Below, piece after piece: positions 1-41,966 of a DNA stretch of 41,966 bases; position 1 is the stretch's first letter, and the number at the start of each line of letters is the position of its first letter. This stretch comes from Deltaproteobacteria bacterium (GTDB taxonomy: Bacteria > Myxococcota_A > UBA9160 > SZUA-336), in the NCBI GenBank assembly GCA_016875225.1, contig VGRW01000025.1, positions 1-41,966 on the forward strand, given 5' to 3'. Made by a program: the position numbers and the translations under genes. The notes below the pieces were generated by a model. It saw only the letters and a program-made list of their open reading frames with translations, had not been told where the DNA came from and made no database searches.

Positions 1-1395
1 ACCTACCTGTACGCGTGCACGGAGTGGATCGACGACGCGTTCCAGGGCAAGGAGCTCCTGCACGAGATCTACTCGCGGCTGATGAACCCGACCTCGACGT
101 GCCTCGCGAACCACGTCGTCGATGTCGAGTGCGGGGGGCTGGCCGGCGAGTACTTCGCCTGGAACTTCAACTCCGGAATGGCCGCGATCGACGCCGTGCT
201 CGCGCACCTGGTCGGCTACCGCGACGTCGTGCTCGCCAGCCGCAACGTCTACGGCGGCGCGCACCAGCTGCTGCAGGACTGGTACGGAAAGCGCAGCAAC
301 CTCGACATCGCGGTGCGCTTCTTCGACGGAACCGGCACGGCCGACTTCGCGGCCGCGCTGGCGCGTACCCGCGAGGAGCTCGGCGACCGGATCTCGCAGG
401 GCCGACGCATCTACGTGTACCTGGAGTCGCCCTGCAATCCGCACGGCTACGTGCTCGACGTCCCGGGGATCTGCCGCGCCGCGCACGAAGCGGGCCTCGA
501 GGTGATCTGCGATTCGACCGTCGGCACGCCGTTCCTGCACCCGGTGCTGCGCCGCTCCGACCCGCGGGAGCGGCCGGACTTCGTGATCCACTCCTACACG
601 AAGGACCTGGTCGGCACCGGCACGACCACCGCGGGCGTCGCGATCGCGAGAAACGAGCGCATGTTCCTGCCGAAGGGGTCCTCGCTCGAGGCGCCCGGCC
701 CCGACGGTCGCATGCGGCGCTACGACTGGAGCGACACGCTGTTCTGGAACGTCTACTACGTGAAGGGCGCGTTCCTCGACGCGGACAAGGCGTTCGAGGT
801 GATCAACGGCATGCGCACGCTCGAGCTGCGCATGCTGCAGAAGTGCATCGGGACGCGGGTGCTGGCGGGGGTGCTCGCGCGCCATCCGGCAATCCACGTG
901 CGCTGCAACGCGGTGCCGGGCGACGAGAACGCGGAGCTCCGGGAGCGATTGCTCTACCTGGGGCTTCCTGCGCCGCTGTTCACGATCGACTTCCCCGGCG
1001 GGCCGGGCGAGGCGACACCGATCGGGATCGAGGCGTTCAAGCGCTTCTTCGACTGTCTGGAGCCGAGCTTCGGGCTGCAGGTGAGCCTCGGGCAGACGAA
1101 CACGGTGGTGCTCTGCCCGGCGCTCACGAGCCACTCCGAGCTCGACGCCGACGCGCTGCGCGCGGCGGGAATCTCGAAGACCACGATCCGGATCGCGGTC
1201 GGCGACGAAGACCCGCGCACGCTGCTCGCGCACTTCATCCGCGCGGCGCAGCTCGCGCTCGATCCGATCCGTCCCGGCTTCTCGGCGGGCTTTCCTTCGC
1301 CCGAGGAGATCGACGCATTCTGGCGCGAGACCTACACCGAAACGCACCGGCGCCACGTGGCGGCGCAGCCTTCGATGGCCACGCTGCTGGTGTGA
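1..1395 (+). CDS. Cys/Met metabolism PLP-dependent enzyme (5' partial)
   Basis: The reading frame is open from the first base, so the true start lies left of the window; 464 residues are visible. The protein belongs to the cystathionine gamma-synthase/methionine gamma-lyase fold-type I family (Cys/Met_Meta_PP). It shows YSRLMNPT near the left edge, the cofactor aspartate region CDSTVGTP, and the Schiff-base lysine in SYTKDLVGTG. Enzymes of this family use pyridoxal phosphate to make or break C-S bonds in sulfur amino acid metabolism. The visible part is already longer than most members (about 400 residues), mainly through extra sequence after the lysine, so the exact substrate cannot be assigned. 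It ends 221 bases before the next gene and looks like the last gene of its unit. Confidence 0.85.
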   Translation, partial: TYLYACTEWIDDAFQGKELLHEIYSRLMNPTSTCLANHVVDVECGGLAGEYFAWNFNSGMAAIDAVLAHLVGYRDVVLASRNVYGGAHQLLQDWYGKRSNLDIAVRFFDGTGTADFAAALARTREELGDRISQGRRIYVYLESPCNPHGYVLDVPGICRAAHEAGLEVICDSTVGTPFLHPVLRRSDPRERPDFVIHSYTKDLVGTGTTTAGVAIARNERMFLPKGSSLEAPGPDGRMRRYDWSDTLFWNVYYVKGAFLDADKAFEVINGMRTLELRMLQKCIGTRVLAGVLARHPAIHVRCNAVPGDENAELRERLLYLGLPAPLFTIDFPGGPGEATPIGIEAFKRFFDCLEPSFGLQVSLGQTNTVVLCPALTSHSELDADALRAAGISKTTIRIAVGDEDPRTLLAHFIRAAQLALDPIRPGFSAGFPSPEEIDAFWRETYTETHRRHVAAQPSMATLLV

Positions 1396-1406
1396 AAAAC
1401 TTCGGA

Positions 1407-1436
1407 GGCGGCGCCGACCGCCTGGTCTGCGCCGCC
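1407..1436 (+). terminator. GC-rich hairpin after the PLP-enzyme gene
   Basis: An 8-bp perfect inverted repeat, GGCGGCGC (1407-1414) and GCGCCGCC (1429-1436), begins 12 bases after the stop codon at 1395. No T-run follows, so it is not a classical intrinsic terminator. It could stabilise the 3' end or assist Rho-dependent termination. Confidence 0.3.
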
Positions 1437-1509
1437 CCCGACGAGCCCTCCTCAGCGAGCTAGCCCGCGGAGTGGCTCTGGAGCGAGAGGGAAGGGACCT
1501 TTCTCGCTT

Positions 1510-1538
1510 TTGAAAGAATTACCGCGTTCGCGTACGAG
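1510..1538 (+). promoter_or_regulatory. Candidate sigma-70 promoter for the response regulator gene
   Basis: TTGAAA at 1510-1515 and TACGAG at 1533-1538 are separated by exactly 17 bases, inside a locally AT-richer patch 80-100 bases upstream of the start codon. The -35 box matches TTGACA in five of six positions; the -10 box is weaker. Confidence 0.35.
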
Positions 1539-1544
1539 TTGGAA

Positions 1545-1560
1545 TGCAAGTTGTCTTGCA
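1545..1560. promoter_or_regulatory. Inverted repeat TGCAAG-N4-CTTGCA, possible operator
   Basis: A perfect 6-bp dyad with a 4-base centre lies immediately downstream of the proposed -10 box, at about the expected transcription start. That is a typical position for a repressor or autoregulatory site. The adjacent response regulator, which has a C-terminal helix-turn-helix, is the obvious candidate ligand; this link is inferred. Confidence 0.35.
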
Positions 1561-1616
1561 GCGGTCCTGAATCTTTCCGGCGTGTTACCGTGCACTTGGG
1601 GAGGCGCGCTGTCGTC

Positions 1617-2207
1617 ATGCAGACTGGACAGATCCGCGTGCTGATCGTCGAGGACCACGAACTGGTGCGGCGGTCGCTCGCGAGCGCAGCGCGCACCTGG
1701 GGCGGCGAGGTGCTCGAGGCCGGCTCGGTTCGCGACGGTCTCGATCAGCTCGAGCTCCGCCCGGACCTGGTCATGGTCGACGTGATGCTCCCGGACGGGA
1801 GCGGCCGAACGGTCGTCGAGAAGGCCGTGACGATGCGGCCGGCGCCGGCGGTGATCGCGATGAGCGGCGAAGCGTCTGCGGAGGAGGCCTTCGAGCTCGC
1901 CCGGCTCGGCGCGCGCCGCTACCTGCCCAAGCCGATCTCGCTCGAAGACCTGGCCGCGGCCTTCGAGGCGACCCTCGCCGACCATCCCGACCTCGCGCCG
2001 GTGGTCGCCGCGCATGTCGGTCACACGCCGATGCGGCAGGTGCTCGAGAAGGTGCGCGGCGTGATGGTCGACGAGGCGCTCGCGCGCGAGAACGGAAGCC
2101 GCAGCGGCGCGGCGAGGCGACTCGGCGTGAGTCGGCAGGCCGTGCAGCAGGCGGTGCGGCTGATCGAGCTCGCCCAGGCCCGGGGAGAGCGCCGCGGACG
2201 CGAATGA
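1617..2207 (+). CDS. Response regulator, receiver plus Fis-type helix-turn-helix
   Basis: This 196-residue protein has an N-terminal receiver domain: acidic pocket VEDH, phospho-acceptor D55 in LVMVDVMLP, and the conserved lysine in YLPKPIS. A short C-terminal DNA-binding segment (about residues 145-190) ends in a Fis-like helix-turn-helix, GAARRLGVSRQAVQQ. The size and layout resemble the RegA/PrrA/ActR group, which usually answers a membrane redox-sensing kinase. The ATG at 1617 was chosen because GGGGAGG lies 12 bases upstream and the receiver begins six residues later; a longer frame upstream lacks such support. The partner kinase follows directly. The inverted repeat at 1545-1560 may be its own target. 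The regulon is unknown. Confidence 0.85.
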   Translation: MQTGQIRVLIVEDHELVRRSLASAARTWGGEVLEAGSVRDGLDQLELRPDLVMVDVMLPDGSGRTVVEKAVTMRPAPAVIAMSGEASAEEAFELARLGARRYLPKPISLEDLAAAFEATLADHPDLAPVVAAHVGHTPMRQVLEKVRGVMVDEALARENGSRSGAARRLGVSRQAVQQAVRLIELAQARGERRGRE

Positions 2208-2208
2208 G

Positions 2209-3096
2209 CTGCTTCTCGCGCTCCTCGTCGGTGCGATCGCGGCGGTGGCTGCGCTTGCTGCGCTGGCGTTCGCGCTTCGCGGCCGACTGATCCGCGAGCG
2301 CGCGAACGCCGATGCGCTGCGCCGCGCGTTCGAGGCCCGTCTCTGGGAGGACTGCACGGAGCAGTTCGACACCCGCGACCCCCAGCTTCTCGGGCTGCGG
2401 CGGCTGGGCCACGACGTGAACAACGCGCTCTCCGCCGCGCTGCTCTCGAGCCAGCTCTTCTTCGACGCGACCCGCGCGGATTCGCCTTCCGCCGACGGCC
2501 GCGCGGATCTCGCGACCTCGGCGGAGCAGATGATCGACGCGCTGAAGCGCCTGAAGGCGCTGATCGAGAGCGAGCGAAAGCCGCGCGCGAACCCGACACC
2601 GAGCTCGGATCTGCTCCGAGCCGTCGAGCTGCCGCAGGCCATCGCGGACTGCGCCGAGCGCGCGCGCGAGCGGCACCCGCGGATCCGGCTCGTGGTTCGC
2701 GAGCCGGATCCGGACGCCCGCGGCCTGCGCGTGTCCGTCTGCTGCGGCGGCGAAGGCTTCACGCGCGCGCTCGACGCCCTGCTCGAGAACGCCTGCCAGG
2801 GGAGCGGAGTCCAGCCGAGTGGACAGGTCGAGCTCCGCGTGAGCGTGCGCCACGAGGTGGACGTCGCTGCGCTCGAGATCGCCGACGATGGCCCCGGCTT
2901 CACGCCCGCGGAGCTCGAGATGCCGATCGAGGCCTTCAGGACCTCCAAGCCCGGGGCGCTCGGCCTCGGCCTCTACACCGCGGAGCGTATTGCGCGGGCG
3001 AGCGGCGGCTCGCTCCGGCGCGAGAACCGTGAGTCGGGTGGCGCCGTCGTACGGCTCTTCCTGCCGCTCGCCGAGCCGCCCGCAGCCTCTCAGTAG
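2209..3096 (+). CDS. Membrane-anchored sensor histidine kinase
   Basis: This is the partner kinase of the preceding response regulator. The N-terminus is one hydrophobic helix followed by basic residues (LRGRLIRER), so there is almost no periplasmic sensor. The phospho-accepting His lies in GHDVNN, and the ATPase domain shows an N box (LLENACQ), G1 (DDGPGF) and G2 (LGLGLYTAERIA). The start is uncertain. The frame is closed by TGA at 2161. The only usual start is GTG at 2245, which leaves about 12 hydrophobic residues, too few to cross a membrane; CTG at 2209, one base past the regulator's TGA, gives a full 22-residue helix but has no strong ribosome site. The stop overlaps the convergent transporter gene by 7 bases. 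Confidence 0.8.
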   Translation: MLLALLVGAIAAVAALAALAFALRGRLIRERANADALRRAFEARLWEDCTEQFDTRDPQLLGLRRLGHDVNNALSAALLSSQLFFDATRADSPSADGRADLATSAEQMIDALKRLKALIESERKPRANPTPSSDLLRAVELPQAIADCAERARERHPRIRLVVREPDPDARGLRVSVCCGGEGFTRALDALLENACQGSGVQPSGQVELRVSVRHEVDVAALEIADDGPGFTPAELEMPIEAFRTSKPGALGLGLYTAERIARASGGSLRRENRESGGAVVRLFLPLAEPPAASQ

Positions 3097-4334
3097 ACCA
3101 GGCCCGCGACCGCGGCGGTCAGAAAGCTCGCGAGCGACCCCGCGCAGAGCGCGCGAAGCGCGTCGCGTGCCACGTCTCCGCGGCGCTCCGGCGCGATCCC
3201 GCCGAGACCGCCGATCTGGATCGCGAGCGAGCCGAAGTTCGCGAAGCCGCAGAGCGCGTAGCTCGCGATCACGATCGAGCGCGGGTCGAGCCCGGCCCTG
3301 GCGTCGGCGAGCATCTGGAAGGCGATGAACTCGTTCAGAACCGTCTTCACGCCCAGCATCTCGCCGACCGTGGCGGCGTCGCGCCAGGGCACCCCGAGCA
3401 CGAACGCGAGCGGTGCGAGAGCAACGCCGAGGATCCGCTCGAACGAGAGCCCGGCAACGCCGATCCACGCCCCGGTCCAGCCGAGCGCGGCGTTGGCGAC
3501 GTGCACGATCGCCACGAACGCGACGAGCATTCCGCCGATGTTGAGCGCGAGCCGGACGCCGTCGGCGGCGCCGCTCGCGGCCGCGTCGATCGCGTTCACG
3601 GTCGTGCGCGGGATGTCGAGGTGCGCCGCCGCGCGGCTCTCGGGCTCGCCGTCTTCGGGCACCATGATCTTCGCGATCAGGATCGCGGCGGGCGCGGCCA
3701 TGAAGCTCGCCGCTACCAGGTGCCCGGCGTACTCGGGCCCGAGCATGCCCATGTAGGCGACCAGCACCGATCCTGCGACCGTCGCCAGGCCCGCCGTCAT
3801 CACGCAGAACAGCTCGCTCCGGGTGAGCCCCGGCACGTACGGCCGGATCATCAGCGGCGCCTCGGTCATGCCCAGGAAGATCTCGGCGATCGCGGCGAGC
3901 GACTCCGCGCCGCTGGTGCGAAGCGTCCGGCGCAGGCCGAGCGCGAGCACCTCGACCACCCGCTGCAGGATCCCGAAGTGCTGCAGCACCGCGAAGACGC
4001 TGCTCATGAAGACGATGATCGGCAGCACGCGGATCGCGAACACGTACGGAAGCCGCAGCGCCTGTCCGTCGGGTCCGAGCACCGACTCGGGCCAGGCGCC
4101 GAAGACGAACTCGATGCCCACGTTCGAGGCGCGGATGAACGAGGCGGCGCCGTCGTTCACGAGCGTGAAGAATTCCGCGCCGAACCGGGTGCGCAGCACG
4201 ATCAGCGCGATCGCGAGCTGGAGCAGGAGCGCAATCCCGATCGGGCGCCACTGCACGCGCTTGCGGTCGGTCGACGCGGCCCAGGCGATCGCGAGCAAGC
4301 AGACGATCCCGAGCAGACCAGCGGCGCGTTCCAA
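3090..4334 (-). CDS. nupC: Concentrative nucleoside transporter (CNT/NupC family)
   Basis: A polytopic inner-membrane protein of 414 residues, matching the CNT family length (about 400). It has an N-terminal hydrophobic hairpin (GLLGIVCLLAIAW), a gating-type segment (FAIRVLPIIVFMSSVFAVLQHFG begins near residue 100), and the C-terminal cores LGMTEAPLMIRPY and ASYALCGFANFGSLAIQIGG, which carry the substrate and sodium-binding residues of the family. CNT proteins import nucleosides by sodium or proton symport. The TTG at 4334 is preferred over a longer TTG start at 4379 because GGGAGAA sits 9 bases upstream and the protein then begins just before the first membrane helix. It lies 4 bases after the thiE stop, so it is probably the last gene of the ntrB-ntrC-thiE unit. 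Substrate specificity is not determined. Confidence 0.88.
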   Translation of the reverse strand: MERAAGLLGIVCLLAIAWAASTDRKRVQWRPIGIALLLQLAIALIVLRTRFGAEFFTLVNDGAASFIRASNVGIEFVFGAWPESVLGPDGQALRLPYVFAIRVLPIIVFMSSVFAVLQHFGILQRVVEVLALGLRRTLRTSGAESLAAIAEIFLGMTEAPLMIRPYVPGLTRSELFCVMTAGLATVAGSVLVAYMGMLGPEYAGHLVAASFMAAPAAILIAKIMVPEDGEPESRAAAHLDIPRTTVNAIDAAASGAADGVRLALNIGGMLVAFVAIVHVANAALGWTGAWIGVAGLSFERILGVALAPLAFVLGVPWRDAATVGEMLGVKTVLNEFIAFQMLADARAGLDPRSIVIASYALCGFANFGSLAIQIGGLGGIAPERRGDVARDALRALCAGSLASFLTAAVAGLVY

Positions 4335-4338
4335 CGGG

Positions 4339-4991
4339 CTAGCTTCTCCCGGGGGGTGATCCGAGCAGGAGCGCCCCAAGGTAACGCGTCGCCTCCGCGG
4401 GGTCGCTGGCGTCGGCGATCGCGGAGATCAGCGCGGCGGCGACCGCTCCGCAGGCGCGCACGTCCGGCGCGTTCGCGGCGCTGATCCCGCCGATCGCGAC
4501 CAGCGGCCGGCCTGCGAGCGCGACCGCTTCGCGCAGGCGATCGAGCCCGCGCGGCGCGTACTCCGAGGTCTTCGAGGCGGTTCCGAACACCGGGCCGAAG
4601 GCGACGTAGTCGACCGGTCGTGCCCGGCTCTCGCGAACCTGCTCGAGCGTGTGGGTCGAGAGCCCGACGAGGAGCCGCGCTCGCGCGTCGGCGGGAAGCC
4701 GCTCGGGCGCGAGATCGTCCTGCCCCAGGTGCACGCCGTCCGCGCCCGCGAGAAGCGCGAGGTCGAAGCGGTCGTTCACGAACAGCAGCGCGCCCGCCTC
4801 GTGCGCCCTTCGTCGCGCCTCGCGCGCGAGCGAGAGCGCGTCCCCGTCGCCCAGGTGCTTCAGCCGCAGCTGGACCACGGCTGCGCCGCCCGAGAGCGCG
4901 CCTTCGAGCTGCGCGCGCACGTCGTTGCGCCAGCGCGGATCGTCGTCGACGAGGACGTAGACGCCGCGAACCCTCTCGATCGCGGGGCGCG

Positions 4992-4995
<4 letters not shown>
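4339..4995 (-). CDS. thiE: Thiamine-phosphate synthase
   Basis: ThiE joins the pyrimidine (HMP-PP) and thiazole (THZ-P) halves of vitamin B1 to give thiamine phosphate. The 218-residue protein is a full-length TIM barrel: VQLRLK (pyrophosphate contact), FVNDRFDLALLAGADGVHLG with the catalytic-loop aspartates, FGPVFGTASK (thiazole-phosphate loop) and VAIGGI near the C-terminus. The GTG start at 4995 overlaps the ntrC stop as GTGA, so translation is coupled to a sigma-54 activator, an unusual neighbour. There is no room for a TPP riboswitch before it. Placement before a nucleoside transporter hints at salvage rather than a full thiamine pathway; no thiC, thiG or thiD is visible here. Confidence 0.93.
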
Positions 4996-6442
<1,447 letters not shown>

Positions 6443-6446
<4 letters not shown>

Positions 6447-7528
6447 GCGGGCCTTCGCAGCGGCAGCTCGACGCGCATTCGCGTGCCCATTCCGACCCGG
6501 CTCGTGACCACGATCCGCCCGCCCTGCTTCACCGTCCAGTGTTGCGCGATCGCGAGCCCGAGCCCGGTGCCGCCGCTGCGCCGCGTGAAGAACGGCGTGA
6601 ACAGGAGCGGCAGGTCTTCGTCGGGAATGCCGGGCCCGGTGTCCTCGACGTCGATCCGCACCAGCCGCGCGCGCTCGGGTCCGACGCGCTCCAGGTGGTA
6701 CGCCGACTCGATCCGGGTGCGCAGCGTGAGGGTGCCCTTGCCGTTCATCGCCTGCGCGGCGTTGCGCACCAGGTTCAGCAGCACCTGCGTGGTGCGGTCG
6801 GGGTCGAACTCGAATTCGGGAATGCTCGGGTCGTACTCGCGCGAGATCTTGATGCCGGTCCAGCTCTCGGCGCGGCCGTGCAGCTCGACCAGGTCGTCGA
6901 TCACGCGGTGCAGGTTCGCGCGCCTCGGGCGCAGATCGCCGCCGCGGGTGAGCTCCGCCAGGTCGTCGAGCAGACGGCGCATGCGGTCGCTCTCGGCGCG
7001 GATCAGCTCCGGGTAGCGCAGCAGGGCCGCGTCGCCGAGCTTGGCCAGGAGCAGCTCCGCGGCGCCGCGAATGCCCGAGAGCGGGTTGCGCAGCTCGTGC
7101 GCGATGCCGGCCGCGAGCTGCGCGAAGAGCTCCGCGCGCGCGCGCTGGCCGATCAGGTCCTCGAGCTCGAGGCCGATCGTTCGGTCGCCAAGCGAGAGCA
7201 CCGCGCCCGAGAGCTCGCCGCCGCTGCCGAGCGGCGAAGCGGCCAGGTCGACCACGAGCGGGCGCCCGCCGAGACGGTCCGGCACCAGACAGCCGTGCTC
7301 GGAGACGGTGCGCCGGTCCCGGAGCGCGGTCTCGAGCAGCCGCGTCGCCGGGTGCTTCTCGCCGAGCACGTCGCGAAGCGGCCGGCCCAGGGCGGAGACG
7401 GCCGACTGACCCAGGATCCGGCTCGCCTCCGGGTTCTCGAGCTCGACGCGGGCGTCGGCATCGATCGCGAGGATGCCCACCCGGAGCGAGCCGAGGATGT
7501 CGTCGAGGCGTCGGAGGGATTCTTCCAT
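6443..7528 (-). CDS. ntrB: NtrB-like PAS sensor histidine kinase
   Basis: A soluble 361-residue kinase with the NtrB/GlnL plan. An N-terminal PAS domain (residues 10-115) is followed by a HisKA dimerisation helix with phospho-accepting H144 in GIAHELRNPLSG, then an HATPase_c domain with N box (NLVRNAAQAM), G1 (VEDTGPGIP) and G2 (GGTGLGLAIAQ). No membrane segment is present, as expected for NtrB, which senses nitrogen through the PII protein rather than directly. It is the first gene of the minus-strand unit and is divergent from moeA across 107 bases. No obvious ribosome site precedes its ATG, so the start could be somewhat different. It should phosphorylate the sigma-54 activator encoded immediately downstream. 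Confidence 0.85.
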
Positions 7529-7635
7529 CGGAGCCGCCGGCGGTTTGGAGGGGAGCCCGAGCGCCTGCGGCTCTCGCCGCGGCGATCGCGGGGCGATCTG
7601 CCTAGGTTTTGGGCAGACTACCCCCGGGAGGCGTG

Positions 7636-8892
7636 ATGCGCGAGGCCGGTGTCGAGGCGGAGCGGTCTTCGGTCGGCGTGGCCGAGGCGCGCGAGCTGAT
7701 TCTCGCCGCGCTGCCCGCGCTCGGAGCGGAGTCCGTGGGCCTCGAGCGTGCGACCGGGCGCGTGCTGGCCGAGGAGATCCGCGCGCAGGTCAGGATCCCG
7801 CCCGAGGACAACTCGGCCATGGACGGCTACGCGCTCCGCGCCGCGGACGCTTCGAGCGCGCCGTCACTTCTGCGTGTCGTCGACGACCTTCCCGCGGGGC
7901 GCAGAAGCCTCCGCGCGATCGGCCCCGGCGAGGCGGCGCGGATCATGACGGGAGCGGCGATTCCCGAAGGCGCGGACGCGGTGGTGATGATCGAGGACAC
8001 CGCGACCGAGGGCGACCGGGTTCGCGTCCGCCGCGCTGTCGCGGCCGGGCAGCACATCCGCCGCGCGGGGTCCGACGTGGACCCGGGCACGCTCGTCGCG
8101 AGCCCCGGCGACCGCCTGCGCCCGCCGCTCGTCGGCATGCTCGCCGCGCTCGGGCGCTCGCAGCTACTGGTGCGCGCGCGTCCGCGCGTGGCCGTGCTCG
8201 CGACCGGCGACGAGCTCGTCGAGCCCGACCGGCTGCGCGACGACGGCCGGATCGCGAGCTCGAACTCCTACACGCTGGCCGCGGGCCTGCGCGAGATCGG
8301 CGCGGAGCCGGTGTACCTGGGCATCGCGCCCGACGATCCCGACGCGATCGCGGCGCGCTTGCGCGAGGCGCTCCGCTGCGACGCGGTGATCTCCACCGGC
8401 GGCGTCTCGGTCGGCGACCACGACTGGATCAAGCAGGTGCTGACCGGGCTCGGCGGCGAGATGCGTCTCTGGCGCATTCGCATGCGGCCCGGCGCGCCGC
8501 TCGCGTTCGCGACCGTGGGCGGACGGCCGATCTTCGCGCTGCCCGGAAATCCCGTCTCGACGCTGGTCACGTTCGAGCAGTTCGTGCGCCCGGGCCTGCT
8601 GCGGATGATGGGACACAGACGCGTGTACCGTCCGGTCGAGCCGGCGGTTCTCGACGAGAGCTACGAGAAGCCGGCCGGCCGCGCGCATTTCGTGCGCGTC
8701 GTGCTCGAGCGGCGCGCGGACGGCCTGCACGCGCGGCCGACCGGCGAGCAGGCCTCGAACATCCTGCTCTCGATGGTGCGGGCGGATGCGCTCGCCTTCG
8801 TGGCCGAGGACCTGACGCATCTGCCGGTGGGCTCTCGAGTTCCCGTGCAGCTGCTGCACTCCGACGATCTGCGCGAAGAGCCCGGGCTTTGA
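7636..8892 (+). CDS. moeA: Molybdopterin molybdenumtransferase MoeA
   Basis: MoeA inserts molybdate into adenylylated molybdopterin to make molybdenum cofactor. The 418-residue protein has the expected DNSAMDGYA, GEAARIMTGAAIPEGAD, the GDELV strand, TGGVSVGDHD and the late LPGNPVS motif, followed by the C-terminal beta-barrel domain, so it is complete. ATG at 7636 has GGGAGG four bases upstream (short spacing); the frame extends a few codons further left without better support. The stop overlaps the mobA start as TTGA, so the two cofactor steps are translationally coupled. Molybdenum enzymes such as formate dehydrogenase or nitrate reductase must be encoded elsewhere. Confidence 0.93.
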   Translation: MREAGVEAERSSVGVAEARELILAALPALGAESVGLERATGRVLAEEIRAQVRIPPEDNSAMDGYALRAADASSAPSLLRVVDDLPAGRRSLRAIGPGEAARIMTGAAIPEGADAVVMIEDTATEGDRVRVRRAVAAGQHIRRAGSDVDPGTLVASPGDRLRPPLVGMLAALGRSQLLVRARPRVAVLATGDELVEPDRLRDDGRIASSNSYTLAAGLREIGAEPVYLGIAPDDPDAIAARLREALRCDAVISTGGVSVGDHDWIKQVLTGLGGEMRLWRIRMRPGAPLAFATVGGRPIFALPGNPVSTLVTFEQFVRPGLLRMMGHRRVYRPVEPAVLDESYEKPAGRAHFVRVVLERRADGLHARPTGEQASNILLSMVRADALAFVAEDLTHLPVGSRVPVQLLHSDDLREEPGL

Positions 8893-9479
8893 GGCTCTCC
8901 CACGTCGAGGGAGCGGTGCTCGTCGGGGGCGGCTCGACGCGAATGGGCCGCGACAAGGCGACCCTGCTCCACGACGGAGCTCCGCTGGCGTCGAAAGTCG
9001 CGAGCGCGCTCGGCGCCTGCGTCGAGCGGGTGCGCCTGGTCGCGCGGCCGGATCGCAGCTTCGAGCTCGGACTGCCGTGCATCGTCGATCGGCACGAGGT
9101 CCGCGCGCCGATCGTCGGCGTCGCGGCCGCGCTCGCGGCCTGCGAAGCCAGCGCCGTGCTGGTCGCGGCCTGCGATCTCCCGGAGCTCGACCCGCGCCTG
9201 CTGCTAGCGCTGCTGGCGCTCGCGCCCGCCGACGGTGGCGCCGACGTCGTGGCGCCGCTGGGCCCGAACGGGCCCGAGCCGCTGCTCGCGATCTACCGGC
9301 CCCGCCTGCTGCCCGAGCTCGAGCGCCGCATCGCGCGCGGCGAGCTCGCGCTGCAGAAGCTGCTTCGCGACGTGAACACGCTCTACGTCCCGGAGCAGGA
9401 CCTGCGCGCGCTCGATCCGGCGCTGGCGAGCCTGCGGAATCTGAATCGCCCCGAGGATCTGCGCGCCGGGACCGGCTAG
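8889..9479 (+). CDS. mobA: Molybdenum cofactor guanylyltransferase MobA
   Basis: MobA attaches GMP to molybdenum cofactor, giving the bis-guanine dinucleotide form used by DMSO-reductase-family enzymes such as formate dehydrogenase and periplasmic nitrate reductase. The 196-residue protein has the nucleotide-binding loop as LVGGGSTRMGRDK, AACDLPELDP for Mg-GTP binding, and a late RNLNRPEDL motif close to the family's usual N-x-NTPEDL. The TTG start at 8889 is chosen because it overlaps the moeA TGA by 4 bases and gives a normal N-terminus 10 residues before the P-loop. The TAG stop lies in the palindrome CTAG, whose other strand is the batD stop. Confidence 0.9.
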   Translation: MRLSHVEGAVLVGGGSTRMGRDKATLLHDGAPLASKVASALGACVERVRLVARPDRSFELGLPCIVDRHEVRAPIVGVAAALAACEASAVLVAACDLPELDPRLLLALLALAPADGGADVVAPLGPNGPEPLLAIYRPRLLPELERRIARGELALQKLLRDVNTLYVPEQDLRALDPALASLRNLNRPEDLRAGTG

Positions 9480-10693
9480 AGCCGCAGGTGCGCGCGAACG
9501 CGCTCGATCAGCTCGTCGTCGGCGCGCGTCCGGCCGGCGAAGCGCGCGCGTTCGAGCTCGCGCAGCAGCGCGAGCGCCCCGGGATCGGGGCTTCGCGCGG
9601 CGATCTCGGCGCTGGTGAGCGGTGACGCGTCGAAGCCGTGGCGGACGCCGATTCCGGCGCGAACCGCGCGCGCGAGGTGCGGCAGACACTCGGCGGTGTC
9701 GCGAGCCGCGAGCGCGGCGTCGAACGCCATGCGCGGCGACGGCGCGCCCTGGCCCGGCAGTCCGGCGAGCTGCGCGCGCCGCCAGCGCACCAGGTAGGCG
9801 GCGCTGGCGGCGAGCGCGAGCGCCGCGGCGAGCGCGAGCCCGGCGAGCGGAATCGGCGCGGCTTCGCGCGGCTTCGCGCGCTCGGTCCAGGGCGTTCGCT
9901 CCTCCGGCTCGGCGCTTCCCGCGAAGACCGAGCAGAGCTGCGGCTCGCTGGCCGCGATCGCGAGCGCTCTCGCTTGCGGGTCGAAGTACGAGAAGCGAAC
10001 CGGCTCGATGCGCACCTGGCCCGCGCGCGCGGGCACGAGCGCGTAGCGGAACGTGCGGCGGGTGGTCGCGCGTCCCGCGCTCTCTCCGATCGAGAGCAGG
10101 GGCGGCTCCGGAAACACCTCGACGCCGTCTCCGACGAGCGGCTCGAGCGCGGGCGGCGCAGCGTCCCAGACGTTGCCCTCGCCGCTGAGCTCGATCGTGA
10201 GCGAGACTGCCTTGCCCAGGCGCAAGCGATCGTCGCCGAGCGCCGTTCGCACTTCGAGCCGTCCGACGAGCGCGTCGTCGGGAACGCCGCTGGGAAGCGC
10301 TCGCACGCGAAGCTCCGCGCCTGGTACCCGTATCGCGCGTTCCGCGCCGCCTTCTCCGGCGATCAGGAGCCGGGAGTCGTCGATCTCGATCGCGCCGGTG
10401 CGCGTCGGGAAGAGCGCGCGTCGGAACTCGGTGCTCGGCCGGCCGCGCTCGTCGGGCGCAAGCCCGCGCGTTCCCAGCCGCTCGGCCCAGAACCCGTCGA
10501 ACGGCGGCGGCTCCCAGCTGGCGCGTGCTCCCGCCGGGTGGCGCACCCGCACCGCGAGCACCACCTGCTCGTGCCCCAAGACCTCGGCCCGGTCGAGCTC
10601 GACCTGCACCTCGAGCGCCTCGGCGTCGTCGCCGCGCGCCGCGCCCGAGCCGAGGGTCAGCAGCAGAAGCAGCGCCGCGCCGCGCGAAGTCAC
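9476..10693 (-). CDS. batD: BatD-like membrane protein (aerotolerance operon)
   Basis: This 405-residue protein has a signal peptide (ALLLLLTLGSGAARG), a mostly beta-rich periplasmic region (residues 25-260) with the BatD-style FRYALVPARAG segment, one membrane helix at about 280-305 (PLAGLALAAALALAASAAYLV) followed by RWRR, and a cytoplasmic helical tail. That order matches BatD of the Bacteroides aerotolerance operon, thought to scaffold the VWA proteins BatA and BatB at the inner membrane; the biochemical role is not established. The GTG start overlaps the preceding gene's stop as GTGA. It is the last gene of the Bat unit and converges on mobA, sharing CTAG as stop codon. Confidence 0.8.
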   Translation of the reverse strand: MTSRGAALLLLLTLGSGAARGDDAEALEVQVELDRAEVLGHEQVVLAVRVRHPAGARASWEPPPFDGFWAERLGTRGLAPDERGRPSTEFRRALFPTRTGAIEIDDSRLLIAGEGGAERAIRVPGAELRVRALPSGVPDDALVGRLEVRTALGDDRLRLGKAVSLTIELSGEGNVWDAAPPALEPLVGDGVEVFPEPPLLSIGESAGRATTRRTFRYALVPARAGQVRIEPVRFSYFDPQARALAIAASEPQLCSVFAGSAEPEERTPWTERAKPREAAPIPLAGLALAAALALAASAAYLVRWRRAQLAGLPGQGAPSPRMAFDAALAARDTAECLPHLARAVRAGIGVRHGFDASPLTSAEIAARSPDPGALALLRELERARFAGRTRADDELIERVRAHLRL

Positions 10694-12315
10694 CAGGTCC
10701 TCCCGCCCGGTCGGCCGCGCGGCCTTCCGTCGAACTCGCTCGTGATCTGGCGGCGCAGCGCGTCTCCCACCGGCTCGTCGAGCGTCGCGAGCCAGCGCTC
10801 GGCCTCTCGCTCGTCGAGCCCGCCGGGCGCGGGCTCCGGCTCGCCGCGAGCGCTCGACTCGCCGCTCGGCGCAGGCTCCTCCGAGTCCGACTCACTTCGC
10901 TCGTCCTGGTTCGGCTCGGTCTCGGGCACGGGCGGGAGCTCGACGATCTTCTGCAGCGCGAACTCGTAGTTCCACTTGGCCTCGATCTCGTCGGGCCGCG
11001 CGAGCAGCGCCGCCCAGTACGCGTCGCGCGCCTCCTCGAAGTGCTCCTGCGCCACGAGCGTGTTGCCCAGGTTGAAGCTCGCGCTGAAGCGTGCGAGCTC
11101 GTCGTCCGGATCGACCGCGCGGAGCGCCTCCAGGTAGGCGCTCGCGGCCTGGTCGATCCGCTCCAGCCGGTAGAGCGCGTTTCCGATCCGGATCTGCGTT
11201 CGCGCGTCGCTCGCGCCGACGCGCTCGGCTTCGCGGTAGAGCGAGAGCGCCTCTTCCGCGCGTCCGGCCGAGAGCGCCGCGTCGCCGCGCGAGAGCCAGC
11301 TCGAGGTCGGGCCGAAGGCCGCGGTCGCCAGCGCAACGGCGGCGGCGCCCGCGGCGGCTGCGCGGCGCCGCCCGAGCCCGCGTAGCGGCGACGAGCCGGC
11401 GCCCGAGAGCCAGAGCTCCGCCGCGAGCGCGAGGCCCGCGGCGACGAGCCAGGGCAGGAGCGGATCGGAGCCTTCCGGGCGCGCCGGCTCGGGCTCCGCG
11501 CGAGGCGCCGGTGGCGGCAGCAGATCCTCGGTCGTCGGTCGCTCCTCGATCTCGAGGAAGTACACGCCGCCGGTCTCGGACGCGATCCGACGCAGAACTG
11601 CGTCGTCGCGCCGCGAGAGCGTCGGCTCGCCGCGCCGCACCGCTTCCGCCAGCGCGAGCGGACCGGGCACCGCCGCGCCCGCCGCGGTTCCATAGCCGAC
11701 CGAGACGACGCGCGCGCCGAGCCGCGCCAGCGCCGCGATCTGCGCGTCCAGCGCGGGGCCGAAGTGCTCGCCGTCCGAGAGCAGCAGCACCGTGCGCGGC
11801 CGGCTCGAGCGCGGGTCGAAGGCGCGCGCGGCCGCCGCGAGTCCGCGGCCGAGCTCGCTCCCGCGCGCCGAGATCGTCTCGGAGTCGAGCGCGCGCAGAT
11901 AGGTGATCACGGCGTCGCGGTCGTGCGAGAGCGGAAGCGCGATGAACGCCTCGCCCGCGAACACGACCAGCGCGAGCCGGACGCCGTGCGCTTCCTCGGC
12001 CAATTTCTCGGCCGTGCGCAGCGCGCGGCGCAGCCGCGATGGCGCGACGTCGGAGACGTCCATGCTCGACGAGCCGTCGATCGCGATCACGACGTCGGCG
12101 AAGTCGTGCGAGAGCTCCTCGGGCGACTCGGATGCGCGCCCGAGCGCGATCGCGACCAGGAACGCCGCGAGCGTGAGCGCGAGCGCGCGCGCGATCCGTG
12201 TCGCTGGCGTCGGATCCCGACCCAGCCAGCCGAGCAGCTCGCGCCGGCCACGAAGCGCCGCCTGCGCGGCGAGAACTCCGACCGCGCCGGCCGCGAGCCA
12301 CGCGATGCCGCTCAC
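10690..12315 (-). CDS. BatB-BatC fusion: VWA domain plus TPR repeats
   Basis: One 541-residue chain carries two proteins that are usually separate. Residues 1-60 hold two membrane segments (WLAAGAVGVLAAQAAL, IARALALTLAAFLVAIALG). Residues 80-270 are a von Willebrand A domain with a complete MIDAS (DGSSS and LLSDGEH). A second pair of membrane helices lies around 305-365, followed by at least three tetratricopeptide repeats (about 370-480) and an acidic, low-complexity tail rich in Glu, Ser and Pro. The first half corresponds to BatB and the second to BatC of the aerotolerance operon. The GTG at 12315 overlaps the batA TGA as GTGA and gives a clean membrane-protein N-terminus, so a longer frame upstream was rejected. 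Fusion suggests that BatB and BatC act at fixed stoichiometry. Confidence 0.82.
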   Translation of the reverse strand: MSGIAWLAAGAVGVLAAQAALRGRRELLGWLGRDPTPATRIARALALTLAAFLVAIALGRASESPEELSHDFADVVIAIDGSSSMDVSDVAPSRLRRALRTAEKLAEEAHGVRLALVVFAGEAFIALPLSHDRDAVITYLRALDSETISARGSELGRGLAAAARAFDPRSSRPRTVLLLSDGEHFGPALDAQIAALARLGARVVSVGYGTAAGAAVPGPLALAEAVRRGEPTLSRRDDAVLRRIASETGGVYFLEIEERPTTEDLLPPPAPRAEPEPARPEGSDPLLPWLVAAGLALAAELWLSGAGSSPLRGLGRRRAAAAGAAAVALATAAFGPTSSWLSRGDAALSAGRAEEALSLYREAERVGASDARTQIRIGNALYRLERIDQAASAYLEALRAVDPDDELARFSASFNLGNTLVAQEHFEEARDAYWAALLARPDEIEAKWNYEFALQKIVELPPVPETEPNQDERSESDSEEPAPSGESSARGEPEPAPGGLDEREAERWLATLDEPVGDALRRQITSEFDGRPRGRPGGRTW

Positions 12316-13346
12316 GGCAGCCTCCGCAACATCCCGTGCGCCAGCCCCGCTTCGAGCAGAAGCAGGGCGAGCGCGAGCGCGAGCGCGTGGGGAGCGAGCG
12401 TCGCGTGCCGGTAGCGCGGCTCGATCGCGGTCGGCCGCGCCTCGAGCCGGTCGATCGCGGCCGCGACGCCGGCGAGATCTTCCGGCCGGCGGGCGTGGAA
12501 GAAACGACCACCCGTCGCGGAGGCGACACTCTCGAGTGTGGGGCGATCCAGATCGACGCGCTCGAAGCGCATCGGGGTGCCCCGGCCCGGCTGCGCGAAC
12601 GGCACCAGCCCCGAGCTGCCGACTCCGACGGTGTGGATGCGCACGCCCGCCATCGCGGCGAGCTCCGCCGCGGTCTTCGGAGCGAGCTTTCCGGAGTTGT
12701 GGCGCCCGTCGGTGACCACCACGAGGATGCGCCGACCGTCCTCGGGGCCGCCGGGGATCGAGAGCCTGCGCGCGCCGAGCCCGATCGCCTCGCCGAGCGC
12801 CGTCGCGTCGCCGACCAGCCCGGCCTCGACGCGTTCGAGCGCCTCCTGCACGAGTCGATGGTCGACGGTGAGCGGGCACTGCGTGAACGCGTGCTCGCCG
12901 AACGCGACCAGACCGATCCGGTCACCGCCGCGCGCGCGCACGAGCTCCGCGACGGCTCGCTTGGCGAGCTCGAGCCGCGTCACCTGCCGCCCTTCGAGCT
13001 GCCCGTCGAGCGCGAGCATGCTGCCCGAGGCGTCGAGCGCGATCAGCAGATCCACGCCGGTTCCGCCCGCCGGGTTCTCCGGCACCAGCCCGATCGGGCG
13101 AGCGGCCGCCAGCACCAGCAGCGCGAGCGCGGTGATCCGCAGCGCGACCGAGACCAGGAACGCGAGGTCGGGCCGGACCCGCGAAGGATTCGCCCCCGCG
13201 CTCGGCACGCGCAGCCGGCGCGGCCCGATCGCGAGCACGAGCCACGCGAGGAGCGCCACGCAGGCGAGCCCCGCGAGCAGAAGTCGCGGGGCCTCGACGC
13301 CGTACGCCGCCGCCTCGAGCGGGCTAAGCGCGGAGATTCGCCACAT
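12312..13346 (-). CDS. batA: BatA-like VWA-domain membrane protein
   Basis: This 344-residue inner-membrane protein has two N-terminal membrane segments (LLLAGLACVALLAWLVLAIG; ITALALLVLAAARP), a VWA domain at about residues 85-300 with MIDAS motif DASGSM and late VVTDGRH, and a C-terminal helix (LALALALLLLEAGL). This is the BatA layout. VWA proteins of MoxR operons are thought to work with the AAA+ ATPase as metal-dependent chaperone or assembly factors. ATG at 13346 is the only good start near the first helix; it overlaps the preceding gene by 23 bases and has only a weak ribosome site. Its stop overlaps the next gene as GTGA. Confidence 0.83.
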   Translation of the reverse strand: MWRISALSPLEAAAYGVEAPRLLLAGLACVALLAWLVLAIGPRRLRVPSAGANPSRVRPDLAFLVSVALRITALALLVLAAARPIGLVPENPAGGTGVDLLIALDASGSMLALDGQLEGRQVTRLELAKRAVAELVRARGGDRIGLVAFGEHAFTQCPLTVDHRLVQEALERVEAGLVGDATALGEAIGLGARRLSIPGGPEDGRRILVVVTDGRHNSGKLAPKTAAELAAMAGVRIHTVGVGSSGLVPFAQPGRGTPMRFERVDLDRPTLESVASATGGRFFHARRPEDLAGVAAAIDRLEARPTAIEPRYRHATLAPHALALALALLLLEAGLAHGMLRRLP

Positions 13347-14196
13347 TCCGCACCCGCTCTCGCGCCGTCGACGCGAGCTCTGCCACAGGCTCGAGCCGGG
13401 GTCGTTTCGCGAAGCGCGCGCGCTCGAGTGCCGCGAGCACGCGAACCAGCTCGCGGTCGACCGCCGCGGGCAGCTCGGCCGGAGTCGCGCTCGACGTGTC
13501 GATTCCCCACACGCCGGCGACGAACTCGAGCAGGGCGGCGCGCATCGCGCCCGCGGCGGCGCGCGCGTCGGCGTCGCGATCGGGATCGCCGAGCTCCGCG
13601 AGCGCCCTGCGGCCGGTCGCCTCGAGCCGCGTCGTCGCCTGGCGGAGCGCCCGCGCCCGACGGCGCAGCGCGCGCAGCGCCGTCGAGCCGGCGGCGATCG
13701 CGAGCGCGACCGCGATCCAGACCCAGACGGGCGTCGGCGCGATCGCGGGCGCCGCGCGGATGTCGAAGACCGCGGCGCGTTCGGGCAGGTCCGCGCGCAC
13801 CGACCGCACCGAGACCGGAATCCCGCCCACGCGAAGCGGGCGCAGCTCCCCGTCCGATCCGAGCAGCGGAATCTCGAGCCAGGGCAGGGCCAGCTCGCCG
13901 ACCTCGCGCGCCCGCACCACCCAGAGCAGATGGTGACGCAGTCCGGTGTCGGTGCGGACGGGCTCCACCAGTCGGACCGAGTCGGATGCGAACGCCGCGT
14001 CGGACGGAGCGGACGGGGTCTGCAGCGCGAAGCCATCGGGCGTCTCGACCTCGACGGTGACGCCGATCGGATCGCCCACCCGTGCGCGGCTGCGGTCGAG
14101 CGTGACGCGCGCGCCGATCCCCGGCTCGGGGATCGCGACCTCGCCGCACGCCGCCGTGACGAGCGCGAGCAGCGCCAGCCGCGCGCCTCGGGTCAA
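13324..14196 (-). CDS. BatD/DUF4381-like membrane protein of the Bat operon
   Basis: A 290-residue protein with an N-terminal signal sequence (ARLALLALVTAACG), possibly a lipoprotein, though the residues before Cys fit the lipobox imperfectly. A beta-rich extracytoplasmic part (residues 20-165) precedes one membrane helix (VWVWIAVALAIAAGSTAL) and a basic, helical cytoplasmic tail of about 100 residues. The position between the DUF58 gene and batA, together with this topology, matches the small DUF4381/BatD-like component of many MoxR-VWA operons. The beta part resembles BatD in style, so the operon holds two related scaffold-like proteins. The TTG start overlaps the DUF58 TGA as TTGA and places the signal peptide right at the N-terminus. 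I infer the family from topology and context. Confidence 0.65.
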   Translation of the reverse strand: MTRGARLALLALVTAACGEVAIPEPGIGARVTLDRSRARVGDPIGVTVEVETPDGFALQTPSAPSDAAFASDSVRLVEPVRTDTGLRHHLLWVVRAREVGELALPWLEIPLLGSDGELRPLRVGGIPVSVRSVRADLPERAAVFDIRAAPAIAPTPVWVWIAVALAIAAGSTALRALRRRARALRQATTRLEATGRRALAELGDPDRDADARAAAGAMRAALLEFVAGVWGIDTSSATPAELPAAVDRELVRVLAALERARFAKRPRLEPVAELASTARERVRNVANLRA

Positions 14197-15065
14197 CTCC
14201 GCCTCCGCGCGCGCTCCTCGAAGAAGCGCAGCAAGCCGGGCAGTAGCCGCGTGCCGCTGTCGAGCGTGGCGCAGTCGGCGCCGATGGAGCGCAGCACCGC
14301 TTCGGGAAGCGCCGCTTCGAGCAGGGCGTCCGGATCGCGGCCGCTCCGCCAGAGCCGCGTGCGACGCACTTCTGCGTCGCGCACGCGGACCGGGGGCAGC
14401 CGCCGGTCGGTTTGATCCGCCGGGTCGCGAACGCGAAGGGCGATCAGATCGTGCTTGATCGCGCAGCGGCGCAGCACCGCGCCGGGATCGGCAAACAGGA
14501 AATCCGAGATCAGCGCGACCAGTGAGTTCCGCGGCAGCCGCTCGGCGGCCCAGCCGAGCGCGGGCGCGGCGTCGGTGCCGGAGCCGGAACCCGAGCCGGG
14601 CGTCGCGAGCGCTCGGAAGATCCGCTCGAGCGCGGCCCGCCCGGTGCCGGGCGGAAGCGCCTGCACGAGCCCGTCCGAAAAGACCGCGAGCGCGACGCGG
14701 TCCTGCGCGGCGGTCGCGGCCGCGGCCAGCGCGGCCGCCGCGCGGCGCACGGCTTCGAGCTTGGTCTCGCCCGCGAAGCCGAATTCGAGCGAAGGGGACA
14801 GGTCGACCAGAAGCGCGACCACCAGGTCGCGCTCCTCGCGCATTCGTTTCACGATCGGGCGCCCCAGCCGCGCGGTCGCGTTCCACTCCAGCCAGCGCAC
14901 GTCGTCCCCCGGCGCGTAGTCGCGAAGCTCCTCGAATGTGAGCCCCTGCCCGCGGAAGGCGCTGCGGTAGGCGCCGGTGAGCGAGGTCGAGACGTCGCGG
15001 CGCGCGCGCAGGCGCAGCGCGCGCGAGGCGCGAGCCGCGTCGCTGCGGATCGGGTCCGGCTTCAC
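14193..15065 (-). CDS. DUF58-family VWA-like protein
   Basis: This 290-residue soluble protein has the DUF58 signature at residues 30-75, including FEELRDYAPGDDVRWLEWNATAR, then a VWA-like fold with the metal-site motif DLSPS and VALAVFSDG. DUF58 proteins nearly always follow moxR in such operons and probably form part of the ATPase complex, although no activity is established. The GTG start overlaps the moxR stop as GTGA and its own stop overlaps the next gene as TTGA, so the three are translationally coupled. Length and motif order are normal for the family. Confidence 0.88.
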   Translation of the reverse strand: MKPDPIRSDAARASRALRLRARRDVSTSLTGAYRSAFRGQGLTFEELRDYAPGDDVRWLEWNATARLGRPIVKRMREERDLVVALLVDLSPSLEFGFAGETKLEAVRRAAAALAAAATAAQDRVALAVFSDGLVQALPPGTGRAALERIFRALATPGSGSGSGTDAAPALGWAAERLPRNSLVALISDFLFADPGAVLRRCAIKHDLIALRVRDPADQTDRRLPPVRVRDAEVRRTRLWRSGRDPDALLEAALPEAVLRSIGADCATLDSGTRLLPGLLRFFEERARRRS

Positions 15066-15985
15066 GGAGTCTGAACCGAGGCCAGCACCTGGCGCACGAT
15101 CGCGTCGGGCGTGCAGCCCTCGGCCTCGGCCTCGTAGGAGAGCAGCAGGCGGTGGCGCAGGACGGCAGGCGCGACCCGCTTCACGTCCTCCGGAAGCACG
15201 TACTCGCGTCCCTCCAGGAAGGCGCGCGCGCGGGCGGCCTCGATCAGGTAGATCGACGCGCGCGGCGAGCCGCCGAGCTCGACGGCGTCGAGCTCGCGGC
15301 TTTTCTCGACCAGGCGCACCGCGTAGTCGACGAGCGACGGCTCGACGTGGAGCGCGCGCACCGTCTGGCGCAGGCTCATCACCTCGACCGCGCCGATCGC
15401 GATCTCGGGCTGCTCGAGGTCCGCCGGCGCCGTGCGGCTGCGCACGATCTCGATCTCCTCCTCGCGCGACGGGTAGTCGACGCGGAGCTTCAGCATGAAG
15501 CGGTCCACCTGCGCCTCGGGAAGCCGGTAGACGCCCTCCTGCTCGACCGGATTCTGTGTCGCCATGACCAGGAACGGCTCCGGCAGGCGCAGGCTCTCGC
15601 CCGCGAGCGTGACCTGGCGCTCCTCCATCGCCTCGAGCAGGGCGCTCTGCACCTTCGCCGGAGCGCGGTTGATCTCGTCGGCGAGGATCACGTTGTGGAA
15701 GAGCGGGCCGCGGTGCAGGCGGAAGCTGCCGCTCGCGGGCTCGTACACCTGCGTGCCTAGCAGATCCGCCGGAAGCAGGTCCGGCGTGAACTGGATGCGC
15801 CGGAAGTCCAGGTCGAGCACGCGCGCGAAGGCGCGAACCGCGGTCGTCTTGGCCAGCCCGGGCACGCCCTCGACCAGCACGTGCCCCTGGCAGAGCAGCG
15901 CGACGAGCAGACCGTCGACCAGCTCGCGCTGACCGACGAGCACGCGCGCCATCTCGCGCCGGATCCGCTCTACCGCGTCACTCAA
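15062..15985 (-). CDS. MoxR-family AAA+ ATPase
   Basis: A 307-residue MoxR ATPase: Walker A GVPGLAKT, Walker B VILADEINRAP followed by KVQSALLEAMEERQV, sensor 1 ATQNPVEQEG, and a C-terminal lid with sensor 2 (GGSPRAS). MoxR ATPases are chaperone-like machines that act with VWA partners on metal-cofactor insertion or envelope stress; the partners here are the five downstream Bat-type genes. The start is TTG at 15985. A TAGACT box 16 bases upstream, in the 24-base gap after the AsmA-like gene, may provide an internal promoter. There is no alternative ATG or GTG close by. Confidence 0.92.
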   Translation of the reverse strand: MSDAVERIRREMARVLVGQRELVDGLLVALLCQGHVLVEGVPGLAKTTAVRAFARVLDLDFRRIQFTPDLLPADLLGTQVYEPASGSFRLHRGPLFHNVILADEINRAPAKVQSALLEAMEERQVTLAGESLRLPEPFLVMATQNPVEQEGVYRLPEAQVDRFMLKLRVDYPSREEEIEIVRSRTAPADLEQPEIAIGAVEVMSLRQTVRALHVEPSLVDYAVRLVEKSRELDAVELGGSPRASIYLIEAARARAFLEGREYVLPEDVKRVAPAVLRHRLLLSYEAEAEGCTPDAIVRQVLASVQTP

Positions 15986-16001
15986 TGCTCACCCGAGCCC
16001 G

Positions 16002-16007
16002 AGTCTA
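16002..16007 (-). promoter_or_regulatory. TAGACT -10-like box before moxR
   Basis: TAGACT on the minus strand lies in the 24-base gap between the AsmA-like gene and moxR, 16 bases from the TTG start. The same hexamer occurs 6-7 bases before ptsP and gloB. No convincing -35 box is visible. Confidence 0.3.
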
Positions 16008-16009
16008 CC

Positions 16010-18592
16010 TCAGGGCTGCGCAGGGCTGGGTGTGGAATCGGGCTCGGCGGCCTCTGCGCCCGTCGGAATCAACTTGCCCAGCGTGCGCACGCCCTTCATC
16101 ACGGCGTCGGACGCGAAGCCGACCGCATCGCGAATGCGCTCGGGCGGGAGCGGCGTCACGCGCATGTCGTCGCGCGGTCCGTCCAGGCGGAAGTAGAGCG
16201 CGAGCAGGTTGCGATCCTTGCCGAGGATCACGTTGCGCACGATCGGCAGGCTCCCGATCACGGAGTCGAGCGTCTTCAGGAACAGCAGGGCGACCACGAA
16301 CTCCGACTCCTTGGTCGGCGTATTGAGATCCATCTCGCCGCTGCCGAGCATGCGCAGCTGCGGGCCGAGCAATTTGGCATCGGTCATCGCGAGTCGACCC
16401 TCCGCCAGGCCGAAGTCCGCCGAGAGCCGGTCGTAGGGAAGCGGCCGGCCGAGCAGGCCGCTGACACCGGAGAGTGACGGAAGGCGCGCGAGCGCGACCA
16501 GCCCGGGGAGCTTGGCGACGCTGCCGGCCCGAAGCTCGACGTGGAGCTCGAGCCCGCCGTCGACGGCGAAGCGCCCGCTCTTGCGCAGCGCGCCGGAGAG
16601 GCGTCCCTCGGCGTCGCCGCGCCCGACGATGCTCGCCTCCGGAAGCGCGAGCGCTGTCGCCACGGGAGCGGCGTCGAAATCGCGAAGCTCCAGGTCGAAC
16701 CCGAACGGCGCGCGATCCGGCTCGCCCAGCGCCACTCGACCCGAGCCCGAAAGCGAGCCGCCCGCGAGCTCGGCGGAGAGGCTCGAAAGGCGCACGTCCG
16801 CGCCCGTGGCTTCGATCCGCGTGCGCAGGTTCGCGGCGCGGAGATCCCCGAGCGCGAGCCGATCGAGCGCGATCTCGCCCGAGAGCCAGGTCGGGCCGCG
16901 GATCGCCGCGCCCGTCGACGGATCCCGGAGGTAGCGGACATCGACCGAGACGCGATCGGCCTGCGGGTCCCAGCGCACGTCGAGCTCGGCCGGCGCGCCG
17001 CCGAGCACTCCGCGTACGCCCTCGCTGGCGATGCCGCCGCCGGGGAAGCGAAGCCTTCCCGACGCGTCGCGAAGCGGCAGCACGAACGCCGGATGCCGCA
17101 GCGCCAGATCCGTGAAATCGAGCGCGGATTCCCTGCCGTCGCCCGGCTCGTCGCCGACCAGTCCGTCCACCGCGGCGCCGAGCCCGGTGAGCGGCATTCC
17201 CGGCCCGCCGATCACGCTGTCCTCGTCGTCCGGAAGGTGGGCGAGTCGGTCGAGCCCGTCGATGCGCACGTCGATCTCGGGCGTCGCCTCGCCGTCGTCG
17301 GTCATGCGCAGCTCGTGGATCTCGAGCACGTTGCCGGCGATTCGCAGCTCGCCCGACATGTTCTCGAGCCGCGTCTCGGGCTTGGGCTTGTAGATCCCGT
17401 CGCGCGCGCGAAGCTCGAGCCGGAAGGCCTCGGGCGCGAGCGGCGCGTCGAACGAGAGCCGCGCGCCCGCGGTGGTTCGCGGCACGTCGATCACCAGATG
17501 CGCGTCCGCGACGGTTCCCGCTTCGATCCGCTCCGCGACGCGCCGCCAGGTGGCGATCTTCATGCCCAGCAGCGTCAGCGGATTCAAGCGGTCGCGGCGC
17601 CCGGGCGCGAAGTCCGCGAGCCGCACGTCGAGCGCGATCCGACCCGGGCTGCGCGTGTCGAGCGCGAGCGAGCCGCTGGCGACCAGATCGTCGAGCTCGA
17701 GCGGCCGAAGCTCGAGCGAGAGCACGCTCCCATCCCAGTCGACGTCGGTGGCCAGTCTGGCGCGGGCGGGCGCGATCGGCCGGTCGAGCGCGGGCACGCG
17801 CAGATCGAGCTTGGCGAGCTCGAGGTCGAGCTTGCCCTTCACCGCCCCCGACTCGTGCTCGTAGGCGAGCTCGAAGCTGCCGCTCGCGAGGCCGCGCGCG
17901 CGCACGGCGGTCTGGGGCGCGAGCGACAGGTCGAGCCCGACGACGCTGCCGTTCGCTTCGCCTCCGCCGCGCCCGGCCGAGAAGCGCAGCGACAGCTCGC
18001 CGAAGGCGCTTGCGCCGCGCGAGATGCGCGCGTTCGCCTCGCCCTCGATCCGCCGGCCGAAGCCCGCGCGCCTGGCCTCGACGCGCAGGCCGCGAATCAG
18101 CCAGGGCTCGCCCGCGCCGGGATCGTAGGCGACCTCGCCGTCGCTCACCGAGAGGCCGATCGGCGGCAGGCGTTCCAGCTCGAGCTCGGGTCCGGCCGTT
18201 TTTCCTCTCGCGTGCAGGCGCAGCACCGGGCGATCGAGCACCCAGTCGAGCGGCAGGAACTGACCCGCCAGAAGTCTCGGCCAGGTCTGGCGGCCGAGCG
18301 CGCGCTCGACCTCGAGAAGCGGCGGCTGATCGGGCAGCGCGGCGTCCGTGACGCGGACCTGCACGAGCTCGATCTCGAGACTCGTTCCGGGCCGGAGCGA
18401 CATCGACCCGATCTCGACGTGCTTTCCGAGCACGCTCGAGAGCGCACCCGCCACGAACTCGGTGTCCGCGCCGTAGATCAGCGCGGCCAGGCCGCCTGCC
18501 GAGGCGAGTCCGAGCAGCAGGGCCGCGACCAACAGCCGACGCCAGATCCGCCGCGCGCGCCCGGCCCCGGGCCTGGAATCGGGCTGCGACAG
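16010..18592 (-). CDS. AsmA-like / YhdP-type envelope protein
   Basis: A large protein of about 860 residues with one N-terminal membrane anchor (RRIWRRLLVAALLLGLASAG) and a long, repetitive beta-strand-rich periplasmic region. The C-terminal part resembles the AsmA-like C-terminal domain (SVIGSLPIVRNVILGKDRN; LLALYFRLDGP). Such AsmA/TamB/YhdP proteins are thought to form lipid-conducting bridges between the membranes, so a role in outer-membrane lipid supply is likely by family. The start is uncertain. TTG at 18532 removes the basic residues before the anchor; CTG at 18592 keeps them and has GAGGGGG five bases upstream, and in-frame TGA lies just beyond. It is the first gene of the minus-strand run into moxR and the Bat genes. 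Confidence 0.75.
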   Translation of the reverse strand: MSQPDSRPGAGRARRIWRRLLVAALLLGLASAGGLAALIYGADTEFVAGALSSVLGKHVEIGSMSLRPGTSLEIELVQVRVTDAALPDQPPLLEVERALGRQTWPRLLAGQFLPLDWVLDRPVLRLHARGKTAGPELELERLPPIGLSVSDGEVAYDPGAGEPWLIRGLRVEARRAGFGRRIEGEANARISRGASAFGELSLRFSAGRGGGEANGSVVGLDLSLAPQTAVRARGLASGSFELAYEHESGAVKGKLDLELAKLDLRVPALDRPIAPARARLATDVDWDGSVLSLELRPLELDDLVASGSLALDTRSPGRIALDVRLADFAPGRRDRLNPLTLLGMKIATWRRVAERIEAGTVADAHLVIDVPRTTAGARLSFDAPLAPEAFRLELRARDGIYKPKPETRLENMSGELRIAGNVLEIHELRMTDDGEATPEIDVRIDGLDRLAHLPDDEDSVIGGPGMPLTGLGAAVDGLVGDEPGDGRESALDFTDLALRHPAFVLPLRDASGRLRFPGGGIASEGVRGVLGGAPAELDVRWDPQADRVSVDVRYLRDPSTGAAIRGPTWLSGEIALDRLALGDLRAANLRTRIEATGADVRLSSLSAELAGGSLSGSGRVALGEPDRAPFGFDLELRDFDAAPVATALALPEASIVGRGDAEGRLSGALRKSGRFAVDGGLELHVELRAGSVAKLPGLVALARLPSLSGVSGLLGRPLPYDRLSADFGLAEGRLAMTDAKLLGPQLRMLGSGEMDLNTPTKESEFVVALLFLKTLDSVIGSLPIVRNVILGKDRNLLALYFRLDGPRDDMRVTPLPPERIRDAVGFASDAVMKGVRTLGKLIPTGAEAAEPDSTPSPAQP

Positions 18593-18653
18593 GTCGTCCC
18601 CCTCTCACCGAACGAGTCACCGAGCGATGCGGTCCGGCTGCGCATCAGCTGCC

Positions 18654-18670
18654 GGCACGCGGCGCGCCAA
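18654..18670 (-). promoter_or_regulatory. Weak sigma-54-like promoter before the AsmA-like gene
   Basis: On the minus strand TTGGCGCG-N4-GTGCC keeps the GG-N10-GC spacing required by sigma-54 (GG at 18668-18667, GC at 18656-18655). It departs from consensus at the -24 A and the first -12 T. It lies about 60 bases before the preferred start codon. In GC-rich DNA such a match can arise by chance. Confidence 0.25.
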
Positions 18671-18822
18671 GTCTCGCGCAAGACCTTTGCAAATTCGCGC
18701 GTGGCGGTCGCGTCTGCCGCGTGCGGGGCTGCGGCGTCCGGGCGGCGTAAACGCTGGCCAGAGCTAAAGAAGCGCTTTCGCGGTCCCGATCGTATGCGGT
18801 GAATACGCAATGGGGAGCGCCT

Positions 18823-18846
18823 ATGAGGGTGGGCACCCCTACTTGA
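18823..18846 (+). other. Seven-codon leader-like mini-ORF before the Cro/C1-type regulator
   Basis: ATG at 18823 opens MRVGTPT and stops at TGA 18844-18846, 19 bases before the regulator's ATG. GGGGAG at 18812-18817 is placed five bases upstream, a good ribosome site. The mini-ORF contains the dyad GGGTG-GG-CACCC (18827-18838). It might couple translation of the regulator, or the dyad might be an autoregulatory operator. No function is shown by the sequence alone. Confidence 0.3.
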
Positions 18847-18865
18847 CCGGGAGGAGCTCCACGGC

Positions 18866-19108
18866 ATGGAGCACATGGGCTTCACAGAACAGATGGACGA
18901 CGGGCATCCCCGCAAGCGGAATCGGGTACGCGAGCTGCGCGAGAACAAGCTCATGACCCAGGCGCAGCTGGCCAAGAAGGCCAGGGTCGCCCTCCGCACG
19001 ATCCACTCCGTGGAGAAGGGAATGAACTGCCGGATGGACACCAAGCGCAAGATCCTGATCGCGCTGGGCATGCGCTTCGAGGACAAGGACCAGGTCTTCC
19101 TCGACTGA
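18866..19108 (+). CDS. Small Cro/C1 (XRE)-type DNA-binding protein
   Basis: This 80-residue protein is essentially one XRE helix-turn-helix domain: RNRVRELRENKLMTQAQLAKKARVALRTIHSVEKGM is spread over residues 18-52, with TQAQLAKKARVALRTI as the recognition unit. There is no sensing domain. A strong GGGAGGAG lies 8 bases before the ATG, and an intrinsic terminator follows 22 bases after the stop, so it forms a single-gene unit. Upstream are a 7-codon reading frame and a 12-base dyad that could serve autoregulation. The targets are unknown; the divergent AsmA-moxR-Bat operon shares its 270-base upstream region and is the nearest candidate. Confidence 0.85.
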   Translation: MEHMGFTEQMDDGHPRKRNRVRELRENKLMTQAQLAKKARVALRTIHSVEKGMNCRMDTKRKILIALGMRFEDKDQVFLD

Positions 19109-19130
19109 GCTCGACTCAGAGCTCGTGAAG

Positions 19131-19168
19131 AGAGACACGGCACCCGCAATCGGGGCGTGTCTCTTTTT
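19131..19168 (+). terminator. Intrinsic terminator after the Cro/C1-type regulator
   Basis: A perfect 9-bp stem AGAGACACG (19131-19139) and CGTGTCTCT (19156-19164) is closed by a C/G-rich loop and followed by TTTTT (19164-19168). It is the clearest Rho-independent terminator in the window and separates the regulator from ptsP. Confidence 0.85.
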
Positions 19169-19189
19169 CGTTCCGGGCGGCCGAGCAGC

Positions 19190-19195
19190 TAGACT
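19190..19195 (+). promoter_or_regulatory. TAGACT -10-like box directly before ptsP
   Basis: TAGACT ends 6 bases before the ptsP ATG. With a normal -10 to start distance, transcription would begin at or within a base of the A of ATG, giving a leaderless mRNA. No Shine-Dalgarno sequence is present. The -35 region is weak (TTCGTT at 17-base spacing). Confidence 0.35.
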
Positions 19196-19201
19196 GCCGC
19201 A

Positions 19202-21541
19202 ATGGCGGGCGCGTCCACGAATTTCCTGCGCGACGTGGGGCGGCTGCTCACGCGCAGTCACGATCTCGAGGAGACGCTCGCGAACGTCGTTCGCCTGGTC
19301 GCCCGCTGGATGCACGCGTCGGCGTGCTCGATCTACCTGCTCGAGGAGGACGGCGAGACGCTGATGCTTCGCGCCACGCGCGGCCTGAATCCGGAGGCCG
19401 TGGGAAAGGTGAGCATCCGCGTCGGGCAGGGCATCGCCGGGCGCGCGCTCGCGCAGCGCGAGACGATCGCCGTGCCGGACGTGCGGCTCGAGCCGCGCGT
19501 GTACGCGGTCCGGCTCTCCGGCGAGCAGCGCTTCCGCTCGCTGGTCGCGGTTCCGCTGCTCGTGCGCGGCGAGCCGGTGGGAGTGCTCACGGCGCGCACG
19601 ACGCGCGTGCGCGTCTTTCCGCGCGCACAGCTCGAGCTGCTCGAGATGATCGCCGCCCAGGTCGGCTCGATCGTGCTCTCCGCGAGCCTGCTCGATCGCG
19701 CGCTGCGCGAGGGCGCCCCGGGGCGGCCGCTCGTCGCCCGCGCGCCGGAGCCGTTCCCGCGCGGGACGGTGCTTCGCGGCGTGGGAAACTCACCCGGGAT
19801 CGCGCGCGGACGCGTGCACCTGCTCGCCAAGCGCCTGGACCTGGCCGCGATCGAGTACCAGCCGGCGCGAACGGCGGCTGCGGAGTGGCGCGCCGTGCAG
19901 CACGCGCTGCGCGAGACCGTGCGGCAACTGAACGATCTCCGCGGCGCGGTGGGCGAGCGCTTCGGCGAGGAGCTGGCCGACGTCTTCACCACGCACATCC
20001 TGGTCCTCGAGGATCAGGGATTCCGCGCCAAGCTGCGCCGCGCCGTCGACCGCCACGGCAACGGCGCGCGCGCGTTGATCGAGACGATGCAGGGCTACGC
20101 GGCGATCTTCGCCGCGACGCCCGATGCGACCGTGCGCGAGCGCGCGGCGGACCTCGAAGACGTGCTGCAGCGCGCGGTCGGAGAGCTGGTCGGGATCCGC
20201 CTGCACAATCCCCCGCTGCGCCACGGCGTGATCGTGGTCGCTGAGCAGATCGCGCCCAGCGAGTTCGTCCTGCTCGAGACCGAGAAGATCGCCGGTCTCG
20301 TGACCGAGCACGGCGGGCCGACCAGCCACGCGGCGATCTTCGCGCGTTCGCTCGAGATCCCAGCGGTGTCCGGCGTGGCGGGGATCGCGCGCCGCCTGCG
20401 CCCCGAAGACCAGCTGATCGTCGACGGACTCGACGGCGTCGTGATCGCCAACCCGACGCGCCCGCAGCGCGCCGAGTACGCGGTGATCGCCGAGCGCTAC
20501 GGCAAGACACGCGGCCGGCTCGACGAGCTCCGCGGGCTGCCGAGCGAGACGCGCGACGGGCGCAAGATCCGCCTCTCGGCGAACGTCGGCGGGCTCTCCG
20601 ACCTCGACCTGGTCAAGCGCTACGGGGCGGAGGGCATCGGCCTGCTGCGCACGGAGGTGTTCGCGCTCGGCGCGCGCGGGCTGCCCGAGGAGGACGAGCA
20701 GCAGCGCGCCTATCTGCGCGTCGCCGCCCTGATCGCGCCCGACCCGGTGGTGATCCGCTGCTTCGACCTCGGCGGCGACAAGGCGCTGCCGGGCGAAGCG
20801 ATTCGCGAGGCGAACCCGCAGCTCGGCTGGCGCGCGATCCGGATCCTGCTCGACCGTCCGGAGCTGTTTCGCGCGCAGCTTCGCGCGATCGTGCGCGCGA
20901 ACACGCAGGACAATCTGCGCATCATGCTGCCGATGATCGCCTCGCTCGAGGAGCTCGAGCGGTCGCGCGAGCACCTGGTCGGGGTCTGCGCGGAGCTCGG
21001 CGCGAGGGTGCCACCGCTCGGAGTCATGATCGAGACGCCCGCCGCGGTCAGCATCGCGCAGCACCTGGCCCGGTGCGCGGACTTCTTCTCGATCGGCACG
21101 AACGATCTGATGCAGTACACGCTCGCCACCGACCGCGAGAACGAGCGGGTGGCCGGAGTCTACGATCCGTTCCACCCGGGCGTGCTCGCCCAGATCCAGC
21201 GCGTGGCCGACGTCGCGCGGGAATCCGGCACGCCGTGCTCGGTCTGCGGCGAGCTCGGCGGCAATCCCGTCGCCGCGCCGCTGCTGATCGGAATGGGGAT
21301 CGACGAGCTGTCGATGGCGCCGTTCTCGACGCTGGCCCTGCGCCAGGTGGTGCGCCGGACCGACGCCGCGGCGATGGCGGAGTGCGCGCGCGGGATCGCG
21401 CAGGACGCGCGCGCGAGCGACGTGCGCGAGCGGCTGGCCCGCAGCTACGAGTCACTCGGTCTGTTCGCAGACCCCGATCTCGGCGCTCTGATGCGGCACC
21501 TGCTCGGCGCGCGCGTTGACAGGCGAGACGGCCCCCGATAG
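19202..21541 (+). CDS. ptsP: Phosphoenolpyruvate-protein phosphotransferase EI-Ntr
   Basis: This 779-residue protein joins an N-terminal GAF sensor domain (residues 15-155) to a complete enzyme I. Residues 180-310 are the HPr/NPr-binding region. The swivelling domain carries phospho-accepting H376 in GGPTSHAAIFAR, and the PEP-binding TIM barrel shows EGIGLLRTEVF, RCFDLGGDKALPGE, FFSIGTNDLMQYTLA and the catalytic Cys in SVCGELGG. EI-Ntr starts the nitrogen phosphotransfer chain (PEP to NPr to EIIA-Ntr), a regulatory system often tied to sigma-54 and potassium balance. ptsO and ptsN are not in the window. The GAF domain normally responds to glutamine or 2-oxoglutarate. ATG at 19202 has no ribosome site but a -10-like box at 19190. 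Confidence 0.94.
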   Translation: MAGASTNFLRDVGRLLTRSHDLEETLANVVRLVARWMHASACSIYLLEEDGETLMLRATRGLNPEAVGKVSIRVGQGIAGRALAQRETIAVPDVRLEPRVYAVRLSGEQRFRSLVAVPLLVRGEPVGVLTARTTRVRVFPRAQLELLEMIAAQVGSIVLSASLLDRALREGAPGRPLVARAPEPFPRGTVLRGVGNSPGIARGRVHLLAKRLDLAAIEYQPARTAAAEWRAVQHALRETVRQLNDLRGAVGERFGEELADVFTTHILVLEDQGFRAKLRRAVDRHGNGARALIETMQGYAAIFAATPDATVRERAADLEDVLQRAVGELVGIRLHNPPLRHGVIVVAEQIAPSEFVLLETEKIAGLVTEHGGPTSHAAIFARSLEIPAVSGVAGIARRLRPEDQLIVDGLDGVVIANPTRPQRAEYAVIAERYGKTRGRLDELRGLPSETRDGRKIRLSANVGGLSDLDLVKRYGAEGIGLLRTEVFALGARGLPEEDEQQRAYLRVAALIAPDPVVIRCFDLGGDKALPGEAIREANPQLGWRAIRILLDRPELFRAQLRAIVRANTQDNLRIMLPMIASLEELERSREHLVGVCAELGARVPPLGVMIETPAAVSIAQHLARCADFFSIGTNDLMQYTLATDRENERVAGVYDPFHPGVLAQIQRVADVARESGTPCSVCGELGGNPVAAPLLIGMGIDELSMAPFSTLALRQVVRRTDAAAMAECARGIAQDARASDVRERLARSYESLGLFADPDLGALMRHLLGARVDRRDGPR

Positions 21542-21544
21542 CGT
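21516..21544 (+). promoter_or_regulatory. Candidate promoter for fur inside the end of ptsP
   Basis: A perfect TTGACA (21516-21521) is followed after 17 bases by TAGCGT (21539-21544), which overlaps the ptsP TAG stop. The predicted transcription start is within about three bases of the fur ATG at 21554, so the mRNA would be almost leaderless, in keeping with the absence of a Shine-Dalgarno site. Confidence 0.45.
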
Positions 21545-21553
21545 GGCCCGACG

Positions 21554-22003
21554 ATGGCATCCCGGATCGACTCCGACCGGCGCGCCCACCAGAAGCTGTC
21601 GGAGCACCTCTCGCGCCACGGTCTGAAGCAGACGCGCCAGCGCGAGGCGATCCTCGACGCCTTCCTCGCCGTGAAGGGTCACGTCACGAGCGAAGAGCTG
21701 TACGACGCGGTGCGCACGCACAACCCCGCCGTCGGTGCCGCGACGGTCTACCGCGCGATCAAGCTCTTCTGCGAGGCCGGGCTGGCGCGCGCCCACCACT
21801 TCCGCGACGGCGTCACGCTCTACGAGCGCGAGGGGCATCACCACGACCACCTGATCTGTCAGGGCTGCGGGGCGATCGTCGAGTTCGAGCGAGAGGCGAT
21901 CGAGGAGGAGCAGGTGAAGGTGGCCGCGCAACACGGCTACCTGCTGAAGCAGCACCGCCACATCCTCTACGGCATCTGCCCGAGGTGCCAGAAGAAGGGC
22001 TAG
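21554..22003 (+). CDS. Fur-family metalloregulator
   Basis: A full-length 149-residue Fur/PerR/Zur-type repressor. The N-terminal winged helix includes LKQTRQREAILDAF and the recognition helix region PAVGAATVYRAIKLF. The dimerisation half has the HHHDH metal cluster (residues 95-99) and two CxxC pairs, C102/C105 and C142/C145, for structural zinc. The regulatory-site residues suit Fe(II), Mn(II) or Zn(II), so Fur, Mur, PerR and Zur cannot be told apart from sequence alone; the general pattern is closest to Fur. A TTGACA promoter lies inside ptsP. Its TAG stop is part of CTAG, shared with the convergent TPM gene. Confidence 0.9.
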   Translation: MASRIDSDRRAHQKLSEHLSRHGLKQTRQREAILDAFLAVKGHVTSEELYDAVRTHNPAVGAATVYRAIKLFCEAGLARAHHFRDGVTLYEREGHHHDHLICQGCGAIVEFEREAIEEEQVKVAAQHGYLLKQHRHILYGICPRCQKKG

Positions 22004-22620
22004 ACGCGCGGCGCGTCCGGCAGCTCGTTCACGTCGCCGGACCGGATCGGGAAGCGCTCGGAGAGGATCTCCCCGCACAGTCGGATCGCGTCTTCGATGC
22101 CGGCCTCGGCGCGGTTCTCGCGGATTCCGGCGACGACGCGCTCGACCACGGCGTCCCAGGTGCCGGCTTCGACGCGCGAGTGGATTCCCCGGTCGGCGAG
22201 CACGATTACGCGGTGCTCGAGAAGCGAGACGTAGATCAGGATCCCGGTGCGCTCTCGCGTCTCGACCAGGCCGGCTTGGTGGAAGGCGAGCGCCGCCGCG
22301 CGCGCGACGCGCGCCTCGACGACGTCGGCGGGAAGCAGCCGACGCAGCAGCTCGCGCCGGCCGAACAGCCACGCGCAGGCGACGAAGACGCCAAGCTGCA
22401 GCGGCACCAGCCAGCGGCTCAGCTCCGGCGCGAGCAGCAGCGCGGCCGCCCCCGACGCGAACGCGAGCAACGCGGCGGCGCCGAAGCGCAGCTCCGCGTA
22501 GGCATCGCTTCGCTCGACGATCACGGGCACGATCTCGCCCGAGGTCGCGCGCTCGGCGGCGTGCACGGCCGCCTCGATCGCCGCAGCGCCGCGCTCGTCG
22601 AGAAGGTCGCTCGCGCGCAT
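22000..22620 (-). CDS. TPM-domain membrane protein
   Basis: This 206-residue protein has a TPM (TLP18.3/Psb32/MOLO-1) domain interrupted by a membrane hairpin at about residues 45-85 (FGAAALLAFASGAAALLLAPEL; VPLQLGVFVACAWLFG). Conserved TPM pieces include ATSGEIVPVIV, TGILIYVSLLEHRVIVLADRGI and a C-terminal amphipathic region. TPM proteins are linked to membrane-protein turnover and often sit next to lemA, as here. The ATG at 22620 overlaps the upstream TGA by one base (TGATG) and has GGGAG six to seven bases upstream, so it is preferred to ATG 22626. It ends in CTAG shared with fur. Confidence 0.85.
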   Translation of the reverse strand: MRASDLLDERGAAAIEAAVHAAERATSGEIVPVIVERSDAYAELRFGAAALLAFASGAAALLLAPELSRWLVPLQLGVFVACAWLFGRRELLRRLLPADVVEARVARAAALAFHQAGLVETRERTGILIYVSLLEHRVIVLADRGIHSRVEAGTWDAVVERVVAGIRENRAEAGIEDAIRLCGEILSERFPIRSGDVNELPDAPRV

Positions 22621-23384
22621 CACCATCTCCCGGAAGCGCCGCCGCCGCCGAAGCCGCCACCGCCGCCGCCGAATCCTCCGCCACCGCCGCCGAACCCACC
22701 GCCGCGTCCGAAGCCGCCGCCCAGCGGCGGGAATCCGCCGGATCGCCCCCCGCGCCGCATTCCCGGTCCGCCGAACGGCGGCGTGAAGAACAGACCGCGC
22801 GCGAGAAGCATCAGCACGACGAACGCGATCCAGAGCAGCACGACCCAGCGGGGCGCTTCCCGCTGCGACTCGCGCGCGGGCAGCGGCAGCACCTCGCCCG
22901 AGATCACCTCGAGGATCGCGCGCGTTCCGGCGCTCACGCCGCGGTCCATCCGGCCGGCGCGGAACTCGGGAAGGATGCTCTCAGCGACGATGCGCGAGGC
23001 GATCGCATCGGGAAGCACGCCCTCGAGCCCGTAGCCGACCTCGATGCGCACGCGCCGCTCGTTCGGCGCGACGGTCAGGATCACGCCGTTGTCGAGGTTC
23101 CTCTGGCCGACCTTCCAGGCCTCCGCGGTGCGCATCGAGTAGTCCTCGATCTCGAGCCCCTCGAGCGACGGGGTGACGTGCACCACCACCTGGTGGCCGG
23201 TCGTCCGCTCGAACTCGACGAGCGTCCGCTCGAGCGCTCCCGCGGTCGGCGCGGGAAGCAGGCCAGCGCGGTCGAGCACGTGCGCGCGCAGCTCGGGCAC
23301 CTCGAAGCCGCTCGCGGCGCCAGCGAACGCGAGGCCGAAGAACGCGAGCCCGAGCAGCGCAGCGCTCGCGAAGCGCGAGCTCAG
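22620..23384 (-). CDS. Secreted TPM-domain protein with glycine-rich tail
   Basis: The 254-residue protein has a signal peptide (SSRFASAALLGLAFFGLAFAGAASG), a TPM domain at residues 30-175 (HQVVVHV, DNGVILTVAPNERRVRIEVGYGLEG), one membrane helix (WVVLLWIAFVVLMLLARGLFF) and a glycine-rich C-terminus of about 50 residues. This is the YgcG-like layout found beside lemA. The start is unusual. The signal peptide begins right after CTG at 23384, which overlaps the lemA stop as CTGA and has GAGGTG five bases upstream; there is no ATG, GTG or TTG at a sensible position, and the first downstream GTG would delete the signal peptide. The glycine codons create a low-complexity GCC-rich DNA stretch. Confidence 0.82.
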   Translation of the reverse strand: MSSRFASAALLGLAFFGLAFAGAASGFEVPELRAHVLDRAGLLPAPTAGALERTLVEFERTTGHQVVVHVTPSLEGLEIEDYSMRTAEAWKVGQRNLDNGVILTVAPNERRVRIEVGYGLEGVLPDAIASRIVAESILPEFRAGRMDRGVSAGTRAILEVISGEVLPLPARESQREAPRWVVLLWIAFVVLMLLARGLFFTPPFGGPGMRRGGRSGGFPPLGGGFGRGGGFGGGGGGFGGGGGGFGGGGASGRW

Positions 23385-23971
23385 AACTTCACCTCGGGCG
23401 GTTTCTCCGCGCCGCCGGTCGCCTCGAAGGTCGGCCGCGGCTCGGCGCCGAGCAGGAAGCGCGCGGTCAGGTTCGTCGGGAAGAAGCGCACGAGCTTGTT
23501 GTACTCGGCCACCGTCTCGACGTAGCGCTTGCGCGCGACCGTGATGCGGTTCTCCGTGCCCTCGAGCTGCGCCTGCAGGTCGCGGAAGCCCGCGGTCGCA
23601 GTCAGCTCGGGGTAGCGCTCCGACACGACGAGAAGTCGCGAGAGGGCGCTCGAGAGCGATCCCTGCGCGGCCTGCAGCTTCGCGAACGCCTCCGGATCGT
23701 CGAGAACGGTCGCGTCCATCTTCACGCTGGTCGCGCTCGCGCGCGCCTGGATCACCGCCTCGAGCGTCTCCTTCTCGAAGTTCGCCGCGCCCTTCACGGT
23801 GCTGACCAGGTTCGGGATCAGATCCATCCGCCGCTGGTACTGGTTCTGCACCTCGGCCCAGGCGGCCTTCACGTCCTCGTCGGCGCCCTGGATCGAGTTG
23901 TAGCCGCAGCCCGAGACCGCGAGCGCCAGCGCGACGAGCGCGCAAGCCATCGAACGCTTTGGGTGTTTCAT
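23381..23971 (-). CDS. lemA: LemA-family lipoprotein
   Basis: The protein is 196 residues long. The N-terminus is a lipoprotein signal (ACALVALALAVSGC, lipobox VSGC) after a basic start MKHPKRS. The rest is the LemA four-helix bundle: AWAEVQNQYQRRMDLIPNLV, EKETLEAVIQARASAT and a long terminal helix ending in YNKLVRFFP. LemA proteins are membrane-anchored helical proteins of unsettled function, often operonic with TPM-domain proteins, as in this case. ATG at 23971 has little ribosome site, but a TACCCT box six bases upstream could give a leaderless message. The divergent selenoprotein-like gene starts 51 bases away. Confidence 0.92.
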   Translation of the reverse strand: MKHPKRSMACALVALALAVSGCGYNSIQGADEDVKAAWAEVQNQYQRRMDLIPNLVSTVKGAANFEKETLEAVIQARASATSVKMDATVLDDPEAFAKLQAAQGSLSSALSRLLVVSERYPELTATAGFRDLQAQLEGTENRITVARKRYVETVAEYNKLVRFFPTNLTARFLLGAEPRPTFEATGGAEKPPEVKF

Positions 23972-24022
23972 GCGGCCAGGGTAGCTTGCTACGCTGGGGC
24001 CCGCGATCGGATGGAGGAACGC

Positions 24023-24364
24023 ATGGCCAGGCGAATCGACTGGTACTACCAGCGCAAGAGTTGAACGAGCTGTGTGCGGGCGTCCAAGTTCCTGGACGCG
24101 AACAAGCTCGTACCGGTCGAGACGGTCTCCGCGAGCAAGAAGCTCGGCAAGGCGGATGCCGCGCGGCTGGCGAAGGCGGCGAAGCAGGTGATCGTCGCGA
24201 AGGGGAAGCAGGTCACGCGCTTCACCCCGGGCGGCAAGGCGTCCGAGGAGATCGTCGCGGCGCTTCTGGGTCCGACCGGAAACCTGCGCGCTCCCACGCT
24301 CGTCGTCGGCGACAAGCTCCTGGTCGGCTGGAACGAAGAGGCCTACACCGCCGAGCTGCTTTGA
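24023..24364 (+). CDS. ArsC-like thioredoxin-fold selenoprotein, in-frame TGA read as Sec14
   Basis: ATG at 24023 has an excellent ribosome site (GGAGGAAC, 24014-24021) and opens MARRIDWYYQRKS, then TGA (24062-24064), then TSC and 96 further codons in the same frame to TGA at 24362. Read through, the product has 113 residues with U14-x-x-C17 on the first helix, in the place of the C-x-x-C of ArsC/Spx-like thioredoxin folds. A late GPTGNLRAPT (cis-Pro P91) and LLVGWNEEAY complete the family pattern. I recall that this small ArsC-like family includes Cys and Sec versions. A nested hairpin directly after the TGA fits a bacterial SECIS. The role is probably thiol redox chemistry; the substrate is unknown. 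Conventional calling would keep only the part from GTG 24074. A sequencing error (TGC to TGA) is the main alternative. Confidence 0.82.
24065..24111 (+). promoter_or_regulatory. Putative bacterial SECIS element
   Basis: Starting on the first base after the TGA, ACGAGCT (24065-24071) pairs perfectly with AGCTCGT (24105-24111). Inside, GCGTCCA (24080-24086) pairs perfectly with TGGACGC (24093-24099) and leaves the 6-base apical loop AGTTCC. The loop begins 22 bases after the TGA and has G as its second base. Both agree with the bacterial SECIS rules as I recall them (loop 16-37 bases away, a G among the first two loop bases). It would bind SelB with Sec-tRNA. The whole element lies in coding sequence. 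Confidence 0.75.
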
Positions 24365-24371
24365 GCGAGCC

Positions 24372-25514
24372 GTGCCGGTTTCGCGTCTAGAGCTTCGCGA
24401 GCATCTCGTCGCGGAGCTGCTTCCACTCTGGGAACGGCACGGCCTGGATCGCGTTCGCGGCGGCTTCTGGAACCGGATCGGCCCCGATCTACAGCCGCTT
24501 CCCGACGGGCACAAGCGGCTGCTGGTCCACGCGCGCCAGATCTTCTCGTTCACGCTCGGCGTGGAGCTCGGGGCGGGCGATCGGATTCGGGCAGCGGTCG
24601 AGCACGGGCTCGAGTTCATGCGCGCGCGCTTCTGGGACGCGCGCAACGGCGGCTGGTACCGGACCACCGACGACGAGGGCACGCCCCTCGACCGGCGCAA
24701 GGACCTCTACGACCACGCGTTCGCGATCTTCGCGCTGGCGCACCACCACCGCGTCTTCGGCGCGCCCGAATCGCTGCGACTGGCGCACGCGACGCTCTCG
24801 CTCGTGCGCGAGCACCTGCGCGATGCGGCTTGCGGCGGGTTCTTCGAGGGCGCGAGCGAGGACTGGAGGCCGATCCACGGCCCGCGGCGGCAGAACCCGC
24901 ACATGCACCTGTTTGAGGCGCTCCTCGCTCTGCTCGAGGTCGCGCCCGGCGACGTCGCGAAGCGCGAGGCGCGCGCGCTGGTCGGGCTGCTCCGCTCACG
25001 CTGGCTCGATCCGGACAGCGACGCGCTCGGCGAGCACTTCGATCCCGGCTGGAAGCCGCTCGACGGCGACTCCGGTCGCGTGGTCGACGGGGGCCACCAC
25101 TTCGAGTGGACCTGGCTGCTCGATCGCTTCGCCGCGCTCGAGTCCGACGACGCGATCCGCTCGCTCGCCACGCGGCTGCTCGGGTTCGCGCGGCGCTTCG
25201 GCGTCGATGCCGATGGCGGCGTCTTCGACCAGGTCGACCGCGGCGGAAGGCCGCTCGAGACCGGCAAGCGCCTCTGGCCGCAGACCGAGCGCGTGAAGGC
25301 GCTGGCGGCCCGCGTTCGCGCGAGCGGCGACGCAGATCTGCGTCGGGAGCTCGAAGCAGGGCTCGCGTACTGTTTCGCGCGCCACGTCGATCCGGCCACG
25401 CGCGGCTGGCACGAGCAGCTCGACCGCGAAGGTCGGGTGCTCTCGGCGGCGCAGAACGCGACCAGCGTCTACCACATCGCGCTCGCCCTGGACGAGGCGG
25501 GCCGGGCGCTCTAG
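24372..25514 (+). CDS. AGE-family epimerase/isomerase
   Basis: This 380-residue protein is a full-length (alpha/alpha)6-barrel of the N-acylglucosamine 2-epimerase family, which interconverts sugars at C2 or isomerises aldoses and ketoses. Family hallmarks visible are RLLVHARQIFSF, DLYDHAFAIFALAHHHR, NPHMHLFEALLAL, GHHFEWTWLLDRF and WPQTERVKAL; the histidines in these are the candidate catalytic and substrate-binding residues. It resembles the mannose isomerase/cellobiose epimerase side of the family, but the substrate is not defined. The GTG start is 7 bases after the stop of the selenoprotein gene, so the two are probably co-transcribed. No other sugar genes are nearby. Confidence 0.85.
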   Translation: MPVSRLELREHLVAELLPLWERHGLDRVRGGFWNRIGPDLQPLPDGHKRLLVHARQIFSFTLGVELGAGDRIRAAVEHGLEFMRARFWDARNGGWYRTTDDEGTPLDRRKDLYDHAFAIFALAHHHRVFGAPESLRLAHATLSLVREHLRDAACGGFFEGASEDWRPIHGPRRQNPHMHLFEALLALLEVAPGDVAKREARALVGLLRSRWLDPDSDALGEHFDPGWKPLDGDSGRVVDGGHHFEWTWLLDRFAALESDDAIRSLATRLLGFARRFGVDADGGVFDQVDRGGRPLETGKRLWPQTERVKALAARVRASGDADLRRELEAGLAYCFARHVDPATRGWHEQLDREGRVLSAAQNATSVYHIALALDEAGRAL

Positions 25515-25599
25515 AGGACAGGCCGGCCCGCCGGCAGGTCTTCCGGTTGAACGATCGGGTTCCCGCTGCCAGACTGCCGCCCAGCGAGGGGCGGACGGA

Positions 25600-27495
25600 G
25601 TGCACCAGAAGGCCCGGGGCTACCTGATCGCGATCGCGCTTTCCGCCCTGGCCGCGGCGATTCGCGCCGTGGCGGACGAGCCGATCGGCGACGTCGGCCT
25701 CTTCTTCAATTTCTACGTCGCCACGGCCGCGGCCGCCGTGATCGGCGGCCTCGGACCGGGGCTGCTCGCGACGTTCGCGACCGGACTCGCGGCGTCGCTG
25801 CTGTTCCTGCCGCCGTTCGGGTCGCTCTGGATCGAGCGCGCCGATCACCGCGCGCTGATCACGGCCTTCTTCGCGATCGGCGTGGTCACGAGCCTGCTCG
25901 CCGGTCGGGCGCAGCGCGCCCGCATCCGGCTGGCCGCGAGCCTGGAGGCCGAACGCCAGGTATCCGCGCGGATGCAGGCGGTGGTCGAAGCGGAGGGCGA
26001 CGCGATCGCGATCGTCGACAGCGACGGCTCGATCGAGTTCGTGAACCCGGCGCTCGAGCAGACCTTCGGCTACCGGCGCGACGAGCTGCTCGGCCAGCAC
26101 TTGAAGCTGCTCATGCCCGAGCCGTACCGGAGCGAGGCGGACGACTACCTCGACGCCTACCGAGCGACGCGACAGCGCCGGCTGATCGGCGTTGGCCGCG
26201 AGGTGGCGGGCCGGCGCAAGGACGGCGCGACGTTTCCGATCCACCTGTCCGTGAGCGAGGTCGAGGTCGGCGGGCGGCGGCTCTTCGCCGGCAGCATGCG
26301 CGACCTCTCCGCGAGCAAGGCGCTCGAGGCGCAGCTGCTGCAGGCGCAGAAGATGGAGGCGGTCGGGACGCTCGCGGGCGGCGTCGCGCACGACTTCAAC
26401 AACCTGCTCACGTCGATCCTCGGCTCGGTCGAGCTCGCGCTCGCGCATCCCGAGAGCCGCTCGCTGCTCACGCGCTCGCTCGAGCGCATCAAGCTCGCGG
26501 GCAATCGCGGCGAGGCGCTCACGAAGCAGCTGCTCGCGTTCAGCCGCAAGCAGGTCACGCGGCCCGAGCTGCTCGACCTGAACGCCGCCCTGCGACAGGT
26601 GCGCGAGCTCTTCGAGCGGATGCTCGGCGAGGACGTCGACGTGAAGCTCGACCTGCACGAAGGCGCCGGGACGGTGCGAATCGATCCGGCTCAGCTCGAT
26701 CAGGTGGTGATCAATCTGGTGGTGAACGCTCGCGACGCGATGCCCTCGGGCGGCGTCCTGCGGCTCGCGACCGGGCGCGCGAACCTCGACGCCGCGCGCG
26801 CTTCGCGCCTGGGGCTCGCGCCCGGCGAGTACGCGACGCTCTCGATCCAGGACGCGGGGGAGGGAATTCCGGCAGAGGTCCGCGCTCGGATCTTCGAGCC
26901 CTTCTTCACCACGAAGGAGCCAGGACGCGGCACCGGGCTCGGGCTCTCGACGGTGCTCGGGATCGTGCAGCGCCACGGCGGCGCGATCGACGTGCACTCC
27001 GAGCCCGGCCTCGGCACGACCTTCGAGATCTTCCTGCCGCTCGTCGCCGAGCCCGCGCCGCTGGCGGCGAAGTCCGAGACGCGGATCGAGGCGCCGAGCT
27101 GCGAGTCCAGCTCGATCCTCGTCGTCGAGGACGACCCGATGATGTGCGACCTGCTGCGCGAGGTGCTCGAGCGAGCGGGCCATCGCGTGCTCGGGGCCGA
27201 GAGCCCCGCGGTGGCGCTGGAGCTGGCGTCGAGCCAGCCGGTCGACCTGCTGATCAGCGACGTGATCATGCCCGGAATGACCGGCTTCGACCTCGCGGCG
27301 AAGCTGCGCACGTCGGGCGGAAGGCCGCGCGTCATCTTCATGTCGGGCTACACCGACCAGATCCTCGCGGACCGCGGGGAGCTGGGCCCCGACGACGCCT
27401 TCATGCGCAAGCCGTTCCGGATGGACGAGCTCGTGTCGAAGGTTCGAGCGCTGCTCAGCCGGAGCGAGACGGGCGAGCGCCAAGCGCGGCGCTGA
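25600..27495 (+). CDS. Hybrid histidine kinase (DUF4118-type membrane region, PAS, HisKA, ATPase, receiver)
   Basis: The 631-residue kinase has, in order: a four-helix membrane region resembling the KdpD-type DUF4118 domain (residues 5-105), a PAS domain (125-245: IVDSDGSIEFVNPALEQTFGY), a HisKA helix with H264 in GGVAHDFNNLLTS, an HATPase_c domain (NLVVNARDAM, IQDAGEGIP, GTGLGLSTVLGI), and a C-terminal receiver with D554 in LLISDVIMPG. This FixL/CckA-like arrangement passes phosphate to its own receiver. No output domain is present, so a phosphotransferase or separate regulator must exist elsewhere. The GTG start has GAGGGG upstream. Its 3' end overlaps the convergent receiver-only gene by 41 bases. 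Confidence 0.9.
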   Translation: MHQKARGYLIAIALSALAAAIRAVADEPIGDVGLFFNFYVATAAAAVIGGLGPGLLATFATGLAASLLFLPPFGSLWIERADHRALITAFFAIGVVTSLLAGRAQRARIRLAASLEAERQVSARMQAVVEAEGDAIAIVDSDGSIEFVNPALEQTFGYRRDELLGQHLKLLMPEPYRSEADDYLDAYRATRQRRLIGVGREVAGRRKDGATFPIHLSVSEVEVGGRRLFAGSMRDLSASKALEAQLLQAQKMEAVGTLAGGVAHDFNNLLTSILGSVELALAHPESRSLLTRSLERIKLAGNRGEALTKQLLAFSRKQVTRPELLDLNAALRQVRELFERMLGEDVDVKLDLHEGAGTVRIDPAQLDQVVINLVVNARDAMPSGGVLRLATGRANLDAARASRLGLAPGEYATLSIQDAGEGIPAEVRARIFEPFFTTKEPGRGTGLGLSTVLGIVQRHGGAIDVHSEPGLGTTFEIFLPLVAEPAPLAAKSETRIEAPSCESSSILVVEDDPMMCDLLREVLERAGHRVLGAESPAVALELASSQPVDLLISDVIMPGMTGFDLAAKLRTSGGRPRVIFMSGYTDQILADRGELGPDDAFMRKPFRMDELVSKVRALLSRSETGERQARR

Positions 27496-27817
27496 ACGCG
27501 GCGACGAGAGACCCCGCCGCGAAGGGCTTCTCGATCAGGCGCACGTCGGACGGCGGCTCCGAGTCCCCCGGCCAATCGCCCGTGAGCACGACGGCCGGCG
27601 CCGGCTGCCGACGCTCGATCGCCTCGAGCAGTCGCAGCCCGCCCGACCGCCAGAGCTCCGTCTCGACGACCAACGCGTCGAAGGCCGCGCTCGCCAGAAC
27701 CCGGATCAGGTCATCGGCGCTGGACGCCTGACGCACCTGCGCGCCCTCGGCTTCGAGGATCTCGGCGACGACGTCGCGAACGTCCCGGTCGGTCTCCGCC
27801 ACGACCACGAGGATCAT
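27455..27817 (-). CDS. Single-domain receiver with Glu at the phosphorylation site
   Basis: This 120-residue protein spans a whole CheY-like receiver: beta-1 LVVVAETDRDV, the Thr switch VVLTGDW, and the Lys in LIEKPF. At the phospho-acceptor position the usual Asp is replaced by E52 (ALVVETELW; compare LVMVDVMLP in the regulator at 1617). Glu at this site cannot be phosphorylated normally and often mimics the active state. There is no output domain. It is encoded opposite the hybrid kinase with a 41-base convergent overlap, so expression of the two may interfere. ATG 27817 begins immediately before beta-1; a longer frame upstream has Arg-rich, non-protein-like sequence and was not used. Confidence 0.7.
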   Translation of the reverse strand: MILVVVAETDRDVRDVVAEILEAEGAQVRQASSADDLIRVLASAAFDALVVETELWRSGGLRLLEAIERRQPAPAVVLTGDWPGDSEPPSDVRLIEKPFAAGSLVAAFSAALGARPSRSG

Positions 27818-28017
27818 CGCGAGCTCTGATTTCGAGCCCGCCGCACGGACCGTCTGTCCGCTTCGAGCACAGGTGATGTGGCGCGCATAGCCATCTCTAC
27901 GCCTGCAAGGCAGCCTGAGAAGGGACTCGTGCAGGATCCGGGCCGACGAGCGCGAGGTCGGCCGGCGAAGCGGTCGCTCGGCAGCTAGGCTGGCCTGCGT
28001 CTGCCTGGGGAGCGGAA

Positions 28018-28893
28018 ATGAAGCTTGCCGAGATCGTCTATCGCTACGACGCTGCGGGCGCGCTCGGCCGGGCGCGTCCAACGAGTGCGACCGAAGCCCG
28101 CGAGCGCCTCGAGGCCGGAAGCCGCGCGATGGCCGATCTGATCGAGAGCCTGGCCGAGGGCGACGGCACGGCGCGCCGCATCATCCCCGTCGACCCGCGC
28201 GATCTCGGCATCGCGGCGGGCGCCGATGCTGCGCCGCCGCAACGGCCCTATGCCGCGGTGCTCGGCTGCTCCGATGCGCGCGTGCCGATCGAGCTGATCT
28301 TCAACGAGGGCCCGAACGACCTGTTCGTCGTGCGCGTCGCCGGCAACGGACTCGGCGGCGAGGTGCTCGGCAGCTTGACGTACGCGGTCGACCATCTGGG
28401 CGCCAGCTTGAAGCTGCTCGTCGTGCTCGGGCACAGCGGCTGCGGGGCGGTGTCGACGGCGGTCGACATCTTCCTCGATCCCTCCGCGCACCTCGAGCTG
28501 GCCGGCGAGCACGCGCTGCGCAGCCTGCTCGATCGGCTTCTGGTCGTCGTCCACGCGTCTTCGCGACGGCTGGCCGCCGAGCACGGCCCCGAGGTTTCAC
28601 GCCGCAGCGGCTATCGCAAGGCGCTGATCGAGTCGGCGATCGTTCTGAACGCGGCGCTCACCGCGCACTCGATCCAGAAGGAGATCGCAGGCCACGCCGA
28701 CCCGGCGTCGCTGCGTACGGCGTACGGCGTGTACCTGCTCGACGACCGCCAGCTCTGGGCACCGCGCGGCGGAAGCGCGCAGTGCGATGGCCTCGCCTAC
28801 CCGCCGGTCGATCCGGCGGGCTTCGCAGCTTTCGCGGCGAGCGTGCTCCGCTCGGAGCGGATCACCGCTCTGCTCGGCGCATCGACGCCGTGA
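28018..28893 (+). CDS. Beta-class carbonic anhydrase
   Basis: The enzyme hydrates CO2 to bicarbonate. The zinc ligands are clear: C84 in the CSDAR motif with the D86-R88 dyad, and H139-x-x-C142 in LGHSGCGA. The fold continues with VVRVAGN and SLTYAVDHL. At 291 residues it is longer than typical bacterial enzymes (about 220), owing to an N-terminal extension of about 75 residues with EARERLEAGSRAM, and a C-terminal tail. ATG at 28018 has GGGGAG seven bases upstream. It is divergent from the receiver gene across 200 bases, and a TAGGCT box sits about 28 bases before the start. It is probably cytosolic, since no signal peptide is seen. Confidence 0.92.
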   Translation: MKLAEIVYRYDAAGALGRARPTSATEARERLEAGSRAMADLIESLAEGDGTARRIIPVDPRDLGIAAGADAAPPQRPYAAVLGCSDARVPIELIFNEGPNDLFVVRVAGNGLGGEVLGSLTYAVDHLGASLKLLVVLGHSGCGAVSTAVDIFLDPSAHLELAGEHALRSLLDRLLVVVHASSRRLAAEHGPEVSRRSGYRKALIESAIVLNAALTAHSIQKEIAGHADPASLRTAYGVYLLDDRQLWAPRGGSAQCDGLAYPPVDPAGFAAFAASVLRSERITALLGASTP

Positions 28894-28906
28894 GGCCGAA
28901 GACGCC

Positions 28907-29689
28907 CTAGCCGCGCAGCGCGAACTCGCGGACCAGCGCGGCGAACGCTTCGGGCTGCTCGAGCTCCGCGAGATGCCCCGCAGCGGGAAGCACGGCGAGC
29001 TTCGCGCCGGGAATGCGCGTCTGCCAGGCCGGGCCGTGCGCCGCGGGAACGACCGCATCCTTCTCGCTCGTCACCACCAGCGTCGCGGCGCGAATCCGCG
29101 GCAGGCGAGAGGCCACGCCCGTGTCCGGGATCGGCCAGAGGAACTTCGCGCTCGCGCGAAGTGCGAGCATCTCGGCGATCAGCCCCTCGACGGGGCTCGG
29201 GTGCCCGGCCAGCAGCATCGTCTCGCGCAGCTTCGGATCCGCGAAGAGCACGCGCGTCATTTCGAGCGGGTGCTGTGCGAATGGATCGGCGCCCTGCGCG
29301 TCCTCCAGCCAGATTCCGAGCGGGTTTACGAGCACGAGCCTGCGCACGCGCGCGGGCAGGATCGCGGCGAGCTCCGCCGCCATCCACGCGCCGATGCTGA
29401 TCCCGACCACGCTTGCGCTCTCGATCCCGAGCGTCTCGAGCAGGTCGCCGTGGTGCAGCGTGAGGTCGAGAGGGCCGCGGTCGATCGCCTCGAGGTCGTC
29501 CTTCGACGGGCCCCAGCCCGGCGCGAACGGCGCGATCACGTCGAAGGATTCGGCGAGCCGCTCGAGCGCGGGCTCGAATCCCGCGAGCCCCGCCACGTGG
29601 TGCAGATAGAGCAGCGGCTGGCCCTTCCCCGCGCGGTAGTAGTGGACCGTGCGGCCCGACGCTGGAATGCGTAGCGTTCGGAGATCCAT
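28907..29689 (-). CDS. Alpha/beta hydrolase
   Basis: A 260-residue alpha/beta hydrolase. An oxyanion-hole region (LLYLHHVAG) follows the first strands; the nucleophile elbow is GISIGA with the catalytic Ser; acid and base candidates lie in TSEKDAVVP (Asp) and AAGHLAELE (His). The central cap segment is about 60 residues. The gene starts 2 bases after the luciferase-like monooxygenase stop on the same strand, so both enzymes are made together. Related pairs occur where the flavoenzyme oxidises a ring or ester-forming substrate and the hydrolase opens the product; here this is inference and the substrate is not known. The stop is 13 bases from the convergent carbonic anhydrase stop. Confidence 0.87.
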   Translation of the reverse strand: MDLRTLRIPASGRTVHYYRAGKGQPLLYLHHVAGLAGFEPALERLAESFDVIAPFAPGWGPSKDDLEAIDRGPLDLTLHHGDLLETLGIESASVVGISIGAWMAAELAAILPARVRRLVLVNPLGIWLEDAQGADPFAQHPLEMTRVLFADPKLRETMLLAGHPSPVEGLIAEMLALRASAKFLWPIPDTGVASRLPRIRAATLVVTSEKDAVVPAAHGPAWQTRIPGAKLAVLPAAGHLAELEQPEAFAALVREFALRG

Positions 29690-29691
29690 GA

Positions 29692-30948
29692 TCAGCGCCC
29701 TCCCGCGGCCGCGCCGCTCGCGATCGGTCTCGGCACCGCGCGCGCCTTCTCGGCGATCGGCTTGGGCGACCACTGGTCCTCGTACTCCTTCCAGATCGGG
29801 CGCAGCTCCGGCATCACGCGCCGCGCGAAGAGCTCCGTGTTCTGCATGCACTTCTCGGTCGGCATGTCGCCGATGTGCTGCAAGCAGACGACGTGTCCGA
29901 TCTTCAGCTTGCGCGCGACGTTCTGCATCTGCTCGATGCAGCTCGCGGGGCTGCCCGCGACGATGAAGCCCTGCTCGACCAGCTCCTTCCAGGACAGCTT
30001 GTTGGCGAGCACGGGCGAAGCCGCAGCACCCGCGACCTGCGTCGCGAGCCCCGCGCGGATCGTCGCCTCGGTGCGGTAGCCGGGGGCGTCGGCGAAGCCG
30101 GGCCAGATGTGCAGGCAGCGGTCGAAGAAGTAGCGCACGTGCGGCTCGTACAGCCGCTGCGCCTCGTCGTCGGTCTCGGCCACGCAGATCTGCTGTGCGA
30201 ATGCGGCCTGGTAGGGGTTGAAGGTCTTGCCCAGCTGCTCCATGCGCTGCCAGAAGCCGCGCATCAGCTGCTCGCCGCGCAGGTAGCCGCTGAAGGAGAG
30301 GTAGCTGTAGTTGTAGTTCTGCTCCGCGCAGAAATCCCAGGTCTCGATCGAGCCGCCGCCCGGCACCCAGACCGGCGGAGGGTTCTGCACCGGCCGCGGC
30401 CAGATGTTCACGTAACGCAGTTTGGTGTGCTTGCCGTTCCAGGCGAACACGTCCGGGTCGCTCCAGGCGCGCCGGATCAGGTCGTGCGCCTCGCGGTACT
30501 TCTCGCGCAGTGTGGCCGGGTTGGCGCCGAACGCGTAGTTGTCGTCCATCGAGGTGCCGACCGGGAAGCCGGCGATCAGCCGCCCGCCCGAGATCACGTC
30601 GACCATCGCCATCTCCTCTGCCACGCGCGTCGGCGGATCGTAGAGCGCGATCGACTGGCCGAGCAGCAGGATCGAAGGCTTCGCGGTGCGCCGCGCCAGC
30701 GTCGCGGCCATCAGCTGCGGCGAGGGCATCAGCCCGTAGGCGTTCTGGTGGTGCTCGTTGATGCCGAGCCCGTCGAAGCCGAGGTCGCCCGCGAACTCGA
30801 GCAGATCCAGGTAGTCGTTGTAGACCTTGTGGCCGACGACCGGATCGTAGAGCCGCGAGTCGACGTCGACCCAGACGCTGCGGTGTTTCTCGCGGAAGTC
30901 GGCCGGCAGGTGCGGCCAGGGCATCAGGTTGAACCAGTGGAACTTCAT
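29692..30948 (-). CDS. Luciferase-like (LLM) flavin-dependent monooxygenase
   Basis: This 418-residue TIM-barrel protein belongs to the bacterial luciferase-like superfamily, whose members use reduced flavin and oxygen to oxidise small organic substrates. Typical segments are GFDGLGINEHHQNAYGLMP near residue 60, VAEEMAMVDVISGGRLIAGFPVGT near 115-138, PPPVWVPGGGS near 200 and VAGSPASCIEQMQ near 350. The length agrees with the two-component monooxygenase group acting with a separate flavin reductase; none is encoded in the window. GGAGGG lies just before the ATG. The alpha/beta hydrolase gene follows after 2 bases. Confidence 0.87.
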   Translation of the reverse strand: MKFHWFNLMPWPHLPADFREKHRSVWVDVDSRLYDPVVGHKVYNDYLDLLEFAGDLGFDGLGINEHHQNAYGLMPSPQLMAATLARRTAKPSILLLGQSIALYDPPTRVAEEMAMVDVISGGRLIAGFPVGTSMDDNYAFGANPATLREKYREAHDLIRRAWSDPDVFAWNGKHTKLRYVNIWPRPVQNPPPVWVPGGGSIETWDFCAEQNYNYSYLSFSGYLRGEQLMRGFWQRMEQLGKTFNPYQAAFAQQICVAETDDEAQRLYEPHVRYFFDRCLHIWPGFADAPGYRTEATIRAGLATQVAGAAASPVLANKLSWKELVEQGFIVAGSPASCIEQMQNVARKLKIGHVVCLQHIGDMPTEKCMQNTELFARRVMPELRPIWKEYEDQWSPKPIAEKARAVPRPIASGAAAGGR

Positions 30949-31017
30949 CGCGCTCCCTCCACACAGTTGCGAACCGAGTCGACCTCATTTCCTTCTATCA
31001 CGGCCGCGCGCGGGAAA

Positions 31018-32052
31018 TCAGGCCGAGCTCTGCTCCCGCCGCGCGGGCTGCTTCGGGAACAGCACCGACATGAGCATGGCGCTTCCGATCAGCAGCGCGA
31101 TCACGCCCAGCGAGATCTCGATCGGGAGCTTCCCGCCGAAGGCGCCGTTCAGCCAGACCATCTTCACGCCCACGAAGACCAGCACCAGCGCCAGCCCGTA
31201 GTTCAACAGGTGGAAGCGATCCACGGCGCCGGCCAGCATGAAGTAGAGCGAGCGCATGCCCAGGATCGCGAAGATGTTCGACGCGAACACGATCAGCGGC
31301 TCGCGGGTCAGCGCGTAGATCGCGGGCACGGAGTCGACCGCGAAGACGATGTCGGTCGCCTCGATCCAGACCAGCGCGATCAAGAGCGGGGTCGCCAGCC
31401 AACGGCCGTTCTCGCGCACGAGGAAGCGCTGCTCGCGCAGGCCGTCGCTGAGCGGCACGAAGCGGCGCATCAGCCGCACGATCGGATTGCGCTCCGGCGC
31501 GGGCTTTGCGTCGCCCACCCAGAGCATCTTCATGCCGGTCAGGATCAGCAGCGTGCCGAAGAAGATCACCGCGGCCTCGTAGCGAAGCAGCACCGACCCC
31601 ATCGCGATGAAGATGGAGCGGAACACCAGCGCGCCGAGAATCCCGTAGAAGAGCACGCGGTGCTGGTAGCGCGGCGGGATGGCCAGATAGGAGAAGACCA
31701 CCACGAAGACGAAGATGTTGTCGACCGCGAGCGCCTTCTCGACCAGGAAGCCGGTCAGGTACTCCAATCCCACGCGGTCCGCGGCCGCGGCGGGATCGAA
31801 GCCGGGGATGGCGAGCAGGCGCGGGTCGCGCGGGAACGCCCAGTGCGCGTACTGCCAGAGCGCGACGTTCACCGCCACGCCGAGCGAGATCCAGACCACG
31901 GTCCAGACCGCCGCCTCGCGGATCGAGACGGCGTGCGCGTCTCTGTGGAAGACGCCCAGGTCCAGCGCCAGAAGCGCCAGCACGAGCGCGATGACGGCGC
32001 CGTACAGCCAGGCGTACTCGGCGAACGGGAACAGCAAGTGCTCGGTCGACAC
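31018..32052 (-). CDS. TerC/Alx-family membrane protein
   Basis: The 344-residue integral membrane protein has about nine hydrophobic segments and acidic residues buried in them, as TerC/Alx transporters have: DLGVFHRDA (residue 30 region), AVDNIFVFVVVFSYL, DIVFAVDSVPAIYAL and NIFAILGMRSLYF. The TerC family is implicated in manganese export and metallation of secreted proteins, and E. coli Alx responds to alkaline pH. GTG at 32052 has GGGGAGAAGG upstream, but that site lies in the 3' arm of a strong hairpin (32052-32086), so translation is probably controlled. The gene is 123 bases downstream of nhaR on the same strand. Confidence 0.9.
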   Translation of the reverse strand: MSTEHLLFPFAEYAWLYGAVIALVLALLALDLGVFHRDAHAVSIREAAVWTVVWISLGVAVNVALWQYAHWAFPRDPRLLAIPGFDPAAAADRVGLEYLTGFLVEKALAVDNIFVFVVVFSYLAIPPRYQHRVLFYGILGALVFRSIFIAMGSVLLRYEAAVIFFGTLLILTGMKMLWVGDAKPAPERNPIVRLMRRFVPLSDGLREQRFLVRENGRWLATPLLIALVWIEATDIVFAVDSVPAIYALTREPLIVFASNIFAILGMRSLYFMLAGAVDRFHLLNYGLALVLVFVGVKMVWLNGAFGGKLPIEISLGVIALLIGSAMLMSVLFPKQPARREQSSA

Positions 32053-32086
32053 GATCCTTCTCCCCGGTTGTCTGCCGGGAGGATCG
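32052..32086 (-). promoter_or_regulatory. Hairpin masking the terC ribosome site
   Basis: Minus strand: CGATCCT (32086-32080) pairs with AGGATCG (32058-32052), and CCCGG (32079-32075) pairs with CCGGG (32067-32063), leaving the 7-base loop CAGACAA and a GAGA bulge on the 3' side. The 3' arm contains the Shine-Dalgarno GGGGAGAAGG and ends on the first base of the GTG start. The 5' arm contains CCTCC, a mimic of the 16S anti-Shine-Dalgarno. This is the form of a translational OFF switch. Confidence 0.6.
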
Positions 32087-32107
32087 GAGCGCGTCGCGAA
32101 CTTGGAA

Positions 32108-32116
32108 AATAGATAA
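32108..32116. promoter_or_regulatory. AATAGATAA element upstream of terC
   Basis: AATAGATAA (plus strand) is preceded by TTGG two bases earlier and followed by CGCGA. The same 9-mer, also after TTGG, occurs at 34053-34061 upstream of htpX-nhaR. It lies 56 bases before the terC start. On the transcribed side it reads TTATCTATT and could be either a -10 region or a NhaR site. Confidence 0.4.
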
Positions 32117-32175
32117 TGTCGCGAGATCGCATCGAGAATCGCGAACGATCGCGGCGACCGGCGCGGGCCGAACGG

Positions 32176-33081
32176 CTAGCCGCGCTTGAAGATCCGCTCG
32201 CGCGCGGCCTCGGTGATCGCCGCGACGGCCGGGTGCTTGATGCGCCGCTCCACCGAGATCGCGTAGTAGCGCTCGATCACCCCGTCCGCGTCGCCGATCG
32301 CGCGCACGCCGTACTGATCGCGAAGCTCCTGCGCCAGAAGCGACGGGGCCGCGAAGATCCCGTGGCCGTGCTGCGCGAAGACCTTCGCCAGCGCGCTGTC
32401 CTCGAACTCTGCGACCAGGCGTGGCTGGATCCCGCGCCGCTGGAACCACTGGTCGAGCGAGCGACGCAGCTGTGTGTTGGGCGTCGGCAGCAGCAGCGGC
32501 GCGCCGCCGAGCGAGTCCGGGAAGCGGCGCCGCAGCCGCTCCGCGAGCGCGCGCGTGGCGAAGAAGCCCACCTGCGCCTCGCCGAGCAGGTGATTGTACG
32601 CCTTCACGCTCACGTGGGGCGACAGTGGCGCGTCGGTGATCACCAGGTCGAACCCGTGCAGGGCCAGGTCCGCGAGCAGGCGGTCCGACTTGCCCTCGAG
32701 GCAGGTGAGCTGGACCGGCGGCGCCTGCGCGAGCGCGATCTCGAGCAGCCGCGCCGTGATCAGCTTCGGCACCACGTCGGCGACGCCGATCACGAGCCGC
32801 GGGCTGCGGTCGGAAGGCCGCCCGCGCAACGTCTCGGTCAGCTCGCGTCCGAGCGTGAAGATCTCCTCCGCGTAGCGGAACACGACCCGGCCCATCTCGG
32901 TGAGCACGAGATTGCGCCCTGCGCGCGCGAAGAGCTTCTCGTCGAAGGCCTCTTCGAGCTTGCGGATCTGTCCCGAAAGCGTGGGCTGCGCCAGGCGCAG
33001 TTGCCGCGCCGCGCGCGACACGCTGCCCTCCTTCGCGACGGTGTAGAAGTAGAGCAGGTGATGGTAGTTGAGCCAGTCCAC
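32176..33081 (-). CDS. nhaR: LysR-family transcriptional activator NhaR
   Basis: The 301-residue protein begins MDWLNYHHLLYFYTVAKEGS, the characteristic NhaR N-terminus, followed by the LysR helix-turn-helix (SVSRAARQLRLAQPTLSGQIRKLEE) and a two-lobed periplasmic-binding-like effector domain. NhaR activates sodium/proton antiporter and stress genes in response to sodium and alkaline pH. No nhaA is adjacent; its neighbours are htpX (19 bases upstream, same strand) and a TerC/Alx gene downstream. The two elements at 32108 and 34053 flank this operon and are candidate binding sites. The GTG start at 33081 places the helix-turn-helix at the normal distance from the N-terminus. Confidence 0.9.
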   Translation of the reverse strand: MDWLNYHHLLYFYTVAKEGSVSRAARQLRLAQPTLSGQIRKLEEAFDEKLFARAGRNLVLTEMGRVVFRYAEEIFTLGRELTETLRGRPSDRSPRLVIGVADVVPKLITARLLEIALAQAPPVQLTCLEGKSDRLLADLALHGFDLVITDAPLSPHVSVKAYNHLLGEAQVGFFATRALAERLRRRFPDSLGGAPLLLPTPNTQLRRSLDQWFQRRGIQPRLVAEFEDSALAKVFAQHGHGIFAAPSLLAQELRDQYGVRAIGDADGVIERYYAISVERRIKHPAVAAITEAARERIFKRG

Positions 33082-33100
33082 GCGGCGGGAGTATCTCCCG

Positions 33101-33985
33101 TCACGCCGCGTTGCGCAGCCGCTCGATGCGCTGCTCGAGCGGAGGATGGCTCGCGAACCAGCGCGCGAAGCGACCGCCGCCGCCCGCGATCCCGAACGCG
33201 GACAGACCCTCGGGCAGGTCGCTGCGCCCGCCCGCGTGCCGGCGCAGCGACTCGAGCGCCGCGATCATGCCTTCGCGACCGGCCAGGCGAGCCGCACCGG
33301 CGTCCGCCCGGAACTCGCGCTGGCGCGAGAACCAGAGCACGAGGAGCGTGGCGAAGATGCCGAGCACCAGCTGCGACGCGAGCGACGTGACCAGGAAGGC
33401 CGGGCCGTGGCCTTCCTCGCTGCGGAAGACCAGCCGATCGACCGCGTGACCGATCACGCGCGAGAGGAAGAGCACGAAGGTGTTCACGACGCCCTGGATC
33501 AGCGCGAGGGTGACCATGTCGCCGCTTTGCACGTGACTCACCTCGTGCGCGAGCACCGATTCGACCTCGCGCCGGCTCATGGTCCTCAGCAGCCCGGTGC
33601 TGACCGCGACCAGCGCGGCGTCGCGACGGGCGCCGGTCGCGAAGGCGTTCGGCTCGGGCGAGTCGTACACGGCGACCTCCGGTACGCCGATCCCGGCCGC
33701 GAGCGCCTGCGCGCGCACGGTCTGCACCAGCCAGGCCTCCTCCTCGTCGGCCGGGCGCTCGATCACGCGCGCGCCGGTCGCGCGCTTCGCCAGCCACTTC
33801 GAGAGCAGCAGCGACAGGAACGAGCCTCCCATGCCGAAGACCGCCGCGAAAGCGAGCAGCTTGGGCAGGTCGAGCGCGACGCCGCGCGCGTCGAGCGTGC
33901 CTCCGAGCCCGAGCAGGCTCGCGACCAGGACCAGGACTGCCAGGATCGCGAGGTTGGTGGCCGCGAACAGGACGATGCGCTTCAT
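33101..33985 (-). CDS. htpX: Membrane zinc metalloprotease HtpX
   Basis: HtpX is an M48 endopeptidase of the inner membrane that degrades misfolded membrane proteins. The 294-residue protein has two N-terminal membrane helices (LFAATNLAILAVLVLVASLLG; LLAFAAVFGMGGSFLSLLL), the zinc site H147-E148-x-x-H151 in AHEVSH, the NAFATG strand, two further helices, and the third-ligand Glu in SRQREFRADAGAA. AGGAGG lies five bases before the ATG, one of the best ribosome sites here. It is first in a unit with nhaR. Upstream lies the dyad TTGGTCCAA joined to AATAGATAA. Confidence 0.95.
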   Translation of the reverse strand: MKRIVLFAATNLAILAVLVLVASLLGLGGTLDARGVALDLPKLLAFAAVFGMGGSFLSLLLSKWLAKRATGARVIERPADEEEAWLVQTVRAQALAAGIGVPEVAVYDSPEPNAFATGARRDAALVAVSTGLLRTMSRREVESVLAHEVSHVQSGDMVTLALIQGVVNTFVLFLSRVIGHAVDRLVFRSEEGHGPAFLVTSLASQLVLGIFATLLVLWFSRQREFRADAGAARLAGREGMIAALESLRRHAGGRSDLPEGLSAFGIAGGGGRFARWFASHPPLEQRIERLRNAA

Positions 33986-34052
33986 GGATGCCTCCTCTGC
34001 CGTGGATCCGCCGTTTCTAGCGAGAGCTTCGGCTCGGAGGACTCATTGGTCC

Positions 34053-34061
34053 AATAGATAA
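34053..34061. promoter_or_regulatory. AATAGATAA element upstream of htpX-nhaR
   Basis: This copy follows TTGG-T-CCAA, a perfect 9-base dyad that overlaps its first bases, and lies 68 bases before the htpX ATG. The matching copy is at 32108-32116 before terC. A LysR protein encoded between them would be a natural ligand. Confidence 0.4.
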
Positions 34062-34075
34062 ATCCCGAGCTACTC

Positions 34076-34129
34076 ATCGCCTTTCACGATGATTCGCGGA
34101 GCTCCGGGGCGGGGCGCCGGGTCGGAGCT
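34076..34129 (-). terminator. Two tandem hairpins at the end of the 70-residue gene
   Basis: AGCTCCG/CGGAGCT (plus-strand arms 34100-34106 and 34123-34129) begins at the stop codon. TCATCG/CGATGA (34076-34081 and 34089-34094) follows. Neither has a T-run, so factor-assisted termination or 3'-end protection is more likely than intrinsic termination. Confidence 0.3.
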
Positions 34130-34340
34130 AGCGGCGGCGCCGCTCCACGTCGCCGGAGCGGAAGTTCCCGACCAGGGTGACCTTTCCGCTCTCGATCAGG
34201 TGCTGGATCGTGGCCACGACCTCCTCGTCGGTTTCGGCCTCGTCCGAGATCGCCGCGACCAGGTCGAGCAGGGTCAGCGTCTCGGGATGGTCCGCCTCGA
34301 TCGATTCGAGCTGCGCGAGCGTATGGGCGACCTGGGTCAT
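34128..34340 (-). CDS. Small conserved-looking protein, function unknown
   Basis: I do not recognise a named family. The 70-residue protein is acidic and mostly helical (LAQLESIEADHPETLTLLDLVAAISDEAETDEEVVATIQHLI when read in pieces), ending with a short strand-like VTLVGNF and a basic tail ERRRR. It has no cysteines and no membrane segment. The ATG at 34340 is chosen because AGGGGAG lies 9 bases upstream and an excellent sigma-54-like promoter (34378-34393) would start transcription about 26 bases before it; a longer frame starting at 34409 would begin upstream of that promoter. Composition and codon use look like genuine coding sequence. It may be a small adaptor in nitrogen or stress response, but nothing in the sequence proves that. 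Confidence 0.65.
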   Translation of the reverse strand: MTQVAHTLAQLESIEADHPETLTLLDLVAAISDEAETDEEVVATIQHLIESGKVTLVGNFRSGDVERRRR

Positions 34341-34357
34341 CGAGAGCTGCTCCCCTC

Positions 34358-34380
34358 TGCTTCTCCAGAGTGCAGAAGCA
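34358..34380. repeat. Inverted repeat TGCTTCT-N9-AGAAGCA
   Basis: A perfect 7-bp dyad overlaps the -12 element of the sigma-54-like promoter and the predicted transcription start of the 70-residue gene. It might be a repressor site or the first hairpin of the leader. Confidence 0.4.
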
Positions 34381-34393
34381 TCGGGCGTGCCAA
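34378..34393 (-). promoter_or_regulatory. Sigma-54 (RpoN) promoter
   Basis: The minus strand reads TTGGCACG-CCCG-ATGC. The -24 element TTGGCACG matches the consensus completely, the -12 GC is present, and GG and GC are exactly 10 bases apart as sigma-54 requires. Only the first T of TTGC is replaced by A. Transcription should start near 34366, giving a leader of about 26 bases that contains the AGGGGAG ribosome site of the 70-residue gene. Confidence 0.6.
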
Positions 34394-34535
34394 CCTGCGT
34401 CATGCGCACGAGACGCGTGGAAGTGGGCGGATATTCGAGCCTGGCGAGTCTGTCTCCCGCCCTCCGGAGCGCGGATGTGGCCGAAGTCCGTCAGCACGGT
34501 GACGGTTCTCGTCAACGCTCCGTCGCGCGGACCGA

Positions 34536-35186
34536 TCAGCGATTCAGGCTCGACCAGCGCGAGTCGGCCGCCCGGAAGATCAGGATCCGGTGCGGCAGGA
34601 CCAGCGTCACCGAGTCCGCGCCGAGCGTGCTGCGCTCCGGAATCTCTCCGGGAGCCAGCGGGTACGCGACGAATCCGCTCGAGAGCGGCGAGAACGCGAC
34701 GGCGCGCCGCGGCGTGATGATGGCGGCCACGTTCTCGTCCGCGAGCAGCTCGATCGGCCTCTCGCCCGGGCCCAGGCCGAACTCGCGCCAGGACGCGATC
34801 TGCGGCGCGAACGCCAGGATCCGCGCCGGGAAGGCCACGACGACCAGCCGGTCGCGGACCTCCAGGTCCTGCTCCCCCGGCGCCGACTCCGAGACGCGGT
34901 AGCGCGTCTCGACGAAGCTCGCGGCGCGCGACTGGATCGCGAGCAGGCGCCGCGTGGTCACGGCCACGCCGACCTCGCCCTGGGTGCGAAGCGCGACGAC
35001 CGATTCCCCGAGCTCGAGCGCGGCGACCACGGCGGCAAAACCCGCGGAGGTGACGGCGAGGACCCGGTCGTCGACGTGCGTGAGCGTGACGCGTTCTTCG
35101 GGCCGCGAGCGCGAGTCCGCGTGCGCCGCGGGCGCCGGGCAGAGCAGGCAGGCGCAGAGCGCGAGGACCGCGACGCGATCGCTCAG
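34536..35186 (-). CDS. Secreted protein with repeated beta strands, function unknown
   Basis: The 216-residue protein has a signal peptide (SDRVAVLALCACLLCPAPAAHA, cleavage after AHA) and then a regular series of short beta strands (VLAVTSAGFAAV, VGVAVTTRRLLAI, VVAFPARILAF, VAAIITPRRAVAF, VTLVLPHRILIF) that suggest a small beta-propeller-like fold. I do not recognise the family. The signal peptide requires CTG at 35186, which overlaps the gloB stop as CTGA with AAGGA six bases upstream. The only conventional start, GTG at 35030, would remove the signal and the first repeat. The gene follows gloB on the same strand. Confidence 0.65.
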   Translation of the reverse strand: MSDRVAVLALCACLLCPAPAAHADSRSRPEERVTLTHVDDRVLAVTSAGFAAVVAALELGESVVALRTQGEVGVAVTTRRLLAIQSRAASFVETRYRVSESAPGEQDLEVRDRLVVVAFPARILAFAPQIASWREFGLGPGERPIELLADENVAAIITPRRAVAFSPLSSGFVAYPLAPGEIPERSTLGADSVTLVLPHRILIFRAADSRWSSLNR

Positions 35187-35983
35187 AACTTGTCCTTCAG
35201 CGCGCGCACCGCGCCGAGTACGCTCGCCGGGTCCGCGGGCGTCGCGGGCAGGAGCGCGCGCACGCTCGCGAGCAGCTCCGGCGAGCTCGCGCGCATGAAC
35301 GGATTCGTCGCGCGCTCGTCGGCGATCGTCGAGGGCACGGTCATCTCGGCCTCGGCTGCGTCGTGCCAGTCCGCCGCCGCGCCTGCACGGGCCCGCTTCA
35401 CTCGGTCCATTCTCTCGACCAGCGCGGCGTTTCGCGGCTCGAGGGTGAGCGCGAAGCGCAGATTGGATTCGGTGTACTCGTGCCCGCAGTAGACGCGCGT
35501 GGCGTCGGGGAGCCGGCCGAGCTTCAGGTTCAGCGCCTCGTGCATCATCTGCGGCGTTCCCTCGAAGATCCGCCCGCAGCCGCCGGCGAAGAGCGTGTCG
35601 CCGCAGAAGACCGCGCCGGGAAACACGTACGCGACGTGGCCGCGCGTGTGTGCCGGGATGAACACGACCTCGGCCGAGAGCCTGCCGACCCTCACGTGCT
35701 CGCCCTCGTCCACGCCGTCGGTAAAGCCGGGAATCCGCTCCGCGTCCGAGACGTGCCCGACCACGGGCACGCCGTAGCGGGCGGCGAGCTCGGGGTTCGC
35801 GCCGCAGTGGTCCAGGTGGTGGTGCGTCGAGAGGATCTTCGTGAGCCGGACGCCGAGCTTCGCGATCCGCGCGATCACGGGCGCCGCTTCCGGCGCGTCG
35901 ATCACGGCCGCCTCGTTCGAGGCGGGATCGATCACCAGATAGGTGTAGTTGTCTCGCAGCGTCGGGACGCGTTCGACTCGCAT
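35183..35983 (-). CDS. gloB: Hydroxyacylglutathione hydrolase (glyoxalase II)
   Basis: GloB hydrolyses S-lactoylglutathione in methylglyoxal detoxification. The 266-residue metallo-beta-lactamase-fold protein has the binuclear site THHHLDH (H54-H59), a further His in PAHTRGHVAYV, the aspartate in VFCGDTLFAGGCGR and CGHEYTESNLRFA, and the GloB-specific C-terminal helical region that binds glutathione, including KRAR. Its length matches the family. The ATG is preceded by TAGACT seven bases upstream and has no ribosome site. The stop overlaps the following secreted-protein gene as CTGA. Confidence 0.93.
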   Translation of the reverse strand: MRVERVPTLRDNYTYLVIDPASNEAAVIDAPEAAPVIARIAKLGVRLTKILSTHHHLDHCGANPELAARYGVPVVGHVSDAERIPGFTDGVDEGEHVRVGRLSAEVVFIPAHTRGHVAYVFPGAVFCGDTLFAGGCGRIFEGTPQMMHEALNLKLGRLPDATRVYCGHEYTESNLRFALTLEPRNAALVERMDRVKRARAGAAADWHDAAEAEMTVPSTIADERATNPFMRASSPELLASVRALLPATPADPASVLGAVRALKDKF

Positions 35984-35990
35984 GCCCGCA

Positions 35991-35996
35991 AGTCTA
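35991..35996 (-). promoter_or_regulatory. TAGACT -10-like box directly before gloB
   Basis: On the minus strand TAGACT is followed by seven bases and then the gloB ATG. Transcription from this box would be leaderless, as proposed for ptsP. No good -35 box is visible in the end of the preceding gene. Confidence 0.35.
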
Positions 35997-36001
35997 GCCG
36001 A

Positions 36002-36427
36002 TCACGCGAACGCGACTTCGAGCTCCTCGCAGACGAGCTTGCACAGCCGCTCCGAGACCAGCGCCCGAAGCTCGGACGAGTCGCCCTGCGCGACGTGCAG
36101 CTCGACTCGCAGGCCCGCGACCGACACGAGCTCGATCTCGGTGTTCGCGGGAAGCCGCGCGGCGATGCTTCCGAAGAGCGCGGTCTCGACCCGCCGCGTC
36201 GCCTCCGCCTCGCCGCGGGCGCGGTTCTCGCGACGGATCGCTTCCGGAAGCGGCGCGCCGCGCACGTCGGCGAGGATCTCCTCGAGGTCGGGCCGGCAGC
36301 TCCCGCAGCCGCTCCCCGCGCCGAGGCGCTCGGCGATCGAGTCCACGTCCGCCAGGCCATGCTCGCGGACGAAGGCCTCGATCCGTCGGCTCGACATCCC
36401 CATGCAGCGACAGATCAGCCGCACCAT
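36002..36427 (-). CDS. BFD-type [2Fe-2S] protein with a NifU-like C-terminal region
   Basis: This 141-residue protein starts with a BFD-like [2Fe-2S] domain: C6-x-C8 (ICRC) and C41-x-x-C44 (GSGCGSCRPDLEEIL) are the four cluster ligands, spaced as in bacterioferritin-associated ferredoxin and the central domain of NifU. The C-terminal 65 residues look like a small alpha/beta NifU-like or iron-sulfur-scaffold domain (LPANTEIELVSVAGLRVELHV), but lack that domain's CxxC. It might store or deliver iron, or act as an electron donor. The start is ATG 36427 or GTG 36430. It lies between a nuclease gene with an Fe-S type Cys cluster and gloB on the same strand. Confidence 0.75.
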   Translation of the reverse strand: MVRLICRCMGMSSRRIEAFVREHGLADVDSIAERLGAGSGCGSCRPDLEEILADVRGAPLPEAIRRENRARGEAEATRRVETALFGSIAARLPANTEIELVSVAGLRVELHVAQGDSSELRALVSERLCKLVCEELEVAFA

Positions 36428-36451
36428 CACGGTCTCATCGGCCGGAGCGGG

Positions 36452-37312
36452 TCAGTCCCCGAGCAGGGAGAGCTGGCGGGCCTGCTCGTCCGCGTCCGGG
36501 ACGAGCAAGCCCGGATCGGCGATCCGGTCGGGAGCGGCCGAGCGGACGGAGGCTGGCGCTTCCGGGCAGATCCCCGCGTAGTCGCACCAGCGGCAGAGCG
36601 GCCCCGGGCGCGCGGGGAACTCGCGCTCGGCCTCGATCGCGTCGATCAGCTGAATCGTCGCCTTTCGCAAGCTCTCGAGCGTCTCGGGCGAGCGCCGCGA
36701 GCGGAGCGTCTTGTTGAAGATCAGGTAGTGCCAGACGAGCTCGACCTGCTGCACGTCCGGGTAGGTCTGCTCGAGCCCGATCTGGTACAGCGCGAGCTGG
36801 CGGTCCTGGTCGACCTGGCGCTGCGGCGGAAGGCTCGCGCTGGTCTTGTAGTCGTGGATCTCGAAGACGCCGTCGCCCTGGCGCACGATCCGATCGACGA
36901 TGCCGAGCATCTTGTAGCGGCCGTCGCCGTCGAGCTCGAGCCGCAGCCGCTCTTCGAGCGCGACCGTCTCGCCGGACGTGAACGGGTACCAGGTGCGGTA
37001 GTAGTTCTCGAGACCGCGCGCGCCGCGCTCCAGGTAGTACTCCGGCGGGTTCTCCTTGCGCACGATCTGGACCTTCTCGTGCCAGCTCCGCGACCAGTCC
37101 TTCCGGTAGCGCTCGAGCACCTGCGCCAGGCTCGGCGGCCGGCCGTTCCGCGCGACGTGGTGGTAGAGCCGTTCGAGGATCTCGTGCACGCGCTTGCCCA
37201 TGAACGCCTCGACGCCCTCGGTGTCGACCTTGATCTGGTCCACGTAGCGGTACTTGAACTTGCGCGGGCAGCTCTCGTACGACGAAAGGCGCGAGTGGCT
37301 GTACTCGGTCAC
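36452..37312 (-). CDS. PD-(D/E)XK nuclease of the RecB/AddB/Cas4 group with Fe-S cysteines
   Basis: The 286-residue single-domain nuclease shows SRLSSYESCPRKFKY at the N-terminus, H43 in GKRVHEILERL, D140 in LGIVDRI and D154-Y-K156 in EIHDYKTS, which is the PD-(D/E)XK catalytic set. A first Cys (C15) and a C-terminal CRWCDYAGIC cluster form the four-cysteine [4Fe-4S] staple of AddB and Cas4. No helicase domain and no CRISPR genes are present, so it is a stand-alone RecB-family exonuclease, probably for DNA repair. The GTG at 37312 has GGGGGG just upstream. It is divergent from cysE, and the BFD-type Fe-S protein follows on the same strand. Confidence 0.85.
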   Translation of the reverse strand: MTEYSHSRLSSYESCPRKFKYRYVDQIKVDTEGVEAFMGKRVHEILERLYHHVARNGRPPSLAQVLERYRKDWSRSWHEKVQIVRKENPPEYYLERGARGLENYYRTWYPFTSGETVALEERLRLELDGDGRYKMLGIVDRIVRQGDGVFEIHDYKTSASLPPQRQVDQDRQLALYQIGLEQTYPDVQQVELVWHYLIFNKTLRSRRSPETLESLRKATIQLIDAIEAEREFPARPGPLCRWCDYAGICPEAPASVRSAAPDRIADPGLLVPDADEQARQLSLLGD

Positions 37313-37424
37313 GCTCCCCCCAGAGTCCGGGCCAGTATGCGTCGGCCGGCCTGCTTTGAAAATCCCGGCCTCGCGAGTAACCTTGCCCGGGGGCGGGAGG
37401 TCGAAGGTGAAGGGAGAGCCTGAC

Positions 37425-38258
37425 GTGTCCACCTTGACCGAATCGATCGCAAGTCATCTGCGCGCCAAGCGCGAGCAGAACGATCCCGTGAGCGAGGCGC
37501 GGCGCCAGGCCTGCCCGGACACCGCGCGCGTGGTCGACGTGCTCGAGAATCTGCGCGCAATCATCCTGGAGCAGACCCCGTCGGAGCGGCTGAATTCCGA
37601 TCTCGAGGTCGTGCACGGTCTGCTCTCGGGGCTGGTCGGATCGGACCTGGCGTCCCGCTTCATCGAGCACCTGCCCGACGTCCGCCACTGCGTCGGAATG
37701 GACGTCGAGGCCGCCTTCAAGGGCGACCCGGCGGCGAAGTCCTATGCCGAGGTGATCGCGGCGTATCCGTCCGCGTACGCGGTCTCGACCTACCGCATCG
37801 CCCACGTGCTCTACGAGCTCGGCGCCCCGATCGCCGCGCGAATCATGTCGGAGCACGCCAAGAGCAAGACGGGAATGGACATCCACCCCGGGGCCACGAT
37901 CGGCTGCCACTTCTTCATCGATCACGGCACCGGCGTGGTGATCGGCGAGACCGCGGTGATCGGCAACCGCGTGAAGATGTACCACGGCGTGACGCTCGGA
38001 GCGTTCTCGAACAAGCAGGGCAGGCTCGACGCCGGCAGCAAGCGCCACCCGACGATCGAGGACGACGTGACGATCTACCCCAACGCGACGATCCTCGGCG
38101 GAAGCACGGTGATCGGCGAGGGCTCGGTGATCGGCGGAAACGTCTGGCTACACCAGTCCGTGCCGCCGTACTCGCGCGTGCAGATCACGCCGCCGCAGCT
38201 GCAGGTGAAGCACAAGGACTCGGAGTCCGGCTCGGTCGATCCGGCCTACGACATCTAG
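37425..38258 (+). CDS. cysE: Serine O-acetyltransferase (EpsC/CysE type)
   Basis: The enzyme acetylates serine to O-acetylserine, the first step to cysteine. The 277-residue protein has an N-terminal helical domain (SDLEVVHGLLSGLVGSDLASRF; LPDVRHCVGMDVEAAFKGDPAAKSY, read in pieces) and a left-handed beta-helix of hexapeptide repeats with the catalytic region MDIHPGATIG, FFIDHGTGVVIGETAVIG, KMYHGVTLGA, KRHPTIEDDV and GGNVWL. GTG 37425 has GGGAG upstream; GTG 37407 with GGGAGG six bases upstream is equally possible and adds six residues. cysK is not in the window. The TAG stop is shared as CTAG with the convergent xthA. Confidence 0.92.
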   Translation: MSTLTESIASHLRAKREQNDPVSEARRQACPDTARVVDVLENLRAIILEQTPSERLNSDLEVVHGLLSGLVGSDLASRFIEHLPDVRHCVGMDVEAAFKGDPAAKSYAEVIAAYPSAYAVSTYRIAHVLYELGAPIAARIMSEHAKSKTGMDIHPGATIGCHFFIDHGTGVVIGETAVIGNRVKMYHGVTLGAFSNKQGRLDAGSKRHPTIEDDVTIYPNATILGGSTVIGEGSVIGGNVWLHQSVPPYSRVQITPPQLQVKHKDSESGSVDPAYDI

Positions 38259-39022
38259 CTCCGAAGCTCGAGCTCCACCGGGCAGTGATCCGAGCCGCGC
38301 ACCTGGGTCTGGTGGCGCACGCGCGCGACGCGCTCCATGAGCTCGGGATTCGCGACGAAGTAGTCGAGCCGCCAGCCGATGTTCCGCTCGCGCACGCCGG
38401 GGCGCTGGCTCCACCAGGTGTAGTGGCCCGGCTCGGCGCAGAGCGCGCGGAACGTGTCGACCCAGCCGTGCGGGCCGATCAGGCGGTCCATCCAGGCGCG
38501 CTCCTCGGGCAGGAAGCCGGCGTTCTTCGCGTTCGACTTCGGATTGGCCAGGTCGATCTCGCGGTGCGACACGTTGTAGTCGCCGCAGAGCAGCACGTTC
38601 CGTCCCGAGCGGCGGTAGCCGTTCACGAGCCGCAGCATCGCGGCGCAGAAGCGCAGCTTGTAGTCGAGCCGCGCGTGATCGCGCTGGCTGTTCGGGAAGT
38701 AGGCGTTGATCAACACGAAGTCGCGGAACTCGGTGCGCAGCACGCGGCCCTCCCGGTCGAACTCGGGCGCGCCGATCCCGACGACCACGTCGAGCGGCTC
38801 CCTGCGGGTGAAGGTCGCCACGCCGCTGTAGCCCGGCTTCTCGGCAGGGTGGAAGAAGGCGTGGTAGCCGCGCGGGCTGCGCAGCGCGTCCGCGAGCTGC
38901 TCGGGGCGCGCCTTGATCTCCTGCACGCAGACCGCGAACGCGCGCTGCTCGGCGAACCAGTCCAGAAAGCCGCCGCGCTCCGCCGCGCGCAGCCCGTTCA
39001 CGTTCCAGGACAGAAGCCGCAC
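38255..39022 (-). CDS. xthA: Exodeoxyribonuclease III
   Basis: ExoIII is an AP endonuclease and 3'-5' exonuclease of base-excision repair. The 255-residue protein carries the complete active site: N7 in SWNVNGLRAA, E35 in VQEIKA, YFPNSQRD, GDYNVSH with its Asp/Asn pair, WRLDYF, and GSDHCPV with the final catalytic Asp-His. Length and order are those of the xth family. The start is GTG at 39022, 10 bases after the nrtS stop on the same strand. The stop shares CTAG with cysE. Confidence 0.94.
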   Translation of the reverse strand: MRLLSWNVNGLRAAERGGFLDWFAEQRAFAVCVQEIKARPEQLADALRSPRGYHAFFHPAEKPGYSGVATFTRREPLDVVVGIGAPEFDREGRVLRTEFRDFVLINAYFPNSQRDHARLDYKLRFCAAMLRLVNGYRRSGRNVLLCGDYNVSHREIDLANPKSNAKNAGFLPEERAWMDRLIGPHGWVDTFRALCAEPGHYTWWSQRPGVRERNIGWRLDYFVANPELMERVARVRHQTQVRGSDHCPVELELRS

Positions 39023-39032
39023 GAAGGCCCTG

Positions 39033-39251
39033 CTAGCGCGACCGCAGGGCCGCGACGCTCGAGCTCGTCGAGACTCCGTACGGAACCAGCAGCGTGAGAC
39101 AGATCTGAAGCACGTGCTCGCAGTCGAGCTCGCCGCGGATCAGCGCGCGGCCGTGGTTGATCGCGATCAGGATCGTCCCCACCACGACCGTGGTGCGAAG
39201 CGCGCGTCGCACGACTTTGGGATCCCGGGCGAGGCGCAGCCATTCCGACAC
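39033..39251 (-). CDS. nrtS: NrtS-like small membrane protein (nitrate/nitrite transport)
   Basis: This 72-residue protein has two membrane helices, RALRTTVVVGTILIAINHG and LQICLTLLVPYGVSTSSS, joined by GRALIRGELDCEH. The sequence LxxPxxVxRALxxxVVVGTILxxINxG and the LVPYxVST ending match the NrtS family, first known as a small component of nitrate or nitrite uptake in cyanobacteria. At this length it is complete. GTG 39251 starts just before SEWLRLARDP. It lies between the indolepyruvate oxidoreductase (14 bases away) and xthA on the same strand, with no other nitrate genes in view. The transport role is from family knowledge only. Confidence 0.72.
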   Translation of the reverse strand: MSEWLRLARDPKVVRRALRTTVVVGTILIAINHGRALIRGELDCEHVLQICLTLLVPYGVSTSSSVAALRSR

Positions 39252-39265
39252 GGCCGCAGAATAGC

Positions 39266-41966
39266 TCAGCGCAGCGATGCCACCGCCGCGAGCTTCCGGT
39301 CGATGATCGGGCGCAAGCTCGCGGCGCGCGCGGCCTTCACACCCTCGTAGCCGCGAATCCCCGCGGCGAGCTTCACGATCTCGAGCGCTTCGGCTCGGTT
39401 CTCGGCGCTCAGCCGTGCGCCGAGCTCGTCGAGCACGCCTTCGAGCCAGCCGGCGAGCTCGCGCTCCAGCCTGCGCGCGCGCGTCCAGCCGAACGGATCG
39501 AGCGCCGTCCCGCGCAGTCCGCGCGCGCGGATCAGCGCCGCGAAGAGCGGCTCGATCCACGGCCCGAACGCGAGCTTCCTCGTGAGCCCGAGACTGCGCA
39601 GCAGCGGCGGCTGCAGGTGGTAGCGGATGCGCGGCTCGCGCGCGGAGTGGCGGCGGAGCCAGCGTCGGTGCGGACCGCGAAGCAAGAGCCGCGCGACCTC
39701 GTACTCGTCCTTGTAGGCGAGGAAGCGGTAGAGCTCGATCGCCGCGGCCTCGGTGAGCGCAGGGCCGTCCGGATCGAGCGAAGCCTCGATCTCTGCCAGC
39801 CGCGCGATCCGCGCGCAGAAGCGCGCGGCGAGCCGCGTGCTCTGATAGTCGACCAGATCCAGCGCCAGCGCCGCGATCCGGTTCGTGACGCGATCGCAGT
39901 CCTTGGCGTGCTCGAAGCGGTTCAGCGCCTCGTGCAGATCGCTCCAGCTTCGCCCGAGCGCGCTAGATGCGGCCGCGATCCTCGTGCCGTCGCCGATCGC
40001 GGGCGGAGTCGCGTCGTCGAGAAGCTTCGCCGCGAGCGCCGCGTCGCAGGCCACCGCGCGGCCCAGCTCGAGCGCGCGCAGGTTCGCCGCGACGGCCACG
40101 CCGTTCTCGCGAATCGCGCGCTCGAGCGCAGCGCGCGACACCGGCACCAGACCGCGCTGCCAGGCGAAGCCGAGCAGCAGCAGGTTCGCGGCCAGCGCCT
40201 GCCCGAGCGCGGCTTCGGCGAGAAGCTCGGCCGGCACCCGCTCCAGCGTTCGCGTCGCGGCGCGGAGCGGCCCGGAGAGCTCGCTCGAGGACGGCGGCTC
40301 GAAGCCGGGCGTGCTGACGTCCGCGCCGGTCGGAACGTAGAGATCGTGGACCAGCGCGCGAGTTCGCGCCGGGTCGAGCGCGCGCAGCGATTCGCGGTCG
40401 GAAGCGCCGAGCGGGTCGAAGGCGAGCAGCACGTCCGCGCGCCCCGGCTCGATTCGCGGGCTGCCGGAGAGCGGCGCGCGCGAGAGCACGCAGTGCGAGA
40501 CCACCTTTCCGCCGCGCTGCGCGAGCCCGGTCTGGTCGAGGTGCATCGCGTACAGCCCGTCGTGCTCGGCGGCGCGCACGAGCAGCGCGTCGATCGTGAC
40601 CACGCCGGTGCTTCCGATCCCGACGAGCTGCAGCTCGAAGCGATTCCCGTCCCACTCCGTGGGCGGAGGGTCGGGAAGCTCCGCGCTCGTGAGCGACTCG
40701 AATCGGACCGGCTCCGCGACCGGCGCTTCGACGCCGAGGAACGCCGGGCAGTCGCCGTCGAGGCAGGAGCGGTCGTCGCTGCAGGAGCTGGCGTGGATTC
40801 GCGTCTTGCGGCCGAGCGCGGTCGCCACGGGCCGGAGCGAGACGCAGGCCGACTTCAGGCCGCAGTCGCCGCAGCCCTCGCAGACGTCCTCGTCGATCAC
40901 GATCCGCTCGCGCGAGCGCGCGAGCACGCCGCGGCGCTCCAGCCGCTGCTTCTGGTTCGCGCACGGCTCGTCCCAGATCATCACGCTCGTGCCCGGCTGC
41001 TCGCGCAGCTCGCGCATCGCGGCGTCCCAGCCGCCGCGCTCGACGACGCGGACACGCGGCTCGTACCCGGCGAGCGCGACGAGCTCGGCGTCGTTGCTCA
41101 TCGCCACGATCCGGCGCACGCCGTCGGAGAGCAGGTCGCGCGCCAGCGCCGCGAGCGGCTTCGCGCCGACCGCGTCCTGGCCGCCGGTCATCGCGACGAC
41201 GCCGTTCCAGAGCAGCTTATAGGTGATCGACACGCCGGCCTCGACGCAGGCGCGCACCGCGAGCCGGCCGGAGTGGAAGTAGGTGCCGTCGCCGAGGTTC
41301 TGGAACAGGTGTCTCGACTCGGTGTAGGGCGAGAGCCCGATCCAGTGCGAGCCCTCGGCGCCCATCGCGCCGACCAGCTTCACCTCGCGCTCGGGCATCA
41401 ACAGCGCCATCGTGTGGCAGCCGATCCCGCCGCCCGCGAGCGACCCCTCGGGAAGCCGCGTGGACGCCGCGTGCGGACAGCCGCTGCAGAAGTGCGGCGC
41501 GCGCGACGGCTCGGCCCCCGACTCCGCACGCAATAGCGCAGCCTCGAGCGGCGCGATCCGGGCGGCCAGCGCCGGCTCGCCCAGCCGCGAAGCGAGCCAC
41601 GGAGCGAGATCCTGCGCGAGCGTGCCGCCGCTGATCTCGTGGCGCCGCGCGAGCCAGGGCGCGCCGCGCTCGTCGCGGCTTCCCAGCACTCGAGCGCGCG
41701 TCGGCCCGTCGTAGAGCGCGGCGCGAACCTGCTCCTCGAGTCCGCCGCGGCGCGAGTCGACGACGGCGATCGCCTCGAGGCCGGAGGCGAACTCGCGCAC
41801 GCGCTCCGCTTCGAGCGGCCAGACCAGGTCGATCTTCTGCAAACGAAGCCCGAGCCGCGCGCGCTCCGGCTCGTCGAGCCCGAGCAGAGCGAGCGCGCTC
41901 TCGAGCTCCCGGTACAGCGAGCCTGCGGCCAGCAGTCCGACCCGGTCGCGCGCGTGCCGCGGGGGG
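39266..41966 (-). CDS. Indolepyruvate:ferredoxin oxidoreductase, fused subunits (5' partial)
   Basis: The frame stays open to the right edge, so the N-terminal pyruvate-ferredoxin-type domain is partly missing; 900 codons are visible. The order is: end of the first TPP-enzyme region (LLGLDEPERARLG, VWPLE), the TPP-binding domain (HFCSGCPHAAST; GGGIGCHTMALLMPE; GAMGAEGSHWIG; NLGDGTYFHSG), a ferredoxin-like Cys cluster (CEGCGDCGLKSAC; then SCSDDRSCLDGDC), and the gamma-type domain (VGIGSTGVVTIDALLVRAA; DQTGLAQRGGKVVSH), followed by a C-terminal DUF6537-like region. This matches the fused single-chain indolepyruvate oxidoreductase of about 1,150 residues, which decarboxylates aryl-pyruvates from aromatic amino acids to aryl-acetyl-CoA and reduces ferredoxin. 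nrtS and xthA follow on the same strand. Confidence 0.92.
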   Translation of the reverse strand, partial: PPRHARDRVGLLAAGSLYRELESALALLGLDEPERARLGLRLQKIDLVWPLEAERVREFASGLEAIAVVDSRRGGLEEQVRAALYDGPTRARVLGSRDERGAPWLARRHEISGGTLAQDLAPWLASRLGEPALAARIAPLEAALLRAESGAEPSRAPHFCSGCPHAASTRLPEGSLAGGGIGCHTMALLMPEREVKLVGAMGAEGSHWIGLSPYTESRHLFQNLGDGTYFHSGRLAVRACVEAGVSITYKLLWNGVVAMTGGQDAVGAKPLAALARDLLSDGVRRIVAMSNDAELVALAGYEPRVRVVERGGWDAAMRELREQPGTSVMIWDEPCANQKQRLERRGVLARSRERIVIDEDVCEGCGDCGLKSACVSLRPVATALGRKTRIHASSCSDDRSCLDGDCPAFLGVEAPVAEPVRFESLTSAELPDPPPTEWDGNRFELQLVGIGSTGVVTIDALLVRAAEHDGLYAMHLDQTGLAQRGGKVVSHCVLSRAPLSGSPRIEPGRADVLLAFDPLGASDRESLRALDPARTRALVHDLYVPTGADVSTPGFEPPSSSELSGPLRAATRTLERVPAELLAEAALGQALAANLLLLGFAWQRGLVPVSRAALERAIRENGVAVAANLRALELGRAVACDAALAAKLLDDATPPAIGDGTRIAAASSALGRSWSDLHEALNRFEHAKDCDRVTNRIAALALDLVDYQSTRLAARFCARIARLAEIEASLDPDGPALTEAAAIELYRFLAYKDEYEVARLLLRGPHRRWLRRHSAREPRIRYHLQPPLLRSLGLTRKLAFGPWIEPLFAALIRARGLRGTALDPFGWTRARRLERELAGWLEGVLDELGARLSAENRAEALEIVKLAAGIRGYEGVKAARAASLRPIIDRKLAAVASLR

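Follow-up and report, generated by a model that had tools for sequence, protein, structure and literature searches.

The gene described here occupies positions 24023-24364 of the forward strand in the window, by which we mean the whole stretch of 41,966 nucleotides that was analysed. It sits between an opposite-strand open reading frame (ORF) with a TPM domain and a GlcNAc 2-epimerase-like ORF that starts at GTG 24372, seven bases past its stop codon; neither of these hints at its function. From ATG 24023 the frame runs through 13 codons to a TGA at 24062-24064, and then through 99 sense codons to a TGA stop at 24362-24364. Read through the first TGA, the motif at this point is U14-T-S-C17. 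The features of the locus are as follows.

24013..24017, + strand: GGAGG ribosome-binding site, 5 bases ahead of the ATG, read from the sequence
24023..24364, + strand: ArsC-family (NF041106) selenoprotein gene, 113 codons (24023-24361) plus the TGA stop at 24362-24364
24062..24064, + strand: TGA for Sec14, the first position of U-x-x-C; the aligned codon is TGA in 51/54 homologues and TGC in L063 and L069
24065..24111, + strand: bSECIS element in the mRNA (outer stem and apical hairpin), from folding, published constraints and conservation
24071..24073, + strand: TGT for Cys17, the proposed resolving cysteine, unchanged throughout 50 aligned homologues
24074..24076, + strand: GTG, the first start codon past the TGA, where from the sequence an ordinary gene caller could wrongly start
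24080..24099, + strand: apical hairpin, stem 24080-24086 with 24093-24099, loop 24087-24092 (AGUUCC), with G-U at 24088-24089

An earlier note on this DNA had listed the ribosome site, the ATG, the TGA, the 99 codons, C17 and GTG 24074, and its coordinates and description of the gene are exact. An open frame split by a TGA proves little by itself, because this GC-rich DNA has many such frames: in the window, a simple count yields 31 frames with an ATG, a later TGA and at least 90 more codons. What goes beyond chance is a full-length family match across the TGA, a GC3 of 0.85 on the 5' side of TGA 24062-24064 and 0.91 on its 3' side, a TGA that is conserved across many genomes, and a conserved hairpin.

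The downstream GlcNAc 2-epimerase-like ORF is common to the window and one relative, and a histidine-phosphatase-like ORF, identified by reading its sequence, lies near the gene in one clade. Beyond close relatives, no recurrent neighbour was found in the 54 homologue loci collected, 30 of which have about 1.5 kb per side. Our search for a phage relative likewise found none.

Family membership and selenocysteine machinery

The read-through protein matches the NCBIfam model NF041106 (ArsC_rel_Se_1, 'ArsC family (seleno)protein') with 112.4 bits against a curated cut-off of 85 bits, covering profile positions 1-107 of 107 and spanning the TGA. When the contigs of the source genome were searched directly, the NF041106 match contained one TGA. 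The same protein gave weak matches to Pfam ArsC and Pfam Glutaredoxin, both under their cut-offs. The earlier note had warned that a caller starting at GTG 24074 would lose the active site, which is correct, and had called the gene hidden; because NCBIfam holds a model of the family, it is hidden solely from callers ignorant of that family.

The family is already present in published selenoprotein lists. A 2026 selenoprotein catalogue and review has NF041106 as "arsenate reductase-like protein, UxxC" (PMC13188914) and refers back to the 2008 Global Ocean Sampling survey, a reference that we placed in the list by the numbers next to it. Among the entries of the 2008 survey is "Arsenate reductase 2, cd03032, UxxC" (PMC2398784), and from the citation and the motif we infer that it describes the same proteins as NF041106. 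Our gene has in common with the NF041106 family a full-length, above-cut-off match, the UxxC motif, the in-frame TGA and the bSECIS, and we found no difference of substance; it adds a further member to the family, with 43-70% identity to the homologues that we collected. It is a genuine selenoprotein gene of a kind already known.

The source genome (3.87 Mb, 182 contigs, 97.8% complete, with the window as contig C25) encodes the machinery that recoding requires. We found tRNA-Sec on contig C7 (75.6 bits, anticodon TCA), and the best matches to SelB, SelA and SelD on contigs C59, C28 and C36, respectively. The window itself contains no tRNA gene. The earlier note was therefore probably right that no selA, selB, selC or selD lies in the window, and the absence of selB and tRNA-Sec from the genome, which it had named as an argument against recoding, does not apply. 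The SelD gene (L014 1501-2427) has its own in-frame TGA, in GGGUARKLG, where GGGU is the usual Sec/Cys site of SelD; it is a second selenoprotein gene in the source genome.

Conservation of the TGA codon and of the bSECIS element

We collected 54 homologue loci, comprising relatives and records titled Myxococcales, Acidobacteriota, Planctomycetota, Gemmatimonadota, Wallbacteria, Eisenbacteria and others. A TGA stands at codon 14 in 51 of them; two (L063 and L069) have TGC (Cys) there, and one (L065) has GAC (Asp). The earlier note had proposed to look for Cys opposite U14 in homologues, and L063 and L069 show it. C17, W7 and R11 are invariant in the alignment of 50 homologues. A sample of the phylum gave 48 above-cut-off matches in 47 of 284 genomes, and all 48 contain exactly one in-frame TGA. 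Within the window's class, the gene is present in 40 of 60 sampled genomes, always in the TGA form.

Each of the 11 TGA-type genomes tested from other lineages has tRNA-Sec. Among the genomes with non-TGA forms, that of L063 (Cys) is without a detectable tRNA-Sec, and those of L065 (Asp) and L069 (Cys) have one. In five of the 40 relatives with the gene, tRNA-Sec was not detected; gaps in these draft genomes are the likely explanation, because all five have SelA. We also considered whether presence of the gene tracks tRNA-Sec within the class and rejected this, since tRNA-Sec occurs in 35/40 genomes with the gene and 15/20 without it; tRNA-Sec is common in the class anyway.

Some loci and genomes depart from the general pattern. 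L065 (5001-5333, Planctomycetota, JAJDEO010000020.1) has Asp in place of Sec14, keeps Cys17 and has no SECIS hairpin, so that position 14 holds something other than Sec or Cys in one lineage or more. L069 (5001-5333, uncultured Gemmataceae) is a Cys (TGC) form in which a SECIS-like hairpin persists, and its genome has tRNA-Sec. At L076 (G012:C167, at a contig end) the gene copy is frameshifted after the TGA and is either a pseudogene or an assembly error. Finally, one genome from the genus of the source genome (G001, 95% complete) is missing the gene, a detectable tRNA-Sec and SelA; judging from it, loss of the entire Sec trait may have occurred inside this genus.

Several related frames were seen in passing. 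A small group consisting of L073 (G246:C40), L074 (G186:C80) and L075 (G250:C130) has the pattern M..ITFYGRA-U-TGCRPVREFLAR...FLG..GTLRAP, in which TGA occupies the Sec position and is followed by a hairpin-like GTGCGAGAGTTTCTCGC that is the group's own. As found in the genomes, these three score 54-63 bits against NF041106 (cut-off 85), and L073 read through scores 69; judged by their sequences, they are possibly a sister selenoprotein subfamily without a model of its own. At L077 (G091:C8, approximately 1458-1772, minus strand of the locus) we noted a frame that resembles Spx/ArsC, LYWKST-U-TTCRDARGF, and whose in-frame TGA falls on the CxxC position; it scores 52 bits against TIGR01617, under the cut-off, and is a candidate Spx-like selenoprotein. 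In the ArsC-like frame of L078 (G123:C82), a TGA lies four codons ahead of the Cys (LY-TGA-KSTCTTAR), and this TGA is probably not Sec.

Another line of evidence is the RNA hairpin that follows the TGA. Published limits for bSECIS elements are a loop of 3-9 nt, an upper stem of 4-16 bp, a G in the first two loop positions, a distance of 16-37 nt from the UGA and a minimum free energy (MFE) of at most -7.5. Our sequence falls within these limits: it has a 6-nt loop with G in second position, a 7-bp stem and a loop 22 nt past the TGA, and the 61-nt region as a whole (RNA 24056-24116) folds with an MFE of -25.5 kcal/mol (z -3.0). An Rfam search over 23900-24500 gave no match, which says little given that bacterial SECIS elements are very variable.

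As a control, we generated 1000 synonymous recodings of the region, drawing codon usage from the remainder of the same genes. A hairpin run of at least six pairs is present in all 49 distinct TGA-type sequences, and the recoded sets show it in 13% of their sequences on average and in 29% at most; because this control treats related sequences as independent, it is the strength of the excess that counts and not a P value. G24-U25 is found in all distinct TGA-type sequences, where synonymous recoding would lead us to expect 68%. For the window sequence alone, the length of the apical hairpin is not exceptional under the same recoding (P 0.09); exceptional are the energy of the whole region (P 0.003) and the conservation across sequences. 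The stems covary between lineages: L024 and L034 have GCA...GAT and L029 has GCC...GAG where the others have GCG...GAC, and planctomycete sequences have wholly different stems. Of the non-TGA forms, L069 retains a 6-bp run, which suggests a recent change from Sec to Cys, and L063 and L065 do not.

These results bear directly on the reading in which the TGA truly ends translation, or stems from a sequencing error or from mutation in a pseudogene, with at most a truncated protein made from GTG 24074. The abundance of TGA-split frames in the window, as counted above, is what one could cite for it. However, the TGA stands at the same codon in nearly all homologues, across many genomes; the 13 N-terminal codons are conserved, including the invariant W7 and R11; the hairpin is kept beyond what the protein code needs; and the truncated product would be without the first strand and residue 14. 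We regard this reading as scarcely credible. The TGA at 24062-24064 is recoded as Sec, a conclusion that we hold with near certainty, and the earlier note's claim of a real selenoprotein is borne out by computation on four counts: the Sec machinery of the genome, the Sec/Cys alignment, the conserved bSECIS-type hairpin and the same TGA in many genomes.

Structural relatives and probable activity

The AlphaFold2 model of the protein has a mean pLDDT of 93.6 and places UxxC at the N-terminus of the first helix (residues 15-26). Its nearest solved structures are Spx and YffB, both by profile (Spx E 2.4e-8) and by fold (TM about 0.54). Spx of Bacillus subtilis (PDB 1z3e, 3gfk) has the thioredoxin-like ArsC/Spx fold in common with our protein, along with the L-R-x-P and VG(Y/F)NE segments, and Sec14/Cys17 align with its CxxC, with U14 on the first Cys. 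The two differ in that Spx has Cys where our protein has Sec, LRRP where ours has LRAP (the second Arg is replaced by A90), and 131-132 residues against 113. YffB (PDB 1rw1, 2kok) has a similar fold and, like our protein, is missing the ArsC arginine triad, although identity is only 16-18%. YffB is a proposed glutathione-dependent thiol reductase, and the Brucella protein has a single Cys (PMC3169414) where ours has UxxC.

The resemblance to Spx raises the possibility that the protein is a Sec-based redox switch that would bind a partner, such as RNA polymerase, and would not catalyse a reaction. Spx is the closest family of solved structures by both sequence profile and fold, and U14-x-x-C17 occupies the place of its CxxC. 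The protein falls well outside the Spx/MgsR family, however, with 22.2 bits against TIGR01617 (cut-off 75.05), the second Arg of LRRP is A90 here, and the fold similarity is moderate. We consider such a switch very unlikely. A broader form of the idea, that the whole family would be an Spx-like Sec redox regulator or adaptor outside Firmicutes and not an enzyme, with the invariant LGPTGNL-x-x-P loop as a putative partner-binding surface, strikes us as distinctly unlikely.

The family names (ArsC in NF041106, arsenate reductase-like in PMC13188914) and the sub-threshold Pfam ArsC match point instead to a Sec-containing arsenate reductase. E. coli ArsC belongs to the same superfamily, and its nucleophile position corresponds to ours, but it scores only about 1 bit against the family profile. 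Its arginine triad (Arg60/Arg94/Arg107), described as essential (PMC3169414), is not preserved in our protein: Arg94 aligns with A90, and there is no conserved Arg in the region of Arg107. A conserved Lys, K60, lies near ArsC Arg60, in a part of uncertain alignment. Among the neighbours that we examined, we recognised no ars gene. Because the arsenate-binding triad is not preserved, the protein is probably not an arsenate reductase, an activity that we consider highly unlikely for it, and arsenate is probably not its substrate. The label 'ArsC-like' used in the earlier note thus holds for the fold only.

The best explanation, to which we assign a probability of about 0.93, is a genuine selenoprotein of the NF041106 group in which UGA14 is read as Sec by way of the bSECIS and which acts as a selenol/thiol oxidoreductase. 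We infer the last part from the nearest structures being Spx and YffB, the position of U14 on the Spx Cys and the missing arginine triad; taken separately, thiol/disulfide-type oxidoreductase action is somewhat favoured by the fold and the motif. In the proposed mechanism, the bSECIS hairpin starting just past UGA14 would direct recoding, and SelB with Sec-tRNA(Sec) would read the codon as selenocysteine, so that the product would be expected to carry selenium. If the protein is a catalyst working in the reducing direction, Sec14, which sits where the first helix begins, would use its selenol to attack an oxidised substrate such as a disulfide; the resulting selenenylsulfide would then be resolved by Cys17, following the pattern of other U/CxxC thioredoxin-fold reductases.

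For the family, the conserved hairpin means that its SECIS is under selection in the window's class. For this genome, one hidden selenoprotein gene is confirmed and its gene model mended, where ordinary annotation would drop the active site.
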